DNA of 64,000 nucleotides, taken from NCBI GenBank assembly GCA_017640725.1, contig JAEPQB010000002.1, forward strand, positions 186,001-250,000. The letters run 5' to 3'. The notes beneath the pieces are model-generated. The model worked only from the letters and a program-made list of their open reading frames with translations. It was not told the DNA's origin and ran no database searches. The DNA comes from Kordiimonadaceae bacterium (GTDB lineage Bacteria > Pseudomonadota > Alphaproteobacteria > Sphingomonadales > Kordiimonadaceae). The translations under genes and the position numbers were made by a program. Of this stretch, positions 1 to 64,000 are shown piece after piece. Position 1 is the first letter of the stretch. Each line of letters begins with the position of its first letter.

Positions 1-1442
1 TCATATCCGCCACCAACTGCTTTTTCAGCGGTCCCGGTCTTGCCGCCAACTCTGTAGCCCCGCGCGTCAGACCTCCCGCCTGTCCCTTTAGTAACTGCCA
101 AGCGAAGCAGTTGACGCATTTGACGACTGGTAGCAGGCGAAACAACTGGTTTTCCCTTGGAAGTCTGGCTTCTTGATTTCAGCAACGTCGGGGTATTGAG
201 ACGCCCACCGTTTACCATCGACGAAATACCTGTCGCCAGCTGAACCGGGCTAACCGCGATACCGTGCCCATAAGAAATGGTCATTGTAGAGACCTTACGC
301 CAAGTTGCCGGATACATAGGCGCGCCAACCTCAGTCAATTCTAGGTCAGCGGGCGACAACAAGCCGAGCGACTGCAAAAACTGTTGCTGACGGTCACCGC
401 CAATATCCAACGCCATTTGCGCAGTTCCAATATTGGAGGAAAAAGCAAATATTTCTGGCAAAGTCAGATAGCGGTTTTTCGGGTGGTCATCATTGATTGT
501 GAAGCGAGAAATTCGGAGCGGCTTGGTTGCATCATAGCCGTCTTCAAATGTTGCGATGCCATCATCTAAGGCGTTAGCAAAGGTGAACGTCTTGAACGTA
601 GACCCCAGTTCATAGACGCCCTTCGTTACTCGATTGAATCGCTCGCTTTCCCCCACACCACGAATGTTGTTTGGGTCAAAGTCGGGCATGGAAACCATGG
701 CGATAACTTCGCCAGTATTAACATCCATCACAAGCCCGGCGGCCCCGATTGCTTGATGGGCGCGCATAGCAGCCTCAAGCTCGTCCGCCAGTGCATATTG
801 AACACGGACATCTAGTGCGAGTGCTAGCGGCTCTCCGGCACGCTCCACCTCTGACAAACGGTCGTTAAAATAGTGCTCAACACCGGCAATTCCATTGCCG
901 TCAACGTCAACATAGCCCAAAGCATGGGAGGCCAAGCGGCCGTGCGGGTACAACCGGTCTTCTTCGTCGCGAAAATTCAGTGCCGGATCACCCAATGCAT
1001 TGACCTGCCACTTTTGTTTGGGCGTTAACTTGCGCTTTATCCAAACGAAAGCGCGCTTCGACGAAAGCTTTTGCTCAAGTTCCGCCTGGGAAAGACCCGG
1101 CAAAACATCAACAAGCTGCTTCGCGAGACCAATTGGATCCGTTACTTCGCGCGGGTTGGCATACAATGAAGAAGACTGCAGGTTAACAGCCAAAAGCTCT
1201 CCATTCCGGTCCACGATGTCTGCACGAGCAAATGTTACCGGGGGCACGACTATTTCTCTGGCCGCGGTACGATTGGCAACCGGAGATGTCATTCCGAGTT
1301 CAATCGTGCGAACAGCCATCAAACCAAACGCCACCATAAACAGCAATACGCCAATCATTAACCGCAGACGTGCAACGGCCAACGGCGACTGATCTTCGTC
1401 AGCCCCGTGAAAGTCAAATGATTGGGCGCGCGCTAAACTCAT
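1..1442 (-). CDS. ftsI: Penicillin-binding protein 3 / FtsI, septal transpeptidase (3' end outside window)
   Basis: Class B PBP that cross-links septal peptidoglycan with FtsW. The visible 480 codons start at an ATG overlapping the ftsL stop (ATGA). A short cytoplasmic N-terminus precedes one membrane segment at about residues 27-46, then the PBP dimerisation domain, then the transpeptidase domain. All three catalytic motifs are present: S281-T-F-K284, S335-S-N337 and K468-T-G. The protein is cut off shortly after KTG, so only the extreme C-terminus is missing. It is the fourth gene of the mraZ-rsmH-ftsL-ftsI run, with overlapping ends throughout, so translation is probably coupled. Identity is firm from motifs plus synteny. 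Confidence 0.97.
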   Translation of the reverse strand, partial: MSLARAQSFDFHGADEDQSPLAVARLRLMIGVLLFMVAFGLMAVRTIELGMTSPVANRTAAREIVVPPVTFARADIVDRNGELLAVNLQSSSLYANPREVTDPIGLAKQLVDVLPGLSQAELEQKLSSKRAFVWIKRKLTPKQKWQVNALGDPALNFRDEEDRLYPHGRLASHALGYVDVDGNGIAGVEHYFNDRLSEVERAGEPLALALDVRVQYALADELEAAMRAHQAIGAAGLVMDVNTGEVIAMVSMPDFDPNNIRGVGESERFNRVTKGVYELGSTFKTFTFANALDDGIATFEDGYDATKPLRISRFTINDDHPKNRYLTLPEIFAFSSNIGTAQMALDIGGDRQQQFLQSLGLLSPADLELTEVGAPMYPATWRKVSTMTISYGHGIAVSPVQLATGISSMVNGGRLNTPTLLKSRSQTSKGKPVVSPATSRQMRQLLRLAVTKGTGGRSDARGYRVGGKTGTAEKAVGGGY

Positions 1443-1828
1443 AAAGTTTGGTCCTCACTTTTGGCCGTGCTGTCTTGTTCGGCGTTGACGCCTGACTCTT
1501 CCGCGGCTGGCAACAGCACACTCTGACTTCCATCGACTTTGGAGTCGCTGCGCCTAAATGGTATTTCGTCAATGTTGCCAAGCACTTGCTCAGGACGAGG
1601 CGGCATAATTGCGAGATTTTCAATTGACTGCTCTTGAAGACTCCGAGGCGTCGTAAGGTGCGCAAACTCCGCGCGCAATATGCGGAGACTTTCCTCGTCC
1701 TCATGGATTTGGTCTGCGAGCGCGGCGACGCGCTCTGCCTGGTCTTGAACCGCAAGTTTCAATTGCAAAAGCGCCGCACCAGACATCAACGCGCATATCG
1801 CTGCGATGAATGTGAACGTTTTACGCAT
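1439..1828 (-). CDS. ftsL: Cell division protein FtsL-like
   Basis: Small bitopic protein of the FtsQLB divisome subcomplex, recognised by position between rsmH and ftsI and by architecture rather than sequence, as is usual for FtsL. The chosen start MRKTFTF gives 129 residues: a membrane segment at about 4-21, then a charged heptad-like stretch (about 28-60) consistent with the FtsB-pairing coiled coil, then an acidic proline-containing tail. The open frame extends upstream to 1915, but that lies wholly within rsmH. The ATG at 1828 overlaps the rsmH stop by 8 bases, in keeping with the tight cluster. The tail beyond the coiled coil is longer than in E. coli FtsL. Confidence 0.88.
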   Translation of the reverse strand: MRKTFTFIAAICALMSGAALLQLKLAVQDQAERVAALADQIHEDEESLRILRAEFAHLTTPRSLQEQSIENLAIMPPRPEQVLGNIDEIPFRRSDSKVDGSQSVLLPAAEESGVNAEQDSTAKSEDQTL

Positions 1829-2822
1829 GGCCAATCTCCTCACCAGCAGGCGCAGAGGTGCGGATCGCAACACGCAGCTTTGCTGACCGCGCACGCGGAT
1901 TATTCTGCTCTTCATTTTGAGAAGGTTTGACTACCCCTCTCTTTTCCAGTCGTAGAGACGAAGGTGTGTCAGTGACTTGCCCCATCGGCAAATGGCGCGA
2001 AGCGCCCGGTACATTACCGGAACGCTCCGCCATAAATTTTTTGACTATTCGGTCTTCCAGAGAATGAAAACTCACCACCACGAGGCGACCTTCAGGCGCC
2101 AGTATGCGCTCTGCAGCACTCAAACCGCGGCGCAACTCCCCGAGTTCGTCGTTCACATGAATGCGCAGCGCCTGAAAGGTGCGCGTTGCCGGATGAACGG
2201 ACTTGCGCCCCTTTTTAACTGGAACTCGCCCAATTACTCGTTCCACAAGATTTGCAAGGTCCAACGTTCGCTCAAATGGCGCTTCCGAGCGGCGTTCGAC
2301 TATAGCTGCCGCTATGCGACGTGATTTACGCTCTTCACCTAGCGAATAAATAATATTGGCGAGATCTTCTTCCCCGTATGTATTCACGACATCAGCAGCA
2401 CTTTCACCTTCGCTGCTCATGCGCATATCCAAGGGGCCATCTTCCTGAAAGGAAAACCCTCGGTCAGCTTCGTCGATCTGAAAGGATGAAACGCCAATAT
2501 CGAGCATCACGCCATCAACCCGGGACCTTCCAGCGTCCGCCAAAAGTTGGTCCATTGAACCAAAAGTGCCCTGCAAAATTTCAAACCGGCCTGGAAACTG
2601 TTTTGAGAATTGTGCCGCGCGCGTGATGGCATCCGGGTCACGGTCGATCGCTATCAAATTGCAGTCTGCTGCCTCAAGTACTGCCCGGCAGTATCCGCCA
2701 GCGCCAAAAGTACCATCCAGATACACTTCACCTGCTTTCGGCTTCAGCGCGGAAACAACTTCATTCAAAAGAACGGGGATATGGTGACCAGACTTATTGG
2801 CATCAATTGCGGAGGCGGTCAT
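1821..2822 (-). CDS. rsmH: 16S rRNA m4C1402 methyltransferase RsmH (MraW)
   Basis: SAM-dependent N4-methyltransferase acting on C1402 of 16S rRNA. The 333 residues match the family length. The N-terminal HIPVLLNEV motif, the SAM-binding loop DGTFGAGGYCRA (about 37-48) and the late SFHSLEDRIVK motif are all present. An insertion domain separates the SAM-binding halves as expected. The start overlaps the mraZ stop (ATGA) and the end overlaps ftsL, so it is the second gene of the dcw operon. No unusual residues seen. Confidence 0.97.
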   Translation of the reverse strand: MTASAIDANKSGHHIPVLLNEVVSALKPKAGEVYLDGTFGAGGYCRAVLEAADCNLIAIDRDPDAITRAAQFSKQFPGRFEILQGTFGSMDQLLADAGRSRVDGVMLDIGVSSFQIDEADRGFSFQEDGPLDMRMSSEGESAADVVNTYGEEDLANIIYSLGEERKSRRIAAAIVERRSEAPFERTLDLANLVERVIGRVPVKKGRKSVHPATRTFQALRIHVNDELGELRRGLSAAERILAPEGRLVVVSFHSLEDRIVKKFMAERSGNVPGASRHLPMGQVTDTPSSLRLEKRGVVKPSQNEEQNNPRARSAKLRVAIRTSAPAGEEIGHA

Positions 2823-3298
2823 GTCCGCCCCCCTGTCTGGCCACGCTTACCGAACGGAGGAAGCTCTGTAATTTTGTCGGCCGCAATATCGCGCTGTGCT
2901 GCGCGATGTTCTGCAAATGCGTCTGGCGCCCAGATTTGGAACTTGCGGCCGAGACCAACAAAAGTCGCGAACCCATCAATTCCCATGAATTCCCGCATAG
3001 CGGCTGGCAGCAAAATACGACCTTCTGAATCGAAGGCGAGCTGACTGGACTCCGCTAGTATTGATGTCGCGACTGAAAGCTGATCGGTGTCGAACGGACC
3101 AAAGTCTTCATAAAGCTGATCAGAGAGCTGCTCGAGGAAAGAGATGTCTGCGCCTTCAACGCAGGGCAGGCTCAGGTGCCTGTAAACAGCAATACCTTGA
3201 AAGTGACTGGAAGCTACGGCCGTACGAAAAGACGCAGGGACTGAAACGCGCCCTTTCTTGTCGACCTTATTCTCAAATGTGGACAGGAATAACGCCAT
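2819..3298 (-). CDS. mraZ: MraZ, transcriptional regulator of the dcw cluster
   Basis: DNA-binding protein with two SpoVT/AbrB-like half domains. The first carries KVDKKGRVSVP (about 10-20) and the second DSEGRILLPAAMREF, both with the DxxxR signature. The start MALFLSTFENK at 3298 gives 159 residues, normal for MraZ; the open frame upstream to 3352 lacks homologous residues. In E. coli MraZ represses its own operon through TGGGN direct repeats. Matching TGGGA boxes lie in the leader at 3389-3434 and further up at 3604-3618, so autoregulation is likely. Confidence 0.96.
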   Translation of the reverse strand: MALFLSTFENKVDKKGRVSVPASFRTAVASSHFQGIAVYRHLSLPCVEGADISFLEQLSDQLYEDFGPFDTDQLSVATSILAESSQLAFDSEGRILLPAAMREFMGIDGFATFVGLGRKFQIWAPDAFAEHRAAQRDIAADKITELPPFGKRGQTGGRT

Positions 3299-3388
3299 TG
3301 TCCCACCAGCCCCCTGTTTCCTCCCCCCGTGGTGTTGTCTGAGCATTGGCAAACAGCACGGGCGTTCGGATCGTCATCCGAACTTTCA

Positions 3389-3434
3389 TGGGATATCATG
3401 GGAAATAGCCTGTGGTCAATGGGATTACATGGGA
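3389..3434. promoter_or_regulatory. Candidate MraZ operator, two pairs of TGGGA boxes
   Basis: On the plus strand TGGGA occurs at 3389, 3399, 3420 and 3430: two pairs with exactly 10-base periodicity, separated by 21 bases, so all lie nearly on one helix face. MraZ is known to bind TGGGN repeats with 5-base spacers. The boxes lie 91-136 bases upstream of the mraZ start and read on the strand opposite to mraZ. Assignment to MraZ is by motif and position. Confidence 0.75.
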
Positions 3435-3603
3435 AAAACAGATTTTTCCATGTCATGAAATGTGACCGAGATTGGCATTTTTTTCTTTTAAAAATATATA
3501 GTTACTGTTTTCTGTTCTCCATATGTTTCAACTTTTCGCCATTTTAAAGCAATGGACCAGCCGTCCCCATTAGTGGGCCCAAAACCGCCAAAATCGGGAT
3601 TTG

Positions 3604-3618
3604 TCCCATAAAGTCCCA
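3604..3618 (-). promoter_or_regulatory. Second pair of MraZ-type boxes
   Basis: TCCCA occurs at 3604 and 3614, that is TGGGA on the minus strand with the same 10-base period as the lower cluster but the opposite orientation. It sits just below the metalloprotease terminator, about 170 bases upstream of the first cluster. It could be an auxiliary operator, or chance. Confidence 0.45.
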
Positions 3619-3635
3619 AATGGGTGCGCAAAAGC

Positions 3636-3660
3636 AAACGGAGCGCCATGCGCTCCGTTT
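3636..3660 (-). terminator. Rho-independent terminator of the metalloprotease gene
   Basis: A perfect 11-base inverted repeat with a 3-base loop (AAACGGAGCGC / GCGCTCCGTTT) lies 4 bases past the metalloprotease stop. On the minus strand the stem is followed by a T-rich stretch (TTTGCTTTTG). It separates that gene from the dcw promoter. Confidence 0.85.
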
Positions 3661-3664
3661 TTCA

Positions 3665-6109
3665 TTACCCTTCGCCGTGCCAACAGGCTTCTGCGGATGA
3701 AGCGCCAATTGGGCTGCCGGGCGGCACTGTTGGCCCACTGGGTGTTTTGACGGCAGGCGTTCTAGCCCGCGCAAAAGCGTCCTCAATGCGTTTCACTATG
3801 GCGCCGCCATACTCAGCCAAGCCCCCACGCGAACGATCAACGGCCTGCAAAATGTCTGCAAGGCCGGTACGGACTTTGGCGCGGACTGCAACACCTGTTG
3901 CAGGCTCATCCAGGTGAGCAATCAGATGCTCAACCAGTCGTTCCAGCACAACTGCTCGCACCGCGGTGTCTGCTGCACTTTCGCGGCGGTTTGTCCGCAT
4001 GATAGACTCTATGGTTCGATCCAGAACGCCAGATAGCCCCTCATGACCGGTTGAGCGTCCCTGCTCCACCAAACGCTGAAGACGTCTCGGGTGCAGCAAG
4101 GCGTCTAGAGTTAAATCTGCTGCAGTTGCCACAGCTTCATCAGTGCTAAAAGCCGGAGACGCCGTTCCTGAAAATGCTTCACGCTGGAATTGCGGGTCAC
4201 CGCCACCAGCACCTCTGGGGCTGAGAATAGACTGCATTTCAGGCGAGATTGACAGTGTGTCGGGAGACAGCGTGTTCAAAAGCGCATCTAGGGCGCGCAG
4301 TTGTTCGCTCCACTCCACCGGCTCAGGCGCCGGGCGGCCATCACCTTCCGCCCGATACACAAAATCGTATCCGCCGACAAACTTGGCCGCAGCTTGGAGC
4401 TGATACCTATGGTAAAGATACAAGGGTACAAACTTTGTTTGCAGTGCGGAATAACTTTCCCCGGATCGCAAGTTTGAGGGCCCAAAATTGGACAAAGCAG
4501 TTGCGCGAACCTGCATCACGTTGCCAAGCTCAGCCACGGCGTCAGAACCATTATCCCACAAAGACCCACGGATATGGCCACTGCCTACCGACCGACTATC
4601 ACCGTCTGACACATACAATAGTCCAGCGTCATCCGCTTCTTTGAATACGGCGCGTTTCGCGCTCGGGTCAGTATCATCATAGTCTGCATATAGATACTTG
4701 GTGACCCATTTGTCCCACGCGCCAACACCAACGCCGTAGGCATTGCTGAAATCGAGAGCCCCATCTTCTTTGGCGCGAATGTCAGGTGCTGGATAATCCA
4801 TCACACTGGCGCGGCCATACGAACTGGCCGCCATATTGTGCGAGAAACCAAGTGCGTGGCCAATCTCATGGGCGGAAAGTTGGCGAATACGCGCAAGTGC
4901 AATTTCAACGGGATCATCTGCATCGCCCGTTCCTGTTTTGCCAGCACCCGCAAGAGCTTCAAAAATCTTGATATCCTGCCGAACGCGCAATGAACCCAGG
5001 AGCACAACGCCTCTCAGGATTTCACCTGTGCGGGGATCATAAATGGACGCGCCATAAGACCAGCCCCGTGTTGCACGATGGACCCAGTTCACCATGTTAT
5101 ATCTGGCATCAAGCGGGTGGACACCTTCTGGTAAAATTTCAGCACGGTACCCACCGGGAAAACCGGCGGCTTCGAATGCGTCAGCCCACCACTGAGCACC
5201 TTCCAAAAGTGCACCGCGGATAGGCTCTGGCGCACCGTTATCAATATAAAAGACAATTGGGTTTACAACTTTGCCATCCGGTCCCAATTCAAGCCTGAAA
5301 CGGCGGGCTAATTGAACAGCCGTATTGCCGGTGAGGTCAGCCGACATGTCAATGTGCGACGTGGAAATCACACCGCCACGTTCATCTGCAATCCTCGGCT
5401 CGTAGCCATCCTCAGGCAAAGCCAGCAAGGTTGTATGCAACACTAAGCTGACAGAATCAGGCACAGGGGTTGTGGCGCGGACCTCGCCGCCCGCGTCTGC
5501 ACCGGTAAAAGTGACAAACGCGTCGGCTTCAAAATTGCGCTCAAATACATGCGTTTGAGTGGTATCAACAAATGAGCGTTTGCTATCAATTTTAAAGCTT
5601 CCCTGCCCTCTGCGTTTCAGTTGCTCAGCAACACCCACGCCGTCTCGCATGAGAAAGCTCGTGAAATCGACCAAAAGACGGCCATCCTCGGCCGTTTCTG
5701 CTATTGGGCCAGACCAAATAATTGATTGCGCAAAACTGGTTTCAACGGCCCTCTTTTCTGACGGGTTGTCAGCTGTTGCCCGGTATCGGTGGTTTTCAAT
5801 AAACGCGTAAACTTGGTCACCACTGCGCTTGAATGCCAGGATATAGCTGTCTGACGGACGGCTGCGGTCAAGACCTACGGGGTTCGAGCCCAAGCCGCCC
5901 GTTAAATAAGCCGCATAAATGTAGCGTCCCAGCGTACCATCTGGCCGCTCAGTCAGCGCAAGCAAGACCTTATTTTTGCGGGTATCAACGTAAGCTTCCA
6001 GCAAGCCAGATTTTGGCTCTAAGTTGGCGACAGCTTCAGCGAAATCGGATCTAACCGCGCCAGCACTAGCCATTAACAAACTCACCAGTGCAAAAATTTT
6101 GATTCTCAT
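3665..6109 (-). CDS. Secreted zinc-dependent metalloprotease, DUF5117/DUF4953 type
   Basis: Predicted exported peptidase of 814 residues. The start at 6109 has an AGGAG about 7 bases upstream and is followed at once by a signal peptide (MRIKIFALVSLLMASAGAVRS); the open frame upstream to 6334 is non-coding in style. The zinc site is H414-E-x-G-H418-x5-H424, as in the metzincin-like DUF4953 group, followed by a Met-turn-like MDY about 15 residues on. The N-terminal part has the barrel-like DUF5117 sequence, and the C-terminal third is helical. It diverges from the DUF1800/DUF1501 pair. Substrate unknown. Confidence 0.88.
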   Translation of the reverse strand: MRIKIFALVSLLMASAGAVRSDFAEAVANLEPKSGLLEAYVDTRKNKVLLALTERPDGTLGRYIYAAYLTGGLGSNPVGLDRSRPSDSYILAFKRSGDQVYAFIENHRYRATADNPSEKRAVETSFAQSIIWSGPIAETAEDGRLLVDFTSFLMRDGVGVAEQLKRRGQGSFKIDSKRSFVDTTQTHVFERNFEADAFVTFTGADAGGEVRATTPVPDSVSLVLHTTLLALPEDGYEPRIADERGGVISTSHIDMSADLTGNTAVQLARRFRLELGPDGKVVNPIVFYIDNGAPEPIRGALLEGAQWWADAFEAAGFPGGYRAEILPEGVHPLDARYNMVNWVHRATRGWSYGASIYDPRTGEILRGVVLLGSLRVRQDIKIFEALAGAGKTGTGDADDPVEIALARIRQLSAHEIGHALGFSHNMAASSYGRASVMDYPAPDIRAKEDGALDFSNAYGVGVGAWDKWVTKYLYADYDDTDPSAKRAVFKEADDAGLLYVSDGDSRSVGSGHIRGSLWDNGSDAVAELGNVMQVRATALSNFGPSNLRSGESYSALQTKFVPLYLYHRYQLQAAAKFVGGYDFVYRAEGDGRPAPEPVEWSEQLRALDALLNTLSPDTLSISPEMQSILSPRGAGGGDPQFQREAFSGTASPAFSTDEAVATAADLTLDALLHPRRLQRLVEQGRSTGHEGLSGVLDRTIESIMRTNRRESAADTAVRAVVLERLVEHLIAHLDEPATGVAVRAKVRTGLADILQAVDRSRGGLAEYGGAIVKRIEDAFARARTPAVKTPSGPTVPPGSPIGASSAEACWHGEG

Positions 6110-6285
6110 AAAGACTCCTGTGGACCAAGCAGCGGTCGGGCCGCAGCAAACAGACGGCAATAAAACGCATTTTGGCCACACTTGTCCATTGTGACCGTCG
6201 TTTAGAGAAAAAATCCATTCGCTCAACGAAGGAAATCTGACAGTGCGAGCGTACCAGCCGTGTTCCAAAGGACATGGAGGGCTAG

Positions 6286-7641
6286 ATGACAGACTTGGCT
6301 GCACACGTATTATCCCGCTTCGGGCTCGGTGCAAAACCGGGCGAGCGTGAAGAGATTGCTAACGACCCTGAAACCTGGGTTTCAGAACAGTTGACAGCAA
6401 CCCCAGATGATCAATTGGCATATGATGGACGGCCAAGTACAGCTGAGATTGTTGAGCTGTCGATTTCCTCGCAGCAGCTGCGCCGCCAGGCAACAATGGA
6501 CCCAAGCATGGCCGACGCCGCCCAAAAGGCACGGTCTGACCTGTTTGCAGTTTACACGGGCGACGTAATTGCCCGGTTCGCGCAATCAGTTGCTACTACA
6601 ACCCCAATTCAGGAACGATTGGTTCACTTTTGGACCAATCACTTCACGGTATCGGCTGCAAAAAACGATGTCCGGCCATTTGTCGGCGCTTTTGAAAGAG
6701 AAGCAATCCGCCCATATTTGCAGAGCAGCTTTTTCGATATGCTTATGGCGGTAGAACAACACCCTGCAATGCTGACCTATCTGGACAACACCCAGTCTAT
6801 TGGCCCGAACAGCGCAGCCGGACTGCGCAGAGACGCTGGCATCAATGAAAACCTGGCCCGAGAGATACTGGAATTGCATACGGTCAGCACGGCTGCAGAA
6901 TATTCGCAGGCGGACGTCGAAGCCTTTGCCAAAATCATCACTGGCTGGACAGTTGAGTTGAGCCCGTTCAACTCAGCCGATCTCGGCCAGTTCAAATTCG
7001 AAAATCGCTTCCACGAACCTGGCACTCACACTGTATTGGGTGTCAATTATCCAGATACCGGAGTTAAGCAAGGCGAGAGCTTGCTGAAAGATTTGGCCCT
7101 GCACCCCGCGACCGCAAACTTTGTTGCCACCAAGCTTGTCAGACATTTTGTGAGCGACACGCCTGCACCAGAGGACATTGATGTCGTGGCGAATGTTTTC
7201 CTGACAACTGGCGGCGATCTCAATTCAGTGCACACCGCTGTGCTGGGGCTGCCCGGTGCTTGGGTTCCCAACTTCAGCAAGTTTCGCCAACCAGAAGAAT
7301 TTTTGATTGCGGTTGGCCGTTCTGTCGGCATCCCCTCTCAGTTTGAGGCCTTGGTTCCAAACATCCTCAATGAGATGGGACAGATGATCTATGGCCCACC
7401 AAGCCCTGCAGGATGGCCCGATGTTGGCGGCTACTGGTTATCGGGTCAGTCAGTTCTTCGAAGGGCCGACGTATCTTTTGTGACCGGCCGGCAACTGGGC
7501 GGTATGGATAGTGTCGCGTTGCTGGAAGACCTTTACGGCGAACTTTTGTCCACTGAAACACATGACACGCTTGCCGGGGTCAGATCTCAAATTACTGGGC
7601 TCAGCATGGCACTAGCCAGCCCTGAACTCTTGTACCGCTAA
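6286..7641 (+). CDS. DUF1800 family protein
   Basis: A 451-residue protein with the hallmarks of DUF1800: an N-terminal HVLSRFGLGAKPGE stretch, the RLVHFWTNHFTVS motif (about residues 106-118), a later NENLAREILELHT motif and an ITGWTV segment. GGAGGG stands 5 bases before the ATG. No clear signal peptide at the N-terminus. DUF1800 genes are nearly always paired with a DUF1501 gene, as here with a 10-base gap. The biochemical role of the pair is not established. Confidence 0.92.
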   Translation: MTDLAAHVLSRFGLGAKPGEREEIANDPETWVSEQLTATPDDQLAYDGRPSTAEIVELSISSQQLRRQATMDPSMADAAQKARSDLFAVYTGDVIARFAQSVATTTPIQERLVHFWTNHFTVSAAKNDVRPFVGAFEREAIRPYLQSSFFDMLMAVEQHPAMLTYLDNTQSIGPNSAAGLRRDAGINENLAREILELHTVSTAAEYSQADVEAFAKIITGWTVELSPFNSADLGQFKFENRFHEPGTHTVLGVNYPDTGVKQGESLLKDLALHPATANFVATKLVRHFVSDTPAPEDIDVVANVFLTTGGDLNSVHTAVLGLPGAWVPNFSKFRQPEEFLIAVGRSVGIPSQFEALVPNILNEMGQMIYGPPSPAGWPDVGGYWLSGQSVLRRADVSFVTGRQLGGMDSVALLEDLYGELLSTETHDTLAGVRSQITGLSMALASPELLYR

Positions 7642-7651
7642 GGAGAAGATC

Positions 7652-8845
7652 ATGTTGAATAGACGGCATTTTCTTGCAATTTCCGCTGCAACCGCGTCGC
7701 TGGCAATTGCACCCACGTCAGCGTTCGCGGCAAGCGCAACCGACCCTCGTTTCATGTTTATCTTTCTGCGCGGCGGCATGGACGGATTGGCAGCAGTTCC
7801 CACGCCAAACGATACGCTCTATCACACCCTGCGCCCTTCTATTGGAGTTTCACCGGACGAAGCTTTGGCGCTTGACGATACGTTCGCGTTGCACCCGGCA
7901 CTAGGGGGGCTGCACGAAATGTTCTCCAATGGCGAGGCGACCATTTTTCATAACATCTCAAGCCCCAATCGGGAGCGTTCCCATTTCGAAGCGATGCGAC
8001 ACCTGGAGCAAGGCGGCGACACATTGGACAGTATCAACACGGGATGGCTGGCGCGCACACTGAGCGCGCATTACGGTGATGAGGAGAATGCTGGAATTGC
8101 ATTTTCACAAGCCTTGCAAACGTCTTTTTTGGGCGCAGACAATGTTCTTACTTGGGCGCCTTCAAGGATACCCGAGGCACCAGACCGTTTTCTGGATCAA
8201 TTAGATGGCCTTTATGCAGCATCTCCCTCGCTTCAAAATGCGTTGGCAGATGGCCGAACGGCAAACGAAATTGCCGCTATGCACACAAGCGACGAACTTG
8301 GTGACGATGAAACCAACAATTCAATGGTCGCGGTGCAATCCGGCTCACCGCAAGATCTGGCACGGTCGGCCGGGCAGTTTTTGGCGCTCGATGATGGTCC
8401 GCGGATTGCCATGATGGATATCGGTGGTTGGGACACTCACGACAATCAGGTCAATGACCTCAATCAGCAATTACCGATGCTGGACCAAAGCCTGCAGATG
8501 TTGAAAAGCAGTCTGGGCAGTGCTTGGCAATATACATCCGTTTTGGTGATGACCGAATTTGGTCGAACCGTGGCAGAAAATGGCACCAGCGGAACCGATC
8601 ATGGCACCGCGGGCGCGGCATTTATGTTGGGAGGCGCTGTTGCTGGCGGGCAAGTGATCGCGGACTGGCGCGGGTTGGCAAACGACGACCTTTTGGACGG
8701 GCGGGACCTGCCCCCAACGACGGACGCCCGGTCCGTAATGAAAGCGATTTTGGTCGATCATTTGGGTATGACCCTGGATCTTGCAGAAACCGAAGTTTTC
8801 CCAAACAGCGGCGATGCAGTCAAAATCCAGGGATTGTTCACTTAG
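7652..8845 (+). CDS. DUF1501 family protein with Tat signal
   Basis: A 397-residue protein of the DUF1501 group, related to the alkaline phosphatase/sulfatase fold. The N-terminus MLNRRHFLAISAATASLAI is a twin-arginine signal, so it is likely exported folded. Family stretches seen are FIFLRGGMDGL, HFEAMRHLEQG, DIGGWDTHDNQ and VLVMTEFGRTVAENGTSGTDHG; the acidic and histidine residues in these could bind metal. Preceded by AAGGAG and the partner DUF1800 gene. It ends 6 bases from the convergent tolC-like gene with no clear terminator between. Confidence 0.92.
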   Translation: MLNRRHFLAISAATASLAIAPTSAFAASATDPRFMFIFLRGGMDGLAAVPTPNDTLYHTLRPSIGVSPDEALALDDTFALHPALGGLHEMFSNGEATIFHNISSPNRERSHFEAMRHLEQGGDTLDSINTGWLARTLSAHYGDEENAGIAFSQALQTSFLGADNVLTWAPSRIPEAPDRFLDQLDGLYAASPSLQNALADGRTANEIAAMHTSDELGDDETNNSMVAVQSGSPQDLARSAGQFLALDDGPRIAMMDIGGWDTHDNQVNDLNQQLPMLDQSLQMLKSSLGSAWQYTSVLVMTEFGRTVAENGTSGTDHGTAGAAFMLGGAVAGGQVIADWRGLANDDLLDGRDLPPTTDARSVMKAILVDHLGMTLDLAETEVFPNSGDAVKIQGLFT

Positions 8846-8851
8846 GTTTAT

Positions 8852-10336
8852 CTAAAACCAAAACTGGCCGGTGATTGCGAAATATTGCACGAGCAATAAA
8901 TCATGGTCCCGTTGGGCGTTTAGAACCCTCAGCTTGCTATTGGCCAGAGCCGTTTCCTGCACGTTCAGCCTGAACACATCACTGGCACCTGCAAGGTATC
9001 TGGCCTCTTCTGCACGCTGCAACGCTTCGGCTATTTCCACTTCTGACTTGCCAATATCAAGCTGCTGTTCGGTTGCCACTATGCCAGCTTGGTTTGCACG
9101 CAGCGCTAACCCGACCTGATCCTGCAACAGCCGCAATTCAGCCCGGGCGGATTTTAGCTGTGCCACAACTTCGCTGCGTTCGCCCCGTGCCCGAGACAAT
9201 TCTATTGGAACATTGAAATTCAAACCAATCTTGTGATCGGTTCCTTCCCTGGTGGGCGAACCATCACCGAAATCACGCCGAAACTCGTACTTAAGCTCAA
9301 GATTAGGCTGCAGATCATTTTCTGTGAGCCGCTCCTCAGCTTTTAACTGCTCAATATCGAGGCCGATCGCTACAAAGTCGGGGCGACCTTCAAGCGTTTG
9401 CCGGCTTACTTCTTCAACGGAGTTCAAGTTAAAGGGGTTTTGCTGGGGCAACTGCGCTTGTTGTCCAAATTTTGGTGCCTGTGGCTCTCCAGTTTGATCC
9501 CGAAGGTAAAGGGCTAGGTTCATGGCGGCTTGCATGGCCTGCTGCTCTGCCCGAATTTTCTGGCTCTGCCGGGCGAGCAATAACTGCCGGTTTTCTTCCC
9601 GCGCAATACTGGCAAGCTGACCGGCCGCAATGGCTTTTTGAATAGCCTCATCACGCACGAGTGCAATGGTGTAAAGCTCATCGTACACCAGGCGCGTATT
9701 TTCAGCATAAAGCCACTGAACATACGCCTGCATGGCGGCGCTTTTGACACCCAGTATCTGCAAAGCTGCTTTTTGTTCTGCCGACTGGGCAGCCAAACGC
9801 GCATTACTCAGGCCTATCCTCTGAGGGTCTATTTCCCGGCCTCTTAACAAGGCAAACCTTGCGCCTGCACGGATTTCGCCGCCGCCGTTGGTTAGATACT
9901 CATCTTCGTAAATTGGCAGTGTGCCGCTTGAAATGCTGTACCCACCGTAAACTGTGGCGTTAATGCCCTCCAACCGCTGCGAGACAGAAACATCGGCAAC
10001 CTGACCGCCATAAAAACCGGTCATGCGACCATCATAGGAGCCGTTCAAAATCGGATCAAACGGTGCTTGAGCGATGGTTTCGCGAGCAACTGCGGCCTCA
10101 GCAGATGCCTGAGCCTGAATCACTTGAGGCGCGTGCACTTCAACCGATTTCATCAACAAGTCTAGTGTTGTTCCACCTGGCCCCACGACTTGTGCAGCAA
10201 CTTGTGCGATACTTTTTACGGCCACTGCTGTGTAACTGGATTCCGCAACAGGGATGATTTCAATATCTTCCTCGATCGCAGACAGTGGCTGAGCCATCAT
10301 TGCGATCGAAAGGATCAATCCAAGACGTACCTTCAT
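8852..10336 (-). CDS. TolC-family outer membrane efflux protein
   Basis: Outer membrane channel component of a tripartite exporter, 494 residues with an N-terminal signal peptide (MKVRLGLILSIAMMAQPLSA). Two long helical hairpins rich in Ala, Gln and Glu, a GARFALLRGREIDPQR segment and a tail ending in an aromatic residue fit the TolC/CusC fold. It overlaps the HlyD-like gene by 4 bases and is the last gene of a three-gene operon (ABC protein, adaptor, channel). What it exports is not apparent from the neighbourhood. Confidence 0.9.
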   Translation of the reverse strand: MKVRLGLILSIAMMAQPLSAIEEDIEIIPVAESSYTAVAVKSIAQVAAQVVGPGGTTLDLLMKSVEVHAPQVIQAQASAEAAVARETIAQAPFDPILNGSYDGRMTGFYGGQVADVSVSQRLEGINATVYGGYSISSGTLPIYEDEYLTNGGGEIRAGARFALLRGREIDPQRIGLSNARLAAQSAEQKAALQILGVKSAAMQAYVQWLYAENTRLVYDELYTIALVRDEAIQKAIAAGQLASIAREENRQLLLARQSQKIRAEQQAMQAAMNLALYLRDQTGEPQAPKFGQQAQLPQQNPFNLNSVEEVSRQTLEGRPDFVAIGLDIEQLKAEERLTENDLQPNLELKYEFRRDFGDGSPTREGTDHKIGLNFNVPIELSRARGERSEVVAQLKSARAELRLLQDQVGLALRANQAGIVATEQQLDIGKSEVEIAEALQRAEEARYLAGASDVFRLNVQETALANSKLRVLNAQRDHDLLLVQYFAITGQFWF

Positions 10337-11379
10337 TGGGTTTGAACCCCAAATTGCTCAGGGAATTCTGGTGGGAAGTTGTTAAGTTGGCGCCATAATT
10401 CGTAGCCGACGGAAACTTCGTCCAGCAGAACCCAACCGCGGGCATTTGTTCCAACTCGCAGGATATTGTTTGCCGGCCATGGCTGCTCGCCTTCCACTGG
10501 CTTTATGACAATGCGGAATTTTCCGTTGACCCCTGCCATTGGGTCGATAAAGACAACCTCCCCCGGGAAAGTGCCAATCGCCACAGATGGCCACCCGCTG
10601 AATTGAATAACCGGCCAGCCTTCAAACTGCAGGCGCACTTGACGGCCAACGGTAACGAGGCTCGCGTCGCGCCCGTCCACATAAAGCTCAACGGCGCTGT
10701 CAATGTCATCCGGTACAAACTGAGCGAGACGGTCCCCCGCTTTAACGAACGTCGCTGTGCCACCAGCGGCCACACGGGTGATCACACCCGACCTCGGTGC
10801 AACAACAGCCTGGCTGCCCTCACGAGACAGTGCAACTTCAGCCCGGTTTAGTTCGTCGGCCGAGCTTTGAGCGCGCACTTCATACTCAGCTAGTAGAATT
10901 TGAGCCTGTTCCATTTCAAGCCTGGATACCAGACCATCAGCAAACAACGTCGATTTGCGTTCTGCGTCCAGCCGCGCAGTTGCGAGTGCCGTTTGTGCGC
11001 TAGCAAGGCGGTCGCGGGCTAGATCAAGTTGAGTTTGCAATCGGTCCAGCAGCTTAGGGTCATTATCCACTATCCGCGCGATCGGTTGACCAGGTTCAAC
11101 ACGGCTGCCTTCTCTGACATACCACTCAGCAATACGACCGGGCACCAGAGCACTGATCGCTTGCTCTCTCTCCGCGGGGTCCAGCGCCACAATTTGGCCT
11201 GCTCCAGATATGGTTTGCACCCAAGGCACAAAAGTTATGAACAGTAATGCAGCAACAGTGAAAAACAGGCTGGTAAAAGTGAAAACCAAGATCGCGCTTG
11301 GCAATTTGCCTACCTTTAAGGTTTCTAACAGACTGAGTTGTTGCTGATCATAATGCTCTTCGAAAGAAAACTGTCTCAT
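10333..11379 (-). CDS. HlyD-family periplasmic adaptor (membrane fusion protein)
   Basis: A 348-residue adaptor linking an inner membrane transporter to the TolC-like channel. It has one N-terminal membrane segment (about 28-53), a lipoyl half-motif beginning at about residue 78 (ALVPGRIAEWYVREGSRVEPGQPIA in pieces), an alpha-helical hairpin (about 110-190) and the second lipoyl half (VVAPRSGVITRV). A beta-barrel domain follows. It overlaps both neighbours by 4 bases, so the three proteins are probably made together. Shorter than type I secretion HlyD proteins, closer to EmrA/AcrA-sized adaptors. Confidence 0.9.
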   Translation of the reverse strand: MRQFSFEEHYDQQQLSLLETLKVGKLPSAILVFTFTSLFFTVAALLFITFVPWVQTISGAGQIVALDPAEREQAISALVPGRIAEWYVREGSRVEPGQPIARIVDNDPKLLDRLQTQLDLARDRLASAQTALATARLDAERKSTLFADGLVSRLEMEQAQILLAEYEVRAQSSADELNRAEVALSREGSQAVVAPRSGVITRVAAGGTATFVKAGDRLAQFVPDDIDSAVELYVDGRDASLVTVGRQVRLQFEGWPVIQFSGWPSVAIGTFPGEVVFIDPMAGVNGKFRIVIKPVEGEQPWPANNILRVGTNARGWVLLDEVSVGYELWRQLNNFPPEFPEQFGVQTQ

Positions 11380-13052
11380 GCCGCAGCTCCTTTCGAAATG
11401 TCCTGTTCAATCGTCCAGGTCGACGTTACATCACCGCAAGTGAACCCCGGCAGGTCATCTGCTCGGCGAATAACAACAGCGGTGACTTCTCGCTTGCTGC
11501 GCATCTCATCAAGAGTTGCCATAATAAATTCGGGGGCAACCAGCTCAAACACGTCAGTCAATAGAATAAGCCTTGGCTTGTCCATTATGGCTGCCGCGAG
11601 CTTGAGCCGCAGTGTTTCCTCAACGGTGAGCGGCCAGCCGGTAGGCGACACGATGGTATCCAGACCACGCGCAAGACCACTAACACGCTCGGTCAAACCA
11701 ACTACATCTAATGCACGATAGACTTCAGCCCGGTCCACTTCAGGGTGACCGTGCTGGACATAATCCCCAAGCGGCATCTGAGGCAAAGTGGCTCGATCAA
11801 TCACTTTCACCTCACCCGCCAATGTTTGGTGGTGCCAGTCCTTAACGTCTACCGCGTCAACTTCCACACGACCGCTTTGCGCCTGAATATGGCCTTTGAG
11901 CAATCGCGATAGTGTTCGCCGTTCAATAGGAGCCGCGTCGTCAAGACGAATTGAAGCGCCTTGTTCGACGTCAAAACTGAGCTCAACGCGATAGTCACCG
12001 TCGATAACCAGCGCATTTTCAATATGCACGGCACCGCCGCCTAAGGGAATTCGCTCCGCTCGCGGCGGCAAGCGCGATGGAATGCCACCAATCCTGTCCA
12101 ATTCTTCTACGGCGGCACACAGTTCATAATACTCTTCCATCAAGTGCCCCAGCGATACGAAACTGGCGAATATCACCGAAAGAATAAGCTCGGCAGCGAC
12201 AAGCTGCCCCAGCGAGAGCTGCTCGATGATGACAAGCCAGCCACCAATGCCAAGAAGCGCAGCGCTGGCCAGCGCATACAGGAACAAAAGTGAGATCAGT
12301 TGGCGGAAAGTATACCTGAAAAAGCCTTTCATCATGCCAATGTGGCGCTCAATCAGCTGGTTCGTTTTGCGGATCGCATCGTCACCATTAGGACCCGCTT
12401 TGAAAAATTCGGAGTTGTGAGAAAGGCCTTCAATCCAGCCTGCGGTGTCATATTTCGCCTCACTCTCGTGAAATGCCCGCTGCGTAGCCTGCCAACCCCA
12501 AATTTTCCAGATCGCAAACAAGCAAGCAATAAGCGCCGCGTTGAACAGAAGAAATACCGGGTGATACAAACTCGTAACGATAAACCCGATGCCTGACTGG
12601 AACAAAATTGTAAACAGGCCAACCAATAGGGTTGGTACACTCTTTTTGACAGTCATGATGTCAAAATAGCGATTGATGAGGTCGTCACGGCGCTGCTGCT
12701 CAAAAAATGCCGCCGGAGAGTTAACAATTTTCAGGGTGATTTCACTGGCAAGGCGTGCAAACACCCTGCGCTCGAACAGCTCAAGGATATACTCCCTGCA
12801 AGCGTAGAAAAACCCAGACAAAAGAAGCAAGGCGAATAGGGTTACCGCCAATAATATGACCGGCTGCATAAGGGCGGTGTTGGCCACCTGATCAATCAAC
12901 ATTTGGATCGAGATTGGGATGGCCAAAGCCAGTAAGCTGATGAAGGCACTAAATAATATTGCCAACCTGTAATAGCGCGATTCAGGTCCCAAGACCCTGC
13001 GAAACATACGCGAGAATTCTGCTTTTTCAGGAAATTTGCCGTGTTGAGCCAT
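11376..13052 (-). CDS. ABC exporter-like protein with degenerate nucleotide-binding domain
   Basis: A 558-residue protein with the half-transporter layout: membrane domain with about six segments (residues about 28-310) fused to a C-terminal NBD-like domain (about 335-550). The NBD has lost its catalytic motifs. At the Walker A position it reads LDDAAPIERRTLSRLLKG rather than GxxGxGKST; the signature LSGGQ is replaced by LTVEE; Walker B is LILLTDVFE rather than LLLDEP; the H-loop reads VVIRRADD without histidine. Overall spacing of the fold is preserved, and the frame is intact, so it appears selected rather than decayed. It heads the operon with HlyD- and TolC-like genes. It probably cannot hydrolyse ATP; it may need an ATPase partner encoded elsewhere or work by another mechanism. 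Confidence 0.85.
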   Translation of the reverse strand: MAQHGKFPEKAEFSRMFRRVLGPESRYYRLAILFSAFISLLALAIPISIQMLIDQVANTALMQPVILLAVTLFALLLLSGFFYACREYILELFERRVFARLASEITLKIVNSPAAFFEQQRRDDLINRYFDIMTVKKSVPTLLVGLFTILFQSGIGFIVTSLYHPVFLLFNAALIACLFAIWKIWGWQATQRAFHESEAKYDTAGWIEGLSHNSEFFKAGPNGDDAIRKTNQLIERHIGMMKGFFRYTFRQLISLLFLYALASAALLGIGGWLVIIEQLSLGQLVAAELILSVIFASFVSLGHLMEEYYELCAAVEELDRIGGIPSRLPPRAERIPLGGGAVHIENALVIDGDYRVELSFDVEQGASIRLDDAAPIERRTLSRLLKGHIQAQSGRVEVDAVDVKDWHHQTLAGEVKVIDRATLPQMPLGDYVQHGHPEVDRAEVYRALDVVGLTERVSGLARGLDTIVSPTGWPLTVEETLRLKLAAAIMDKPRLILLTDVFELVAPEFIMATLDEMRSKREVTAVVIRRADDLPGFTCGDVTSTWTIEQDISKGAAA

Positions 13053-13245
13053 GTTGAGAAATCACGTTAGATAAATTGGATTAAAATGGTGTTAATTAGC
13101 TTTCCGCTGTAGATACGCATTTATTTTTTACTTTCAAGCGAAATGGGTATCGATAGTTTTTTACTATCACTGTTTTCAACGGACCTTGAGTACTGAGCGA
13201 ATGAAATATCGCTCGTATCTCACTAAAGTTTGTTGTGAAGGATTA

Positions 13246-13611
<366 letters not shown>

Positions 13612-13760
13612 CGCAGCTATACACCCTAATGCAAGCTGATCAAAGCATTTGAGCGCAGTGTTGCGCCGCAATCGATATTGCACTGCCCTCCGAAATACGG
13701 CATTGTCCGTCTGCGCCCGCAAGGGGCGCAGGATTTTGTTGTATTTCGAGGAGTAGTTTC

Positions 13761-13982
13761 ATGACACGCAAAGTGTTTTTGGTATTAGTGGCACTTCCAC
13801 TTGCGGCTTGCAGCAGCAGCGGCGACGAGGTGGTGTTTGATACCGTTTTGGGTCCTGAAACAGAGCGTCAGATTGAAACCTTGCCTTCAACACTGGAAGG
13901 CGACGTAGCAAATGCCCGCTATTCCTCAGAAAACCTCAAGGGTCGTGGGATGGAAAGTAGTGATGGCAGCGGTCTGCAATAG
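13761..13982 (+). CDS. Small lipoprotein, unknown function
   Basis: A 73-residue protein beginning with a lipoprotein signal (MTRKVFLVLVALPLAAC), with the lipobox LAAC at residue 17 and then SSSGDEV. The mature chain is only about 57 residues, acidic and without other recognisable features. GAGGAG stands 8 bases before the ATG, supporting real translation. It lies just upstream of rnpB on the opposite strand. I do not recognise a family. Confidence 0.75.
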   Translation: MTRKVFLVLVALPLAACSSSGDEVVFDTVLGPETERQIETLPSTLEGDVANARYSSENLKGRGMESSDGSGLQ

Positions 13983-13985
13983 CGA

Positions 13986-14642
13986 TCAGGCTTTTCCATA
14001 CATCCTTAAAAAGCTAGCCACAGCATCATTCACACATTCTTCAATGCCCGCTTCGTCCAAGGGTTGCTGAATACCGATGGCTATTCGGAAATGGGCTGGC
14101 TCTTTAACCAGCGCAACGAGCTGTTGCCCTGCTTTCTCAGTATCCTGAATATCCAGTTCGCCTCGATCAACCCAAGTTGTTAAGAAATTGGCTAGTTGAA
14201 CCTGAATGTCGGCTGGACCAGATTTCCAGAAGATTTCGCCCATTGCCGACCCTTTAGCGCCGGCCGCCACCAAAAGGCGGAACATCGCAATTGCCCTATC
14301 GTCCATTAAAAGTGACGCTAACATGTGGCAAACAGCCTTCAGATCACCTTCCAAAGTATGGGAATCGACAGAGGCTAGTGCCTTGTCAGGATAATATGTG
14401 GCGATAGCTCCTCGCACCGCTTCGCCAAACAATTGCTCTTTGCTGGAATAGTGGCTGTAAACGGTTTGTTTTGATACGCCTGCGCGACGCGCGACGCCGT
14501 CCATGCTTGTGCCATCAAACCCAAGTTCCAAGAAAAGCTCACTGGCCGCTTCTAAAATCGCTTTGGATTTGGAATCGTCGCGTGGCCGGCCTCTTGTGGG
14601 TCGTGGCTGTATGGTTTCATGGTGCAGAGATGTGGCTGACAC
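13986..14642 (-). CDS. TetR/AcrR-family transcriptional regulator
   Basis: A 218-residue repressor-type protein. After a basic arginine/proline-rich N-terminus comes a TetR helix-turn-helix (about 28-75) with the typical ILEAASELFLELGFDGTSMD and GVSKQTVYSHYSSKEQLF segments. The C-terminal ligand domain resembles the TetR_C AefR-like type. A 30-base dyad 32 bases upstream of the start (14674-14703) could be its own operator, and one half of it is repeated before the P450 operon at 34.2 kb. Ligand unknown. Confidence 0.9.
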   Translation of the reverse strand: MSATSLHHETIQPRPTRGRPRDDSKSKAILEAASELFLELGFDGTSMDGVARRAGVSKQTVYSHYSSKEQLFGEAVRGAIATYYPDKALASVDSHTLEGDLKAVCHMLASLLMDDRAIAMFRLLVAAGAKGSAMGEIFWKSGPADIQVQLANFLTTWVDRGELDIQDTEKAGQQLVALVKEPAHFRIAIGIQQPLDEAGIEECVNDAVASFLRMYGKA

Positions 14643-14673
14643 GGCATTCTTTCGTGAAATTGGTGTCAGCCTA

Positions 14674-14703
14674 AAATTATCAGACCTGCCAGTCCAGTAA
14701 TTT
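14674..14703. promoter_or_regulatory. Candidate TetR autoregulatory operator
   Basis: An imperfect dyad with outer arms AAATTA / TAATTT and inner GAC / GTC lies 32-61 bases upstream of the TetR gene. Its right half contains AGTCCAGTAATT (14691-14702), which is the exact complement of the left arm of the dyad before the P450 gene (34246-34257). It overlaps the stop codon of the next gene. Confidence 0.45.
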
Positions 14704-15910
14704 ATTGGAGCAGCGGTGCGGCAAGGGCCAGCCCACTGGCTTGATTGTCATCATCTTCGAGCGCAGAAATGACCCTTATCGCCAAATCCAAGTCAGAATT
14801 TCCAATGGCACCTTCCAGCAATTGCAACCTTACCAAGTCGCGCTCATAGACGCCGTCCATCTCGGCAGTTTCCGAAAGCAGCGCGCCAACTTCAGCCGAT
14901 AATTCTCGGCCATCGAATCGCAAACTGCTGGCGTATCGCGCTTTTTCTGGCAGCTCTGGAAAAGCATCAAACCGGCGAACCGCTGTTGCAATGTTTCCGG
15001 TGCCAGCTTCAACGATGCCAACAATGTCAGCAAGCGACGCCAGCGTTTCCATATCCCTTACACGTCCGGCATGAATCTGCATCAAATTGTAACTACCCTC
15101 TATGAGCTCACTTGGCATCTTGCCATCGAACATCAAACGGACGCGGTAGGCGGTGGTCAGGGCGCGATCATTGGTGCTGAGCAACCCAGTGAACACTTCG
15201 TCCGCCTCGGCTAACAACGCTTCACGTTGTGTTGTCAAACCACGGCGCTCTGCCAGAATTGAAAGTGCGACAAGACCTCGGTACAGCCTGTCCGCGCGCT
15301 GAGAAGCGCGAATTTCAGTTTCTAGTTCCGCCAAATCAACTGTCAGCAAAACATTGTCAGGCAAGGTGGGCAATAGACGCAAACGCTGCCAAAATGCGCG
15401 AGTGGGGTTGTTCAATTGCGAGAATGCGACATTGGCAGCAGCCAAGTCACCAAGGGTCATAGCCTCCTCGGCGATATTGATCAAAGTGCGTTGTTTGGCA
15501 CTACTGACTTCCAATTCCTCAACCAATGCAAGAGCACTCGCAGTATCCCCTGCCCTTGCCAGCAAAGGAGCAATTTTGGTGATTTTTTCTTGTGTCACAA
15601 GGGTCAGGTTGACAGACCTTGCCTCATCAAGCGCCAGCATAAGCGTTTCAATGGCTTGTCTCTGCTGCCCGGTTGCTATGAGCGAGCGCGCCACCGCAAC
15701 CAGGACTTTCGATCGCTCTACACCAAATTCTTCTGCGATTACGGTCTGCAGCGCTGCGGAAAAAGCGCAATCGCGTGTTGGTGCTTCCAAACACGCAAGA
15801 GTGTATTGATTGGGTTGATGGCTGAGAGCGGCACCACTTTGAGGTTCTTCTTGCGCAATTGCCGGAGTGGTAGCCGCCAAAAGTGCAATCGAAAATGAAA
15901 TATGTTTCAT
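14702..15910 (-). CDS. Exported helical-repeat protein, unknown function
   Basis: A 402-residue protein with a signal peptide (MKHISFSIALLAATTPAIAQ), so probably periplasmic. The rest is made of short paired helices rich in Ala, Leu and Glu (for example ALALVEELEVSSAKQRTLI and LAAANVAFSQL) that look like TPR/SEL1-type solenoid repeats, without a clear consensus. Two cysteines near residues 39 and 48 could form a disulfide. It is the last gene of a run DnaJ/TerB, EamA, amidase, this gene, 24 bases past the amidase. No specific function can be given. Confidence 0.7.
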   Translation of the reverse strand: MKHISFSIALLAATTPAIAQEEPQSGAALSHQPNQYTLACLEAPTRDCAFSAALQTVIAEEFGVERSKVLVAVARSLIATGQQRQAIETLMLALDEARSVNLTLVTQEKITKIAPLLARAGDTASALALVEELEVSSAKQRTLINIAEEAMTLGDLAAANVAFSQLNNPTRAFWQRLRLLPTLPDNVLLTVDLAELETEIRASQRADRLYRGLVALSILAERRGLTTQREALLAEADEVFTGLLSTNDRALTTAYRVRLMFDGKMPSELIEGSYNLMQIHAGRVRDMETLASLADIVGIVEAGTGNIATAVRRFDAFPELPEKARYASSLRFDGRELSAEVGALLSETAEMDGVYERDLVRLQLLEGAIGNSDLDLAIRVISALEDDDNQASGLALAAPLLQ

Positions 15911-15934
15911 GCTGTATCCCCACTGATCATCAGA

Positions 15935-16699
15935 TCAGTTTTTATTTGTTTCTATTTGCTCTTCAACTTCTTGCAATGCCAATTTAGTTCCAACATCCAA
16001 CGAGCCCGTAACTGCTGAAGGGCGCCAATGGCGCTGAAATGCAGCAAGTGCCGTTTCGGTTATTGAAGAAAATTCCGTCTGAACAGGAACTGAATAACCG
16101 ATCTTGGACAGAGACTGGTTGAGCCATTCAACCGTAGGTCCAACCATACCTTTTTTTGCGAGAATTGTCTCGTTTTTCGTGGACGACTTTGGCCAAACTC
16201 CGAACCCGTATTGTGCCAACAGTTCCCAGGGAAAATATTCGCCGGGGTCCATTTTCCGCGCGGGAGCGATGTCGCTGTGGCCAATAAACCGTGAGATTGG
16301 AATGGCAAATTCGGTTTTCAGTTCAGTTAAGAGTTCAACTAAACTGCTGATCTGCTCTGTCGGAAAAGGCACGTAACCGAATTCATGGCCAGGATTTACG
16401 AGCTCAATTCCGATAGACGAATGATTGAGGCCTTCCCGCCCCTGCCAATAGGAAACCCCTGCATGCCAAGCGCGAGTAGTAGGGTCAACCAGCAGGTGTG
16501 TAACGCCATTTTCTTCAACTAGATAATGAGCGGACACCTCTGCCTTTGGGTCGCATAAACGTTTGATTGCGGCTTGAGCCGACTTCATGCCGGTATAATG
16601 CAAAACCACAGTATCGACTGTTGGAGTGTCTTGGCCCATCAGCGGTTGCCTGGCATCAAAATTTGGCGATGGTGTATTGATGATGTCTCGTTTAGTCAC
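15935..16699 (-). CDS. N-acetylmuramoyl-L-alanine amidase, AmpD/AmiD type with peptidoglycan-binding domain
   Basis: A 254-residue Amidase_2 protein that should cleave the MurNAc-L-Ala bond of peptidoglycan fragments. Zinc ligands of the AmpD fold are visible: His in VVLHYTG (about residue 34) and His and Asp in the GHSDIAPARKMDPGEYFPW segment. A PG_binding_1-like domain follows (about 180-240). No signal peptide is evident, so it may be cytoplasmic like AmpD, though the binding domain is more like AmiD. It begins with GTG and overlaps the EamA gene by 8 bases. Confidence 0.9.
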   Translation of the reverse strand: MTKRDIINTPSPNFDARQPLMGQDTPTVDTVVLHYTGMKSAQAAIKRLCDPKAEVSAHYLVEENGVTHLLVDPTTRAWHAGVSYWQGREGLNHSSIGIELVNPGHEFGYVPFPTEQISSLVELLTELKTEFAIPISRFIGHSDIAPARKMDPGEYFPWELLAQYGFGVWPKSSTKNETILAKKGMVGPTVEWLNQSLSKIGYSVPVQTEFSSITETALAAFQRHWRPSAVTGSLDVGTKLALQEVEEQIETNKN

Positions 16700-17579
16700 G
16701 CGCCTGCACCGCCTGCTGGTCCTCTGCTCTTTTGTTGTTTCGGAGCGTCACTATCAAAACGCCTAGGATTGTAAGGCCTCCACCCAAGAACATTTGCCAA
16801 CCGACGGTTTCCCCCATCAGCGCCACGCCACCAGCCACGGAAAAAAACGGCAATGCCAAAAAATACGGCGAAACCATAGAAACTTCGTAACGCTGAAAAA
16901 GATAGTTGGCACCGCCATGGCCAATAAGGGTCGATATGAGCGCCGTATACGCGACCGATGCCCACGCGACGTTCCCTGCCGACGAAAGAGCGGCCACTTG
17001 ACCGTTTTCTATTAGAAGCGAGGTTAAAAAAGATCCCGACATTCCCGCCAACGCCACCCATGCTTGAACTGTAGTAGCTGGAACCTCTTTCAGCTGGCGC
17101 ATCATGACAGCACAAACCGCATACATGAAGGCGGCAGCCACTATGACAAGCACACCATCCCAGTAAGCGAATATGACCGGGTCGAAACCCAAAAACATGA
17201 CACCAATGAAACTGATGGATATACCCGCCACACGAGGTAATCCAACAGTTTCCTTCAGAATTACAATTGCCAGAATGGTGGAAAACGGCACGTTCAGTTG
17301 CGACGCAATCGCCACAGACCCTACACCGTCTGCTAAACTCATGCCCCAAAACAGCAGCCCAAAATGCACAAAACCCAGCGTAACAGCTGTTTTCAGCAGC
17401 GGCTTCATTTTTCCCGGTACAACACGCAAAAAGGGAATTAAAACGGCCAAAACAATCAGAAACCGCAAGCCGTTAGCAAACAGTGGAGGAAAATCTTCAA
17501 CTGCCCATTTCGTCGCGATGAAGTTGAACCCCCAAACGCCGGCAATCAGTATTGCAAGGAGTGTGTGCTGAGGTTTCAT
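16692..17579 (-). CDS. EamA/DMT-superfamily transporter
   Basis: About 295 residues with ten predicted membrane segments in two EamA repeats; the first opens with LAILIAGVWGFNFIATKWAVEDFPP, seen here in part as GVWGFNFIATKW, a pattern found in the EamA/RhaT and cysteine/acetylserine exporter (YdeD-like) group. The ATG at 17579 was chosen over a TTG two codons earlier. It sits 2 bases after the DnaJ-like gene and overlaps the amidase gene, so it is in that operon. Substrate cannot be inferred; small amino acid or metabolite export is most likely. Confidence 0.88.
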   Translation of the reverse strand: MKPQHTLLAILIAGVWGFNFIATKWAVEDFPPLFANGLRFLIVLAVLIPFLRVVPGKMKPLLKTAVTLGFVHFGLLFWGMSLADGVGSVAIASQLNVPFSTILAIVILKETVGLPRVAGISISFIGVMFLGFDPVIFAYWDGVLVIVAAAFMYAVCAVMMRQLKEVPATTVQAWVALAGMSGSFLTSLLIENGQVAALSSAGNVAWASVAYTALISTLIGHGGANYLFQRYEVSMVSPYFLALPFFSVAGGVALMGETVGWQMFLGGGLTILGVLIVTLRNNKRAEDQQAVQARD

Positions 17580-17581
17580 GG

Positions 17582-18313
17582 TCAAGGTCGCTCGCCGCGG
17601 AGCTTCATGATTTCGTCATAGGCAGAATTAATTTCGGCCGCTCGACGAGTAGCAACAGCGATCAAGTCGCTGGGCACACCCTCTGCAATTAGGCGGTCCG
17701 GATGATTTTCTCGAACCATCTGTCGGTAACGTTTCCTCAGCTCAGCGGTATCGATTGTCGGCTCCACTCCAAGAACCGTATATGGTGATTCTGGGTTTGC
17801 ACCCACATGCCGGTTAACAAACGCTTCGATTTCTTCTGGTCGGTACCCGAATATTTGAGCCACAACACGGATGTAGTTCAGCTCGTTTGGATGAACATGA
17901 CCATCTGCTTTTGCGATGAAGAAGAGTGCATCCAGCACGTCCGCTAAAACAGTTCGGTTGCCCCGCATGATGTCGGCAATCTGCTTCGCGTAAGCATCAA
18001 ACCCCGCGGTATGTTTGCGCGCCATGTCGAAAACACGGCCAACATTGGCCATTTCATGAGGGGGCACTTTAAATACCTGCTTGAAGGCATCCACTTCTTC
18101 ACGCGTTACTTGGCCGTCAGCTTTGGCCATTTTTGCTGATAACGCGATGACACCGATGGTAAACGACACTTGCCGTGTCTCATCAGTTTCACTACCAGAC
18201 GACTCGATGCCAGCGTCTACCGCAGCACCAACAGAAACACCCACAAGCGCGCCAATTGGCCCGCCAAGTGCAAATCCTGCGGTACCGCCAATGATTTTTC
18301 CCCAGATCGACAT
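17582..18313 (-). CDS. DjlA-like co-chaperone with TerB and DnaJ domains
   Basis: A 243-residue protein. A glycine-rich hydrophobic N-terminus (about 5-32) may be a membrane anchor, followed by a TerB-like helical domain (about 50-165) with the KADGQVTREEVDAF and KADGHVHPNELNYI acidic repeats, then a C-terminal J domain (about 175-240) with the HPD motif in ENHPDRL. This is the layout of DjlA. J domains stimulate the ATPase of DnaK. First gene of a four-gene minus-strand run ending with the amidase and the TPR-like protein. Confidence 0.9.
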   Translation of the reverse strand: MSIWGKIIGGTAGFALGGPIGALVGVSVGAAVDAGIESSGSETDETRQVSFTIGVIALSAKMAKADGQVTREEVDAFKQVFKVPPHEMANVGRVFDMARKHTAGFDAYAKQIADIMRGNRTVLADVLDALFFIAKADGHVHPNELNYIRVVAQIFGYRPEEIEAFVNRHVGANPESPYTVLGVEPTIDTAELRKRYRQMVRENHPDRLIAEGVPSDLIAVATRRAAEINSAYDEIMKLRGERP

Positions 18314-18441
18314 GCTGAACAGGTAGCATAGGCATGACGCCTATCCCACTCAAATCTTAGGCAAAATTCGATTGCACAAAAGATTATATTTGTTCGCTTG
18401 GCGAAGCCTCAGAAAACTATTATATCTGTGCGCCATCGTCA

Positions 18442-18464
18442 CAAAGTTGCAACAATGAACTTTG
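18442..18464. promoter_or_regulatory. Inverted repeat before the FabH-type genes
   Basis: CAAAGTT and AACTTTG form perfect 7-base arms with a 9-base spacer, 25 bases before the first condensing-enzyme start and nested in a wider GCGCCA/TGGCGC dyad. Could be an operator for a fatty-acid regulator or an mRNA hairpin. No matching regulator is identifiable. Confidence 0.3.
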
Positions 18465-18488
18465 GCGCTTTTTAGAGGAATTAAGGGA

Positions 18489-19619
18489 ATGGTTGATGTC
18501 GTTATTTCCGGCACAGGGTTATATGTCCCGGAAGATAAAATCACCAATGAAGAGCTGGTTACTGCCTTTAATCAGCATGTTGATCAGTTTAACGCTGAGC
18601 ACAAGGCAGACATCGACGCTGGTTTGATGCCCGCGAAACAACACTCAAGCGCAGAATTCATCGAAAAAGCGTCGGGAATCCGAGAGCGGCATATGGTTGA
18701 CGTTCAGGGTGTCATGGACCTTAATCGGATGATGTCAAACATGCCTGACGGCGGGCATGGTGACGCAGACACGCCCTGCTTTCAGGCTGCAATGGGTATT
18801 GCGGCAGCGAAAATGGCGCTTTCTAACGCTGGCGTTGATGCGTCCGACATTGACCATATTGTCTGTACTTCAGCAGTTATGCAGAGATCATTTCCCGCGA
18901 TCGGCATCGAGGTGCAGCATTTCCTTGGCACGTCCGGCTCAGCTTTTGACATGGTCATGGGATGCTCGTCGGCGACATATGGTTTGATTGCAGGTGTGAA
19001 CGCTATCAAGAGCGGCGTTGCCGACCGAGTTTTGATGGTGAACCCGGAAATTTTCTCCACCATGGTCAACTATCGGGACCGCGACAGCCACTTCATTTTT
19101 GGAGATATTGCCACTGCAGTCGTTCTTGAGCGCGCGGATCTTGCAAAAAGTGATGATCAGTGGCTTGTTAAACACACCAAACAAAGCACTCAGTTTTCCA
19201 ACAACATTCGCTCAAACTATGGGCCAATGACCCGGATCGATGACGGCTCCATGCTTCGCGACGATATGTTTTTCGTTCAGGAAGGCCGGAAAGTGTTTAA
19301 GGAATTGCTGCCGCTGGTGACTGCTTTCATTAGCGAGCAGCTTGATGAGCGGGGCCTAGAGGTTTCGGCTCTTTCACGTATGTGGCTGCATCAGGCAAAC
19401 ATCAATATGAACATGTATGCGGCGAAAAAGCTGCTGGGTCGCGATCCACAGCCCGGCGAAGCTCCTACTGTTCTGGAGCAATATGGAAATACTGCAGGCG
19501 CTGGCTCCATTGTTGCTTTTCATCACCACAGAAATGACCTCAAGTCTGGGGACCAAGGTCTTATCTGCTCATTTGGTGCTGGTTATTCGATCGGCAGTTT
19601 GCTGGTAGAAAAACAGTAG
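18489..19619 (+). CDS. Beta-ketoacyl-ACP synthase III homologue, FabH2/PA3286 type (first copy)
   Basis: A 376-residue thiolase-fold condensing enzyme. The catalytic triad is complete: Cys159 (GCSSATYG), His301 (WLHQANIN) and Asn334 (YGNTAGAG). From memory, the sequence follows Pseudomonas aeruginosa PA3286 over its length (ISGTGLY, IEKASGI, RDRDSHFIFGD, VQEGRKVFKE, FGAGYSIGS). That enzyme condenses octanoyl-CoA from beta-oxidation with malonyl-ACP and so feeds degradation products back into fatty acid synthesis. The start MVDVVIS with GAGG upstream was preferred to a codon 27 bases earlier. A paralogue follows 26 bases downstream. Confidence 0.92.
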   Translation: MVDVVISGTGLYVPEDKITNEELVTAFNQHVDQFNAEHKADIDAGLMPAKQHSSAEFIEKASGIRERHMVDVQGVMDLNRMMSNMPDGGHGDADTPCFQAAMGIAAAKMALSNAGVDASDIDHIVCTSAVMQRSFPAIGIEVQHFLGTSGSAFDMVMGCSSATYGLIAGVNAIKSGVADRVLMVNPEIFSTMVNYRDRDSHFIFGDIATAVVLERADLAKSDDQWLVKHTKQSTQFSNNIRSNYGPMTRIDDGSMLRDDMFFVQEGRKVFKELLPLVTAFISEQLDERGLEVSALSRMWLHQANINMNMYAAKKLLGRDPQPGEAPTVLEQYGNTAGAGSIVAFHHHRNDLKSGDQGLICSFGAGYSIGSLLVEKQ

Positions 19620-19645
19620 CCAAGCAATCACTCAGGGGACTAAGG

Positions 19646-20776
19646 GTGGGCAACATCGTTATCAGCGGGACAGGTGTTTTTACGCCGTCCCAAAACCTGA
19701 CCAATGAAGCATTGGTGGCGGGATATAACGCGCACGTCGATTTATGGAACGCGGAGCACGCAGAGGAAATCGCTGCGGGGGAGATGACCGCCAAAGAACA
19801 TTCTTCAGAAGCGTTTATCGAAAAAGCCTCGGGCATCAAAAACAGATACTTGATGGAAGCTTCTGGGCTTGAAGAGCCTGACCGGATGTACCCCTATTTG
19901 TCCGACTTGGCTGAGGATGAACTCGCCAGCACGCCGGTGCAGGTTAAAATGGCGCTTGCTGCCGCCAAGGCCGCGCTCAGTGAGGCAGGCCTTGATGGCA
20001 GTGACATTGATATGGTCATCATTTCTGCCTCTGTGTGGGAACGATTTGTGCCGTCAATGGCGACTGAATTGCAGCAAATTCTGGGTGCTAATGGATTTGC
20101 TTTTGATATGGCGATGGGGTGCTCGTCAGCGACTTTTGGAATGTCGACTGCGCAAGATGCACTGATCAGCGGCATGGCAAACAAAGCTTTGGTGGTGACC
20201 GCTGAGTATCTCTCCCCGCTCATGGCGTACGAAGACCGCGACGGACACTTCATCTTTGGGGACGCGGCCGTTGCCATGATTTTGGAGCGTGAGGAAGAAG
20301 CAAGCTCAGACGCCGCATTCCGCATACTTGACCGAAAGCTTTTTACAGAATTTTCAACCAACATTCAGGCCGGTTTCGGTTCCCGTGTGTTGATTGAACG
20401 TGACAAGATTAGCGACCCAGCCCAACGCTTCAGCCAAAGTGGGCGGGTGGTCTTCAAAGAGTTATTGCCTAAAGTTATCGACCATGTGGAAAGCCACTTG
20501 GGTGCCAATGAAAAAGCGGTTTCAGATTTCAAACGCATGTGGCTACATCAAGCGAATATCAATATGAATTTGTTTGCTAGTCGCAAAATCCTTGGTCACG
20601 AACCAAGCCAAGACGAAGCACCAACAATTCTGGACCAGTATGCAAATACAGCGGGCGCCGGGTGCATGATCGCATTCAACAACCATAAAAGCGACTTTGA
20701 AAGTGGTGACCTGGGCCTGATTTGCTCATTCGGGGCAAGCTACTCAATTGGTAGCTTTATTGTTGAAAAGGTCTGA
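19646..20776 (+). CDS. Beta-ketoacyl-ACP synthase III homologue, FabH2/PA3286 type (second copy)
   Basis: Tandem paralogue of the preceding gene, also exactly 376 residues, starting with GTG (MGNIVISGTGVF). The catalytic Cys159 in MGCSSATFG, the His in WLHQANINMN and the Asn in YANTAGAG are kept, so both copies should be active. The two diverge most in residues 70-100 and 225-250, where substrate selection might differ. The close spacing implies one operon. Acyl-chain preference cannot be read from sequence; medium-chain acyl-CoA is expected from the family. Confidence 0.92.
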   Translation: MGNIVISGTGVFTPSQNLTNEALVAGYNAHVDLWNAEHAEEIAAGEMTAKEHSSEAFIEKASGIKNRYLMEASGLEEPDRMYPYLSDLAEDELASTPVQVKMALAAAKAALSEAGLDGSDIDMVIISASVWERFVPSMATELQQILGANGFAFDMAMGCSSATFGMSTAQDALISGMANKALVVTAEYLSPLMAYEDRDGHFIFGDAAVAMILEREEEASSDAAFRILDRKLFTEFSTNIQAGFGSRVLIERDKISDPAQRFSQSGRVVFKELLPKVIDHVESHLGANEKAVSDFKRMWLHQANINMNLFASRKILGHEPSQDEAPTILDQYANTAGAGCMIAFNNHKSDFESGDLGLICSFGASYSIGSFIVEKV

Positions 20777-20781
20777 ACAGA

Positions 20782-21948
20782 CTAACTAGTTTTTAGCGCA
20801 AGATTTTTGGCCACAGCGTCGATCATACCCTCCGCTTCCAGGTCGTCGCCGCGGGCGGTGAATGATGCGAGCTTAACACGCACGGTTACATCCTTGCCTT
20901 TTTGGTGATATGAGCGGCCCAGAATCTCACCTTTCACCCTGTCTTCGAGCAGTATCGCACCCTCTTCAGGTGTGCCGGGTAAAATAAGCAGAAACTCGTC
21001 ATTGCTGAAGCGGCTGAAAATATCTTGTTCGCGACGTCCCGCCACGACGGCCGTAGACAATTGTTTCAAAACCTTGTCGCAACCGGTGCGCCCCACCGCG
21101 TCTCGAATGTCTTTAATGTTCCCAACCTCTATCAACAGGATCGACACAGCATCTGCATTGCGACGGGCACGGGCTAGAACGACTTTTGCGACGGTTAAAA
21201 AGGCCCGCCGATTAAGCGATCTGGTTACGGGCTCCAGCATTTGCTCTACGCGGAGTTCCGTTTGCAAACGCTCGGCAACCATCATGATAACACCAATCAC
21301 ATAGAGCGGTGTAAACATCAAAGCTTCGAGGATCGTAAGAGGTGTGACCCATGTGGCATCATCTGCCGAAAATGCCGTATCAAATCCAAGAGCAGGCCAA
21401 CTGAATATGCGGTACAAGTTCGCCAATCCATGGATAACAAACATGGCCATAACAAAATATGAGCCCAACCTGCTTTCTCGGATCGCACTTTCATAGATGT
21501 CAATACGAAAGCCTTTGGCTCGAAAGATCACTAAGACAATACTAAAGCTGCTTATGGCGAAAAAGATCGAGACAATTGCCGTTCTTCCCAGGGCCACACC
21601 ACCGCCAGCCTGGTAGAACATCACAGCAAATACTGATGCAACGCTCAGGACCACGACCAAGAACATTAATCGTTTGGTTTTTTGATGCCAAAAATCTGCA
21701 AGACCAATCCACGCCGCCGCATGTCCGAGCACCAGGAAGACATAAATCGCGAAAATCTGCGCGAAGCTTGACGCTTCGCCAAAACCTAGTGCCAGCACCA
21801 GTCCCACAAAACTAGCCAACGGGCTAAGGGTGATTGCCGACAATCCAACGGTAGATTGATTTCTCAGCCAAAAGCCGCCCAGAAGCACGGCTGAAGCCAG
21901 ATGCATGGCAAGCGTTCCAATTATCAAAAACGAAAATCCGTCCGTCAT
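20782..21948 (-). CDS. Membrane protein with degenerate GGDEF domain
   Basis: A 388-residue protein with about seven membrane segments (residues 5-225) and a C-terminal GGDEF-fold domain (about 238-385). The active-site motif is SNDEF (315-319) instead of GGDEF, and the metal-binding Asp of the first strand appears to be Glu (LLIEVGNIKDI). The inhibitory-site motif RxxD is kept as REQD (306-309), at the normal five-residue spacing. It is therefore more likely a c-di-GMP-binding receptor than an active diguanylate cyclase. Converges with the FabH pair and diverges from blaI. Confidence 0.85.
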   Translation of the reverse strand: MTDGFSFLIIGTLAMHLASAVLLGGFWLRNQSTVGLSAITLSPLASFVGLVLALGFGEASSFAQIFAIYVFLVLGHAAAWIGLADFWHQKTKRLMFLVVVLSVASVFAVMFYQAGGGVALGRTAIVSIFFAISSFSIVLVIFRAKGFRIDIYESAIRESRLGSYFVMAMFVIHGLANLYRIFSWPALGFDTAFSADDATWVTPLTILEALMFTPLYVIGVIMMVAERLQTELRVEQMLEPVTRSLNRRAFLTVAKVVLARARRNADAVSILLIEVGNIKDIRDAVGRTGCDKVLKQLSTAVVAGRREQDIFSRFSNDEFLLILPGTPEEGAILLEDRVKGEILGRSYHQKGKDVTVRVKLASFTARGDDLEAEGMIDAVAKNLALKTS

Positions 21949-22119
21949 AACTGGTGTGTGCCCCTTTGCCTAGCCTCAAGCGATTTCAAGACCTTAACGA
22001 TATTTTTGTCAATTGCAATGCTAGACCCCGCTAATCAGGCGTCGCCACAAAACGTCTGTTGTCGAATTCAATCGACCGTGCGCGGCAAACCGTTCATCGC
22101 AATTTTTCTTGCACTCCTT

Positions 22120-22131
22120 CTACAGCTGTAG
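22120..22131. promoter_or_regulatory. BlaI/MecI-type operator 1
   Basis: Perfect 12-base palindrome CTACAGCTGTAG, containing the TACA-N2-TGTA core recognised by BlaI/MecI repressors. It lies 37 bases before the blaI start, just after a TTGCAC that could be the -35 element (22109-22114), so bound repressor would occlude the promoter. Confidence 0.85.
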
Positions 22132-22141
22132 TATCCGAATT

Positions 22142-22153
22142 CTACATATGTAG
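22142..22153. promoter_or_regulatory. BlaI/MecI-type operator 2
   Basis: Perfect palindrome CTACATATGTAG, centre to centre 22 bases from operator 1 (about two helical turns), 15 bases before the blaI start. Paired sites at this spacing are usual for dimeric BlaI repressors. Confidence 0.85.
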
Positions 22154-22167
22154 TTGAAGAGGCAAAA

Positions 22168-22542
22168 ATGACAGACGGCGTAAAACTTAGTGATCAACAG
22201 TACCAACTGATGCAAGCGCTTTGGCATCTAGGGGAAGGGTCTGCAAAAACTGTTCAAACTCAGCTCTCACATTTGGGTTTGGCGCATACGACCGTCGCCA
22301 CGATCTTAACTCGCTTGGAAAAAAAGGGCGTTTTGATTTCAAGAACCGAGGGCCGTGAGCGAATTTTCGTGCCCACAGTCAGTGAGGGCGAGGTGCGCCG
22401 GTCTATGGTTTCTTCTTTAGTTGGCACATTGTTCAAAGGGGACGACCGCCAGTTACTCGCGCATCTCGTAAAGGAAAGCGACTTGCAGCAGAACGACCTC
22501 GACGAAATTCAAAAGATGTTGGCGGAGGCTGGCAATGATTGA
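22168..22542 (+). CDS. BlaI/MecI-family transcriptional repressor
   Basis: A 124-residue winged-helix repressor with the family layout: N-terminal LSDQQYQLMQALWHLGEGSA, recognition-helix region AHTTVATILTRLEKKG (about 37-52), then a dimerisation tail. Such repressors are cleaved or released when the partner M56 receptor is activated. The two TACA-N2-TGTA operators directly upstream point to autorepression of the pair. It overlaps the M56 gene by 8 bases. Nothing nearby encodes a beta-lactamase, so the regulated stress may not be a beta-lactam. Confidence 0.95.
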   Translation: MTDGVKLSDQQYQLMQALWHLGEGSAKTVQTQLSHLGLAHTTVATILTRLEKKGVLISRTEGRERIFVPTVSEGEVRRSMVSSLVGTLFKGDDRQLLAHLVKESDLQQNDLDEIQKMLAEAGND

Positions 22543-25168
22543 TCAAATAGTTCTCGATCTGCCAATCCTGGCATTGTTCATGAAGTTTATGATTGCCAGC
22601 ACATTGTTGCTTGGTGGTGTTTGGATTCTGGAAAAAATTGGCGTGATCAATTCGCCAGATATGTCAGAGTCTGCCTGGAAGCTGGCTATATTCGCAAGTT
22701 TTGTAGCTCTATTGCCAGTTTCATTTACATCCAACAATCTGACTATTCCGATCAATGAGACAGTTGCCAGTGAATATGTCAGCCAACCTGAGCCACGCGA
22801 GACAACGCAGATAACGCAGATAACTCCACGACCGGCTCCACAGCCAGAACCGGTGAATGACAGACGCCCAACTCTTCGCTCAAACACGAGCGCTGAATTG
22901 GTGTCGCCAGAGGTTCAGGAACGTATTGATGAGGTCCGAGAACAGTTTCAGCGGCAAGCGAGTACCAACGACACCCCTCCTGTTCCGGCGAGCCAATTCA
23001 CAGCAGATCCCATGCAAGATAGGTCCAGCTTTGCTCCGGGACCAGACTCGCTGCTGATTGCGGCCTGGGCTTCCCTGGCTATGATTGCGCTTATTGCTCT
23101 TGTGGCTTCCTATTCGCGCGCCATCAAAAGCCTTGGTGACCGCACGCGAGTTCCGGCAGAACACCATGCGAACCGGACATTGCGCGCGCTTTGCGAACAG
23201 GTCGATATTCGCCATGTGCCATATCTCAGCCGGTCGAGTGCGATCAACAGCCCTGTTTGCTTGCCTCGGCGAGAGATTTGCCTGCCGGACTGGGCTTTTG
23301 AAGACATGGACGAAAAAGCACTCGACAGCCTGATCGCACATGAATTGGCGCACATGCTCAGGCGTGATCCTGTGATGATGATTTTCACTCAGACTTTATG
23401 TCGGGTGTTCTTTTTCCAACCGCTGTTTGCATTGGCACGCAGACGGCTGGAAGACAATGCCGAACTGGCAGCAGACCAGTGGGCAGCAACTCATTTGTCA
23501 ACTGCAAGAGCAGTGGCAAACGCACTCTATACGTGCGCACAAAAAATAACCGAGAAACGACAGCTACAATGGGGATTGGCCATGGCCGGTGACAAATCGA
23601 TACTAAAACAACGTGTGGAACGCCTTCTGAAGGCAGAGGGTTCTTCTTTTGATACAGCAGGCCGCATCAAACGCGGTGGCATAGCAGCGATCCTTCTGGC
23701 TGCGGTTGTCAGCCTGCCCAGTGTCGAATTTGCCACCGCCATGAGCGCAGGGCACCCGCACGACGTGCCAGACGAAGAAGAAATCGACCGGATGGTACGT
23801 CGTCTTGAACGCGACATCGCACGCGAGGTTCGTCCGCTTGAGCGCGAAATTCTGCGCGCGGTCAAGCCACTGGAAAGTGAAATTGCGCGCGAAGTTGCCG
23901 CAGTAACAGCAGATGCAGTCAGAATGGCGGCCTCAGCCGCCGAGATTGCAGCTGAAGTCTCAGCAGAAGCTGCTGCAGAAATTGCTGAAGAATTGGCGCG
24001 GCACCCCGAAATCAATCACCACTTTGAGACAGGTGGCGGCTTTCAATCCGGCAATATGCAATGGAGCGATGACGGCGAAACCATCAAAGTTAGCTGGGAT
24101 GGCCGCTTTGAACTCACAGATGACGAGCGTGGCATCAAGCGTATACGCCGCGATGGGATGCTAAACATCCGGACCGAAGATGATGATGGCCGCCGTCGCA
24201 TTCGTATGGAAAACGAACGCGGCGAAATAGAAACGACTTATTGGGTGAATGGTCGCCGCAGTGAGATGGACACAGAAGGTGAGGAGTGGCTTGCAAATAC
24301 CATTCAGAAACTTGTGCGCCATACTGCGATCGATATGGAAAACCGGATCGAGCGCTACCTTGAGCAAGGTGGTACGAAACTGGCGTTCCAGAAATTCGAT
24401 GAACTGGAAACAGATTACGCACGCCGCGTTTTTGCCAGTGTCCTTGTAGAAGAAGCCAATCTCGACAATGGTGACGCCAAAAAACTCCTGAAAGCTCTAA
24501 AAGTCATCGAAAGTGACTATGAAATCCGTTTGGTGCTTTCTGTGATGCTGGACGAAGGCTTGATAACAAAAGATACGCTGGATGAAGCGCTAGCCCTGAC
24601 AACGTCCATCGAGAGTGATTACGAGTTAAGGCTCACACTGACCCCGATGCTCGAAGAGTTCGCTTTCGACGACCGCAATATGAAGCATGTGCTTGAGCGC
24701 GCAAACTCGATAGAAAGCGACTATGAACTACGCCTCCTGCTGGCAGCGGCCATGGACGCTGGGCGCTTGTCTGACGCCAATCAGAAGCTCTTGGTCAAAG
24801 CGGCATCATCAATCGACAGTGACTATGAGCTACGCCTTGTCATTGGCCAGTTTGCTGATGAAGCCGACATGGATGAAGACCTTACCAAAGACTTGCTTGC
24901 AGCAATAGGCACCATGGACAGCGACTATGAAAAGCGCCTGGCTCTGTCTTCAATTCTTGATGAAGGAAGAATGTCGGATGAGAACTGGCTGCTTGCAATC
25001 GAACTCGCCAGCAAAATTGACGGCGACTATGAAAAGCGGCTGATCCTCTCGCAAATCAAAGATGACATGCCACGGGATTCCAAAATTGAATCAGCTTTTT
25101 GGAGCGCCGCCGACACCATCTCAGGCGACTATGAAAGAGAATTGCTTGGCGTCGATGAGCGTCGCTAA
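22535..25168 (+). CDS. BlaR1/MecR1-like M56 metallopeptidase with C-terminal 34-residue repeats
   Basis: An 877-residue membrane protein. N-terminal membrane segments (about 10-30, 45-65, 170-190, 285-305, 375-395) surround the M56 zinc site H269-E-L-A-H273. Instead of the penicillin-binding sensor of BlaR1, the C-terminal part has an 11-residue-periodic charged helix (about 410-490, RLERDIAREVR-like units), an Ala/Glu-rich helix, a beta-rich stretch (about 500-580), and then seven exact 34-residue repeats plus a half repeat (624-877) starting I-E/D-S-D-Y-E-x-R-L. Paired with blaI. The sensor input is unknown; the repeat domain is likely it. Confidence 0.9.
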   Translation: MIDQIVLDLPILALFMKFMIASTLLLGGVWILEKIGVINSPDMSESAWKLAIFASFVALLPVSFTSNNLTIPINETVASEYVSQPEPRETTQITQITPRPAPQPEPVNDRRPTLRSNTSAELVSPEVQERIDEVREQFQRQASTNDTPPVPASQFTADPMQDRSSFAPGPDSLLIAAWASLAMIALIALVASYSRAIKSLGDRTRVPAEHHANRTLRALCEQVDIRHVPYLSRSSAINSPVCLPRREICLPDWAFEDMDEKALDSLIAHELAHMLRRDPVMMIFTQTLCRVFFFQPLFALARRRLEDNAELAADQWAATHLSTARAVANALYTCAQKITEKRQLQWGLAMAGDKSILKQRVERLLKAEGSSFDTAGRIKRGGIAAILLAAVVSLPSVEFATAMSAGHPHDVPDEEEIDRMVRRLERDIAREVRPLEREILRAVKPLESEIAREVAAVTADAVRMAASAAEIAAEVSAEAAAEIAEELARHPEINHHFETGGGFQSGNMQWSDDGETIKVSWDGRFELTDDERGIKRIRRDGMLNIRTEDDDGRRRIRMENERGEIETTYWVNGRRSEMDTEGEEWLANTIQKLVRHTAIDMENRIERYLEQGGTKLAFQKFDELETDYARRVFASVLVEEANLDNGDAKKLLKALKVIESDYEIRLVLSVMLDEGLITKDTLDEALALTTSIESDYELRLTLTPMLEEFAFDDRNMKHVLERANSIESDYELRLLLAAAMDAGRLSDANQKLLVKAASSIDSDYELRLVIGQFADEADMDEDLTKDLLAAIGTMDSDYEKRLALSSILDEGRMSDENWLLAIELASKIDGDYEKRLILSQIKDDMPRDSKIESAFWSAADTISGDYERELLGVDERR
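24404..25165 (+). repeat. Tandem 34-residue (102-base) coding repeats in the M56 protein
   Basis: Units begin at residues 624, 658, 692, 726, 760, 794, 828 and 862, spaced by exactly 34 residues, the last cut at 16 residues by the stop. Each opens with a variant of IESDYELRL and continues as two predicted helices. DNA identity between units is moderate, so the array is old rather than recently expanded. Confidence 0.9.
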
Positions 25169-25221
25169 GCCCCATCACAGTGCCCAGTGGGGCACACCTT
25201 TGTGAACCACAACTTGAACCC

Positions 25222-25258
25222 CCTCCCCTTTGCTTTACCCTTAAAGCATCAGGGGAGG
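25222..25258 (+). promoter_or_regulatory. Terminator-like hairpin enclosing the dipeptidase ribosome binding site
   Basis: CCTCCCCT (25222-25229) pairs perfectly with AGGGGAGG (25251-25258), with an inner GCTTTA/TAAAGC stem; seven T follow and then the ATG at 25266. It has the form of a terminator for the M56 operon, yet its 3' arm is also the Shine-Dalgarno sequence of the next gene, spaced 7 bases from the start. Confidence 0.8.
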
Positions 25259-25265
25259 TTTTTTT

Positions 25266-26447
25266 ATGCAGGGGCGTTTCAAAAAGATAGTGGCCGGAGT
25301 TTTGGGGCTGTTAATCCTCGCGGTTATCGGGGTTAGAGTAATTGCGCCGCTTATGTTGGAAAGTTCACTCAACCGGCAGATTTTCTTTCCTGATCAAAAG
25401 GTAGCGGATGCTACACGCATGCTGCACACCGATATGCTGATCATGGACTGGCATACGGATACCCTTCTGTGGAATAGAAACCTTCTGGATCAGGCCGAAC
25501 GCGGTCATGCAGATGTACCGCGCCTGCAAAGCGCCGGCTTTGACCTGATGATGTTCACGACCGTTACCAAATCGCCTCGTGGTCAGAACATTGGTAAAAA
25601 CACAGGTGACTCTGACAATATTACACCGCTTGTGATGGTCCAGGGCTGGCCAATGCGCACATGGAACAGCCTTTTGGAACGCGCCCTATATCAGGCAGAA
25701 AAACTGGATCATGCTGTCATGGACTCAGGAGGATCTCTCGCGTGGGTGCGAAACAAAAGTGAGCTGACCAGCCACCTTGAAGCACGCCAAAACAGTGCCG
25801 CGCCTCACAGCGTCGGCGCGCTCCTGGGGTCTGAGGGCGCGCACCCGTTGGAAGGGAAGCTGGAAAACATCGACCTGATGTTTGAAGCCGGGTATCGCAT
25901 GATGGGCATCACCCATTTTTTTGATAATGAGCTTGCAGGTTCCCTCCACGGTGTTAGCAAAGCCGGCTTGACAGATTTTGGCCGCGCGGCCATCGCACGC
26001 TTTGACGAACTAGAGATGATCATCGATCTCGCGCATGTTTCAGAAGCCGCCGCATACGAAATTCTTGCGCTGTCATCCCGCGCGCCCGTCGTTTCCCACA
26101 CCGGCTTGAAGGGGCACTGCGACACTGCCCGCAACTTCTCGGACGATCTGATGAAAGCGATAGCTGCCAAAGGCGGACTAATCGCTGTTGGCTTTTGGCA
26201 AGAAGCCATTTGCACACCAACACCGACTGGCATTGCAGCTGCTATTGACTATGGCATCAAACTGGTTGGCGAAGATCACATTGTCATCGGATCTGACTGG
26301 GATGGCAGCACTGAATCGATCACCGCGCCGGATTTTCCGCTGATCACCCAGGCTTTGCAAAAGCTTGGATACTCAGAAGCTAGCATACGCAAAGTGATGG
26401 GACAGAACAGCGTGCAATTTTTGCAGCGCTGGTTGCCAAATGGCTAA
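25266..26447 (+). CDS. Membrane dipeptidase, peptidase family M19 (renal dipeptidase type)
   Basis: A 393-residue zinc dipeptidase with an N-terminal membrane anchor or signal (about 8-30). Family motifs: the HTD zinc pair in MDWHTDTLLW (about 62), Glu in LLGSEGAHPLEG, MGITHF, DLAHVS (about 258) and SHTG (about 277), and IGSDWDG near the end. M19 enzymes hydrolyse a range of dipeptides, including Cys-Gly from glutathione breakdown, and some D-amino acid dipeptides. The start lies behind AGGGGAGG inside a hairpin (25222-25258), so translation may be controlled. Followed by a MAPEG gene. Confidence 0.92.
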   Translation: MQGRFKKIVAGVLGLLILAVIGVRVIAPLMLESSLNRQIFFPDQKVADATRMLHTDMLIMDWHTDTLLWNRNLLDQAERGHADVPRLQSAGFDLMMFTTVTKSPRGQNIGKNTGDSDNITPLVMVQGWPMRTWNSLLERALYQAEKLDHAVMDSGGSLAWVRNKSELTSHLEARQNSAAPHSVGALLGSEGAHPLEGKLENIDLMFEAGYRMMGITHFFDNELAGSLHGVSKAGLTDFGRAAIARFDELEMIIDLAHVSEAAAYEILALSSRAPVVSHTGLKGHCDTARNFSDDLMKAIAAKGGLIAVGFWQEAICTPTPTGIAAAIDYGIKLVGEDHIVIGSDWDGSTESITAPDFPLITQALQKLGYSEASIRKVMGQNSVQFLQRWLPNG

Positions 26448-26480
26448 GCGATTTCAACTAACTATTCTTTGAGGAAAACA

Positions 26481-26867
26481 ATGACACCGGAACTTGACCT
26501 TTTGCTATGGAGCGTGATCCTCACATTTGTATTGATCCTTATACCTGCTGGCGAAGCATTGCGGCGTAACGGCGCCGAAGCGCAAGGCGGGGCGCGCGAT
26601 AACTTACCGGAACCGAGCATATTCAACAGACGCGCAACACGCCTCTACAAAAACATGCTTGAAAATATGGTTTTGTTCACGCCGCTTGTATTGATCACCC
26701 ATCTCGCTGAAGCATCGAATTCCATGACCCTGTTGGGCGCACAGATATTCTTCTATTCGAGGGTCGCGCATGCTGTGATCTATCTCGCCGGGTGGCCCAT
26801 GATCAGACCGCTTGCCTGGTTTGCAAGCGTCATCGGCATGGGCATGATTGCCTGGCAGCTGTTGTGA
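26481..26867 (+). CDS. MAPEG-family membrane protein
   Basis: A 128-residue membrane protein with four hydrophobic segments and the MAPEG (glutathione and eicosanoid-related) signature in the FNRRATRLYKNMLENMVLF region and FFYSRVAHAVIYLAGWP. Bacterial members are related to microsomal glutathione transferases, but most are uncharacterised. The ATG at 26481 behind GAGGAAAACA is preferred to a TTG 12 bases earlier. It lies 33 bases after the dipeptidase gene in the same direction, so probably co-transcribed. Confidence 0.85.
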   Translation: MTPELDLLLWSVILTFVLILIPAGEALRRNGAEAQGGARDNLPEPSIFNRRATRLYKNMLENMVLFTPLVLITHLAEASNSMTLLGAQIFFYSRVAHAVIYLAGWPMIRPLAWFASVIGMGMIAWQLL

Positions 26868-26873
26868 CGGTGC

Positions 26874-27665
26874 TTATTCTTTGGGCGCAAACAGGAAGTG
26901 AAGCCCGGCAACGTATGATGCGGGAATAACAGCCATATGGCCACCGGCTTGTAAACGTTGATATTTGATATTGCCCGAGCCTGCTTTGCTTTGTAAGGCG
27001 CCAAGACTGGGAGCAAGCGCCGCGTGCACGTCTTGCTCGCTTGCTTCGGACGAAAGGTAAAACTTCGGAAGATTGTCCGCCTCAGCAATTAGCGGCAAGA
27101 AGCCTTGCGCCCACTCAGGCTCCTCTTCAAGGGAGGGGCTGGTCGCCAGAATGTGGGTGAACATGCGAGGACTCTTCAGCCCGGCATACACAGAAAACAG
27201 CCCAGCGGAGGAATGTCCGTATAGACCAATGGCGTTGTCATCAATCCGGTAATTGGTTTTCAGGAATGGCAAGACTTCTTCCGTTACTGCCTGCAGAAAA
27301 CGGTCAGCACCACCATCAGCCGGGTGAAAGTCCAGCTGACGTTTCTGTATCCATTTGTTTAGGTCGCGGTAAGCAATGGTCGCAACCAGCATTGGTGGTA
27401 CGTTGCCTTCAAAGGAGAGAAGCCGAGGAATTTCGGCAGACATCCCAAACATAACGTCGCCGTCCAAAGTCAGGATCAGCGGAAACTTCGATGAAGTTGC
27501 CTGATAGCCGAACGGCAATGCGACGGCAATATCAACTGTTTCACCAAGTTTTTCGGACTGTAGTTGATGCACTTCAGTGCCAACTATCTCAAATCCTTCA
27601 GCCAAAACTGTTGGTACATTAAAGAAAAACAGCAGTAAACCTGCCCAGTATGCCTTGTGCTTCAT
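26874..27665 (-). CDS. Esterase of the IroE/esterase D type, alpha/beta hydrolase
   Basis: A 263-residue secreted hydrolase with a signal peptide (MKHKAYWAGLLLFFFNVPTVLA). The nucleophile elbow is GHSSAG (Ser about residue 146), and the probable catalytic His is in AGGHMAVIPASY near the C-terminus. The fold and length match PF00756 enzymes such as the siderophore esterase IroE. The start at 27665 has GGAGGT 7 bases upstream; an upstream TTG/ATG option adds four residues. It diverges from the next gene across a structured intergenic region. Confidence 0.85.
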   Translation of the reverse strand: MKHKAYWAGLLLFFFNVPTVLAEGFEIVGTEVHQLQSEKLGETVDIAVALPFGYQATSSKFPLILTLDGDVMFGMSAEIPRLLSFEGNVPPMLVATIAYRDLNKWIQKRQLDFHPADGGADRFLQAVTEEVLPFLKTNYRIDDNAIGLYGHSSAGLFSVYAGLKSPRMFTHILATSPSLEEEPEWAQGFLPLIAEADNLPKFYLSSEASEQDVHAALAPSLGALQSKAGSGNIKYQRLQAGGHMAVIPASYVAGLHFLFAPKE

Positions 27666-27759
27666 GGCCACCTCCATTTGATCGCGTCAACGATGCATGC
27701 TGAGAGGCGAGCGACAATAGCCGAGGGGTTAAACAGCTTGAATTTATGGATGAATGGGC

Positions 27760-27800
27760 GTTTCAGTTAGAAAAGCGCTTTTAAGCATGCTAATTGAAAC
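27760..27800. promoter_or_regulatory. Compound inverted repeat in divergent promoter region
   Basis: GTTTCAGTTAG (27760-27770) and CTAATTGAAAC (27790-27800) form 11-base arms with one mismatch, enclosing a perfect palindrome AAAAGCGCTTTT (27771-27782). It lies between the divergent starts at 27665 and 27834 and could be an operator serving both genes. Confidence 0.5.
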
Positions 27801-27833
27801 ACATTGGTAACTAGTAATTTGTTCGGATTCGAC

Positions 27834-28445
27834 ATGCGATACTCGGCTTTCGTCATTACCTTCTTCTTGGCATTCCCATTGTTATTGGCACCTTCCACAG
27901 GAGCCCAGCAAGCACCCCAAACCCCAGCGGAGGCACGGCCTATGACGGAAGAGGAAGTTCGTGAACAATATGCAAAATCGATGAATTTTATGCTGCGCCG
28001 CGCGAAACTGGTGCGCACTCTTGCGGCTGAGCATCTCGTTTACATCGCAGAGAATGCTTCCCAGCCCGAATTCCACATTGTTGAAGAAGCCAGTCAGGTC
28101 GTGGCATATGATCTGGTTTGCGATAATGGCCAGTTTGACCCGGCGGCGCTTGATCAAATGACGACGGAAAGCACCTATCGCATTGCGATTGCGGCAGGTA
28201 AGTCGCCCATAGCGGAAACACTTACAGAACTTGGTCAGCGCCAGACAATCCCGGAACGCATGAGTTTGCTGGGCGACATGGCGTCGACAGTCTTTATGTT
28301 CCAGGTGGGGCGCCGCCGTGGGCTGTTTGACAGCTTGATCACCGATTTTGGCATGAGCAAATTCTGTTCGGGCATGCGGGCCAACATGCGCCAACGGTAC
28401 GACAGCATCGTAGCGAGCGCCGAAGAACGATCAACACCTGAATAA
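27834..28445 (+). CDS. Secreted protein of unknown function
   Basis: A 203-residue protein beginning with a signal peptide (MRYSAFVITFFLAFPLLLAPSTGAQ), then a Gln/Pro/Ala linker, then a mostly helical domain with two or three cysteines (near residues 99 and 182). The start at 27834 is chosen because it places the signal peptide at the N-terminus. It ends 9 bases from the convergent monooxygenase gene. I do not recognise a family. Confidence 0.75.
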   Translation: MRYSAFVITFFLAFPLLLAPSTGAQQAPQTPAEARPMTEEEVREQYAKSMNFMLRRAKLVRTLAAEHLVYIAENASQPEFHIVEEASQVVAYDLVCDNGQFDPAALDQMTTESTYRIAIAAGKSPIAETLTELGQRQTIPERMSLLGDMASTVFMFQVGRRRGLFDSLITDFGMSKFCSGMRANMRQRYDSIVASAEERSTPE

Positions 28446-28454
28446 ACCGGGGAC

Positions 28455-29909
28455 CTATACCTCGAACGAAAAATCGTTGGGGTCCACCCTGCGCATCATG
28501 CGCCGATACTTAAGAGTGGACCAGGGCCAAAGCGTGTAGTTGCGCCCATCAGCACCCACATACCAGCTTTTGCATCCGCTCAGCCAAACACTGCCCTGAA
28601 GGTCGCGTTGAATTTGAACGTCATATTGTTCGCTGAGGTCCGCTTTCACGTCAATTGACTTCGCATTCTTCCGCTGCATCGCTTTCAAACAGCCAACAAT
28701 ATAACCAACCTGTGCTTCAATCATCAGGATAATCGAATTATGACCCAGTCCACTGTTTGGGCCGGTCAACAGAGCAAAATTGGGAAACCCCGGCACTGAA
28801 ACTGTGTTGTGGGCCCGAACCCCGCCGTCGGCAAAATAGTCTGACATTTTTTGTCCCGAAGGTCCGGTAATTTCCATACCTTCAAGCAGGCTAAAGGGTT
28901 TGAACCCTGTCGCATACACGATCGTATCAACCTGATGATGGGTCCCCGTGGCATCGATAATTCCCTTGGAGTTTACCCGGTCAATAGGGTTGGTCACGAG
29001 GTTCACATTGTCTTTTTGAAGGGCGGGGAAATACTCATCTGACCCTAAAATGCGTTTACAGCCAACAGGATAGTCCGGTGTCAGCTTGGCCCGCAATTCC
29101 GGGTCGGATACTTGTTCCTCTAAGTGCTTCAGAGCTTGTTTGCGCGCCCAAGCCTGCAACATTTTGTTCTGACGGAACAGCGGGAACCGACCTTCGAACG
29201 ATAGATAAATGCCGAGCCGGTGAAGTTTTCTAATCCAACCAAATTTTCTGAATCGTTTTTTTTGCCCATCGCTATAGGGCGGGTCCTGGCGCGGCATAAC
29301 CCAGTTTGGTGTCCGTTGAAAAACAGTGAGCGATTTCACCTTATCAACGATCTCCGGTATAAGTTGCAACGCGCTGGCTGCTGTTCCTACCACGGCAACA
29401 TTTCGACCCGTCAGGTCGTGCTCATGGTCCCAGTGCGCTGAATGAAATGCTTTCTCTGCAAATTCGTCCATGCCCTCCAGCTCTGGCCACCGCGGGACAT
29501 GCAGTCCGCCAATTCCGTTAATCAAAAAATCTACTTTTTCTTTTCGTCCGCTCGCAAACTCGAGATTCCAGCCATCCTCAAAGTTTGCAGATACAAGTTG
29601 TTCACCAAACTCAAGATGATCCTCCATGCCATGGTCAGCGCTGCACTTCTCAATATAGGCCTGTATTTCTGCTCCGCCTGAATAGTGTTTGGTCCAATCA
29701 GGGTTGGGCGCGAACGAGAAACAGTAGAGATGCGACGGGACATCACACGCTACACCTGGATAGGTGTTTTCGCGCCATGTCCCCCCAACTTTGTTTGCCT
29801 TTTCGAAAATTCGAAATGATGTGATTCCAGCTTCCTTGAGCTTTATGCCCATGCAAAGCCCGGAAAAACCAGCACCAATAATGGCTATGGTTGGTGATGC
29901 GTTCGTCAT
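28455..29909 (-). CDS. Flavin-containing monooxygenase, Baeyer-Villiger type
   Basis: A 484-residue FAD- and NADPH-dependent monooxygenase. The FAD Rossmann motif GAGFSGLCMGIKL is at about residues 12-24, the BVMO-like fingerprint region reads FHSAHWDHEHDL (about 150), and the NADPH motif VVGTAASALQLIPEI at about 173. A TGFKPF motif is near residue 335. Such enzymes oxidise ketones to esters or oxidise soft heteroatoms. GGGAGAGGGC precedes the ATG. A perfect 16-base palindrome sits 36 bases upstream. The actual substrate cannot be told. Confidence 0.9.
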   Translation of the reverse strand: MTNASPTIAIIGAGFSGLCMGIKLKEAGITSFRIFEKANKVGGTWRENTYPGVACDVPSHLYCFSFAPNPDWTKHYSGGAEIQAYIEKCSADHGMEDHLEFGEQLVSANFEDGWNLEFASGRKEKVDFLINGIGGLHVPRWPELEGMDEFAEKAFHSAHWDHEHDLTGRNVAVVGTAASALQLIPEIVDKVKSLTVFQRTPNWVMPRQDPPYSDGQKKRFRKFGWIRKLHRLGIYLSFEGRFPLFRQNKMLQAWARKQALKHLEEQVSDPELRAKLTPDYPVGCKRILGSDEYFPALQKDNVNLVTNPIDRVNSKGIIDATGTHHQVDTIVYATGFKPFSLLEGMEITGPSGQKMSDYFADGGVRAHNTVSVPGFPNFALLTGPNSGLGHNSIILMIEAQVGYIVGCLKAMQRKNAKSIDVKADLSEQYDVQIQRDLQGSVWLSGCKSWYVGADGRNYTLWPWSTLKYRRMMRRVDPNDFSFEV

Positions 29910-29944
29910 GCCCTCTCCCCTGCACTCGGCGCATTATGTGACCA

Positions 29945-29960
29945 GAATGATTAATCATTC
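29945..29960. promoter_or_regulatory. Perfect palindrome before the monooxygenase gene
   Basis: GAATGATTAATCATTC is a perfect 16-base palindrome 36 bases upstream of the start at 29909, within the likely promoter. It looks like a homodimer operator of the TetR, MarR or AraC type. The regulator is not encoded next to it. Confidence 0.5.
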
Positions 29961-29998
29961 CCATTAACTTGTAAAGGGCAGTCCATGGGGCTCGTGAT

Positions 29999-30445
29999 CT
30001 ATCCGCGCGTTAGCCGTACCAACAAGCGATCGATAGAATTGAGGAAATTCGATCTGTCACGCTGAGTAAAGCTCGCATTAAACCCTCTATCTGCGCCTGT
30101 CTCCCGAAGCTCAGCCTTCAACTCTCGCATGGCCAATGCCATGCCAATATTGTCACGCGTGAAGGCTTTACCCGTTGGGCCGAGGGCCTCTGCGCCTTTT
30201 TCAAGAGACCGCGACGCAAGGGGAATGTCGCTCGTAATGACGAGGTCCCCTGGCTCGACGTGGTCTACGATCCAGTCGTCCGCAGCGTCTGCACCTTCTG
30301 CAACGACTTGTTTCGTGACTTTGGGACCGACAGGCATGCGCATCCATTGGTTCGAAACGAGAAAAACCTCCAGATCAAATCTGGCAGCAGCCTTCAGGAC
30401 CTCGTCCTTAACAGGACAGGCATCTGCATCAACAAAAATTCGAGT
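29999..30445 (-). CDS. YaiI/YqxD family protein (DUF188)
   Basis: A 148-residue protein of the UPF0178 family with the signature FVDADACPVKDE at its N-terminus, LVSNQ, GDLVITSDIPLAS (about 75-87) and GPTGKAFTRDNIG. The fold is PIN-like and the function unproven. The GTG at 30445, giving MTRIFVDADACP behind GGAG, matches the family start; a GTG 15 bases upstream with its own AGGA is an alternative. Confidence 0.88.
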   Translation of the reverse strand, partial: TRIFVDADACPVKDEVLKAAARFDLEVFLVSNQWMRMPVGPKVTKQVVAEGADAADDWIVDHVEPGDLVITSDIPLASRSLEKGAEALGPTGKAFTRDNIGMALAMRELKAELRETGADRGFNASFTQRDRSNFLNSIDRLLVRLTRG

Positions 30446-30585
30446 CACAATATTCTCCACAAGCTAGTCCTATTTTAAGATCGAGCTGTCGAATAACAAT
30501 CTCTTGTTTGATATGTTGAAAAAGTCGATTGGCATCTGCGATGGGGGCGCCTAAAACAGTCATTACCCGCATATGAGGATACGCT

Positions 30586-33500
30586 GTGCCAACAGGTGAT
30601 CAATGGCAGTTTTGGATAGACCGAGGTGGCACATTTACTGACGTCGTTGCGCAGGAGCCAGGAGGACACCTGTCCAGCTTCAAGTATCTTTCAGTTAACC
30701 CAGAGCGATATGACGATGCAGCCGTTTATGCAATGCGGGACATCCTGAGTGTTGATGAAGCTGCTCCCTTTCCAGATCAAAAAGTGGCTGCGATCAAGAT
30801 GGGAACCACGGTCGCTACAAACGCCCTTCTGGAACGGCAAGGTTCGAAAACACTTTTACTCATCACATCTGGCTTCAAAGATATACTGCTTATTGGCCAG
30901 CAGCACCGCCAGGGCCTGTTTGACCTGAAACCCTCGCGCCCCAATCCTCTCTATTCTGCGGTTGTCGAGGTGTCCGAGAGAATTCACGCCAATGGTGCCG
31001 TAGAGACACCCATTGACCTTGCCCAGTTGGAATTGGACTTGAAACACGCGCAGCAAAGCGGTTTTGACAGCATTGCCATTGCGTTCGCACACGGGTATCG
31101 CCACCCAAAACACGAAACTACTGCGGCGGCACTGGCCGAACAAGTTGGCTTTCAGCAAATTTCCGTTAGTCATAAAGTGAGCCCGCTGATGAAACTGGTT
31201 CCGCGCGGTGACACAACTGTCGCAGACGCCTACCTGACGCCTGTACTCAAACATTATGTTAGCCAAGTCCGCGCCAACACCGGCCGGAGCCCGTTATATT
31301 TTATGCAGTCGAATGGTGGACTGGTAGCTGCCAGTGCCTTTGAAGGCAAAGACGCCGTTTTGTCTGGTCCAGCTGGCGGCATTGTCGGCGCAGTCAGGGC
31401 GGCCGAACGGGAGGGCATAACCCGAATTTTGGGTTTTGACATGGGTGGCACATCGACTGATGTCAGCCATTATGCCGGCGCGTTTGAACGGGTCACAGAT
31501 ACCAATGTTGCTGGAGTACGGATGACCATTCCGATGATGGACATCCATACGGTTGCCGCCGGCGGCGGTTCCATCTGCCGGTTTGAAAACGGCCGTTTTC
31601 AAGTCGGACCGCAATCAGCAGGAGCTCATCCAGGTCCGGCCTGCTATGGGCTTGGCGGTCCCATCACCATTACCGACTGCAACGTTATGGTGGGGAAAAT
31701 TCAGCCCGACCTGTTTCCAGCCGTGTTTGGGCCAGACGGCAAGCAGCCTCTTAACGCAAAAGCAAGTATGTCGGGTTTTGAACAAATCAAAGCAGCAATT
31801 CGGTCCCAAACTGGCCGCGAAATGAGCAACGAAGAAATTGCGGAAGGGTTTTTGGCAGTAGCTGTGGAACATATGGCGCGCGCGATAAAGCGCGTCTCGG
31901 TGGAAAGAGGTCACAATGTTAAAAACTATGCCCTGCTAACCTTCGGGGGTGCCGGAGGGCAGCATGCATGCCTGGTTGCAGATGCTCTTGGTATGGAGAA
32001 AGCTCTTATCCCACCTTTTGCGGGTGTTTTGTCGGCACTCGGCATGGGAATGGCTGACCAAAGAGCGATCGCCGAAAAAGCTGTAGAGGTTTCATCGCAC
32101 GAGACAAATGTTGTGATGGCGGCCATCAATGACGTCATCAACAAAGCGAAGCAACAACTGCAAGTCCAAGGTGTTGCGCTAGATGAAATTGAAGTGAAAA
32201 GCAGTCTGAAAGTAAAATACGAGGGTACAGACACCACACTGCCCCTTCAATTCAATGGCCTAGGTAATCTAAGAAACGAATTTGAAATTGCGCACATGCA
32301 GCAGTTCGGTTTTGTAGAAGCGGACACACCGCTTGTGATCGAGGCGGTAGAAGCAGAAGCCATAGCACGACTTCATTCAGAAATTCAGTCACTTGAGAAT
32401 TCTGGGTCGCAGCAAAGTCGCCAAGCGGATATTCCTGTCTACACCGTTGGAAAAAAACTGACTGCGTCGGTTGTGCACCGAAAAGACCTCGCCATTGGCA
32501 GCCCGCTCAATGGCCCCGCCATTATCATAGAGGACGGCAGCACAACGGTTGTTGAGCCCGACTGGCAGGCGGAAACAACAGCAAATGGATCGCTGTTGCT
32601 GCATCGCACCAAAGAGCGAATGCAAGCGGAAATCGAGCACGAGACTGCAGACCCCATAATGCTTGAGATTTTCAACAATCTTTTCATGTCCGTTGCTGAA
32701 GAGATGGGCGGTGTATTGGCGAAAACCGCACATTCCGTCAACGTAAAAGAACGATTGGATTTTTCATGCGCCGTGTTTGACGAGCAGTCCCGCCTGATAG
32801 CCAACGCACCCCATATGCCGGTTCACCTGGGCAGCATGGGAGAGAGTGTGGGGGCTATTGCCGAAGCCCGCAGAGGCACGATGAAGCCGGGTGACGTGTT
32901 CATGGTCAATGACCCAACGGCCGGCGGCACCCATTTGCCTGATATCACTGTTGTCACACCCATATTCCTTGACGGATCGTCTGAACCTGATTTTTTTGTT
33001 GCATCGCGTGGCCATCATGCGGACGTTGGCGGCACAACGCCCGGGTCTATGCCGCCTGATTCAAAAACGCTCTCTGACGAAGGTATCAGTTTCATCAACT
33101 TTCAGCTGGTTGATGACGGCAGTTTCTTAACCGATCAGGTTGTTCAAGCGCTGTGCGACAGTGCACACCCTGCACGCAATCCGGCGCAAAATATTGCTGA
33201 TCTGAAAGCCCAGGTAGCCGCTAACGCGCGCGGCGCAATGCTGGTTAAAAACCTGGTCAGCTATTACGGGATTGCCACAGTCAGCCGCTATATGGAGTTT
33301 GTGCGTCAAAATGCGGCCGAAGCTGTGCGGGCCGTCATAGGGCGGCTTACTGCAGGTCGTTATGAATATAAAATGGATTGCGGTGCTACCATAAATGTCT
33401 CTCTACAGCCTCGCCCCGAAGAAGGTAGACTGACCGTTGATTTTACGGGCAGCAGCGAACAGCTATCAAACAACTATAATGCACCCTATGCGGTGGTAAA

Positions 33501-34179
33501 AGCAGCAGTGCTGTATGTTTTCCGTGTTCTTGCAGGTGGGGACATTCCATTGAACAGTGGCTGCCTGGAACCAATTGACATCATCATGCCAGATGGCAGC
33601 ATGATGAACCCCGGCGAAAATGCAGCCGTGGTTGCTGGAAATGTGGAAACGAGCCAAGCCATCACCAACGCCCTGTTTTTGGCAACCGGTGAGCTTGCCG
33701 CCTCACAAGGCACCATGAACAACTTCACGTTCGGCAACGACACCTATCAATATTACGAAACGATCGCGGGTGGAACCGGCGCAGGACAGTCATTTGACGG
33801 CACTGACGCGATCCATTCCCACATGACGAATAGCCGACTTACAGATATTGAAGTGCTGGAGTGGCGCTACCCGGTTTTGGTTCGGGAATTCGGTGTTCGG
33901 GCGGGCAGCGGCGGCGTCGGAGCACACCAGGGAGGCTCGGGAGTTGTTCGTGAATTCGAGTTTCTGGAGCCAATGGAAATCTCATTACTGGCAAACCACT
34001 ATCTGTCTGGGCCTCCCGGCTTTGCAGGCGGACGCGGCGGCAAACCAGGCGAAGCTTCAATTTTGCGCACGGACGGTACGCTTGATAAGCTCAACTACGC
34101 TGACAAAAGCGTTCTTAACACTGGCGATCGCATCCGGATAGAAACACCCGGTGGCGGTGGTTACGGCTCAGAAACTTAG
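30586..34179 (+). CDS. ATP-dependent 5-oxoprolinase / hydantoinase A-B fusion
   Basis: A 1197-residue fusion of HyuA (about 1-680, with WIDRGGTFTDVV at the N-terminus, GTTVATNALLERQG, GFDMGGTSTDVS and LTFGGAGGQHA) and HyuB (about 690-1197, with RLDFSCAVFD, HMPVHLGSMGESV and MVNDPTAGGTHLPDI). This is the full-length eukaryote-like OPLAH layout. The expected reaction is ATP-driven opening of 5-oxoproline to glutamate; hydantoinases of the same layout cannot be excluded. It starts with GTG behind GAGG. With the nearby GGT and M19 dipeptidase it would fit a gamma-glutamyl salvage route. Confidence 0.92.
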   Translation: MPTGDQWQFWIDRGGTFTDVVAQEPGGHLSSFKYLSVNPERYDDAAVYAMRDILSVDEAAPFPDQKVAAIKMGTTVATNALLERQGSKTLLLITSGFKDILLIGQQHRQGLFDLKPSRPNPLYSAVVEVSERIHANGAVETPIDLAQLELDLKHAQQSGFDSIAIAFAHGYRHPKHETTAAALAEQVGFQQISVSHKVSPLMKLVPRGDTTVADAYLTPVLKHYVSQVRANTGRSPLYFMQSNGGLVAASAFEGKDAVLSGPAGGIVGAVRAAEREGITRILGFDMGGTSTDVSHYAGAFERVTDTNVAGVRMTIPMMDIHTVAAGGGSICRFENGRFQVGPQSAGAHPGPACYGLGGPITITDCNVMVGKIQPDLFPAVFGPDGKQPLNAKASMSGFEQIKAAIRSQTGREMSNEEIAEGFLAVAVEHMARAIKRVSVERGHNVKNYALLTFGGAGGQHACLVADALGMEKALIPPFAGVLSALGMGMADQRAIAEKAVEVSSHETNVVMAAINDVINKAKQQLQVQGVALDEIEVKSSLKVKYEGTDTTLPLQFNGLGNLRNEFEIAHMQQFGFVEADTPLVIEAVEAEAIARLHSEIQSLENSGSQQSRQADIPVYTVGKKLTASVVHRKDLAIGSPLNGPAIIIEDGSTTVVEPDWQAETTANGSLLLHRTKERMQAEIEHETADPIMLEIFNNLFMSVAEEMGGVLAKTAHSVNVKERLDFSCAVFDEQSRLIANAPHMPVHLGSMGESVGAIAEARRGTMKPGDVFMVNDPTAGGTHLPDITVVTPIFLDGSSEPDFFVASRGHHADVGGTTPGSMPPDSKTLSDEGISFINFQLVDDGSFLTDQVVQALCDSAHPARNPAQNIADLKAQVAANARGAMLVKNLVSYYGIATVSRYMEFVRQNAAEAVRAVIGRLTAGRYEYKMDCGATINVSLQPRPEEGRLTVDFTGSSEQLSNNYNAPYAVVKAAVLYVFRVLAGGDIPLNSGCLEPIDIIMPDGSMMNPGENAAVVAGNVETSQAITNALFLATGELAASQGTMNNFTFGNDTYQYYETIAGGTGAGQSFDGTDAIHSHMTNSRLTDIEVLEWRYPVLVREFGVRAGSGGVGAHQGGSGVVREFEFLEPMEISLLANHYLSGPPGFAGGRGGKPGEASILRTDGTLDKLNYADKSVLNTGDRIRIETPGGGGYGSET

Positions 34180-34245
34180 ACCCTGACACTTATTGCTTGA
34201 TCAAATGGTCAGTGGCTTGACGAGCGTGCTAAGCCGTCTATATTG

Positions 34246-34273
34246 AATTACTGGACTGATGAGTTCAGTAATT
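34246..34273. promoter_or_regulatory. Candidate TetR-type operator before the P450 operon
   Basis: AATTACTGGACT (34246-34257) and AGTTCAGTAATT (34262-34273) form 12-base arms with one mismatch around a 4-base centre, 30 bases upstream of the P450 start. The left arm recurs exactly, in complement, at 14691-14702 in front of the TetR gene. Confidence 0.55.
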
Positions 34274-34302
34274 TAAGAGTGTGAACACGAGAGGGGTTTG
34301 AC

Positions 34303-35667
34303 ATGTCAGCTGAAACCACGGCAGACACGGTAGAAACGTTTGACAAAAAGGCTTTGTTCAAGATCCCGGGCGATACGGGCTTGCCGTTTTTTGGTCATAC
34401 GTTTCGCCTGCTGAAAGACCCAATCAGTTTTGGTCGCTCCATGCGCCAAAAATACGGTGACGTGTATCGCACCTACAGTTTTTTCAAGCACAATGTGTCG
34501 CTTCTTGGACCTGACGCCAACGAGTTTGTGCTGATGGACAGGGGCAAGAATTTTTCGAATGAATTGGGCTGGTCGCCCTACCTAGAACGGCTTTTCCCGC
34601 GCGGGTTGATGTTGCTTGATTTCGACGAGCATAAAGCGCACCGACATATCATGGCGGCGGCTTTCAAAACTGCGCCAATGAAAGGTTATATGGAACGCCT
34701 CAACGCTGCTATGCCTGAACGCATCGCAGAATGGGGGAAGCGGAAATCATTCCAGTTTTATCCCGCGATAAAAGAGCTTTCGCTTGATATGGCAACAATC
34801 GTTTTTCTTGGTCTGGAGCCAGGACCGGAAAGCAACAAGATTAATCAAGCCCTGACAGACATGGTATCAGCGAGCCTCGGTGTTATTCGCGTTCCCCTGC
34901 CAGGCACCATCATGCGGAAAGGCGTTAAAGGTCGGGAGTTTATGGTTGACTTCCTGATGCGGGAAATCCCAAAGCGACGCGGCACCGAAGGCACCGACAT
35001 TTTCACTCAGCTCGTCAATGCTCAGGACGATGAAGGCAACAGCTTCACAGACCAGGAAGTTGTGGACCATATGATCTTCCTCTGGATGGCGGCTCATGAC
35101 ACCATTACCAGTTCAGTGACAACACTTGTTTATGAACTCGGTCGCCACACAGACTGGCAGGGTAAAATCCGCCAGGAAATCGCCGACCTTGGCCTTAACG
35201 ATGACAGCCTGCCTTACGAGAAAATGAAAGACTTGGTGCTGACCGAATATGCCTTCAAAGAAGCACTTCGCATGAACCCGCCTGTTCCGGCCATGCCACG
35301 CATGACAGTGCGTGATATTGAGTTCAAAGGCCATCATATTCCCAAGGGCACAATCGTCGGGGTCAGCAATATCATGACCCACCGGGACCCTGAAACCTGG
35401 CCTGAGCCAGAGCATTTTGACCCCATGCGCTTCTCACCAGAAGGCGGCGCAAGGGAAAGACACCGATTTGCTTGGGTGCCATTTGGTGGCGGCGCGCACA
35501 TGTGTCTTGGCCTTCATTTTGCCTATATGCAATCCAAAGTCATCATGGCACATTTGCTGCCTCACTTTGCGATTGAACTGCCAGCCGGATATGAAACCGA
35601 CTTTCAGATCATGCCGCTTATCAAACCGGTCGATGGGCTTCCGGTAACGCTGAGAGCTTTGGATTAG
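34303..35667 (+). CDS. Cytochrome P450
   Basis: A 454-residue soluble P450 without a membrane anchor. The heme-binding loop FGGGAHMCLG places the thiolate at Cys401; the K-helix ExxR is E320-A-L-R323; the I-helix shows AAHDTITS, with His where a Gly or Glu is common. The N-terminal PGDTGLPFFGHT resembles the CYP120/CYP26-like clade, which includes retinoid and lipid hydroxylases, but substrate is unknown. The GMC oxidoreductase begins one base after its stop, suggesting that an alcohol product is oxidised next. No ferredoxin gene is adjacent. Confidence 0.92.
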   Translation: MSAETTADTVETFDKKALFKIPGDTGLPFFGHTFRLLKDPISFGRSMRQKYGDVYRTYSFFKHNVSLLGPDANEFVLMDRGKNFSNELGWSPYLERLFPRGLMLLDFDEHKAHRHIMAAAFKTAPMKGYMERLNAAMPERIAEWGKRKSFQFYPAIKELSLDMATIVFLGLEPGPESNKINQALTDMVSASLGVIRVPLPGTIMRKGVKGREFMVDFLMREIPKRRGTEGTDIFTQLVNAQDDEGNSFTDQEVVDHMIFLWMAAHDTITSSVTTLVYELGRHTDWQGKIRQEIADLGLNDDSLPYEKMKDLVLTEYAFKEALRMNPPVPAMPRMTVRDIEFKGHHIPKGTIVGVSNIMTHRDPETWPEPEHFDPMRFSPEGGARERHRFAWVPFGGGAHMCLGLHFAYMQSKVIMAHLLPHFAIELPAGYETDFQIMPLIKPVDGLPVTLRALD

Positions 35668-35668
35668 T

Positions 35669-37282
35669 ATGTCTGACAAAACTTTCGATTTTATCATCGT
35701 GGGTGCTGGTTCTGCGGGCTGCGCCCTTGCTTCGCGCCTGTCCGAAAATAAAAACTTCAATGTTCTTCTTATCGAAGCAGGTAAAAAAGATGGGTCGATA
35801 AAAATCGATATGCCTGCATTGATCAGCAAGCTCGTGCCGCCAAATGACTTCAACTGGAACTATTGGACTGAAGAACAAAAGCAGCTGAACGGCAGAAAAT
35901 TGTTTTGGCCGCGCGGCAAGGTTTTGGGCGGCTCGTCAGCCATTAATGGTATGCTGTATGTGCGCGGCCACGCGCGGGACTATGACGAATGGGCCCAAAT
36001 TGGTTGCACGGGATGGTCCTTTGACGATGTTCTGCCTTACTTCAAAAAATCGGAAGGAAGCGACCGCGACCCAGACGATTTCCACGCGAATGATGGCCCG
36101 CTCCTAACCACGCAGCACACCTCTGATCACCCCCTCAACAAAGCGTTTTTGAATGCTGCGTCAGAGATGGGTCTGCCCTTTACCGAGGACTTCAATGGTG
36201 CCGTCCAAGAGGGTGTTGGCTGGTACGATCAAACCATCCGGCAGGGTCGGCGCCAAACAACGGCTCGTACGTACCTGCGGATGGCAGAAGGACGCCCCAA
36301 CCTAACGATCCTGACAAATGCACAAGTTCGTAGAGTGGTCATGAAAGGACACAAAGCGACGGGCGTAACTCTTTCGCGAAATGGCAGGCAGGAAACATGG
36401 CATGCTGCTAAAGAGGTTATCCTTTCGGGCGGTGCCATCAATAGCCCTCAGCTGTTGCAGCTTTCGGGTATTGGGGACCCTGACGACATCATGGCTGTGG
36501 GTTTGCCTGTCCTGCATGAACTTAAAGGTGTCGGCAAAAATATGCAGGATCACCTCGATATAACCGTATATGGGCACCTGAAAGAACCCATCAGTGTCAG
36601 TCGCTATAAAGCGCCTCACAGGGCCATCGCCGAATTGACAAAATGGTTCCTCAAAAAACCTGGATTTATGTCAGATTGCGTAACGCCTGTTGGCGCTTTT
36701 CTAAAAACCGACCAGGCACTAGAGCGGCCCGACATTCAGTTTCACATTATTCTGGCGATGGCGCCTCAGCCTCATGGGTTTGAAGACCCTGTTGAGCATG
36801 GCTTTGGCATCCACATGTGCCAGCTTCGCCCGCACAGCCGCGGCACCATAAGCCTCTCGTCTGATGACCCGCTGGCACCCGCCAAAATTGATCCAAACTA
36901 TTTGGCTGAACCTGAAGACCTGCGCGTGATGCGTGAGGGCGTCAAAATGGTCCGCAACCTGATGCGCCAGCCGGCGCTGGCCTCCCATATTGAGGCAATG
37001 GCTGAGCCTTGGAACGGCATGGAAATTGATGACGATGATGCCATGAACGAGGCCATTCGCAGCCTGTCTGAGACCATCTATCACCCCGTGGGAACCTGTG
37101 CCATGGGCCCTGCTGACAATGCTAACAATGTGGTCGACCCCGAGCTAAAGGTCATTGGTGTGGAAGGACTGCGCGTTGCAGATGCCTCAGTGATGCCACG
37201 CTTGATTGGTGGCAATACAAACGCGCCCACAATAATGATTGCGGAAAAGTGTGCTGATCTCATAAAAGCTTCGCACGCATAA
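35669..37282 (+). CDS. GMC-family FAD oxidoreductase (choline/alcohol dehydrogenase type)
   Basis: A 537-residue FAD enzyme. The dinucleotide motif IVGAGSAGCALASRLSE is at about 10-26, the GMC signature GKVLGGSSAINGMLYVRGHARDY at about 87-105 (seen in parts), and the catalytic His is H472 in YHPVGTCAMG, with Asn in GGNTNAP. Typical substrates are primary alcohols or choline; coupling to the P450 suggests a hydroxylated lipid or terpenoid. No signal peptide. Confidence 0.93.
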   Translation: MSDKTFDFIIVGAGSAGCALASRLSENKNFNVLLIEAGKKDGSIKIDMPALISKLVPPNDFNWNYWTEEQKQLNGRKLFWPRGKVLGGSSAINGMLYVRGHARDYDEWAQIGCTGWSFDDVLPYFKKSEGSDRDPDDFHANDGPLLTTQHTSDHPLNKAFLNAASEMGLPFTEDFNGAVQEGVGWYDQTIRQGRRQTTARTYLRMAEGRPNLTILTNAQVRRVVMKGHKATGVTLSRNGRQETWHAAKEVILSGGAINSPQLLQLSGIGDPDDIMAVGLPVLHELKGVGKNMQDHLDITVYGHLKEPISVSRYKAPHRAIAELTKWFLKKPGFMSDCVTPVGAFLKTDQALERPDIQFHIILAMAPQPHGFEDPVEHGFGIHMCQLRPHSRGTISLSSDDPLAPAKIDPNYLAEPEDLRVMREGVKMVRNLMRQPALASHIEAMAEPWNGMEIDDDDAMNEAIRSLSETIYHPVGTCAMGPADNANNVVDPELKVIGVEGLRVADASVMPRLIGGNTNAPTIMIAEKCADLIKASHA

Positions 37283-37287
37283 CAATT

Positions 37288-37301
37288 TTGACGATAGTCA
37301 A
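37288..37301. promoter_or_regulatory. FNR/FixK-type box
   Basis: TTGAC-GATA-GTCAA is a perfect dyad matching the TTGA-N6-TCAA core of Crp/FNR-family sites. Its centre is about 41 bases before a possible start point near 37336, with a CATAGT that could be the -10, the usual class II arrangement. It stands 57 bases before the universal stress gene, a class often under oxygen control. Confidence 0.55.
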
Positions 37302-37357
37302 GGATGGCCCTCATCCAAACTCCCATAGTTTGATGGAAACTACTAGGGAGTATTGAA

Positions 37358-37798
37358 ATGTCTAAGAAACGCCTTTTTGTAGTTGCCGTGGATGGTAGCG
37401 AATGGGCTGAACGCGCAACAATGCGGGCCGTCAACCTGGCGGCTGAAGTTGATGCTGAGGTTAAGCTCGTTACGGTGATCCCTTGGTCCGGGTTTTCTCC
37501 CATGTCGATCGAAGAGCTTTCCACACGGCCTGTCGCCAAAAAAGATGAAGAAAACCACGCCCATAATAAGATTTTGAATCCTTTGATCGAAACCCACAAA
37601 GAAAAGGGCGTCGAAATCAGCGCGCATTTTGACTGGGGCAATCCAGCGGAAGTTATCGCCAAGGTTGCCAAGGAAGAACATGCGAACATGGTGTTTGTGG
37701 GCCGACGCGGACGATCTTCCTTCGCTGATTTAATTCTAGGAAGCGTTGCAAACTCATTAGCACACCGGCTAGGTGTACCAATCGTTTTGGTTCCCTAA
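37358..37798 (+). CDS. Universal stress protein, UspA family
   Basis: A single-domain Usp of 146 residues. It starts KRLFVVAVDGSEWAERA and ends with the nucleotide-binding pattern FVGRRGRSSFADLILGSVANSLAHRLGVPIVLV (in pieces, G-x2-G-x9-G-S/N), so ATP binding is likely. An FNR-type dyad lies upstream and a strong terminator follows, making it a single-gene unit. Confidence 0.93.
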   Translation: MSKKRLFVVAVDGSEWAERATMRAVNLAAEVDAEVKLVTVIPWSGFSPMSIEELSTRPVAKKDEENHAHNKILNPLIETHKEKGVEISAHFDWGNPAEVIAKVAKEEHANMVFVGRRGRSSFADLILGSVANSLAHRLGVPIVLVP

Positions 37799-37801
37799 AG
37801 C

Positions 37802-37834
37802 AAAAAGGGCGCCCCAACAGAGGCGCCCTTTTTA
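37802..37834 (+). terminator. Rho-independent terminator after the Usp gene
   Basis: AAAAAGGGCGCC and GGCGCCCTTTTT form a perfect 12-base stem with an 8-base loop ending in T5. Its A and T flanks let it serve the convergent GGT gene as well. Confidence 0.92.
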
Positions 37835-37853
37835 TTGTTCTGTCCGCAACAGC

Positions 37854-39680
37854 TCAGTAGCCAATTGCGATCCCGTCTTTGCGCATTTCGGTTGCTCCCC
37901 AATACACTCCGCTCTTTGGGTCGCGCCAGATGGCTTGGTACCCACCAAATGGTCCGGAAGTAATATTCAATTTATGACCGCGCTGCGCGAGCTCATCATA
38001 CACCTCGCGTGTGACACCGCTCTCAAGCTCTAGTGTGCCGCCATCCTGCATACGTCCCTGCCATGTGGCGTCGGTGGACCCTGTGTGGTGAAAACGGGCG
38101 GCGTCGCCAGCGTCTTGCACAGTCATACCGAAGTCCAACAGGTTAACGACAATTTGCGCGTGGCCCTGTGGCTGCATCGCGCCGCCCATCAATCCAAAAC
38201 TCATAATAGGCTGACCGTCTTTGGTCATAAACGCCGGAATGATGGTGTGAAACGGCCGCTTGCCCGGTGCATAAACGTTTGGATGATCTTCTGTCAGAGA
38301 GAATTGCGCCCCGCGGTCCTGGAACATGAAGCCCAACCCATCCGGCACCAAGCCTGACCCCATGCCGCGATAGTTACTTTGGATAAGCGAGACCATCATG
38401 CCGTCTTTATCTGCGACGGTCATATAGATGGTGTCACCTTCCAACAGTTGCGCATCACCGTGATCCACCTCAGTCAAAACGCTATCCATGCTGATCTGCT
38501 TCCGGCGCTCGGCGGCATAGTCTTTAGAGAGAAGGCCATCGAGCGGTACATTGTAAAAATCAGGATCCGCATAAAAACGCGCCCGATCTTCAAATGCCAA
38601 TTTCTTGGCCTCTGTCATTACATGGAGGTAGTCAGCTGAGTTATGACCCATGGAGGCCAGGTCAAACCCTTCCACAATATTGAGCATCTGCAGTGCTGCA
38701 ATGCCCTGGCCATTTGGTGGAAGCTCCCAAATATCGTAGCCGCGATAGTTTACGCTAACCGGGTCAATCCAGTTGCTGGTGTGGCTTTCGAAATCCACTT
38801 TTCTGAGCGGGCCGCCAATACGTTTGAAATAGGCGTCCATGATGTCTGCAAGCTCGCCCTTGTAGAAAACATCACGGCCTTCAGAACCAATGCGCTCCAA
38901 CGTGTCTGCAAGATCAGGGTTCGCGAACATTTGCCCTTCCACAGGGGCTTTGCCGTCGACCAGGTAAGTCGCTTTGTAGTTATCAAGCTCTTCGACTATG
39001 CCTTCGGCCAAAAGGCGCGGAAAACCCTGCTCATGAAGGCTCATGTAGTAAGCAATCACCTGCGTAACCGGAAAACCCTCCCGGGCATACTTAACCGTAG
39101 GAGCCAGATTATCTGACATCGACAAGCGCCCAAACTTTTCGTGCAGCATGAACCAGCCGTCCACAGCGCCGGGCACAGTGATCGACAAACTACCCCAATC
39201 AGGGATGTCGTTTTTGTCTTCGAGTTTCGCTTTCAGCTCTTCCAGCGACTGACCGCGCGGCGCCCGCCCGGATGCGTTCAGGCCGTGAAGTCGGCCTGTT
39301 GTAGGGTCCCAAACGATGGCGAACAGGTCGCCGCCAATGCCGTTGCCAGTTGGCTCCATTAAGCCGAGGGCTGCATTGGCAGCAATAGCTGCATCAACAG
39401 CCGATCCACCCTTTTTGAGGATGTCGATCGCAATCTGGCTAGCTAAGGGATGCGATGTTGCTGCCATGCCTTCACGTCCCAGAACCGCACTTCTGGTGGC
39501 CCAACCGGCACCGAAGACACGATCACCACGGTTATCACCGCGCAATGATGCAACTGGCTTTGGTCCCGAACTTGGCTCTGTCACGGCGGTCTCCTCGCTC
39601 GAATTTTGCCCGATGTTGAATCCTATCGCCGCAGCAATTCCAATCGCCACAACAACAAAAAGTCCTGATTTTGTTTGCAT
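37854..39680 (-). CDS. ggt: Gamma-glutamyltransferase family protein
   Basis: A 608-residue Ntn-hydrolase with an N-terminal membrane segment or signal (about 5-24) for periplasmic location. The self-cleavage nucleophile is Thr417 in EGDTIYMTVADKDG. The large-subunit region carries AATSHPLASQIAIDILKKGGSAVDAA (in pieces) and NGIGGDLFA. GGT cleaves glutathione and other gamma-glutamyl compounds. The residues after the nucleophile (QSNYRGMGSGLV) differ from E. coli GGT, so it might prefer other gamma-glutamyl or acyl substrates. Confidence 0.9.
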   Translation of the reverse strand: MQTKSGLFVVVAIGIAAAIGFNIGQNSSEETAVTEPSSGPKPVASLRGDNRGDRVFGAGWATRSAVLGREGMAATSHPLASQIAIDILKKGGSAVDAAIAANAALGLMEPTGNGIGGDLFAIVWDPTTGRLHGLNASGRAPRGQSLEELKAKLEDKNDIPDWGSLSITVPGAVDGWFMLHEKFGRLSMSDNLAPTVKYAREGFPVTQVIAYYMSLHEQGFPRLLAEGIVEELDNYKATYLVDGKAPVEGQMFANPDLADTLERIGSEGRDVFYKGELADIMDAYFKRIGGPLRKVDFESHTSNWIDPVSVNYRGYDIWELPPNGQGIAALQMLNIVEGFDLASMGHNSADYLHVMTEAKKLAFEDRARFYADPDFYNVPLDGLLSKDYAAERRKQISMDSVLTEVDHGDAQLLEGDTIYMTVADKDGMMVSLIQSNYRGMGSGLVPDGLGFMFQDRGAQFSLTEDHPNVYAPGKRPFHTIIPAFMTKDGQPIMSFGLMGGAMQPQGHAQIVVNLLDFGMTVQDAGDAARFHHTGSTDATWQGRMQDGGTLELESGVTREVYDELAQRGHKLNITSGPFGGYQAIWRDPKSGVYWGATEMRKDGIAIGY

Positions 39681-39718
39681 TTAGCCCTCACCCACTGAAC
39701 CGATCCATCGGATCGGGA

Positions 39719-41137
39719 TTACTTTGCGGGCAGTAAAATGGTCACCGCTAAACCGCCCAGCCCGGCGGTTGAAAGCGCAACACTGCCCCCGTACATGTCC
39801 GCGATATCGCGAACGATCGCCAGGCCAAGTCCTGTACCCGGCACTTGCTCATCTAATCGCGTCCCACGATTGAAAAGTGCTTCGCGTTCTTCGTCAGGAA
39901 CACCGGGGCCATCGTCTTCGACCTTGATTTCAAGCATAGGGCGTCTAAGGCCTTCTTCAAGTCGAATGATGTTTATGGATAGCTTGCTTTCGGCCCATTT
40001 CGCGGCGTTTTCAATTATGTTGCCCAATAGCTCATCAAAGTCCTGTTTTTCGCCGTCAAAACTAACGCCTTCTAGGCACTCAATATTGGTTTGCAGTTTT
40101 TTATCGCCCGCGATCACCTTTACCGCCTTAACCAGTTTCTCTACGCGTGTTTTAACTTCCAAGCCCGGGCCTGTTCCTCCGCCCGCAATGCGTGCTCTTT
40201 TCAAGTGATGGTCGACGTGAACACGAATATCTTTCGCTTGTCGGGCGATGAGTTCCGCACCCTTATCCGATTTTCCATCTACCTCGTTCTGGATGATGGA
40301 GAGGGGTGTTTTTAGAGCGTGAGCCAGGTTCCCAACATGCGTGCGCGCCCGATCAACCAACTTGTCATTCTGGTTAATCAGGCCATTGATTTCATCAACC
40401 AGGGGCCTGAGGTCTTCCGGCATTTTTCCCTCGTCCGCGCTTCTAAGGTGCGCACTTCTGCCGGCCCGCACATCAGACAAGTCACGCTTGATTTGCCTGA
40501 GCGGTCGCAGGCCGTAACTGACCTGCAGGACAAGCGCCAGCGACACCGTCACCAGGATAAGCGCGAGGGCACTGAACAATAACCAATTGAACCGATCAAT
40601 TGCAGCCTGCACCTCCGCCATATCGGTGGCGACTTGATAGTGAAACACCCGCTCGGCTTCAGGTAAAATGATATCATGCTCTGCTTGCCTTAGGGTCTGC
40701 CCGTCCGGACCAGGTGTGATGGAATATCTTAAAGAAAAATTTCTGTTTTGGTGTCCTGGATCCAAGGCAAAATCCCACAAAGAGCGAGACCGCTCGGGCT
40801 CCTGGCCCGCCTCAGAAACCTGCCAGTACCATCCTGAATAGGGGGTCATAAAACGTTGGTCCGCAAGCGACTGGTTCAGGCGGAACTCGCCTTCAGGTGA
40901 CACTTCACTAATGCCAACTAGCGTATCCAACAATATTTCCAGACGTTTATCCACGTCGGACAAAACATAGCTTCTGAAGGCAAACGACAAGACCACGCCG
41001 CCGACAACCAATGCAACAGAAGACCACAGGATGGCAGAGAGCAACAACCGGCCAGCCAGAGATGCGAGGAATCGTGAAATTGACCCCGGTTGCTCCCTAT
41101 TCGCAGTGACGTTTATGTCCCCCCCCGATTGGGTCAC
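39719..41137 (-). CDS. PhoQ-like sensor histidine kinase
   Basis: About 472 residues: two membrane segments (about 20-45 and 180-205) flanking a periplasmic sensor, a HAMP domain, then HisKA with the phosphoacceptor in NLAHALKTPLSI, and HATPase with N-box LLGNIIENAAKWAE and G-boxes DDGPGVP and GTGLGLAIV. The GTG at 41137 overlaps the response regulator stop by 4 bases and is preferred; an ATG at 41155 is the alternative. Partner of the adjoining regulator. PhoQ similarity is in architecture and gene order with a PepSY protein. Confidence 0.9.
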   Translation of the reverse strand: MTQSGGDINVTANREQPGSISRFLASLAGRLLLSAILWSSVALVVGGVVLSFAFRSYVLSDVDKRLEILLDTLVGISEVSPEGEFRLNQSLADQRFMTPYSGWYWQVSEAGQEPERSRSLWDFALDPGHQNRNFSLRYSITPGPDGQTLRQAEHDIILPEAERVFHYQVATDMAEVQAAIDRFNWLLFSALALILVTVSLALVLQVSYGLRPLRQIKRDLSDVRAGRSAHLRSADEGKMPEDLRPLVDEINGLINQNDKLVDRARTHVGNLAHALKTPLSIIQNEVDGKSDKGAELIARQAKDIRVHVDHHLKRARIAGGGTGPGLEVKTRVEKLVKAVKVIAGDKKLQTNIECLEGVSFDGEKQDFDELLGNIIENAAKWAESKLSINIIRLEEGLRRPMLEIKVEDDGPGVPDEEREALFNRGTRLDEQVPGTGLGLAIVRDIADMYGGSVALSTAGLGGLAVTILLPAK

Positions 41138-41805
41138 GCAGCTTCGCCCCCCCATTCCAACCGGTAACCCAGTCCACGCACAGTTTGGATCACGGGTACG
41201 CCGAGTTTTTTACGGATGCGATTCACGAACACCTCGATAGTGTTCGAGTCCTTGTCAAAATCCTGATCGTAGATGTGCTCGGTCAATTCTGTGCGTGAAA
41301 TCACCTTGCCTTCATGATGCATCAAATATGACAGAAGCTTGAACTCTTGGGCTGTCAGTTTAACTGGCGCACCATCCACCGACACACGGCTATTGCGGGT
41401 GTCGAGCCGAACAGGGCCCACTTCAAGCACAGGAGATGTTTGTCCCGCCGAGCGACGGATCAGGGCGCGAAGTCGCGCCAGAAGTTCTTCAACAACAAAA
41501 GGCTTGGCCAAATAGTCGTCAGCACCAGCGTCTAAGCCTTCAACTTTGTCGGTCCAACTATCTCTTGCCGTAAGAATAAGCACAGGCATTTCGCGCCCAT
41601 CTGCCCGCCATTTCTTGAGAATGCTGGCACCGTCCATGATCGGCAGGCCCAGGTCCAATATGACCGCATCATATGGCTCTGTATCGCCTAAAAAATGGCC
41701 TTCTTCACCATCTGGCGCGATATCATAAGTATAGCCTGCATCTTTCAGGTTATCTGCTATTTGCCCTGCAAGTGTTGCATCATCTTCAACGATCAGAATG
41801 CGCAT
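41134..41805 (-). CDS. OmpR/PhoP-family response regulator
   Basis: A 223-residue regulator with a receiver domain (phosphoacceptor Asp in DAVILDLGLPIMDG, about residue 51; Lys in YLAKPF, about 101) and a winged-helix output domain with VISRTELTEHIYDQ and SNTIEVFVNRIRKKLG. Its close resemblance to PhoP-type regulators is clear. It lies between a PepSY-like gene upstream and the kinase downstream, all in one direction. Confidence 0.95.
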   Translation of the reverse strand: MRILIVEDDATLAGQIADNLKDAGYTYDIAPDGEEGHFLGDTEPYDAVILDLGLPIMDGASILKKWRADGREMPVLILTARDSWTDKVEGLDAGADDYLAKPFVVEELLARLRALIRRSAGQTSPVLEVGPVRLDTRNSRVSVDGAPVKLTAQEFKLLSYLMHHEGKVISRTELTEHIYDQDFDKDSNTIEVFVNRIRKKLGVPVIQTVRGLGYRLEWGGEAA

Positions 41806-41835
41806 AACTGCCCCTTCTCTTTTTTGCCACAGTGA

Positions 41836-42147
41836 CTAGCGACGGCTGACAATTGCACCCGTACGTGCATCAACCACCAAAACCATGACCCGTCCATTCT
41901 CGGGCCGGACCCGAAGGTCATACTGCCACCCTTGATTTGTTCGTCTTAGCTTTTGACCAACAACTTTGCCGCCAACTTGACTTTCGATAATTTTTTTAAT
42001 TCTCGAATATGGCAATATGGCGCCGCGCTTGAGAGCTTCCCGGGCATCTTCGTGATCTTGAAAAACAGCACTAGAGACCGGACCGCCTGCCAAAGGCACT
42101 GCGAGCCAACTAAGAGTAATGAACAGAATCCCAAACAAACGTTTCAT
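41836..42147 (-). CDS. Small exported PepSY-like protein
   Basis: A 103-residue protein with a signal peptide (MKRLFGILFITLSWLAVPLAGG) and a single PepSY-like unit (about 38-103: ILPYSRIKKIIESQVGG then a YDLRVRPENGRVMVLVVDARTGAIV strand pattern). Such proteins are often encoded beside PhoPQ-like systems and may modulate the sensor in the periplasm. It is 30 bases upstream of the response regulator and likely in the same transcript. Confidence 0.85.
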   Translation of the reverse strand: MKRLFGILFITLSWLAVPLAGGPVSSAVFQDHEDAREALKRGAILPYSRIKKIIESQVGGKVVGQKLRRTNQGWQYDLRVRPENGRVMVLVVDARTGAIVSRR

Positions 42148-42274
42148 GAGCTATAGTTTCCGTGAATTGGGCTGAACCGTTGATGAATTGGTATGATGGG
42201 GAAACATACAGCTTGTGCAAGCAAATACCAGCACACCGTGCCATACTGCTGCTACAGGGGAGAGGAACAAGACG

Positions 42275-43123
42275 ATGAAATCCATCATTTTGCCGCTAAC
42301 GCGCGATAGTAATTGGCAGCTTTTGTCTGAAACTGCCGCCCGTTTAACCACCAAGTTTGAAGCAGATGTGACGGGATTATTTGTCAAGCGCGATCCCAAG
42401 TCGGCCATTCCTTTGTTGGGCGAAGGCCTAACAGCAGAAATGATTCAGCAGATGTGCAACGCGACAGAAGCGGAAGGACAACGCTATGCGGGGGAAGCAC
42501 AAACAGTGTTCACCGCTGCTATGGAGAACGCAGGCGTATCAGTTTCAGAAGACACTCAAGTTGGTGGTGCACATTGGCGAACGGTTGTTGGTGAAGTTGT
42601 AGACCATGTAGGTCGCTCGGCGCGCACAGCTGATTTTGCCATCTGTGAACGGCCCGCAGAAAAACACAGCGCGCAATCCGAGATATTTAATGATCTTGTA
42701 TTCAGGTCGGGGCGGTCGGTTTTAATGGTGCCCGATAATGGAACAATTCCGTCAATGAACAGGATGCTGGTTGCATGGAATGGGCGGGCCGAATGTGCAC
42801 GTGCCGTGGGCGGTGCGCTGCCGTTGTTGCGCAAGGCGAAAAGCGTGAGCGTCTTGCAGGTCGGTGACTTGGGCGAAGACAGACCCGCAATTGATGACAT
42901 TGCCAGATACCTGATGGTTCACGGCATTGAGTGCACCAGCATCAAAGAACCAGCCGGCAAAGGCAGTGTCGGCGAGGCGGTATACGCAAAAGCACAAGAC
43001 ATTGACGCAGACAGCATCGTCATCGGCGCCTTTTCCACGGCGAGATGGCGGGAGCTATTGCTGGGCGGTGTGACACGGTTTTTGATCGAAAACAGTGATA
43101 TTCCAATTTACATGAGCCACTAG
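42275..43123 (+). CDS. Tandem-domain universal stress protein
   Basis: A 282-residue protein with two Usp folds. The C-terminal one (about 150-282) ends DSIVIGAFSTARWRELLLGGVTRFLIENSDIPIYMSH (in pieces), the G-x2-R...GG...T pattern of Usp proteins; the N-terminal one is more divergent. The ATG at 42275 behind GAGAGGAAC is the start; an in-frame codon 60 bases earlier has no support. Layout resembles E. coli UspE. Confidence 0.9.
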   Translation: MKSIILPLTRDSNWQLLSETAARLTTKFEADVTGLFVKRDPKSAIPLLGEGLTAEMIQQMCNATEAEGQRYAGEAQTVFTAAMENAGVSVSEDTQVGGAHWRTVVGEVVDHVGRSARTADFAICERPAEKHSAQSEIFNDLVFRSGRSVLMVPDNGTIPSMNRMLVAWNGRAECARAVGGALPLLRKAKSVSVLQVGDLGEDRPAIDDIARYLMVHGIECTSIKEPAGKGSVGEAVYAKAQDIDADSIVIGAFSTARWRELLLGGVTRFLIENSDIPIYMSH

Positions 43124-43203
43124 CACAGCTTTTTGGAATAAGACCTTGAGAATTCAAGCGCATGCCGGATACTGAGTGCAGTAATTCGCAATTGGAGACA
43201 TTG

Positions 43204-44322
43204 GTGGCCAACGCCCTAAGAATTTTGCATGTTTTCCCGTCTTTTGAACTGGGCGGTTCGCAGCGCCGCATGACCACCTACCTGAACGCAACCAAATCAC
43301 CGCATTCGCATCTTATCTATGCCATGGACGGCCGCTACGATGCCGCCGAACTGACAGACCACTTCACAAAAGCAAACCTGCCCGAAGGCGCCATTCCAAA
43401 AGGCGATACTCTACATGCCGTGAAGGCGTGCAGAGCCTTGCTCGCAAAGGTGAAACCTGACCTACTTGTTACTTATAATTGGGGCAGTATCGAATGGACG
43501 CTGGCAAACAGATGGCCAAAACGCGCGCCCATGATCCATATTCAGGACGGATTTGCCGAGGATGAGCAGATCAGCGAGTTGCCCAACAGGCGGCGGATGC
43601 GCCGATTTGCATACCGCAAATGTGACCGCGTTGTGGTGCCATCCCGCCAGCTTGAAGCGCAGGCAGCCAAAAACTGGAAGATCCCGGAAAATCGGCTCAG
43701 CTATGTCCCCAACGGTATTGACTGCCATCGCTTTCAGAATACAGCAGACGGCAAACTCTTGAGCCAATATGGCTTAACCCCCGATGACATGATTATCGGT
43801 ACGGTGGCACGGCTCACACCGGAGAAGAATATCGGCCGCCTCATTGAAGCCTTCAGCACCATTGAAAACAAGCATGCGCACGCAAAGCTGGTTATCGTGG
43901 GGGACGGTATCGGCATGTCAGCTCTAAAGATGCTCGCTGAACGGATTTGCGAGCAGGAAAGAGTGATTTTCACAGGCAAAATCGATATGCCGGAAACCAT
44001 TGTACCGGCCTTTGACGTGTTTGCATTGTCATCCGACACTGAACAGATGCCGATTTCCGTCCTTGAGGCTATGGCAGCGTCCAAACCTGTCGTCAGCACA
44101 GATGTTGGCGACGTGAAAACAATGGTTGCGGCAGAAAACCGTTCTTTCATCGAAGGCCGCGAAGCCCCAGAAATTGCGGCCAGTCTGGATATTCTCTTAT
44201 CCGACCCGGCACTCGCCTCCAGTATTGGCAGTGCGAATGCAGCCATTGTTGAAGCAGAGTTTAGCCTGCAAAAAATGGTCGATACCTACGACCAGTTATT
44301 TTCTTCAAAGGGCAAATTGTAA
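43204..44322 (+). CDS. Glycosyltransferase family 4
   Basis: A 372-residue GT-B enzyme. N-terminal ILHVFPSFELGGSQRR loop, VPNGIDCHRF hinge, VARLTPEKNIGRLIEAF donor-side motif and the EQMPISVLEAMAASKPVVSTDVG (E-x7-E type, in pieces) motif near 290. The GTG at 43204 has GGAG 6 bases before it; an ATG at 43162 lacks a good site but would add 14 residues. It probably transfers a sugar to a lipid or polysaccharide precursor. Convergent with the MFS gene, one base apart. Confidence 0.9.
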   Translation: MANALRILHVFPSFELGGSQRRMTTYLNATKSPHSHLIYAMDGRYDAAELTDHFTKANLPEGAIPKGDTLHAVKACRALLAKVKPDLLVTYNWGSIEWTLANRWPKRAPMIHIQDGFAEDEQISELPNRRRMRRFAYRKCDRVVVPSRQLEAQAAKNWKIPENRLSYVPNGIDCHRFQNTADGKLLSQYGLTPDDMIIGTVARLTPEKNIGRLIEAFSTIENKHAHAKLVIVGDGIGMSALKMLAERICEQERVIFTGKIDMPETIVPAFDVFALSSDTEQMPISVLEAMAASKPVVSTDVGDVKTMVAAENRSFIEGREAPEIAASLDILLSDPALASSIGSANAAIVEAEFSLQKMVDTYDQLFSSKGKL

Positions 44323-44323
44323 T

Positions 44324-45535
44324 TTACTCTGCGGCAGCGGGCTGCGGCCGTTTCCCAACCACCACTTCATTGCCTGGGGCTGGATTTCTGGGAACATTCA
44401 AAGATAGTACGAGCGATATGGCTGCCATGGCGGCACCGGCGATGAATACATATGATGGTGATAACACCCATAAATAGGCACCAAACATCCAAGGGATCAC
44501 AACCGCGGCAATGTGATTGATCGAGAAACTAACACTTGATGTAGCTGCAATGTCTTTGCCGTCTGCGATTTTCTGCAAGTAGCTCTTTTGCGCAATGGCA
44601 AAGGCAAAGAAGACATGATCAATCACATATAGTCCTGCAGCAATAATAGGGTCCTCGACAAAGGCGTAGCTGCCGAAAACGATGACCAATCCAATATATT
44701 CGAACACCAGCATCGTGCGCTCACCGAAGCGCGCGATCAGGGACCCGATCTTGGGCGAAATCAGGCTGGTAACAACCTGGTCGAGCAAATACAGACCAGC
44801 AATTGTGGCGGCAGAAAAGCCGAATTTCTCGACCAGCAAAAATCCAGCGAAAACAACAAATATCTGACGCCTGGCGCCACCCATGAAGGTTAACGCATAA
44901 TACAGCCAGTAACGCTTCCGCAGCACCATGGTTTTGTGTTGCGGTTCTTTACCTTCGTACCGCGGAAACGCCGTCCATATCAAAACAGCCATCGCAATCG
45001 TGACACCCCCACCCAATGCAAAAAGCCAGGCAAAAGGCACGCTAAATACTTCCAGCAAAACCCATAGGGTGCCATATGCAATGATGGCTGCGACGGATTT
45101 CGCCGACAGTTGCCAGCCCATGGCGCGCGGGGCGCGTTCTTTTGAGAGCCATTGAAGCGACAATGACATCTGCACAGTTTCGTAATAGTGGAAACCAACG
45201 GACATCAGCACAGTGGTGAAATAGAGGCCGTATTCGGTTGGCAACAGACCTGTGATGGCAATGCCAAAACCTAATATGGCCAGTGATACCACAGCCAACA
45301 CCTGCTCGCGCATCAGCAAAAGAAGGAAAACGGCGGTGAAAGCCAGGAAGCCCGGCACTTCGCGCAGGCTTTGCAAAATGCCGATTTCACGCCCGGTGAA
45401 ACCAGCGACTTCGATGGTGAAGTTATTGAGAAGCGCCATCCAAATGGCAAAACTGAATGGACCGGCAGCTGCAATCAGCACCAAACAGATCTCTGGGCTT
45501 TGCCAGCTTTTCGCTCTGTTTTTGTTGTCCGGCAT
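44324..45535 (-). CDS. MFS transporter
   Basis: A 403-residue protein with about twelve membrane segments, typical of the major facilitator superfamily. The loop between segments 2 and 3 (REVPGFLAFTAVF) and the central loop (FPRYEGKEPQHKTM) are visible; ligand class cannot be assigned. It lies 58 bases after the enoyl-CoA hydratase in the same direction, with a hairpin over its ribosome binding site. Confidence 0.88.
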   Translation of the reverse strand: MPDNKNRAKSWQSPEICLVLIAAAGPFSFAIWMALLNNFTIEVAGFTGREIGILQSLREVPGFLAFTAVFLLLLMREQVLAVVSLAILGFGIAITGLLPTEYGLYFTTVLMSVGFHYYETVQMSLSLQWLSKERAPRAMGWQLSAKSVAAIIAYGTLWVLLEVFSVPFAWLFALGGGVTIAMAVLIWTAFPRYEGKEPQHKTMVLRKRYWLYYALTFMGGARRQIFVVFAGFLLVEKFGFSAATIAGLYLLDQVVTSLISPKIGSLIARFGERTMLVFEYIGLVIVFGSYAFVEDPIIAAGLYVIDHVFFAFAIAQKSYLQKIADGKDIAATSSVSFSINHIAAVVIPWMFGAYLWVLSPSYVFIAGAAMAAISLVLSLNVPRNPAPGNEVVVGKRPQPAAAE

Positions 45536-45540
45536 CGGGA

Positions 45541-45568
45541 GGCGCCTCAGTTATTCGATTGAGGCGCC
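45541..45568 (-). promoter_or_regulatory. Hairpin over the MFS ribosome binding site
   Basis: GGCGCCTCA and TGAGGCGCC (9-base perfect arms, about 10-base loop) end 5 bases before the MFS start. The only Shine-Dalgarno-like GAGG for that start is in the 3' arm. No T tract follows, so it is unlikely to be a terminator. Confidence 0.6.
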
Positions 45569-45593
45569 ACCATAAAGAGTTTGTCAGATATCG

Positions 45594-46352
45594 CTAGCCA
45601 AAGTTTGGTTCGCGCTTTTGCGTGAATGCCATCACAGCTTCTGCAAGCTCGGGTGACAGCAGCTGCGCACCAAAGGCTTTACTTTCAAGCGCCATACGAG
45701 CGGCCAGTTCATCTTTGTCGCCGCGCATAAGACGTTTGGTGTGTTTGATGGCAGCCGGCGCACGTTTGGCGAGCATCGCTGCAGCTTTTTCCGCAGCAGG
45801 CATAAGCTCATCTGGCGCAAATACGTTTGATGCCACCCCGTGCAGGTCAGCTTCAGCCGCTGTCATGCGCTTGCCCAGCATGAATATCTCTGCCGATTTT
45901 GCATGGCCGATTCGCGCTGGCATTAGCAACGAAGACGCCGCTTCGGGCACCAGTGCCAGGTCCACAAACGGTGCCGAAAGTTGTGCCGTTTCAGACAGAT
46001 AAACGATGTCGCAGTGCAGAAGCATGGTGAAGCCAACACCAACAGCCAAACCGTTCACCGCTGCCACCATCGGCTTTTCCGCCAATACCAACTGTTTCAA
46101 AAACTGGGATACAGAAGCGTCTTCTGTCAGTGGCGGATTGTTCTTAAAGTCCATCAAGTCGTTGCCAGCAGTGAACATGTCACCATTGGCGTTGAACAGG
46201 ATTGCTCGAACATCATCGTTGGTGTTTGCATCCGCCATAGCGTCCGCCATTTTCTGATACATGGCGGCCGTAATCGCGTTTTTTTTGTCCGTACGATTGA
46301 AGGTGATCGTAAGTACACGGTCTTCAATCTTGGTGAGAATATCGTCTGTCAT
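45594..46352 (-). CDS. Enoyl-CoA hydratase/isomerase family protein
   Basis: A 252-residue crotonase-fold protein. The first oxyanion-hole segment is MFTAGNDLMDF, the second AAVNGLAVGVGFTMLLHCD; the family FNRTDKKNA segment is at the N-terminus. The residue after the second loop region (VPEAASSLL) fits isomerase-like members as well as hydratases. The ATG at 46352 behind GAGAGGACC was chosen over an upstream codon. It follows the MarR gene by 11 bases, so both are probably one operon. Confidence 0.9.
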   Translation of the reverse strand: MTDDILTKIEDRVLTITFNRTDKKNAITAAMYQKMADAMADANTNDDVRAILFNANGDMFTAGNDLMDFKNNPPLTEDASVSQFLKQLVLAEKPMVAAVNGLAVGVGFTMLLHCDIVYLSETAQLSAPFVDLALVPEAASSLLMPARIGHAKSAEIFMLGKRMTAAEADLHGVASNVFAPDELMPAAEKAAAMLAKRAPAAIKHTKRLMRGDKDELAARMALESKAFGAQLLSPELAEAVMAFTQKREPNFG

Positions 46353-46363
46353 TTTAGGTCCTC

Positions 46364-46855
46364 TCAGGAAACTTTCTGAAACTCGGTTTGATTGGTGTCC
46401 GCTCCGCTTCGCGCAGCACGGATCAGGTTTTCGCATGCCTCTGCAAACTGGGAAGCTGTCATTTCGGTGCCAATTGCCGCGAGTAGTGCAGCATTATTTT
46501 TTGCGATCATCGGTTCAGCCGTTTTGATTATACCCTTGCCCTCCGACGTGAGTTTAATTGCAAAACTGCGACGGTCGGTTTCTGATCGCACACGCCGCAA
46601 TAGTCCTTTGGCTTCCATACGATCCACGAGACCAGACATGGATGTCATTTTGAGGCCTACCGCTTTTGCCAGTTCGCCCATCGCCGCACCGTCCTTGCCT
46701 TTCAGGTACATCAGCACTGCACTTTGGGTGGTGCTGATGCCCAGCGCCTCACCAAGCATTTGATCGCCAGCGCGAAACAAAGCTTGATGCAGTCGGTGCA
46801 CCACATGGAACAGTCTCGGATTGGATTTATCTGGCATTTTCGCTCGCATACTCAT
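46364..46855 (-). CDS. MarR-family transcriptional regulator
   Basis: Up to 163 residues with a MarR winged helix: LGISTTQSAVLMYLKGKDGAAMGELAKAVGLKMTSMSGLVDRMEAKGLL (in pieces) and the DRRSFAIKLT wing. The start is uncertain: ATGs at 46855, 46849 and 46837 are in frame, none with a good Shine-Dalgarno sequence. A perfect palindrome TTCGTATACGAA lies 5 bases above the first. It probably autoregulates and controls the enoyl-CoA hydratase downstream, likely responding to an aromatic or acyl-CoA ligand. Confidence 0.92.
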   Translation of the reverse strand: MSMRAKMPDKSNPRLFHVVHRLHQALFRAGDQMLGEALGISTTQSAVLMYLKGKDGAAMGELAKAVGLKMTSMSGLVDRMEAKGLLRRVRSETDRRSFAIKLTSEGKGIIKTAEPMIAKNNAALLAAIGTEMTASQFAEACENLIRAARSGADTNQTEFQKVS

Positions 46856-46859
46856 TTAG

Positions 46860-46871
46860 TTCGTATACGAA
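46860..46871. promoter_or_regulatory. Candidate MarR operator
   Basis: TTCGTATACGAA is a perfect 12-base palindrome directly upstream of the MarR gene, with A/T-rich flanks suited to a promoter. MarR proteins usually bind such short palindromes at their own promoters. Confidence 0.6.
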
Positions 46872-46912
46872 GTATATTGAATTTCCGAGCCGTCAAGAAA
46901 TAGGGAAAAAAA

Positions 46913-47572
46913 TTATGTATGCGCCGTTAAACGCCAGAGCTTTTGGCCACTTGCGTGATACTTGGCCTCAAACGGTGAAATGGGTGTCTCAGGAGTAAAC
47001 GGCTCCAGCTCAGACGCAATACCGGCAACCTTTAATGCAAGCTGAAACTCTTCCAAATACAGCTTCCAATTTGACCTGAGCTCAAGCGGTCCTTTGACTT
47101 TGATAATATCTGAAAAAACAGGAGCGCCATGCCACCGCCGGCCAAGGTGTGCTGCCTTGGGCCAAGGGTTGGGATACAAAATATAGTGGCGTGCAATTTG
47201 TATGCTTTCCTGCACCAAAAGCCGATAGAAGTCATTCAAATCTGCCTGCAATAGAAGCATATTTGAGGGGTCAGCTACGGCACGTTCTTTTGACAAGCGT
47301 TTGATAGATTTATCTATTCCAACCACGAGGTGGTCAGAATGCTGGGCGGCAAGATTGCGCGTACTGTCCCCTACCCCGCAGCAAGCATCCAAAATGATGG
47401 GCAATGAATTACCAGCCCCCAGCCATTGTTGCATTGCTTCGAATGCCAGGCGTGTGTGATCAGCAACAGGGCGCCTCGAGACAGTCCTGAGGTGTTTTGA
47501 AACCACCTCTTCCAGACGTTCGTGCGGGCCAGACTGGTTGCTTTCAATAGCGCGGGATGATGCTTCAGCCAT
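46913..47572 (-). CDS. Divergent TrmB-like SAM-dependent methyltransferase
   Basis: A 219-residue protein resembling tRNA (guanine-46-N7) methyltransferase. The SAM loop is ILDACCGVGDSTRNLA (about 60-75), the acidic GIDKS follows, and the TrmB landmark appears as YPNPWPKAAHLGRRWHG rather than the standard DPWPKxRHxKRR. The later TDW motif of TrmB is replaced by SNW. The start ATG leads an unstructured N-terminus. It may be a paralogue with altered specificity. It is 9 bases after the hemolysin III gene's end region in the opposite sense of reading order: hemolysin III lies just upstream of nothing shared, and the two minus-strand genes are adjacent. Confidence 0.8.
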   Translation of the reverse strand: MAEASSRAIESNQSGPHERLEEVVSKHLRTVSRRPVADHTRLAFEAMQQWLGAGNSLPIILDACCGVGDSTRNLAAQHSDHLVVGIDKSIKRLSKERAVADPSNMLLLQADLNDFYRLLVQESIQIARHYILYPNPWPKAAHLGRRWHGAPVFSDIIKVKGPLELRSNWKLYLEEFQLALKVAGIASELEPFTPETPISPFEAKYHASGQKLWRLTAHT

Positions 47573-47581
47573 TTTTGGCAG

Positions 47582-48235
47582 CTAGATTACGTAGCCGTAA
47601 ATGGCCACAAAGTGACAAGCGGCACCCGCAATGACAAACAAGTGCCATACCACATGCGTGTAGGGCCAACTTTTCATCGCGTAAAACCCTGCACCGACGG
47701 TGTAGGCAAGCCCGCCTGCGATAACCCAATTGATCGCGGCACTTGGCAACTGTTCAGAAAGAGGCGCAATCATCAACACTCCTGCCCACCCCATGGCCAG
47801 ATATAGTAAAAGCGATAACAGGCTAAATCGTTTTCCAGTTTTCTTGATGAAAGCCCTCAGCTTCAACGCAATACCCAGTACAGCTGCCGCCCAAGCACCA
47901 ACCATGACCCAGATGCCTGTACTGATCGGCAAACTGATCAGCGCAAACGGGGAATAAGCGCCAGCAATCTTCAAATAGATCGCTGAATGGTCCAGCATTT
48001 TGAAAAACCCGGCAGCTTTGGTTGCAAACAGACTGTGGTAGAGGGTTGACGTGGTGAACATGGCGATCATCGCGCCGCCGTATAACGACACCGCGAGCAC
48101 ACCAACAGGGCCACTGTCGACTTTCATCAACAAAAACGCCAGCGCCGCAACAGAAAGCATGGCCGCAATACCGTGAGTAACAGCATGAAGAACCTCTTCA
48201 CGCACACTATATTGCTGGGGCATCGCAGTTGTCAT
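47582..48235 (-). CDS. Hemolysin III family membrane protein
   Basis: A 217-residue protein with seven membrane segments and PAQR/YqfA signatures: [10 protein letters not shown] near the N-terminus, STLYHSL and [17 protein letters not shown] in the middle, and [16 protein letters not shown] at the end, whose Ser, Asp and His residues form the zinc site of this superfamily. The ATG at 48235 has AAGGAA upstream. The physiological role in bacteria is unclear. Confidence 0.92.
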
Positions 48236-48438
48236 TGTGGGTTCCTTATGTTGCCAGCACCCTAATAGCTGAAGCCATTCTTCACCAGAAAATTCGCATA
48301 CCAATCCCTACGGGATTGCCAGTTACAGCGGATTTTACATTACCAAAATTTAATGTTGCAACGACAATCCACGCCAAAAAATCGGCCGTACCCAGCGATA
48401 CAATCTTACACTTGGTCCGATCACGACAGGAGACATTC

Positions 48439-48951
48439 ATGAAACCAACACTCAAAATTATCGGTGCTTCACTTTTGGCATCTGTTGCTTTTGCAACAGT
48501 ACCGGCAACAGCTGGCGACCATAGCAAACCCGTGCACGCGGCCACTGTGGATATCGTTGACACAGCCGTGAGCGCTGGCGCGTTCAACACACTGGTTGCA
48601 GCCGTCCAAGCCGCAGACCTTGTTGACACGCTGAAATCAGACGGCCCGTTCACTGTGTTCGCTCCAACCGATGAAGCGTTTGCAAAACTGCCTGCCGGCA
48701 CAGTTGAAAACCTGCTGAAGCCAGAAAACAAAGCGCAGCTTGTAGCGGTACTCACATATCATGTTGTACCGGGCAAAGTGGCGTCCGGTGATCTGGCGGG
48801 CAAGCGCCTGGAAGCCAAAACCGTTCAAGGCACCACTGTAGATATTGACGCAACTGACGGCGTGCGCGTTGACGGTGCCAATGTTGTTCAAGCCGATATC
48901 ATGACGTCCAATGGCATCATTCACGTTATCGACCAGGTCATTCTTCCTTAA
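48439..48951 (+). CDS. Secreted fasciclin (FAS1) domain protein
   Basis: A 170-residue protein with a signal peptide ([25 protein letters not shown]) and a single FAS1 domain with both conserved boxes: [17 protein letters not shown] (H1) and the late [13 protein letters not shown] (H2), plus the YHVV motif between. Such proteins mediate adhesion or bind small ligands. The start has AGGAGA upstream; an in-frame extension to 48229 is not coding in style. Confidence 0.93.
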
Positions 48952-48969
48952 TACCTCCAGAATGACCTA

Positions 48970-49010
48970 GGCTGTCGGGCGCCGTGTTTCGTGTTCCGGC
49001 AGCCTTTATC
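48970..49010 (+). terminator. Likely terminator after the fasciclin gene
   Basis: GGCTGTCGG pairs with CCGGCAGCC (one G-T pair) around a 17-base loop and is followed by TTTATC. The U tract is short, so efficiency may be moderate. Confidence 0.55.
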
Positions 49011-49071
49011 GTCTTGCAAGGACGAACATCATACGGCTAGGCTCTCCGCTCATCGATTAGGGGAGACAGTC

Positions 49072-51021
49072 ATGAAGCATCTCATACTCATCCCGGCACT
49101 CGCGCTTTCGCTTTCTGCATGCGATAACGGGCAATCCGGACAAACGAATTCTGATACGGCACAGTCGGTTGCCGAGGCACCTGCGCCAAAACACAGCGCA
49201 GCGGACTTTTTCAATACGACAAGTTTTTTGGCGGTGGAAAGCAATGGCATTGGCTTTTCACCTGACGGCGGCCAAATTCTGATTTCCAGTGATGAAACCG
49301 GCATTTTTAATGCCTTCGCAGTTGACGCGATGACGGGTGACCGCACGCAACTCACAACATCCACGACAAGCGCGATTTTCGGAATGAGCTATTTCCCGAA
49401 TGATCGCCGAATTTTATATATTCAAGACGGTGGCGGGGATGAATTGACGCATGTTTGGGTTCGGGAAGTCGATGGTGCAACCACCGACCTAACGGCAACG
49501 GAAAACACAAAAGCATCTTTTGTTGGCTGGAATGCTGACGGTAGCGAGTTCTATGTTTCCACCAATGAACGCGACTCAAAGGCATTCGATCTTTATGCCT
49601 ATCAAACAGATGGCTATGAGCGCCGCATGGTGTTCGAAAACGCAGATGCGCTTGCTTTGTCTTCAATCAGCGGCGACGACCGTTACCTTGCCATGACCAT
49701 GAGCCGCACGTCAGCTGACAGCAATGTGTACCTCAAGGACCTGACAAGCGATACCGCCCCTGTGTTGGTGACCGAGCACGAAGGCAACATTGCCTACGGC
49801 ACATATGGGTTTTCAACTGGCGGCAAACTGATCCTCTCTTCAAATGAGGCCGGTGAATTTACAGAAGCCTATGCCTACGACATCGAAACTGGCGAAAAGA
49901 AACCCTATGTCACTGCAGACTGGGACGTTTGGGGTGTCAGCTACTCCAATACTGGCCGCTACCGCGTAGAGACGGTGAATGTGGATGCAGAAACCAAAGT
50001 CACGGTGCGCGACGGGCAAACAGGTGAACCAATCGCCATGCCCGAATTGCCAGCAGGCAACGTGGTGGCCGTTCGGTTCGACCCGGACGATAGCCACATT
50101 TCATTCATGCTGAACGGCGACACCAGCCCAAGCGATCTCTATGTGATGGACCTTGCAGCCGCGTCCGCAGAGCGCCTGACAAGCGCGCTTAACCCTGCCA
50201 TTGATCAGGCTAACTTGGTGGAGGCCTCAATTGTGCGCTACCCAAGCTTCGACGGCACGCTAATTCCGTCCACCCTTTATAAGCCGAAAGGTGCAAGCGC
50301 TGAAAACAAGGTCCCTGCCCTTGTGCTGGTGCACGGTGGCCCGGGTGGCCAAACCCGCCGCGGTTACCGCGCCTTTGTGCAGCACCTTGTGAACCACGGA
50401 TACGCCGTTCTTGGCGCCAACAACCGAGGCTCATCAGGCTATGGCAAAACCTTCTTCCATATGGATGACAAAGCCCACGGCGAAGGCGATCTGCAGGATA
50501 TCGTGATGGGCCGCACTTACCTTGAAAGCCTGGATTGGGTTGACGGTGAGCGCGTTGGCATCATTGGTGGTTCTTACGGTGGCTTTATGGTGGCAGCGGC
50601 ACTGGCTTTCGAGCCAGAAGCCTTCGACGTCGGCATCAACATTTTTGGTGTCACCAACTGGGTGCGCACACTCAAGTCCATCCCACCATGGTGGGAAAGC
50701 TTCCGAGAAGCGCTCTATGACGAAATGGGTGACCCGGCCACTGATGAGGAACGTCATCGCCGTATTTCGCCGCTCTTCCACGCCAAGAACATCGTTAAGC
50801 CAATGCTGGTGGTGCAAGGCGCGAACGACCCTCGGGTCTTGCAGGTTGAAAGTGACGAGATTGTCGCTGCTGTTGAAGCGAACGGCGTGCCCGTGGAATA
50901 TGTGCTGTTCCCCGACGAGGGACATGGTTTCAGAAACAAAGCAAACCGCATTGCCGCGTCTGATGCTTATGTCACCTTCCTCGACACCTATTTAAAAGGC
51001 AGCGCTGAAACCAGCCGCTAG
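49072..51021 (+). CDS. Prolyl oligopeptidase family (S9) peptidase, lipoprotein
   Basis: A 649-residue protein anchored as a lipoprotein (MKHLILIPALALSLSAC, lipobox LSAC). A beta-propeller (about 40-390) precedes an alpha/beta hydrolase domain with the nucleophile Ser501 in GIIGGSYGGFMVA, Asp in GANDPRV (about 585) and His in DEGHGF (about 620). S9C/acylaminoacyl-peptidase-like enzymes of this layout degrade short peptides. A strong terminator follows. Confidence 0.93.
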   Translation: MKHLILIPALALSLSACDNGQSGQTNSDTAQSVAEAPAPKHSAADFFNTTSFLAVESNGIGFSPDGGQILISSDETGIFNAFAVDAMTGDRTQLTTSTTSAIFGMSYFPNDRRILYIQDGGGDELTHVWVREVDGATTDLTATENTKASFVGWNADGSEFYVSTNERDSKAFDLYAYQTDGYERRMVFENADALALSSISGDDRYLAMTMSRTSADSNVYLKDLTSDTAPVLVTEHEGNIAYGTYGFSTGGKLILSSNEAGEFTEAYAYDIETGEKKPYVTADWDVWGVSYSNTGRYRVETVNVDAETKVTVRDGQTGEPIAMPELPAGNVVAVRFDPDDSHISFMLNGDTSPSDLYVMDLAAASAERLTSALNPAIDQANLVEASIVRYPSFDGTLIPSTLYKPKGASAENKVPALVLVHGGPGGQTRRGYRAFVQHLVNHGYAVLGANNRGSSGYGKTFFHMDDKAHGEGDLQDIVMGRTYLESLDWVDGERVGIIGGSYGGFMVAAALAFEPEAFDVGINIFGVTNWVRTLKSIPPWWESFREALYDEMGDPATDEERHRRISPLFHAKNIVKPMLVVQGANDPRVLQVESDEIVAAVEANGVPVEYVLFPDEGHGFRNKANRIAASDAYVTFLDTYLKGSAETSR

Positions 51022-51038
51022 ACAATCTTCAAAGCAAT

Positions 51039-51069
51039 AAAAAAGCCCGCTTCCGAGCGGGCTTTTTTT
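51039..51069 (+). terminator. Rho-independent terminator after the S9 peptidase
   Basis: AAAAAGCCCGC and GCGGGCTTTTT form a strong stem with a TTCCGA-like loop and a run of seven T. Its A-rich side lets it terminate the convergent SDR gene too. Confidence 0.93.
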
Positions 51070-51085
51070 GGGGCTGGGTTTCAGA

Positions 51086-52093
51086 TTAGCCATGAACAGC
51101 CTTAACCCACGGGCCAAAGGCTGAATTTCCGAGCCAATCAACCTGCGCTTTGGCCATTGCTTCGTTCACGCCTTCCTGTGGCCGGAATCTGGGGTGCACG
51201 GCTTTTCTAAGGGGCCGGTCACTAGCAGGCATCGCCATAATGGCAGACATGGCGCGCGGGATATCCATTGGGTCGGCGCTGCGGCCAGAGCCATCTTCCT
51301 GGCCCATGCGAGCCACCAGCTGTGCGTAGCCTTCACGAAGCTCCTCAGGCATGCGTGCTTTGAGTTCGTTGTTGTAACGGTTGCGGTTGACCCAGATTTT
51401 AGTCGGGTAGCCCCCAGGCTGAATAATGGTGACATCAATACCATGGGGCACGAGTTCATAGGCCAGTTGCTCACTCATCGCTTCGAGCGCAAATTTGGTT
51501 GCAGAATAGTGCCCGGCGCTAGGCACAATCAAACGTCCCAGCTGTGATGACACATTGAAAATCTGCCCGCTTTTAGCCGCGCGCATGGCCGGCAGTGCCG
51601 CTTGCCAAACCCGCTGCGGGCCAAACACATTGGTATTGAACGCAAGCTCTGTTGCCTGCATGTCCTGCACTTCGACGGGACCCGTAATGCCGATACCTGC
51701 GTTATTGACAATCACGTCCAGTTGGCCACCGGCCGCAGCCTCCGCAGCCGCTACGGCGCCCGACACGCTTTCGTCCGACAAGACATCAAGTTCCAGGATT
51801 TGAATGTCGAGGCCGTCCCGTTCTGCTACGCCTGCAAGCTCTTCGGCTTCAGGGCGCGGCAAGTTGCGCATGGTGGCAAAAACTTTGGCCCCAAGTCTGG
51901 CGAAATGCTCAGCCGCCAACCTGCCAAACCCGGATGATGTGCCGGTTATCAGGATGGATTTGCCTGTTAGGTCCGCTTCCCCTTCGGCTGCATTCGCGAA
52001 AGAAGCTGCCGCCTGCATGACTGGCACGGCCGCCGTCACGAGCGCCGTACCAGCCAAAAACCGTCGGCGGCTGGGATTGATTTTTTCACGCAT
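51086..52093 (-). CDS. Short-chain dehydrogenase/reductase with Tat signal
   Basis: A 335-residue classical SDR: TGTSSGFG cofactor loop (about 51-58), NNAGIG, and the catalytic YSATK (Tyr about 203, Lys about 207). It is preceded by MREKINPSRRRFLAGTALV, a twin-arginine signal, so the enzyme should be exported folded, presumably with bound NAD(P). The ATG at 52093 has GGAGGT upstream. Most SDRs are cytosolic, which makes this one unusual. Substrate unknown. Confidence 0.9.
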   Translation of the reverse strand: MREKINPSRRRFLAGTALVTAAVPVMQAAASFANAAEGEADLTGKSILITGTSSGFGRLAAEHFARLGAKVFATMRNLPRPEAEELAGVAERDGLDIQILELDVLSDESVSGAVAAAEAAAGGQLDVIVNNAGIGITGPVEVQDMQATELAFNTNVFGPQRVWQAALPAMRAAKSGQIFNVSSQLGRLIVPSAGHYSATKFALEAMSEQLAYELVPHGIDVTIIQPGGYPTKIWVNRNRYNNELKARMPEELREGYAQLVARMGQEDGSGRSADPMDIPRAMSAIMAMPASDRPLRKAVHPRFRPQEGVNEAMAKAQVDWLGNSAFGPWVKAVHG

Positions 52094-52268
52094 CAAGAAC
52101 CTCCCATAATTGGTGCCTGCAATACTATGTTAAATGTGATCTAGCATCAAACAGCAGCCGGTCAATCAACCTGAGCCATGGACCGCGAGCAATTTTATTT
52201 TCGACTCCGCGACCCTTTTTCTGAATGCCCACCCTCTTATGACTATTGATCCAAAACAGGAGTGACGG

Positions 52269-52493
52269 ATGATTTATCGAAAAAACGTGCCATCGCTAGA
52301 ACGACGCGTGCGGGTTGGTGCTGGGCTTTTGCTGGCTATTGCGGGATTCACAGTTCTTCAAGGGCAATCCTATGGCAATACGCTTGGGCTGTCGGGCGCC
52401 TTTGTTGTTCTGACAGGGTTCTTTGGTTTCTGCCCAGCGTGTGCAATGGTCGGAAGGAAATTAAAGTCAGACAATGACACGATATCCAGTTGA
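52269..52493 (+). CDS. DUF2892 (YgaP-like) small membrane protein
   Basis: A 74-residue protein with two membrane segments (about 16-32 and 40-58) and the family CPAC motif in FGFCPACAMVG. The N-terminus NVPSLERRVRVGAG matches the DUF2892 entry pattern. It overlaps the ECF sigma gene by 20 bases, so the two are translationally linked. The CxxC might sense redox state; this is inference. Confidence 0.85.
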   Translation: MIYRKNVPSLERRVRVGAGLLLAIAGFTVLQGQSYGNTLGLSGAFVVLTGFFGFCPACAMVGRKLKSDNDTISS

Positions 52494-52995
52494 AACAATT
52501 GAGGCTGCAACAGCCGGCGACGAAGCCGCGCTTGAAGCTCTGCTGAAGTTGGCACAGCCAGATATACGGCGTTATGCGCGGCGGTCGTGTAAATACACCA
52601 GCGATGTGGAAGACGCGGTGCAGGAAACCCTGTTTGTGCTTTATCGGCACATCGGCGCTCTCCGAAGCACCGCTGCTTTGTCTTCCTGGCTGTTCACCGC
52701 CGTTCATCGGTTTTGCATAGGGCTGGCCAAACGTTTGGTCACTCTAGATTTCAGCGGCGTTGAACCTCAAAGCCTCTTTGGAACGGCTGAGCCACCAAGC
52801 TACGCCTTGCGTATTGATGTGGCTGCGGCCATCCAGTCGTTACCCACGCACTACCGGGAAGTAGTTATCCTGAGGGACCTTGAAGAAATGACAATGCACG
52901 AAATCGCCACCAAAACTGGTATCACCAAAGACGCTGTTAAAGCGAGACTAAGGAGGGCACGCGCCCTCCTCAGGGAATACTTGGAAGAAGAATGA
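52474..52995 (+). CDS. ECF-type RNA polymerase sigma factor
   Basis: A 173-residue sigma-70 family factor with region 2 (about 20-90: RRYARRSCKYTSDVEDAVQETLFVLYRHI in pieces) and region 4 (about 115-170: LPTHYREVVILRDLEEMTMHEIATKTGITKDAVKARLRRARALLREYL in pieces). No anti-sigma gene adjoins, but a small DUF2892 membrane protein overlaps it upstream. The target promoters cannot be read from the window. Confidence 0.92.
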   Translation: MTRYPVETIEAATAGDEAALEALLKLAQPDIRRYARRSCKYTSDVEDAVQETLFVLYRHIGALRSTAALSSWLFTAVHRFCIGLAKRLVTLDFSGVEPQSLFGTAEPPSYALRIDVAAAIQSLPTHYREVVILRDLEEMTMHEIATKTGITKDAVKARLRRARALLREYLEEE

Positions 52996-53017
52996 GAATA
53001 CCAATTCGATTGTGGGT

Positions 53018-53533
53018 TTAATCAATTGCATCAGCAGGCAGAGGAAATTCCTCCGTTTCCGCCATCCAGAAAATACTGACAACCCACCAGCGGTCGTTGT
53101 CTTTCAGGAGCTGGATGCTGTTGATACCACGCATGAAAGGTTCTGCGTCGTCAAGGCTGCGTTTGGCCGCATAGGTGCTGAACACTTGTGCAATGGTGCC
53201 AAATTCGTCGACGCGGCGGCCGATTTCCACCTCATGAAAGCCATTACCAACCAAAAATGGCCCCGACCGTTCAATATATTCCTCCGGCGACAAAACCGTC
53301 ATGCCCACAGCGCCTTCGGCATTCTTGCCTGACGGGATCAGGCGGGCGCCAGGCTTAAAAAGATACCTGAACAAGTCCCAGTCTCGCTCCACCCCTTTAT
53401 CACCGGAAATGACCGCATAAAGTGTGGTGATCGTGCTATCGAGTGTTTCCACCTTGTCCGCATACTTGTCGTCGGAGGCCTGCACCGAACAGGTCACCAT
53501 CAACAAAGACATTGCCAAGCAAATGCGTTTCAT
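53018..53533 (-). CDS. Secreted NTF2-like/SnoaL-like protein, unknown function
   Basis: A 171-residue protein with a signal peptide (MKRICLAMSLLMVTCSVQA) and a domain whose pattern of helices followed by long strands (WDLFRYLFKPGARLIPSG, GFHEVEIGRRVDEFGTIAQVFSTYAAK and RWWVVSIFWM in pieces) resembles the NTF2/SnoaL-like nuclear transport factor fold. No catalytic residues can be assigned. Convergent with the sigma factor gene. Confidence 0.75.
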   Translation of the reverse strand: MKRICLAMSLLMVTCSVQASDDKYADKVETLDSTITTLYAVISGDKGVERDWDLFRYLFKPGARLIPSGKNAEGAVGMTVLSPEEYIERSGPFLVGNGFHEVEIGRRVDEFGTIAQVFSTYAAKRSLDDAEPFMRGINSIQLLKDNDRWWVVSIFWMAETEEFPLPADAID

Positions 53534-53610
53534 AAACCCCTCCCATAATGTATGGCACCACCCTACCTCGCGACGGGTTGGGAAGCACCCTAAACCATGG
53601 TTGGCGTTAA

Positions 53611-54366
53611 CTATTTAAAGAAAATGCGGGCAGCCCCAGACTTGTCGAAAGGCTTCCAGTCACCCTCGGGCTGTGCCAACCGGTCTGCAATGGCATACAT
53701 CACCAACGGGTTTACACCGAGGCCAAGGTGGCTTGCTGGCACCTCAATATTTTCGGTTTGGGTCTCCTGTTGTTTCTGCACAGACCTGCGCCAGGCGACA
53801 ATCGAATCCGTTTTCGAATAGATGGATGTTGTTGGCACAGGCGGTGCTTCACCCAGCGTGCGCCTGCGTTTGCGCTCCTCAGCGTTCGGCGTACCGTTCA
53901 CTGCCATGAAGGCACCATCCACCGGTTCGCTGACTGCATGTCCGGAAATGGGACTGCCGAGCGAGATAACTTGCCGAACACACTCAGGGTGAGCTTTAGC
54001 GATTTCGCGCGCAAATACGCCGCCCAGACTCCAACCCACGATAGAGACTTTGCGCCCATGCGAGTCTGAATAGGCGCGCAGCAACGCCTGCATCTCGGCC
54101 TCGCGTTCTTCGTTCACCACGACATTGCGCCCAAGTTCCCACCCTGAAGTGACATACCCGAGGTCTTTAAACAATCGTCGCATCGGGCCAGTTGAAAAGT
54201 CGCTCGCCATAAATCCGGGCAAGAACAGGACGGGGTGCCCGTCACCCTTGGGGAAGGCCCGCATCAACAGGCGAGTGGAGAAAAAGGCATTGAACTCAAA
54301 AATTGCGCGGCTTTCGCTCAAAAGCGCAGCCATCAGGCGCAAGTTCATCGCTTGACTTGGTCGCAT
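53611..54366 (-). CDS. Alpha/beta hydrolase
   Basis: A 251-residue hydrolase with nucleophile elbow GWSLGG (Ser about 118) and the neighbouring HPECVRQVISLGSPISGHAV lipase/esterase-like segment; a His in SHLGLGVNP near the C-terminus may complete the triad. No signal peptide. It follows the WS/DGAT gene in the same direction, after a terminator-like stem, which hints at lipid ester turnover. The start sits behind an AT-rich hairpin. Confidence 0.85.
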   Translation of the reverse strand: MRPSQAMNLRLMAALLSESRAIFEFNAFFSTRLLMRAFPKGDGHPVLFLPGFMASDFSTGPMRRLFKDLGYVTSGWELGRNVVVNEEREAEMQALLRAYSDSHGRKVSIVGWSLGGVFAREIAKAHPECVRQVISLGSPISGHAVSEPVDGAFMAVNGTPNAEERKRRRTLGEAPPVPTTSIYSKTDSIVAWRRSVQKQQETQTENIEVPASHLGLGVNPLVMYAIADRLAQPEGDWKPFDKSGAARIFFK

Positions 54367-54376
54367 ATCAGTATCT

Positions 54377-54398
54377 CCTTATATTCCAAGATATAAGG
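54377..54398 (-). promoter_or_regulatory. AT-rich hairpin over the hydrolase ribosome binding site
   Basis: CCTTATAT and ATATAAGG are perfect 8-base arms around a 6-base loop. On the minus-strand mRNA the 3' arm runs into AAGGAG, the Shine-Dalgarno sequence 8 bases before the ATG. A weak stem of this kind could act as a temperature-sensitive translation switch, or the palindrome could be a DNA operator. Confidence 0.5.
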
Positions 54399-54430
54399 CG
54401 AATTTAGAAAGCTCAATCTAACGTCTGAAA

Positions 54431-54453
54431 GAGACAGGCGAAATGCCTGTCTC
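54431..54453 (-). terminator. Terminator-like stem after the WS/DGAT gene
   Basis: GAGACAGGC and GCCTGTCTC form a perfect 9-base stem with a 5-base loop 22 bases past the stop. On the minus strand it is followed by TTTC only, so read-through into the hydrolase gene is possible. Confidence 0.65.
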
Positions 54454-54475
54454 GCTAGCTTTTGGGCAGGTCGAT

Positions 54476-55999
54476 CTAGTGCAGTTTCGGGTCTGGTCTT
54501 TGCTCAGCCTTAGCCTTACTGGCCGCCGCGGCTTTTGCCTTTGGCTTGGCTTTTGCTTTGGCTTTGCCTTCTGGTGCCGCAAGCTTGGCCGCCGCCCTTA
54601 CGTGCGCATCATAGCTTTTCTGGATGCATTCCGCATAAAAATCCGGATCTGGTACAGCATTCCGGTCAGCCGTGAAGCTGAGCGTTATTTTGCCCATATA
54701 GCTCTGCACAACATGGCCAAGACGCGTGCCGTCGACGAGACACAACATGCCATAATGCGCCACGAGCTGTGCGCCGGCGGAATAAATTGGCACTGGCGGC
54801 CCAGGCACATTCGTGACCACAGTATTGATGAAAGGTTTGATGCGATCGGCAATCTTCAACCGCGTATACAGCATCGAACCAATATTCATCATCGGTGCTG
54901 ACGAAAGCTTGGCCATTTCAGCCATATCGCGCGCACCCATGGTGTCGGTGAGGCCCTTTGCTTTGCCAGTTTCTTCATGCACAAATTTCATGCGTTCGGC
55001 AGCGTCTGCGATATGAGAACCAAGCGGCACAAACATGGCGGCAACCTGGTTGCCCATGGTATTGCGCTCACCTTCAGTGCGCACTGAAATCGGCGCCATC
55101 GCCGTTACCGTCTCTTCGGGAAGCTCACGCTTAGACTCCATATACAGACGCATGGCGCCGCCCACGACAGAGAGCATCACGTCATTGAGCTTCGAACCTT
55201 CGGAGAGCGCGCGAATTTTGTTTACGTCTTCAATGGCAAACGTGCGTGCGTCAAACATACGGTGCGGTGAAACAGTGCCATTAAAGCGGGTTTTTGGTGC
55301 TTTCAACAGCGCCCCTACTTCAATTTCTCCGCTCAGCATACGGCCTGCAGCCTTGGCCATGCCCGGCGCGCTTTTGGCAAATGCTCGCATTTGACGTAGC
55401 GGATTAGAAAGACTGCGCACATACCCCCGCATAAACATGCCAAGCTGGCTGGGGTCACTTTCCGGCCGCCATTCATCTTTGGTAGCGGGTGGCTCTGTGG
55501 CGGCCGTCAAGGTATGCATGGCTTTCATCATATCGACGCCGGAAGCGCCATCAATTGCCGCATGGTGCACCTTGGTAATCATGGCGTAAGAGCCCTTGGG
55601 GATGCCTTCTACGTTATCAAGACCTTCAACGATCGTGATCTCCCATGGGGGACGACTGAGGTCGAGCGGCCGGGCAAAAATGCGCGCCGCCTGGATGCAA
55701 AGCTGCCGCCAGTCACCCGGCTTTGGCAGCGCCACGTGGCGCACATGAAACTCAAGGTCGAAATTGATATCTTCAACCCAGTAAGGATAATCAATACCAA
55801 ACGGTACCTTGACCATTTTCTGGCGCATGGTTTCGGAGAGATGAAGCCTGTCCTGGATGAAAGACAGAATGTCTTTGTAGCGGACGAAACCACCCGGCGC
55901 TGTTGATGGATCATAGATGGATGTTGAGCCAATATGAACCGGCGCCACCGGTTGCTCCATTGCGACAAAAGCCGCATCCAAACCTTGCATTTGCTTCAT
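54476..55999 (-). CDS. Wax ester synthase / diacylglycerol acyltransferase (WS/DGAT)
   Basis: A 507-residue bifunctional acyltransferase with the catalytic HHxxxDG motif as H145-H-A-A-I-D150-G and the N-terminal PVAPVHIGS segment and NTVVTNVPGPPVPIYSAGA region of the family. It makes neutral storage lipids from acyl-CoA and fatty alcohols or diacylglycerol. The last 35 residues are an unusual Lys/Ala-rich low-complexity tail (from APEGKAKAKAKPKAKAA on), perhaps binding membranes or acidic polymers. A hydrolase gene follows. Confidence 0.93.
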   Translation of the reverse strand: MKQMQGLDAAFVAMEQPVAPVHIGSTSIYDPSTAPGGFVRYKDILSFIQDRLHLSETMRQKMVKVPFGIDYPYWVEDINFDLEFHVRHVALPKPGDWRQLCIQAARIFARPLDLSRPPWEITIVEGLDNVEGIPKGSYAMITKVHHAAIDGASGVDMMKAMHTLTAATEPPATKDEWRPESDPSQLGMFMRGYVRSLSNPLRQMRAFAKSAPGMAKAAGRMLSGEIEVGALLKAPKTRFNGTVSPHRMFDARTFAIEDVNKIRALSEGSKLNDVMLSVVGGAMRLYMESKRELPEETVTAMAPISVRTEGERNTMGNQVAAMFVPLGSHIADAAERMKFVHEETGKAKGLTDTMGARDMAEMAKLSSAPMMNIGSMLYTRLKIADRIKPFINTVVTNVPGPPVPIYSAGAQLVAHYGMLCLVDGTRLGHVVQSYMGKITLSFTADRNAVPDPDFYAECIQKSYDAHVRAAAKLAAPEGKAKAKAKPKAKAAAASKAKAEQRPDPKLH

Positions 56000-56165
56000 G
56001 ATTTTCCCCGCCTACCAATTGAAACCACCAAAGTATCACACTTTTTGACGAGGTGCAGTAGTGCAAATGCGCGCAACACTTGATGACAAGTATGTTAGCA
56101 GCGCCTGAAACCGGAACCGGCCAATGGCCGGTTCCTGAAATCATCTGCTGACTGAAACCTAACTG

Positions 56166-56666
56166 CTAAGCTTTGCGAAGCTGCTTCATTTTTCGGGGGT
56201 GGACTGTTTTTTGCTCAATGAAGTGTTTCAGTTCTGCCTGGGCTTTTTCCAAAACCTTGCCCATCTGTGATTTCATCGGTCCTTGCATAATTGCGCCCAG
56301 AAACCCGGTCACGGTCATATCCACTCTCATCTCCAGTACCGTTCGCTGTTCCCCTGATCGTTTTAAGGTCCATTTGTTGAAAGCTGACTGGACAAACCCG
56401 GGCAAGCCCTCGACAATTTGATACGTGAAGGAGTGTGCTGCTTCGTCAAATTGCGTAATTTTTTCGACAGTCTTTCTGCCATTATACATGTAGCAACTTC
56501 GCCCCGCGGCAGTTGACTGCGTGCCGATGCCATCCAGTGCTTCTGATTTTTCCACGTTGGCGTCCCATTCATCGATATGATCAAATCGGATGGCACTTAC
56601 GTCCCAAACTGCGTCAATTGGCACATTGATTTCGCACTTTCTTTCAATTGTGACTGTTTTTGCCAT
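56166..56666 (-). CDS. SRPBCC (START-like) family protein
   Basis: A 166-residue protein with the polyketide cyclase/START-like fold: CEINVPIDAVWDV at the N-terminus, then alternating strands and a long C-terminal helix (MGKVLEKAQAELKHFIEQK). The start at 56666 behind GGGACTCC-type spacing was chosen, the codon at 56750 being out of family. It binds a hydrophobic ligand in a cavity in related proteins. It is 16 bases after the methyltransferase gene, in one operon. Confidence 0.85.
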   Translation of the reverse strand: MAKTVTIERKCEINVPIDAVWDVSAIRFDHIDEWDANVEKSEALDGIGTQSTAAGRSCYMYNGRKTVEKITQFDEAAHSFTYQIVEGLPGFVQSAFNKWTLKRSGEQRTVLEMRVDMTVTGFLGAIMQGPMKSQMGKVLEKAQAELKHFIEQKTVHPRKMKQLRKA

Positions 56667-56682
56667 TGGAGTCCCTTTCTGA

Positions 56683-57567
56683 TCAGATGGATTTATTGTC
56701 GGCCGTGGCCGAGATGATCTGAACCGCGGCGTTAAATCGTATTTGGCCATCGCTGCCTTCGAAATTTCTGAGCTCTACCACGGTTGCACCGTAAATTTCT
56801 TCGGCCAGCCCTTCTGGCAATTCACGCGTGTCCACGCCTATGGGAGAGAGTTTTCGAACAAAACCATCAAGGTCTGATGCATCGAACTGGCAGGTCACAT
56901 CCAATGGTTCGATCACCACGTTTGACCAACCAGATTTTTCCAGGGTTGCAGAGACATATTTTGTATCGCCGAAAGCAAAGGGGCCCGGTGTTCTCGGGTC
57001 GCGCGGCGGCATCGGCTGTAATCGGGAGGCTGCTACGCGCTGCCCTGTGGTCATAAATGTGTTTTCTTGTGGAGTTCGCCACACCAGAAAGCTAAGCTGG
57101 CTTTGATCAGCCGCCATTTTGCGGAAATTCGAAAATGCTGCGACCGGATCAGCGAAAAACATGCATCCAAAGCGCGAAGTGAAATAATCAAATTTTTTGT
57201 TCTCAAAATAATGGGTTTCCGCATCTGCAGCCAATAGGCTTGTGCGCGCATCATGCTCCAGCCCCCGCATTCTGGCTGAATTGATCATGGCTTGAGATAG
57301 ATCTATTCCTGTGACGGTTGCCTGCGGCAGCGCCCGCGCAATTGCAAAAGTTGTGGTTCCATTTCCGCATCCCACATCAAGCACTTCTCGTGGGTTTTCC
57401 TCCGTCGCTTTTTCAATGACCACTTGCAGAAAAGGCTCCAGCATGCCGTCGATGAAGCTGCTTTCTGTGACCCAGGTTTCACCCATTTGGCCGTTCCAGA
57501 CTTCTTTTTGCTCTTCGGCCCATCGCCTTGTCGTCGAGACATTTTTTTGGTCAATCACACTATTCAT
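56683..57567 (-). CDS. Class I SAM-dependent methyltransferase
   Basis: A 294-residue methyltransferase with motif I VLDVGCGNGTTTFAIARAL (in pieces, about 60-78), GIDLSQAMI and the FDYFTSRFGCMFF motif IV region. The C-terminal part is like UbiE/COQ5-type small-molecule methyltransferases. It precedes the SRPBCC gene and diverges from the MerR gene, whose operator-like dyad lies in the shared promoter region (57568-57749). Confidence 0.9.
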   Translation of the reverse strand: MNSVIDQKNVSTTRRWAEEQKEVWNGQMGETWVTESSFIDGMLEPFLQVVIEKATEENPREVLDVGCGNGTTTFAIARALPQATVTGIDLSQAMINSARMRGLEHDARTSLLAADAETHYFENKKFDYFTSRFGCMFFADPVAAFSNFRKMAADQSQLSFLVWRTPQENTFMTTGQRVAASRLQPMPPRDPRTPGPFAFGDTKYVSATLEKSGWSNVVIEPLDVTCQFDASDLDGFVRKLSPIGVDTRELPEGLAEEIYGATVVELRNFEGSDGQIRFNAAVQIISATADNKSI

Positions 57568-57717
57568 TTACAAACTCCTGTAAGTCTTGAAAGTAGGAGA
57601 CCAGAGGCAGCCGCCGGTTCAACCGCAAGGCAAATTCCTGACCGCATTGTGTTGACTAACCGCACTGTTTTCTCCTGCTTATTCTTTGGTTTTTTCTAGC
57701 TGTTGGGTTAGCGTGCC

Positions 57718-57737
57718 ACTTGAAGTCAACTTCAAGT
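57718..57737. promoter_or_regulatory. Operator-like dyad between methyltransferase and MerR genes
   Basis: ACTTGAAGT and ACTTCAAGT are perfect 9-base arms around two bases, ending 12 bases before the MerR start. The size and CTTGAAG/CTTCAAG content are like MerR-family sites such as that of SoxR. Confidence 0.65.
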
Positions 57738-57749
57738 CAAGAGAGAAAA

Positions 57750-58187
57750 ATGCTTGATATATCCGAAGTCGCGAAACGCAGTGGTCAACCCTCATCGACA
57801 CTGCGCTACTATGAAAAAAGGGGGCTTATTCAATCAGTGGGGCGTCGCGGACTCAAGCGCACATTCGAGCCGCAGGTCGTTGATCGTTTGGCACTGATTG
57901 CTCTGGGCAGAGCGGCGGGTTTTTCTCTTACAGAAATTAGCGCCCTGTTTACGCGCAGTGATGGCTTGAACGTGGACCGCGAGGCATTGCTTGCGAAGGC
58001 GGACGAACTGGATAAGTCCATCAAGCGGTTAACCCAAATCCGGGATGACCTTCGAAGTTCAGCCGCTTGCGATGCCCCCAGCCACCTGGAGTGTCCAAAT
58101 TTCAGGCGCGTGATGAAAGCGGCAGGCAAAGGACTTATTCCACCCCTGAAAGGAGAAAGCCCAAGCCGCCTTTCAACTAGCGACTAA
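57750..58187 (+). CDS. MerR-family transcriptional regulator
   Basis: A 145-residue regulator with the MerR helix-turn-helix (MLDISEVAKRSGQPSSTLRYYEKRGLI), a RTFEPQVVDRLALIALGRAAGFSL dimerisation start and a Cys-containing C-terminus (AACDAPSHLECPNFR), which could bind a metal or react with oxidants. The start at 57750 behind GAGAGA is preferred to an upstream codon. The dyad at 57718-57737 suggests autoregulation and control of the divergent methyltransferase operon. Confidence 0.9.
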   Translation: MLDISEVAKRSGQPSSTLRYYEKRGLIQSVGRRGLKRTFEPQVVDRLALIALGRAAGFSLTEISALFTRSDGLNVDREALLAKADELDKSIKRLTQIRDDLRSSAACDAPSHLECPNFRRVMKAAGKGLIPPLKGESPSRLSTSD

Positions 58188-58862
58188 TATTGCTACTCCC
58201 ATCATGCTGAAAGGGACAAAGTGCACGCAGATGGCCTTTGTCGAAGATGTATGGGGCCACCAACCTGCCCAACATCAAAAAAGCCGGTCCAAAAGAGACC
58301 GTTTTTTTTGATGGTAGTGCGGGCAGTCCAGCATCAAACAGTCTCTAGTTCCCAGCAATCAGGGAGTATGCAGGGAAAACGGAACGAATGACGCAGAAAT
58401 CTTCTCGGCTATATGTTCAAACGCAAGGCTGACAAAGGCTTACCAAGAGAATCACCTGATAGTTTTACAGGAAATACCTTCCAAAATTGGAGAGAAACTC
58501 CAATAGCTCAGCGCCTCTTTTCGCAATAGCTATTCGTTAGCTTATGATTTTTAGAAATAGCGAAAAACCATCAGATCAACAAACGACACATTATGCGCAG
58601 AGGCAGCCGTAAAACTGCACGAAACAAATCCGGATATTTGAATACTCAGGCCATAAGCGGACCTGCAAACTCTTGGAAAAAAAGCAAACAACACTGTTAG
58701 CCTAAGTGCAGAATCCCGCGCCTTTTAATAAAGCCTCACTCGATTTCCTTCCAATATTCCAGACGATAATGCAGCTCTGTGTGAGATACAGCTTATTGAG
58801 AAAATGATTTCGTGGTGGTAGTTTCTGCACGCAACCATGGGCCACAGCATAAGGAGTTTTTT
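58188..58862. other. Long intergenic region before the LacI gene
   Basis: About 675 bases without a supportable gene. It contains the MerR-gene terminator (58273-58313) and, near its end, the LacI promoter and ribosome binding site. Small palindromes such as AATAGCTATT (about 58526) are present but too short to assign. Codon-like structure and start sites with ribosome binding sites are absent. Confidence 0.6.
58273..58313 (+). terminator. Rho-independent terminator after the MerR gene
   Basis: CGGTC and GACCG pair around CAAAAGA, extended by A- and T-rich flanks (ATCAAAAAAG / TTTTTTTTGAT), ending in eight T. Confidence 0.8.
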
Positions 58863-59894
58863 TTGGCTGATATCGATGACCAGGGTGTAAAAAGAATGGA
58901 AGACATAGCGCGTATTGTCGGCGTGTCGAAATCAACCGTTTCTCGCGCACTTAAGAACAGCAGCCAAATTTCAGAAAAAACCAAAGCCAAAATTCGCAAG
59001 ATTGCCTTCGAACACAACTATCGACTGTCTGGGGCTTCGTGGCAGTGGCAAGAAAGTAACATGCCGGCAATTACAGTTGTACTACCTACAGGACCAGGGC
59101 GGCGCGGTCGAATTTCAGAGCCTTTTACTATGGAAATGGTAGGTTGTATTGCGGACGAGCTTCTTGACCGCAACCACAATATGCTCCTGACAAAACTGCC
59201 TTTAGAAAACCAAGATACAACCAAAACACTTCTGTCTATTGGCCCCAGTGAAGGGGTCATCATCATTGGGCAGCGCAAAGAGCATTATCGTATCCGACAA
59301 ATCGCCAGAGATATTCCAAACTTGATTGTTTGGGGCGCACGTTTGGACGACCAGAACTATTGCACGGTAGGCAGCGACAACGTCGAAGGCGGTTATATGG
59401 CCACAAAACATTTGTTGCGACTGGGGCGTCAAAACATAGCTTATTTTGGTGACCTTACTGCGGCTGAGCCAAGGCATCGATACATGGGATACAAGAAAGC
59501 ACTTGAGGATACAGGCTTCACAGTTGATCCCGACCTAGTTGTAGAGACTCCGTACGATCAGCTTTCTGCTTTTGCCGAAGCAAGGTCCTGGTTGCGACTA
59601 GGTTTTAAATTTGATGCTATATTCGCCTCAAGCGACGTAGTAGCGATGAGTGCTATTGCAGCCATGAGAGAATCCGGAATTTCTGTACCAGACGATGTGG
59701 CCGTTGTTGGATATGACGATATTCCGATGGCGGAGTACTATCAGCCGCCACTTACAACCGTGCGCCAGAACTTGATGGAAGGCAGCAGCATGCTTGTTGA
59801 TAAACTGCTGCGTATGGCTGAGGGCAACAGGGTGCGTTCCGCTGTAATGCCATGCGAATTGATCATTCGCCAGTCGTGCGGCTCTTCTAAATAG
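58863..59894 (+). CDS. LacI/GalR-family transcriptional regulator
   Basis: A 343-residue repressor with LacI helix-turn-helix (MEDIARIVGVSKSTVSRALKNS after a short lead) and a periplasmic-binding-protein-like sugar domain (GSDNVEGGYMATKHLL, ASSDVVAMSAIAAMRESG, VGYDDIPMAEYYQPPLTTVRQ in pieces). The start is TTG at 58863, 6 bases behind a perfect AAGGAG (58851-58856); the in-frame ATG 36 bases later lacks a site. It converges on the oxidoreductase-phosphorylase operon and probably controls it from the promoter above the TonB receptor, outside the window. Confidence 0.92.
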   Translation: MADIDDQGVKRMEDIARIVGVSKSTVSRALKNSSQISEKTKAKIRKIAFEHNYRLSGASWQWQESNMPAITVVLPTGPGRRGRISEPFTMEMVGCIADELLDRNHNMLLTKLPLENQDTTKTLLSIGPSEGVIIIGQRKEHYRIRQIARDIPNLIVWGARLDDQNYCTVGSDNVEGGYMATKHLLRLGRQNIAYFGDLTAAEPRHRYMGYKKALEDTGFTVDPDLVVETPYDQLSAFAEARSWLRLGFKFDAIFASSDVVAMSAIAAMRESGISVPDDVAVVGYDDIPMAEYYQPPLTTVRQNLMEGSSMLVDKLLRMAEGNRVRSAVMPCELIIRQSCGSSK

Positions 59895-59907
59895 ACCTGC
59901 ACAGACG

Positions 59908-60891
59908 TCACATGCCTCTCGGCCTCAAACCTGCCATTCGGTAGACTTGATCCAGAACTTTCATATTGCTGACGGCGTCCGCGCCGCCAGTCAACACCTG
60001 AGCCTGGCCTTCAAGAACGTGGCGCAGGTGATTTAGCTGATAGCCAAAAGTGGCACCTTCATATGATGTTTTTGAGGACCCATTTTTGTCCGTTACTTCG
60101 ACAAAGCTACCTAATTCGGGTTGTAGTGGGTTATCCACAAAGATCTGACCATCGGATGCCTCGATCAACAAATGGGCGTCGACGCGTTGACTGAGCTCCG
60201 GGCTCATTGAGCATGCAATCCGGCCAAGCACACCTGAAGGGAACACAAAATCTGCCTCCATTGCGACATCAACATCATTAATCTGCGCCGCGCACTTCGC
60301 ATCAACACATTGTGGTTCTTCATTTGCAATCGTACGCAACCAATGTACCGGATAGCAACCAAGGTCCATTAAAGCACCACCACCTTTAGCAGAATCGTAT
60401 CTAAACTCGCTGGCTGAATGGGGGACCGCAATATTGAAACAGGCTTCAATATTAATTAATCGACCAAGTCCGCCTGACTGCACCAATTGCAACACATGCT
60501 TGAACAAGGGGTGAAACCGATAGTGAAATGCTTCCAATAATACGGCACCCTTTTGCCTCGCAAAAGAGACCATTTGAGAAGCTTCCTTTGAATTCATCGC
60601 AAACGGCTTCTCACACAACACCGCCTTGCCTGCTTCCAACGCAGCAATTGTCCATTTCTTGTGGAGGAAGGGCGGCAGACCAATATAGACTAGGTCGATT
60701 AGAGGGTTGTCACAAAGACTTTGATAGCTGCTATCAGCAAAAGGAATGGAGTGTTGTTTGGCATAACAAATTGCCCGTGATTTGGTGCTTGCTGCAACGC
60801 TTTCAACACGAAACCAAGGGTTTTCTTTTGATGGCGCAATTATAGCATCAACGGCGATGCGCGAAGCACCCAATAGTCCAATTTTCAGCAT
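59908..60891 (-). CDS. Gfo/Idh/MocA-family oxidoreductase
   Basis: A 327-residue NAD(P)-dependent sugar oxidoreductase: Rossmann GLLGASRIAVDAII at the N-terminus, the EKPFAMNSKEA motif with catalytic Lys (about residue 95), and the DLGCYPVHWLRTI motif (about 175). Family members act on sugars, inositols or glucosides. It follows the phosphorylase with a 7-base overlap, so both enzymes act in one pathway, perhaps by oxidising the released or bound sugar. Confidence 0.9.
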   Translation of the reverse strand: MLKIGLLGASRIAVDAIIAPSKENPWFRVESVAASTKSRAICYAKQHSIPFADSSYQSLCDNPLIDLVYIGLPPFLHKKWTIAALEAGKAVLCEKPFAMNSKEASQMVSFARQKGAVLLEAFHYRFHPLFKHVLQLVQSGGLGRLINIEACFNIAVPHSASEFRYDSAKGGGALMDLGCYPVHWLRTIANEEPQCVDAKCAAQINDVDVAMEADFVFPSGVLGRIACSMSPELSQRVDAHLLIEASDGQIFVDNPLQPELGSFVEVTDKNGSSKTSYEGATFGYQLNHLRHVLEGQAQVLTGGADAVSNMKVLDQVYRMAGLRPRGM

Positions 60892-62390
60892 CTAACTGAC
60901 GCCTCGTGAACAGTTGATAGTATTTCACCAGAGTCGAAAGACATCTTCATAACATCAGTAACGGAGTCATGGATAGAATCTGAGCCCCATTGGATTTGAT
61001 AACGGCGCGTAGAAAAATCGACTAACAATCGGGCATAGTTGACCCCATTCTCCCAAACCATGCCTAATTCATGCTCTTGTGTCGGAACTAATCTGAAGGT
61101 GCCATTGAAAGCCGAACAAGTATTGCGAAACCGGATCAGCTGAAACAGAGCAGCAACAACTGGATGCTCAATCGCCAGATTTACTTCTTTTTTAGAATAG
61201 TAGTGACGATTAATATCTCGACCAACATTTGTCCGTTTCAACAAGTCAATATCATTTTGACCCGCAAGCAGACCAACATAATATACCTGAGGGATACCTG
61301 GACAAAAGAACTGGATCATCCTGGCAATTAAATAGTCTTTTCCGTTCCTGGCAAGCGCATCAAAAAAGGTGCAGTTTAGCTGGTGCATGTCTATGTTGCT
61401 GGATTGTTCTCCGCTAGCAAGCACGCTTGCGCCTCTGCTATTTTCGTGCACACGTTGAGTCAAGCTATCGATCTGCTTGGCGGTTAAAAGTCCTTCACTA
61501 TCCGCGACACCAATCCCGTCATGAGTGTCAAGCACCGTTACACAGTTTTGAGGGCTGACCTTGAGCCATTCCTTCAGCGCTCTTGGGTTGCCTGAAAAAA
61601 GCGTGTGGAGTACCAGCGGAGGCAGACAAAAGTCATAAACTCTGTCCACATGGCGAGCTATCTCCAGCTGGTGTGAATAGTGTGAATGAATCTCTAACAG
61701 CGACTCCATCCCAAGCTCGCGTACTTTGGCAGACAACTTACCGATAAAAGCATAAGTCTGACGTGTCATAAAACAGGAAGTACCTGCGGTTTTTATTGCG
61801 TACCCGATAGCGTCCAATCTAACCAACTTGACGCCACATTCAGCAAAGCGGTGAAGTATTGAACACAAATACTGCCAGCCTTCGTCGCTCATCACATTTA
61901 TGTCGACCTGCTCGGCGGTGAAACTTGTCCATAGCCTGACATCTGTCCCATCACCTAAGGTAATGTCACGGAATGGATCCTGAGGCCTTGTTCTATGAAT
62001 TGCACTTAGTTCTTCAGGGCTGGCACCCTCAGGAAATACCGCTGAGTACAAGTCAAACATATCGGCGTAAGAGCTTTCAAAACCGCGATTAAAAAAGTCA
62101 ATAAATTGAGGCGATTTTATCGAAACATGATTTGCAATCAGGTCAGCAGTGAGGTCGAAAGAATTGCCCAAACGTTTAACATCAACCCAAGAGCCCAACT
62201 TTCGATCTACAACCGTGTGATCAATTGGATCATATCCTGCGTCAGCGCCATCGATTGGATAGAAGAAAGGAAGCAGATGCACTCCTCCAAAAAGCCCTTT
62301 TAGTGGACCTAACAGAAGCGCTTCAAGTTCATCAATCCGACTGCCCCCCAGTCTATCCACATAAGTTACTAACTGAACTTTGTTCTTCAT
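60885..62390 (-). CDS. GH13_18 glucoside phosphorylase, sucrose phosphorylase-like
   Basis: A 501-residue cytoplasmic enzyme very similar along its length to Bifidobacterium sucrose phosphorylase: the ADAGYDPIDHT loop, nucleophile Asp193 (RLDAIGY), acid/base Glu233 (LLEIH) and stabiliser Asp291 (DTHDGIG). It splits a glucoside with phosphate into alpha-glucose-1-phosphate. In the acceptor site Asp334 and Gln337 are kept, but the residue equivalent to Tyr344 of the bifidobacterial enzyme is His336, and Thr134 replaces Pro. The acceptor may thus be sucrose, sucrose phosphate or a compatible-solute glucoside. In operon with the oxidoreductase downstream. Confidence 0.9.
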   Translation of the reverse strand: MKNKVQLVTYVDRLGGSRIDELEALLLGPLKGLFGGVHLLPFFYPIDGADAGYDPIDHTVVDRKLGSWVDVKRLGNSFDLTADLIANHVSIKSPQFIDFFNRGFESSYADMFDLYSAVFPEGASPEELSAIHRTRPQDPFRDITLGDGTDVRLWTSFTAEQVDINVMSDEGWQYLCSILHRFAECGVKLVRLDAIGYAIKTAGTSCFMTRQTYAFIGKLSAKVRELGMESLLEIHSHYSHQLEIARHVDRVYDFCLPPLVLHTLFSGNPRALKEWLKVSPQNCVTVLDTHDGIGVADSEGLLTAKQIDSLTQRVHENSRGASVLASGEQSSNIDMHQLNCTFFDALARNGKDYLIARMIQFFCPGIPQVYYVGLLAGQNDIDLLKRTNVGRDINRHYYSKKEVNLAIEHPVVAALFQLIRFRNTCSAFNGTFRLVPTQEHELGMVWENGVNYARLLVDFSTRRYQIQWGSDSIHDSVTDVMKMSFDSGEILSTVHEASVRC

Positions 62391-62401
62391 TGGTGCAACA
62401 C

Positions 62402-63346
62402 CTAGTTCGATGGCGTTGGTTGCAACACGATCTTAAAAACTTCTTTTTCGGCTTCAAAAATATCGGAAAAAGCCTGTTCAATGTTTGTAAGTGGATACAA
62501 TGAAACCAATTTGTCGAGTTGCAGCTGCCCAGAAGACAATAGTTGCATCCCTTTTCTCATTGCAGAGAGCTTCTCATCGTCCCTACGAACGTGACCGTTG
62601 AGGACATCAATTGCCTTAAAGTTCCAGCGTTTCATGTTAATCTGCCGCATTCCATCCAAGCTCTCATGGTATCCTACCAGCACCACTTTGCCGTGTTGCC
62701 TAACCATGTCGGTAGCATCATCAATAACTGGTTGATTGCCTGCTGCTTCAATTACAACATCGAACTCTCCAATGTCAGGGTCTGGCATTTTGTAGTCACT
62801 TGGAGCAAAGGCGGTCGAAGCACCCAGTTCCAGTGCCATTTCTCTGCGGTACGGCATGGGATCAAGAGCGACAATTTCGCCAGCTCCTGCTATTTTTGCA
62901 AGTTGAAGACAAACGAGCCCCATGAAGCCGCAACCAAGAATGGCAACCTTGTCACCTGGGCAGATATGAATTCGATCAACTGCGTGAACACAGCATGCAA
63001 CTGGCTCGCCCAATGCCAGAAGCGGGTCTACATTGTCGGGCACTTTTACAAGTTCTTCGGCATTGGCCACAAAATAGTCTGCAAACCCCCCACCCAAAGA
63101 AGTCACTAAGTCACCCTCTGAAAACCCTGAAACGTCACCACCTATCGCAACCACTGTCCCGGTACCTTCGTGGCCCAAAAACAACTCTCCGTCAGTAACA
63201 GCTTCTTTGCGTACTTTGTAAGTATGCTGATCGCCTCCGCAGATACCACAGCCAAGCGTTTGAATCAGAAGCTGATTGTCCCCTATTTCCGGCTGACGCT
63301 CTTCTCTTAAGCTAAAGCCATCTTTGGTTAGGAAGGCTGCTAACAT
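62402..63346 (-). CDS. Zinc-dependent alcohol/polyol dehydrogenase (MDR)
   Basis: A 314-residue medium-chain dehydrogenase. The catalytic zinc ligands are in GCGICGGD, GHEGTGTV and LGEPVACCV (Glu), and the NAD motif is ILGCGFMGLVCLQLA. The four-cysteine structural zinc lobe is absent. The ATG at 63346 has GGAGAA upstream. It precedes the phosphorylase gene and could oxidise the acceptor polyol or sugar. The TonB receptor gene stands before it, with a terminator-like hairpin between. Confidence 0.88.
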   Translation of the reverse strand: MLAAFLTKDGFSLREERQPEIGDNQLLIQTLGCGICGGDQHTYKVRKEAVTDGELFLGHEGTGTVVAIGGDVSGFSEGDLVTSLGGGFADYFVANAEELVKVPDNVDPLLALGEPVACCVHAVDRIHICPGDKVAILGCGFMGLVCLQLAKIAGAGEIVALDPMPYRREMALELGASTAFAPSDYKMPDPDIGEFDVVIEAAGNQPVIDDATDMVRQHGKVVLVGYHESLDGMRQINMKRWNFKAIDVLNGHVRRDDEKLSAMRKGMQLLSSGQLQLDKLVSLYPLTNIEQAFSDIFEAEKEVFKIVLQPTPSN

Positions 63347-63370
63347 GGTCGTTTTCTCCGCGGGTATTTC

Positions 63371-63411
63371 GTCAAAAATGAACCTACCCGGCGCACCGTG
63401 CGCCAGGTAGG
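63371..63411 (-). terminator. Hairpin between TonB-receptor and dehydrogenase genes
   Basis: CCTACC-GGCGCA and TGCGCC-GGTAGG pair with one internal mismatch around a 3-base loop (63383-63411); on the minus strand TTCATTTTTG follows. It looks like a terminator or attenuator that would let the receptor be made in excess over the enzymes. Confidence 0.65.
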
Positions 63412-63454
63412 TGGGAAGTGTCACCATCGGGGAGCCCAGGGTGACAAGCCGTAG

Positions 63455-64000
63455 TTAAAAGTCGTAGCGGATTGAAGCTGCGATTGTACGTCCATTCAAT
63501 GTTTCCGCTAAGTTGGCGAACTGGCCATTTACTTGAAAAACACCACTTTCACTGAAACTGTTTACAAACGTGTTGAACAAGTTGTTCGCAGTAAGCGTAA
63601 TGGATACATGCTCAGTAACGCTGTAACTTGCAAAGGCATGGACCAGTATATATGCGTCCTGTCGGACTGTTTCGGTGTCACCGTGATAGAACCCACCACT
63701 ACCCACGAACGATGCACCAACTGAGAAATCAGCAGTTGTGTAGGCAGGGGTAACAGTGAATATGTAGTCCGCCTGCCGATTAGGCTGATTCCCAATAATG
63801 GCCGGATTGTCGGCTTCGATAATTTCAGCGTTCGTCCATGTGAAATTACCGTTCACTGTAAATTCACCTAGATCCAAGAAGGTCTCCAGTTCCAGTCCCC
63901 AAGCCTCATAAGTTTGTGTGAAAACCCGCTGTGCCGTAACTTCAGACTGAGTTTCCTCTGTCTCCGCATAGAAGCCGGTGGCAAAAATATCGAACTTGTC
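63455..64000 (-). CDS. TonB-dependent receptor, C-terminal part (5' end outside window)
   Basis: The visible 181 codons are the last beta-strands of an outer membrane barrel: alternating strands such as TGFYAETEET, GNFTWTNAEII, PAYTTADFSVGASFVG and SITLTANNLFNTFV, and a terminal strand ending IRYDF with C-terminal Phe as barrel proteins require. The NLFNT element is typical of the last turns of TonB receptors. It probably imports the glucoside handled by the phosphorylase. Confidence 0.9.
   Translation of the reverse strand, partial: DKFDIFATGFYAETEETQSEVTAQRVFTQTYEAWGLELETFLDLGEFTVNGNFTWTNAEIIEADNPAIIGNQPNRQADYIFTVTPAYTTADFSVGASFVGSGGFYHGDTETVRQDAYILVHAFASYSVTEHVSITLTANNLFNTFVNSFSESGVFQVNGQFANLAETLNGRTIAASIRYDF

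Follow-up and report, generated by a model that had tools for sequence, protein, structure and literature searches.

A tripartite exporter-type operon whose ABC-like protein lacks ATPase motifs, and the bacterial family to which it belongs

ATP hydrolysis is the defining feature of ABC exporters, and export by Gram-negative tripartite ABC systems is assumed to be powered by the NBD. A described case of an ABC-type membrane domain working in another way is SbmA, which is proton driven through a ladder of six glutamates and is thought to have derived from a full ABC transporter after loss of the NBD (PMC13316013). Within the Sphingomonadales, the HlyBD2-OMP2 cluster of Blastomonas fulva, comprising a HlyB-like gene, a HlyD gene and an outer membrane protein gene, is listed from annotation as an ABC-type efflux pump (PMC9505733). 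Here, we describe an operon that has the gene order of a tripartite ABC exporter and an ABC-like protein that has none of the ATPase motifs.

The operon and its ABC-type protein

The operon lies in the window, by which we mean the whole 64,000-nucleotide stretch of DNA analyzed, and belongs to a genome of 4.04 Mb (100% complete) from a close relative of Kordiimonas; among named genomes, the nearest are from uncultured Kordiimonas, at 75 to 83% identity. All three of its ORFs are intact and on the minus strand. The first encodes a pseudo-ABC half transporter of 558 amino acids (positions 11376-13052), with a membrane domain at approximately residues 15 to 325 (12078..13010) and a degenerate NBD at approximately residues 340 to 540, the latter lying within a C-terminal region (residues 331 to 558; 11379..12062) that comprises a linker, an NBD-like domain without ATPase motifs and a tail. 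The second and third encode a HlyD-type periplasmic adaptor of 348 amino acids (10333-11379) and a TolC-type outer membrane factor of 494 amino acids (8852-10336; PF02321, 8e-28). At both gene junctions, stop and start codons share an ATGA, giving overlaps of 4 bases.

In an alignment with canonical exporters from its own genome, the window protein reads DAAPIERRT where they carry the Walker A sequence GPSGAGKST, LTVEE in place of the LSGGQ signature, LILLTDVFELVA in place of the Walker B sequence LLLDEATSALD, and VVIRRA in the H-loop region in place of IAHRL. The Q-loop Gln is replaced by Asp. With Walker A, the Q-loop, LSGGQ, the Walker B Asp-Glu pair and the H-loop all replaced, the protein falls outside the ABC ATPases. 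Pfam searches agree in scoring it above the cut-off for ABC_membrane (PF00664; 43.1 bits against 28) and below that for ABC_tran (PF00005; 19.6 bits against 25); these two were its only Pfam matches at E ≤ 1, with none to the SbmA/BacA family.

An AlphaFold2 model of the protein (pLDDT 86.4, pTM 0.75), built with 76 family members and without templates, has the type IV ABC exporter fold of membrane domain plus NBD over its whole length, although such models lean on known ABC folds. Structural alignment with VIA-align gave TmrB as the best match (531 residues, Z 27.6, 2.7 Å), and HlyB of the HlyB/D complex (8dck) aligned over 525 residues (Z 27.1, 2.5 Å); SbmA was not among the structural matches listed, which has no bearing either way. 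An NBD-like C-terminal domain is thus predicted, and one of another kind was rejected on the basis of the model and the structural alignment. The initial annotation of this locus, which had described an ABC-like protein without any ATPase motif in an intact frame overlapping intact HlyD and TolC genes, agrees with these results throughout: the motif strings it quoted are exact, the three ORFs are open and joined by ATGA overlaps, and its proviso that the C-terminal domain might prove not to be NBD-like is answered by the predicted fold.

Immediately upstream, an RNase P RNA gene (13245-13607, minus strand; RF00010, 328 bits) lies between the operon and a TetR-like gene; its shadow ORFs resemble small proteins and are not genes. 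A small peptide substrate gene in the 930-base upstream gap was considered and rejected; the conservation in that gap comes from the RNase P RNA gene itself. A 73-amino-acid small lipoprotein-like ORF (MTRKVFLVLVALPLAACSSSGDEVVFDTVLGPETERQIETLP...; 13761-13982, plus strand) has conserved counterparts beside rnpB at two related loci (L026 and L031). Downstream of the operon, a convergent gene pair on the plus strand (6286-8845; 451 and 397 amino acids) resembles a DUF1800/DUF1501 pair; at L026, L027 and L031, TolC is followed by a different gene of approximately 820 to 840 amino acids.

Spread, operon conservation and domain constraint of the family

The window protein is one member of a widespread family, not a lone decayed copy. 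A tblastn scan of one-per-species genomes returned 552 candidate stretches encoding a relative, and the best 80 of the 552 were kept. These come mainly from Sphingomonadales, Parvularculaceae, Halieaceae and other Gammaproteobacteria, with one labeled Myxococcota. Every one of these best 80 lacks Walker A, the signature, the Walker B Asp-Glu pair and the H-loop His, and a shared replacement consensus is seen in most of them (ASxHGVQRL, VLDRPT, LSxxEtmq, VLVLSxLFDmv and YFSNR). Because all 80 named homologous loci are degenerate alike, neither chance nor decay of a single copy accounts for the pattern. Of the approximately 100 homologues examined, drawn mostly from Sphingomonadales and Gammaproteobacteria with some from Bacteroidota, none has a complete ATPase motif set. 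The gene is present in 82 of 398 sampled genomes of the order, and its distribution is patchy: in the window's genus, 7 of 20 sampled genomes carry it.

More distant relatives occur in other Proteobacteria (L164, L166-L171) and in Bacteroidota (Persicobacter, Riemerella and Aureibacter). Some distant relatives retain a P-loop (GATGSGKSS in L164, GDSGSGKST in L166, GDTASGKSL in L155), but the signature, the Q-loop Gln, the H-loop His and a conventionally placed complete Walker B Asp-Glu pair were present in none of the distant relatives examined. In a membrane-domain tree, 40 sampled members split from nine canonical exporters with support of 100/100, and the P-loop-keeping sequences group in a set of six (95/99); the long canonical outgroup branch makes the root uncertain, so that the order of motif loss is a suggestion.

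At the other extreme is a relative that lacks the NBD (G025), the sole such case among 82. Its protein of 333 amino acids ends just past TM6 and the extension of that helix, and is 62% identical to the window protein over the membrane domain. Just as in the window, its stop codon and the HlyD start share an ATGA, and an intact TolC gene is next. In the membrane-domain tree, this relative nests with the window's own group (100/100), so loss of the NBD looks derived. No stand-alone copy of the window NBD was found in its genome, an assembly of approximately 250 contigs that is 93% complete. A split NBD elsewhere in that genome was rejected, as the sole matches to the window NBD were two canonical exporters of approximately 660 amino acids at 21 to 22% identity.

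The operon is conserved along with the protein. At 68 of the 69 named loci with enough downstream sequence, the ABC gene is followed by HlyD and TolC, in that order and without a change of strand, a count that includes genes in Erythrobacteraceae that had been masked by antisense shadow ORFs and were recovered. The distance from the ABC stop to the nearest in-frame HlyD start codon is at most 17 bases at all but one of these 68 loci, and the same gene order is found in public annotation of Riemerella, Aureibacter, Novosphingobium and plasmid copies in Sphingobium. SARO_RS19820 of Novosphingobium aromaticivorans is one member of the family. No other recurrent neighbor was found across the related loci. 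Conserved neighbors were considered as a clue to the substrate and rejected, since beyond HlyD and TolC there was only local synteny among Erythrobacteraceae.

Selection has acted on both domains of the protein, though unequally. Five Kordiimonas-group copies show saturation at synonymous sites (pS 0.72 to 0.86), while pN is 0.08 to 0.17 in the membrane domain and 0.13 to 0.32 in the NBD, indicating that both domains are constrained and the NBD less so. In the same 15 genomes, mean identity of the pseudo-ABC protein is 56% in the membrane domain and 38% in the NBD, compared to 61% and 70%, respectively, in a canonical exporter. The NBD is the more conserved domain in none of 105 genome pairs for the pseudo-ABC protein, compared to 92 of 105 for the canonical exporter. 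Domain constraint is inverted relative to the canonical exporter. A pseudogene or sequencing error was rejected, as the ORF is open in the window and at all related loci, synonymous sites are saturated and protein sites are conserved. The expectation that the gene is under selection, made at the outset from the intact frame, is thus upheld, and a relaxation of selection to neutrality, which would have spoken against it, is contradicted by saturated synonymous sites and retained protein sequence. The homologue search proposed with it found motif degeneration to be family-wide, and no homologue in the same operon carried a full Walker set.

Several members are of interest in their own right. A contig labeled as a Klebsiella pneumoniae MAG (L056) carries the pseudo-ABC operon, with a membrane domain that groups with Nevskia and Lysobacteraceae members; it is probably a mislabeled bin. 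Two pseudo-ABC copies were found in one genome or bin in a Sphingomonadales MAG and in Sphingobium psychrophilum (L054 with L058, L069 with L093), so the system can occur twice. Two longer members (L167, 754 amino acids; L154, 724 amino acids) have an N-terminal extension ahead of the membrane domain.

Possible sources of energy

We infer that the operon would encode a tripartite exporter spanning the inner to the outer membrane, in which a dimer of ABC-type membrane domains would join a HlyD adaptor and a TolC duct. The inner-membrane part would be the descendant of an ABC exporter that neither binds nor hydrolyzes ATP any longer. The NBD may be retained as a structural dimerization or gating domain that at least one lineage can do without; it is present in every member except one, with some clade-specific conserved positions (D419, P474 and F528), which suggests that it still does something. 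An ion gradient acting on the membrane domain could then drive transport in the manner of SbmA.

The membrane domain offers candidates for such a role. Five residues (Y163, S197, K200, Q251 and E288) are invariant in an alignment of 102 sequences (weighted frequency, 1.00), and the same columns are not conserved in nine canonical exporters. According to hydropathy and the model, E288 sits in the hydrophobic run of TM6, close to the beginning of that helix, where hydrophobicity peaks, and this membrane-embedded residue would be the first candidate for coupling. We favor an ion-driven exporter because SbmA sets a precedent for an ABC-type membrane domain powered by the proton gradient via conserved glutamates. 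The SbmA ladder has six glutamates, compared to the one invariant membrane-embedded acidic residue found in the window family, and the parallel drawn is one of analogy. Against ion coupling, the invariant residues may serve contact with HlyD instead. On balance, we give roughly even chances to a family of tripartite exporters that does not run on its own ATPase, with an ion gradient as its most likely drive. The fuller account is more tentative and somewhat less likely to hold as a whole: an undescribed, widespread tripartite exporter family in which an ABC exporter turned ATP independent and probably ion driven, with the steps still legible from a P-loop kept and catalysis lost, through a dead NBD, to no NBD.

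The main rival to an ion-driven exporter is a scaffold or gated channel, in which the membrane domain docks HlyD and TolC to form a passive or signal-gated route and the NBD is regulatory. This would fit a protein that has lost every catalytic motif but kept its fold, the conserved positions of the NBD's own, and the persistence of HlyD and TolC even where the NBD has been lost. However, charged and polar residues that are invariant within the transport domain point beyond docking, without excluding it, and we regard a scaffold or channel as unlikely, if the strongest of the alternatives.

Less likely again is a hetero-oligomer of the TmrAB kind, in which this protein would be the noncatalytic half and a canonical ABC exporter with its gene elsewhere would supply the ATPase. 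Heterodimers of a degenerate and a canonical half are common among ABC exporters, the window's own genome encodes several canonical exporters, and TmrB, the best structural match, is itself the degenerate half of TmrAB (PMC8277102). However, no canonical ABC gene recurs beside the operon in related loci, and known degenerate halves keep part of the motifs, forming a composite site, whereas the window protein keeps none. Moreover, no PrtD-class match at E ≤ 1e-100 was found in four genomes with the pseudo-ABC gene (G025, G033, G039 and G055), the presence or absence of PrtD-class proteins does not track that of the pseudo-ABC protein, and the genome of the NBD-less relative has just the two canonical exporter matches, both of approximately 660 amino acids. 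Of the three mechanisms first put forward for this locus, pairing with another ATPase has thus lost ground, as no partner is linked or co-occurs, while drive by the proton gradient and a scaffold role survive as the favored reading and its main rival. Noncanonical nucleotide binding by the NBD, making the protein ATP regulated, is very improbable: the P-loops of L164, L166 and L155 mean that binding may persist in part of the clade, but GxxxxGK[ST] is missing from the window protein and all of its best 80 named relatives, and one relative has no NBD at all.

If the ion-driven reading is correct, the family would offer a natural experiment in ways of powering an ABC membrane domain, with the membrane domain, adaptor and duct held under strong selection and the ATPase discarded. 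It would join SbmA as a second example of a primary transporter that has become something different, and would correct current annotations, in which such genes are named "ABC transporter ATP-binding protein" or taken for HlyB-type pumps of the ordinary kind.

Comparison with known systems

The system most similar in layout is HlyB-HlyD-TolC type I secretion, with which the operon shares gene order, partners and full-length fold; the HlyD adaptor and TolC duct that mark such operons accompany the pseudo-ABC gene in the window and at the 68 related loci. Unlike a type I secretion ABC protein, the window protein has no ATPase motifs, and it misses the curated NCBIfam cut-offs for HlyB (95.3 against 725.6 bits), PrtD (92.6 against 510.2) and LssB (89.5 against 693.1). 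Its family also forms a clade separate from HlyB-type exporters in the membrane-domain tree. With TmrAB, BmrCD and TM287/288, it shares a degenerate NBD in an exporter half and, in the case of TmrB, a very similar fold. In contrast to those heterodimers, which have a cognate canonical half, the window operon has none linked to it, related loci have no recurrent ABC neighbor, and every motif is lost.

Like SbmA and other SLiPT proteins, the family has an ABC-type membrane domain without an NBD ATPase. However, SbmA is an importer with an extra TM0 domain, without coupling helices and without an NBD, whereas the window protein keeps the NBD fold and the HlyD and TolC partners; the G025 relative alone shares the absence of the NBD. 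HlyBD2-OMP2 of Blastomonas fulva is probably a member of this family, judged by its description rather than its sequence; in the portions of PMC9505733 that concern the cluster, it is treated as an ordinary ABC pump and its motifs are not remarked on. A description-based search of mostly open-access literature found no paper describing this family or its dead ATPase. While the parts are of known kinds, what appears to be novel is their combination: a full-length dead NBD, a conserved HlyD/TolC operon and an NBD-less derivative.
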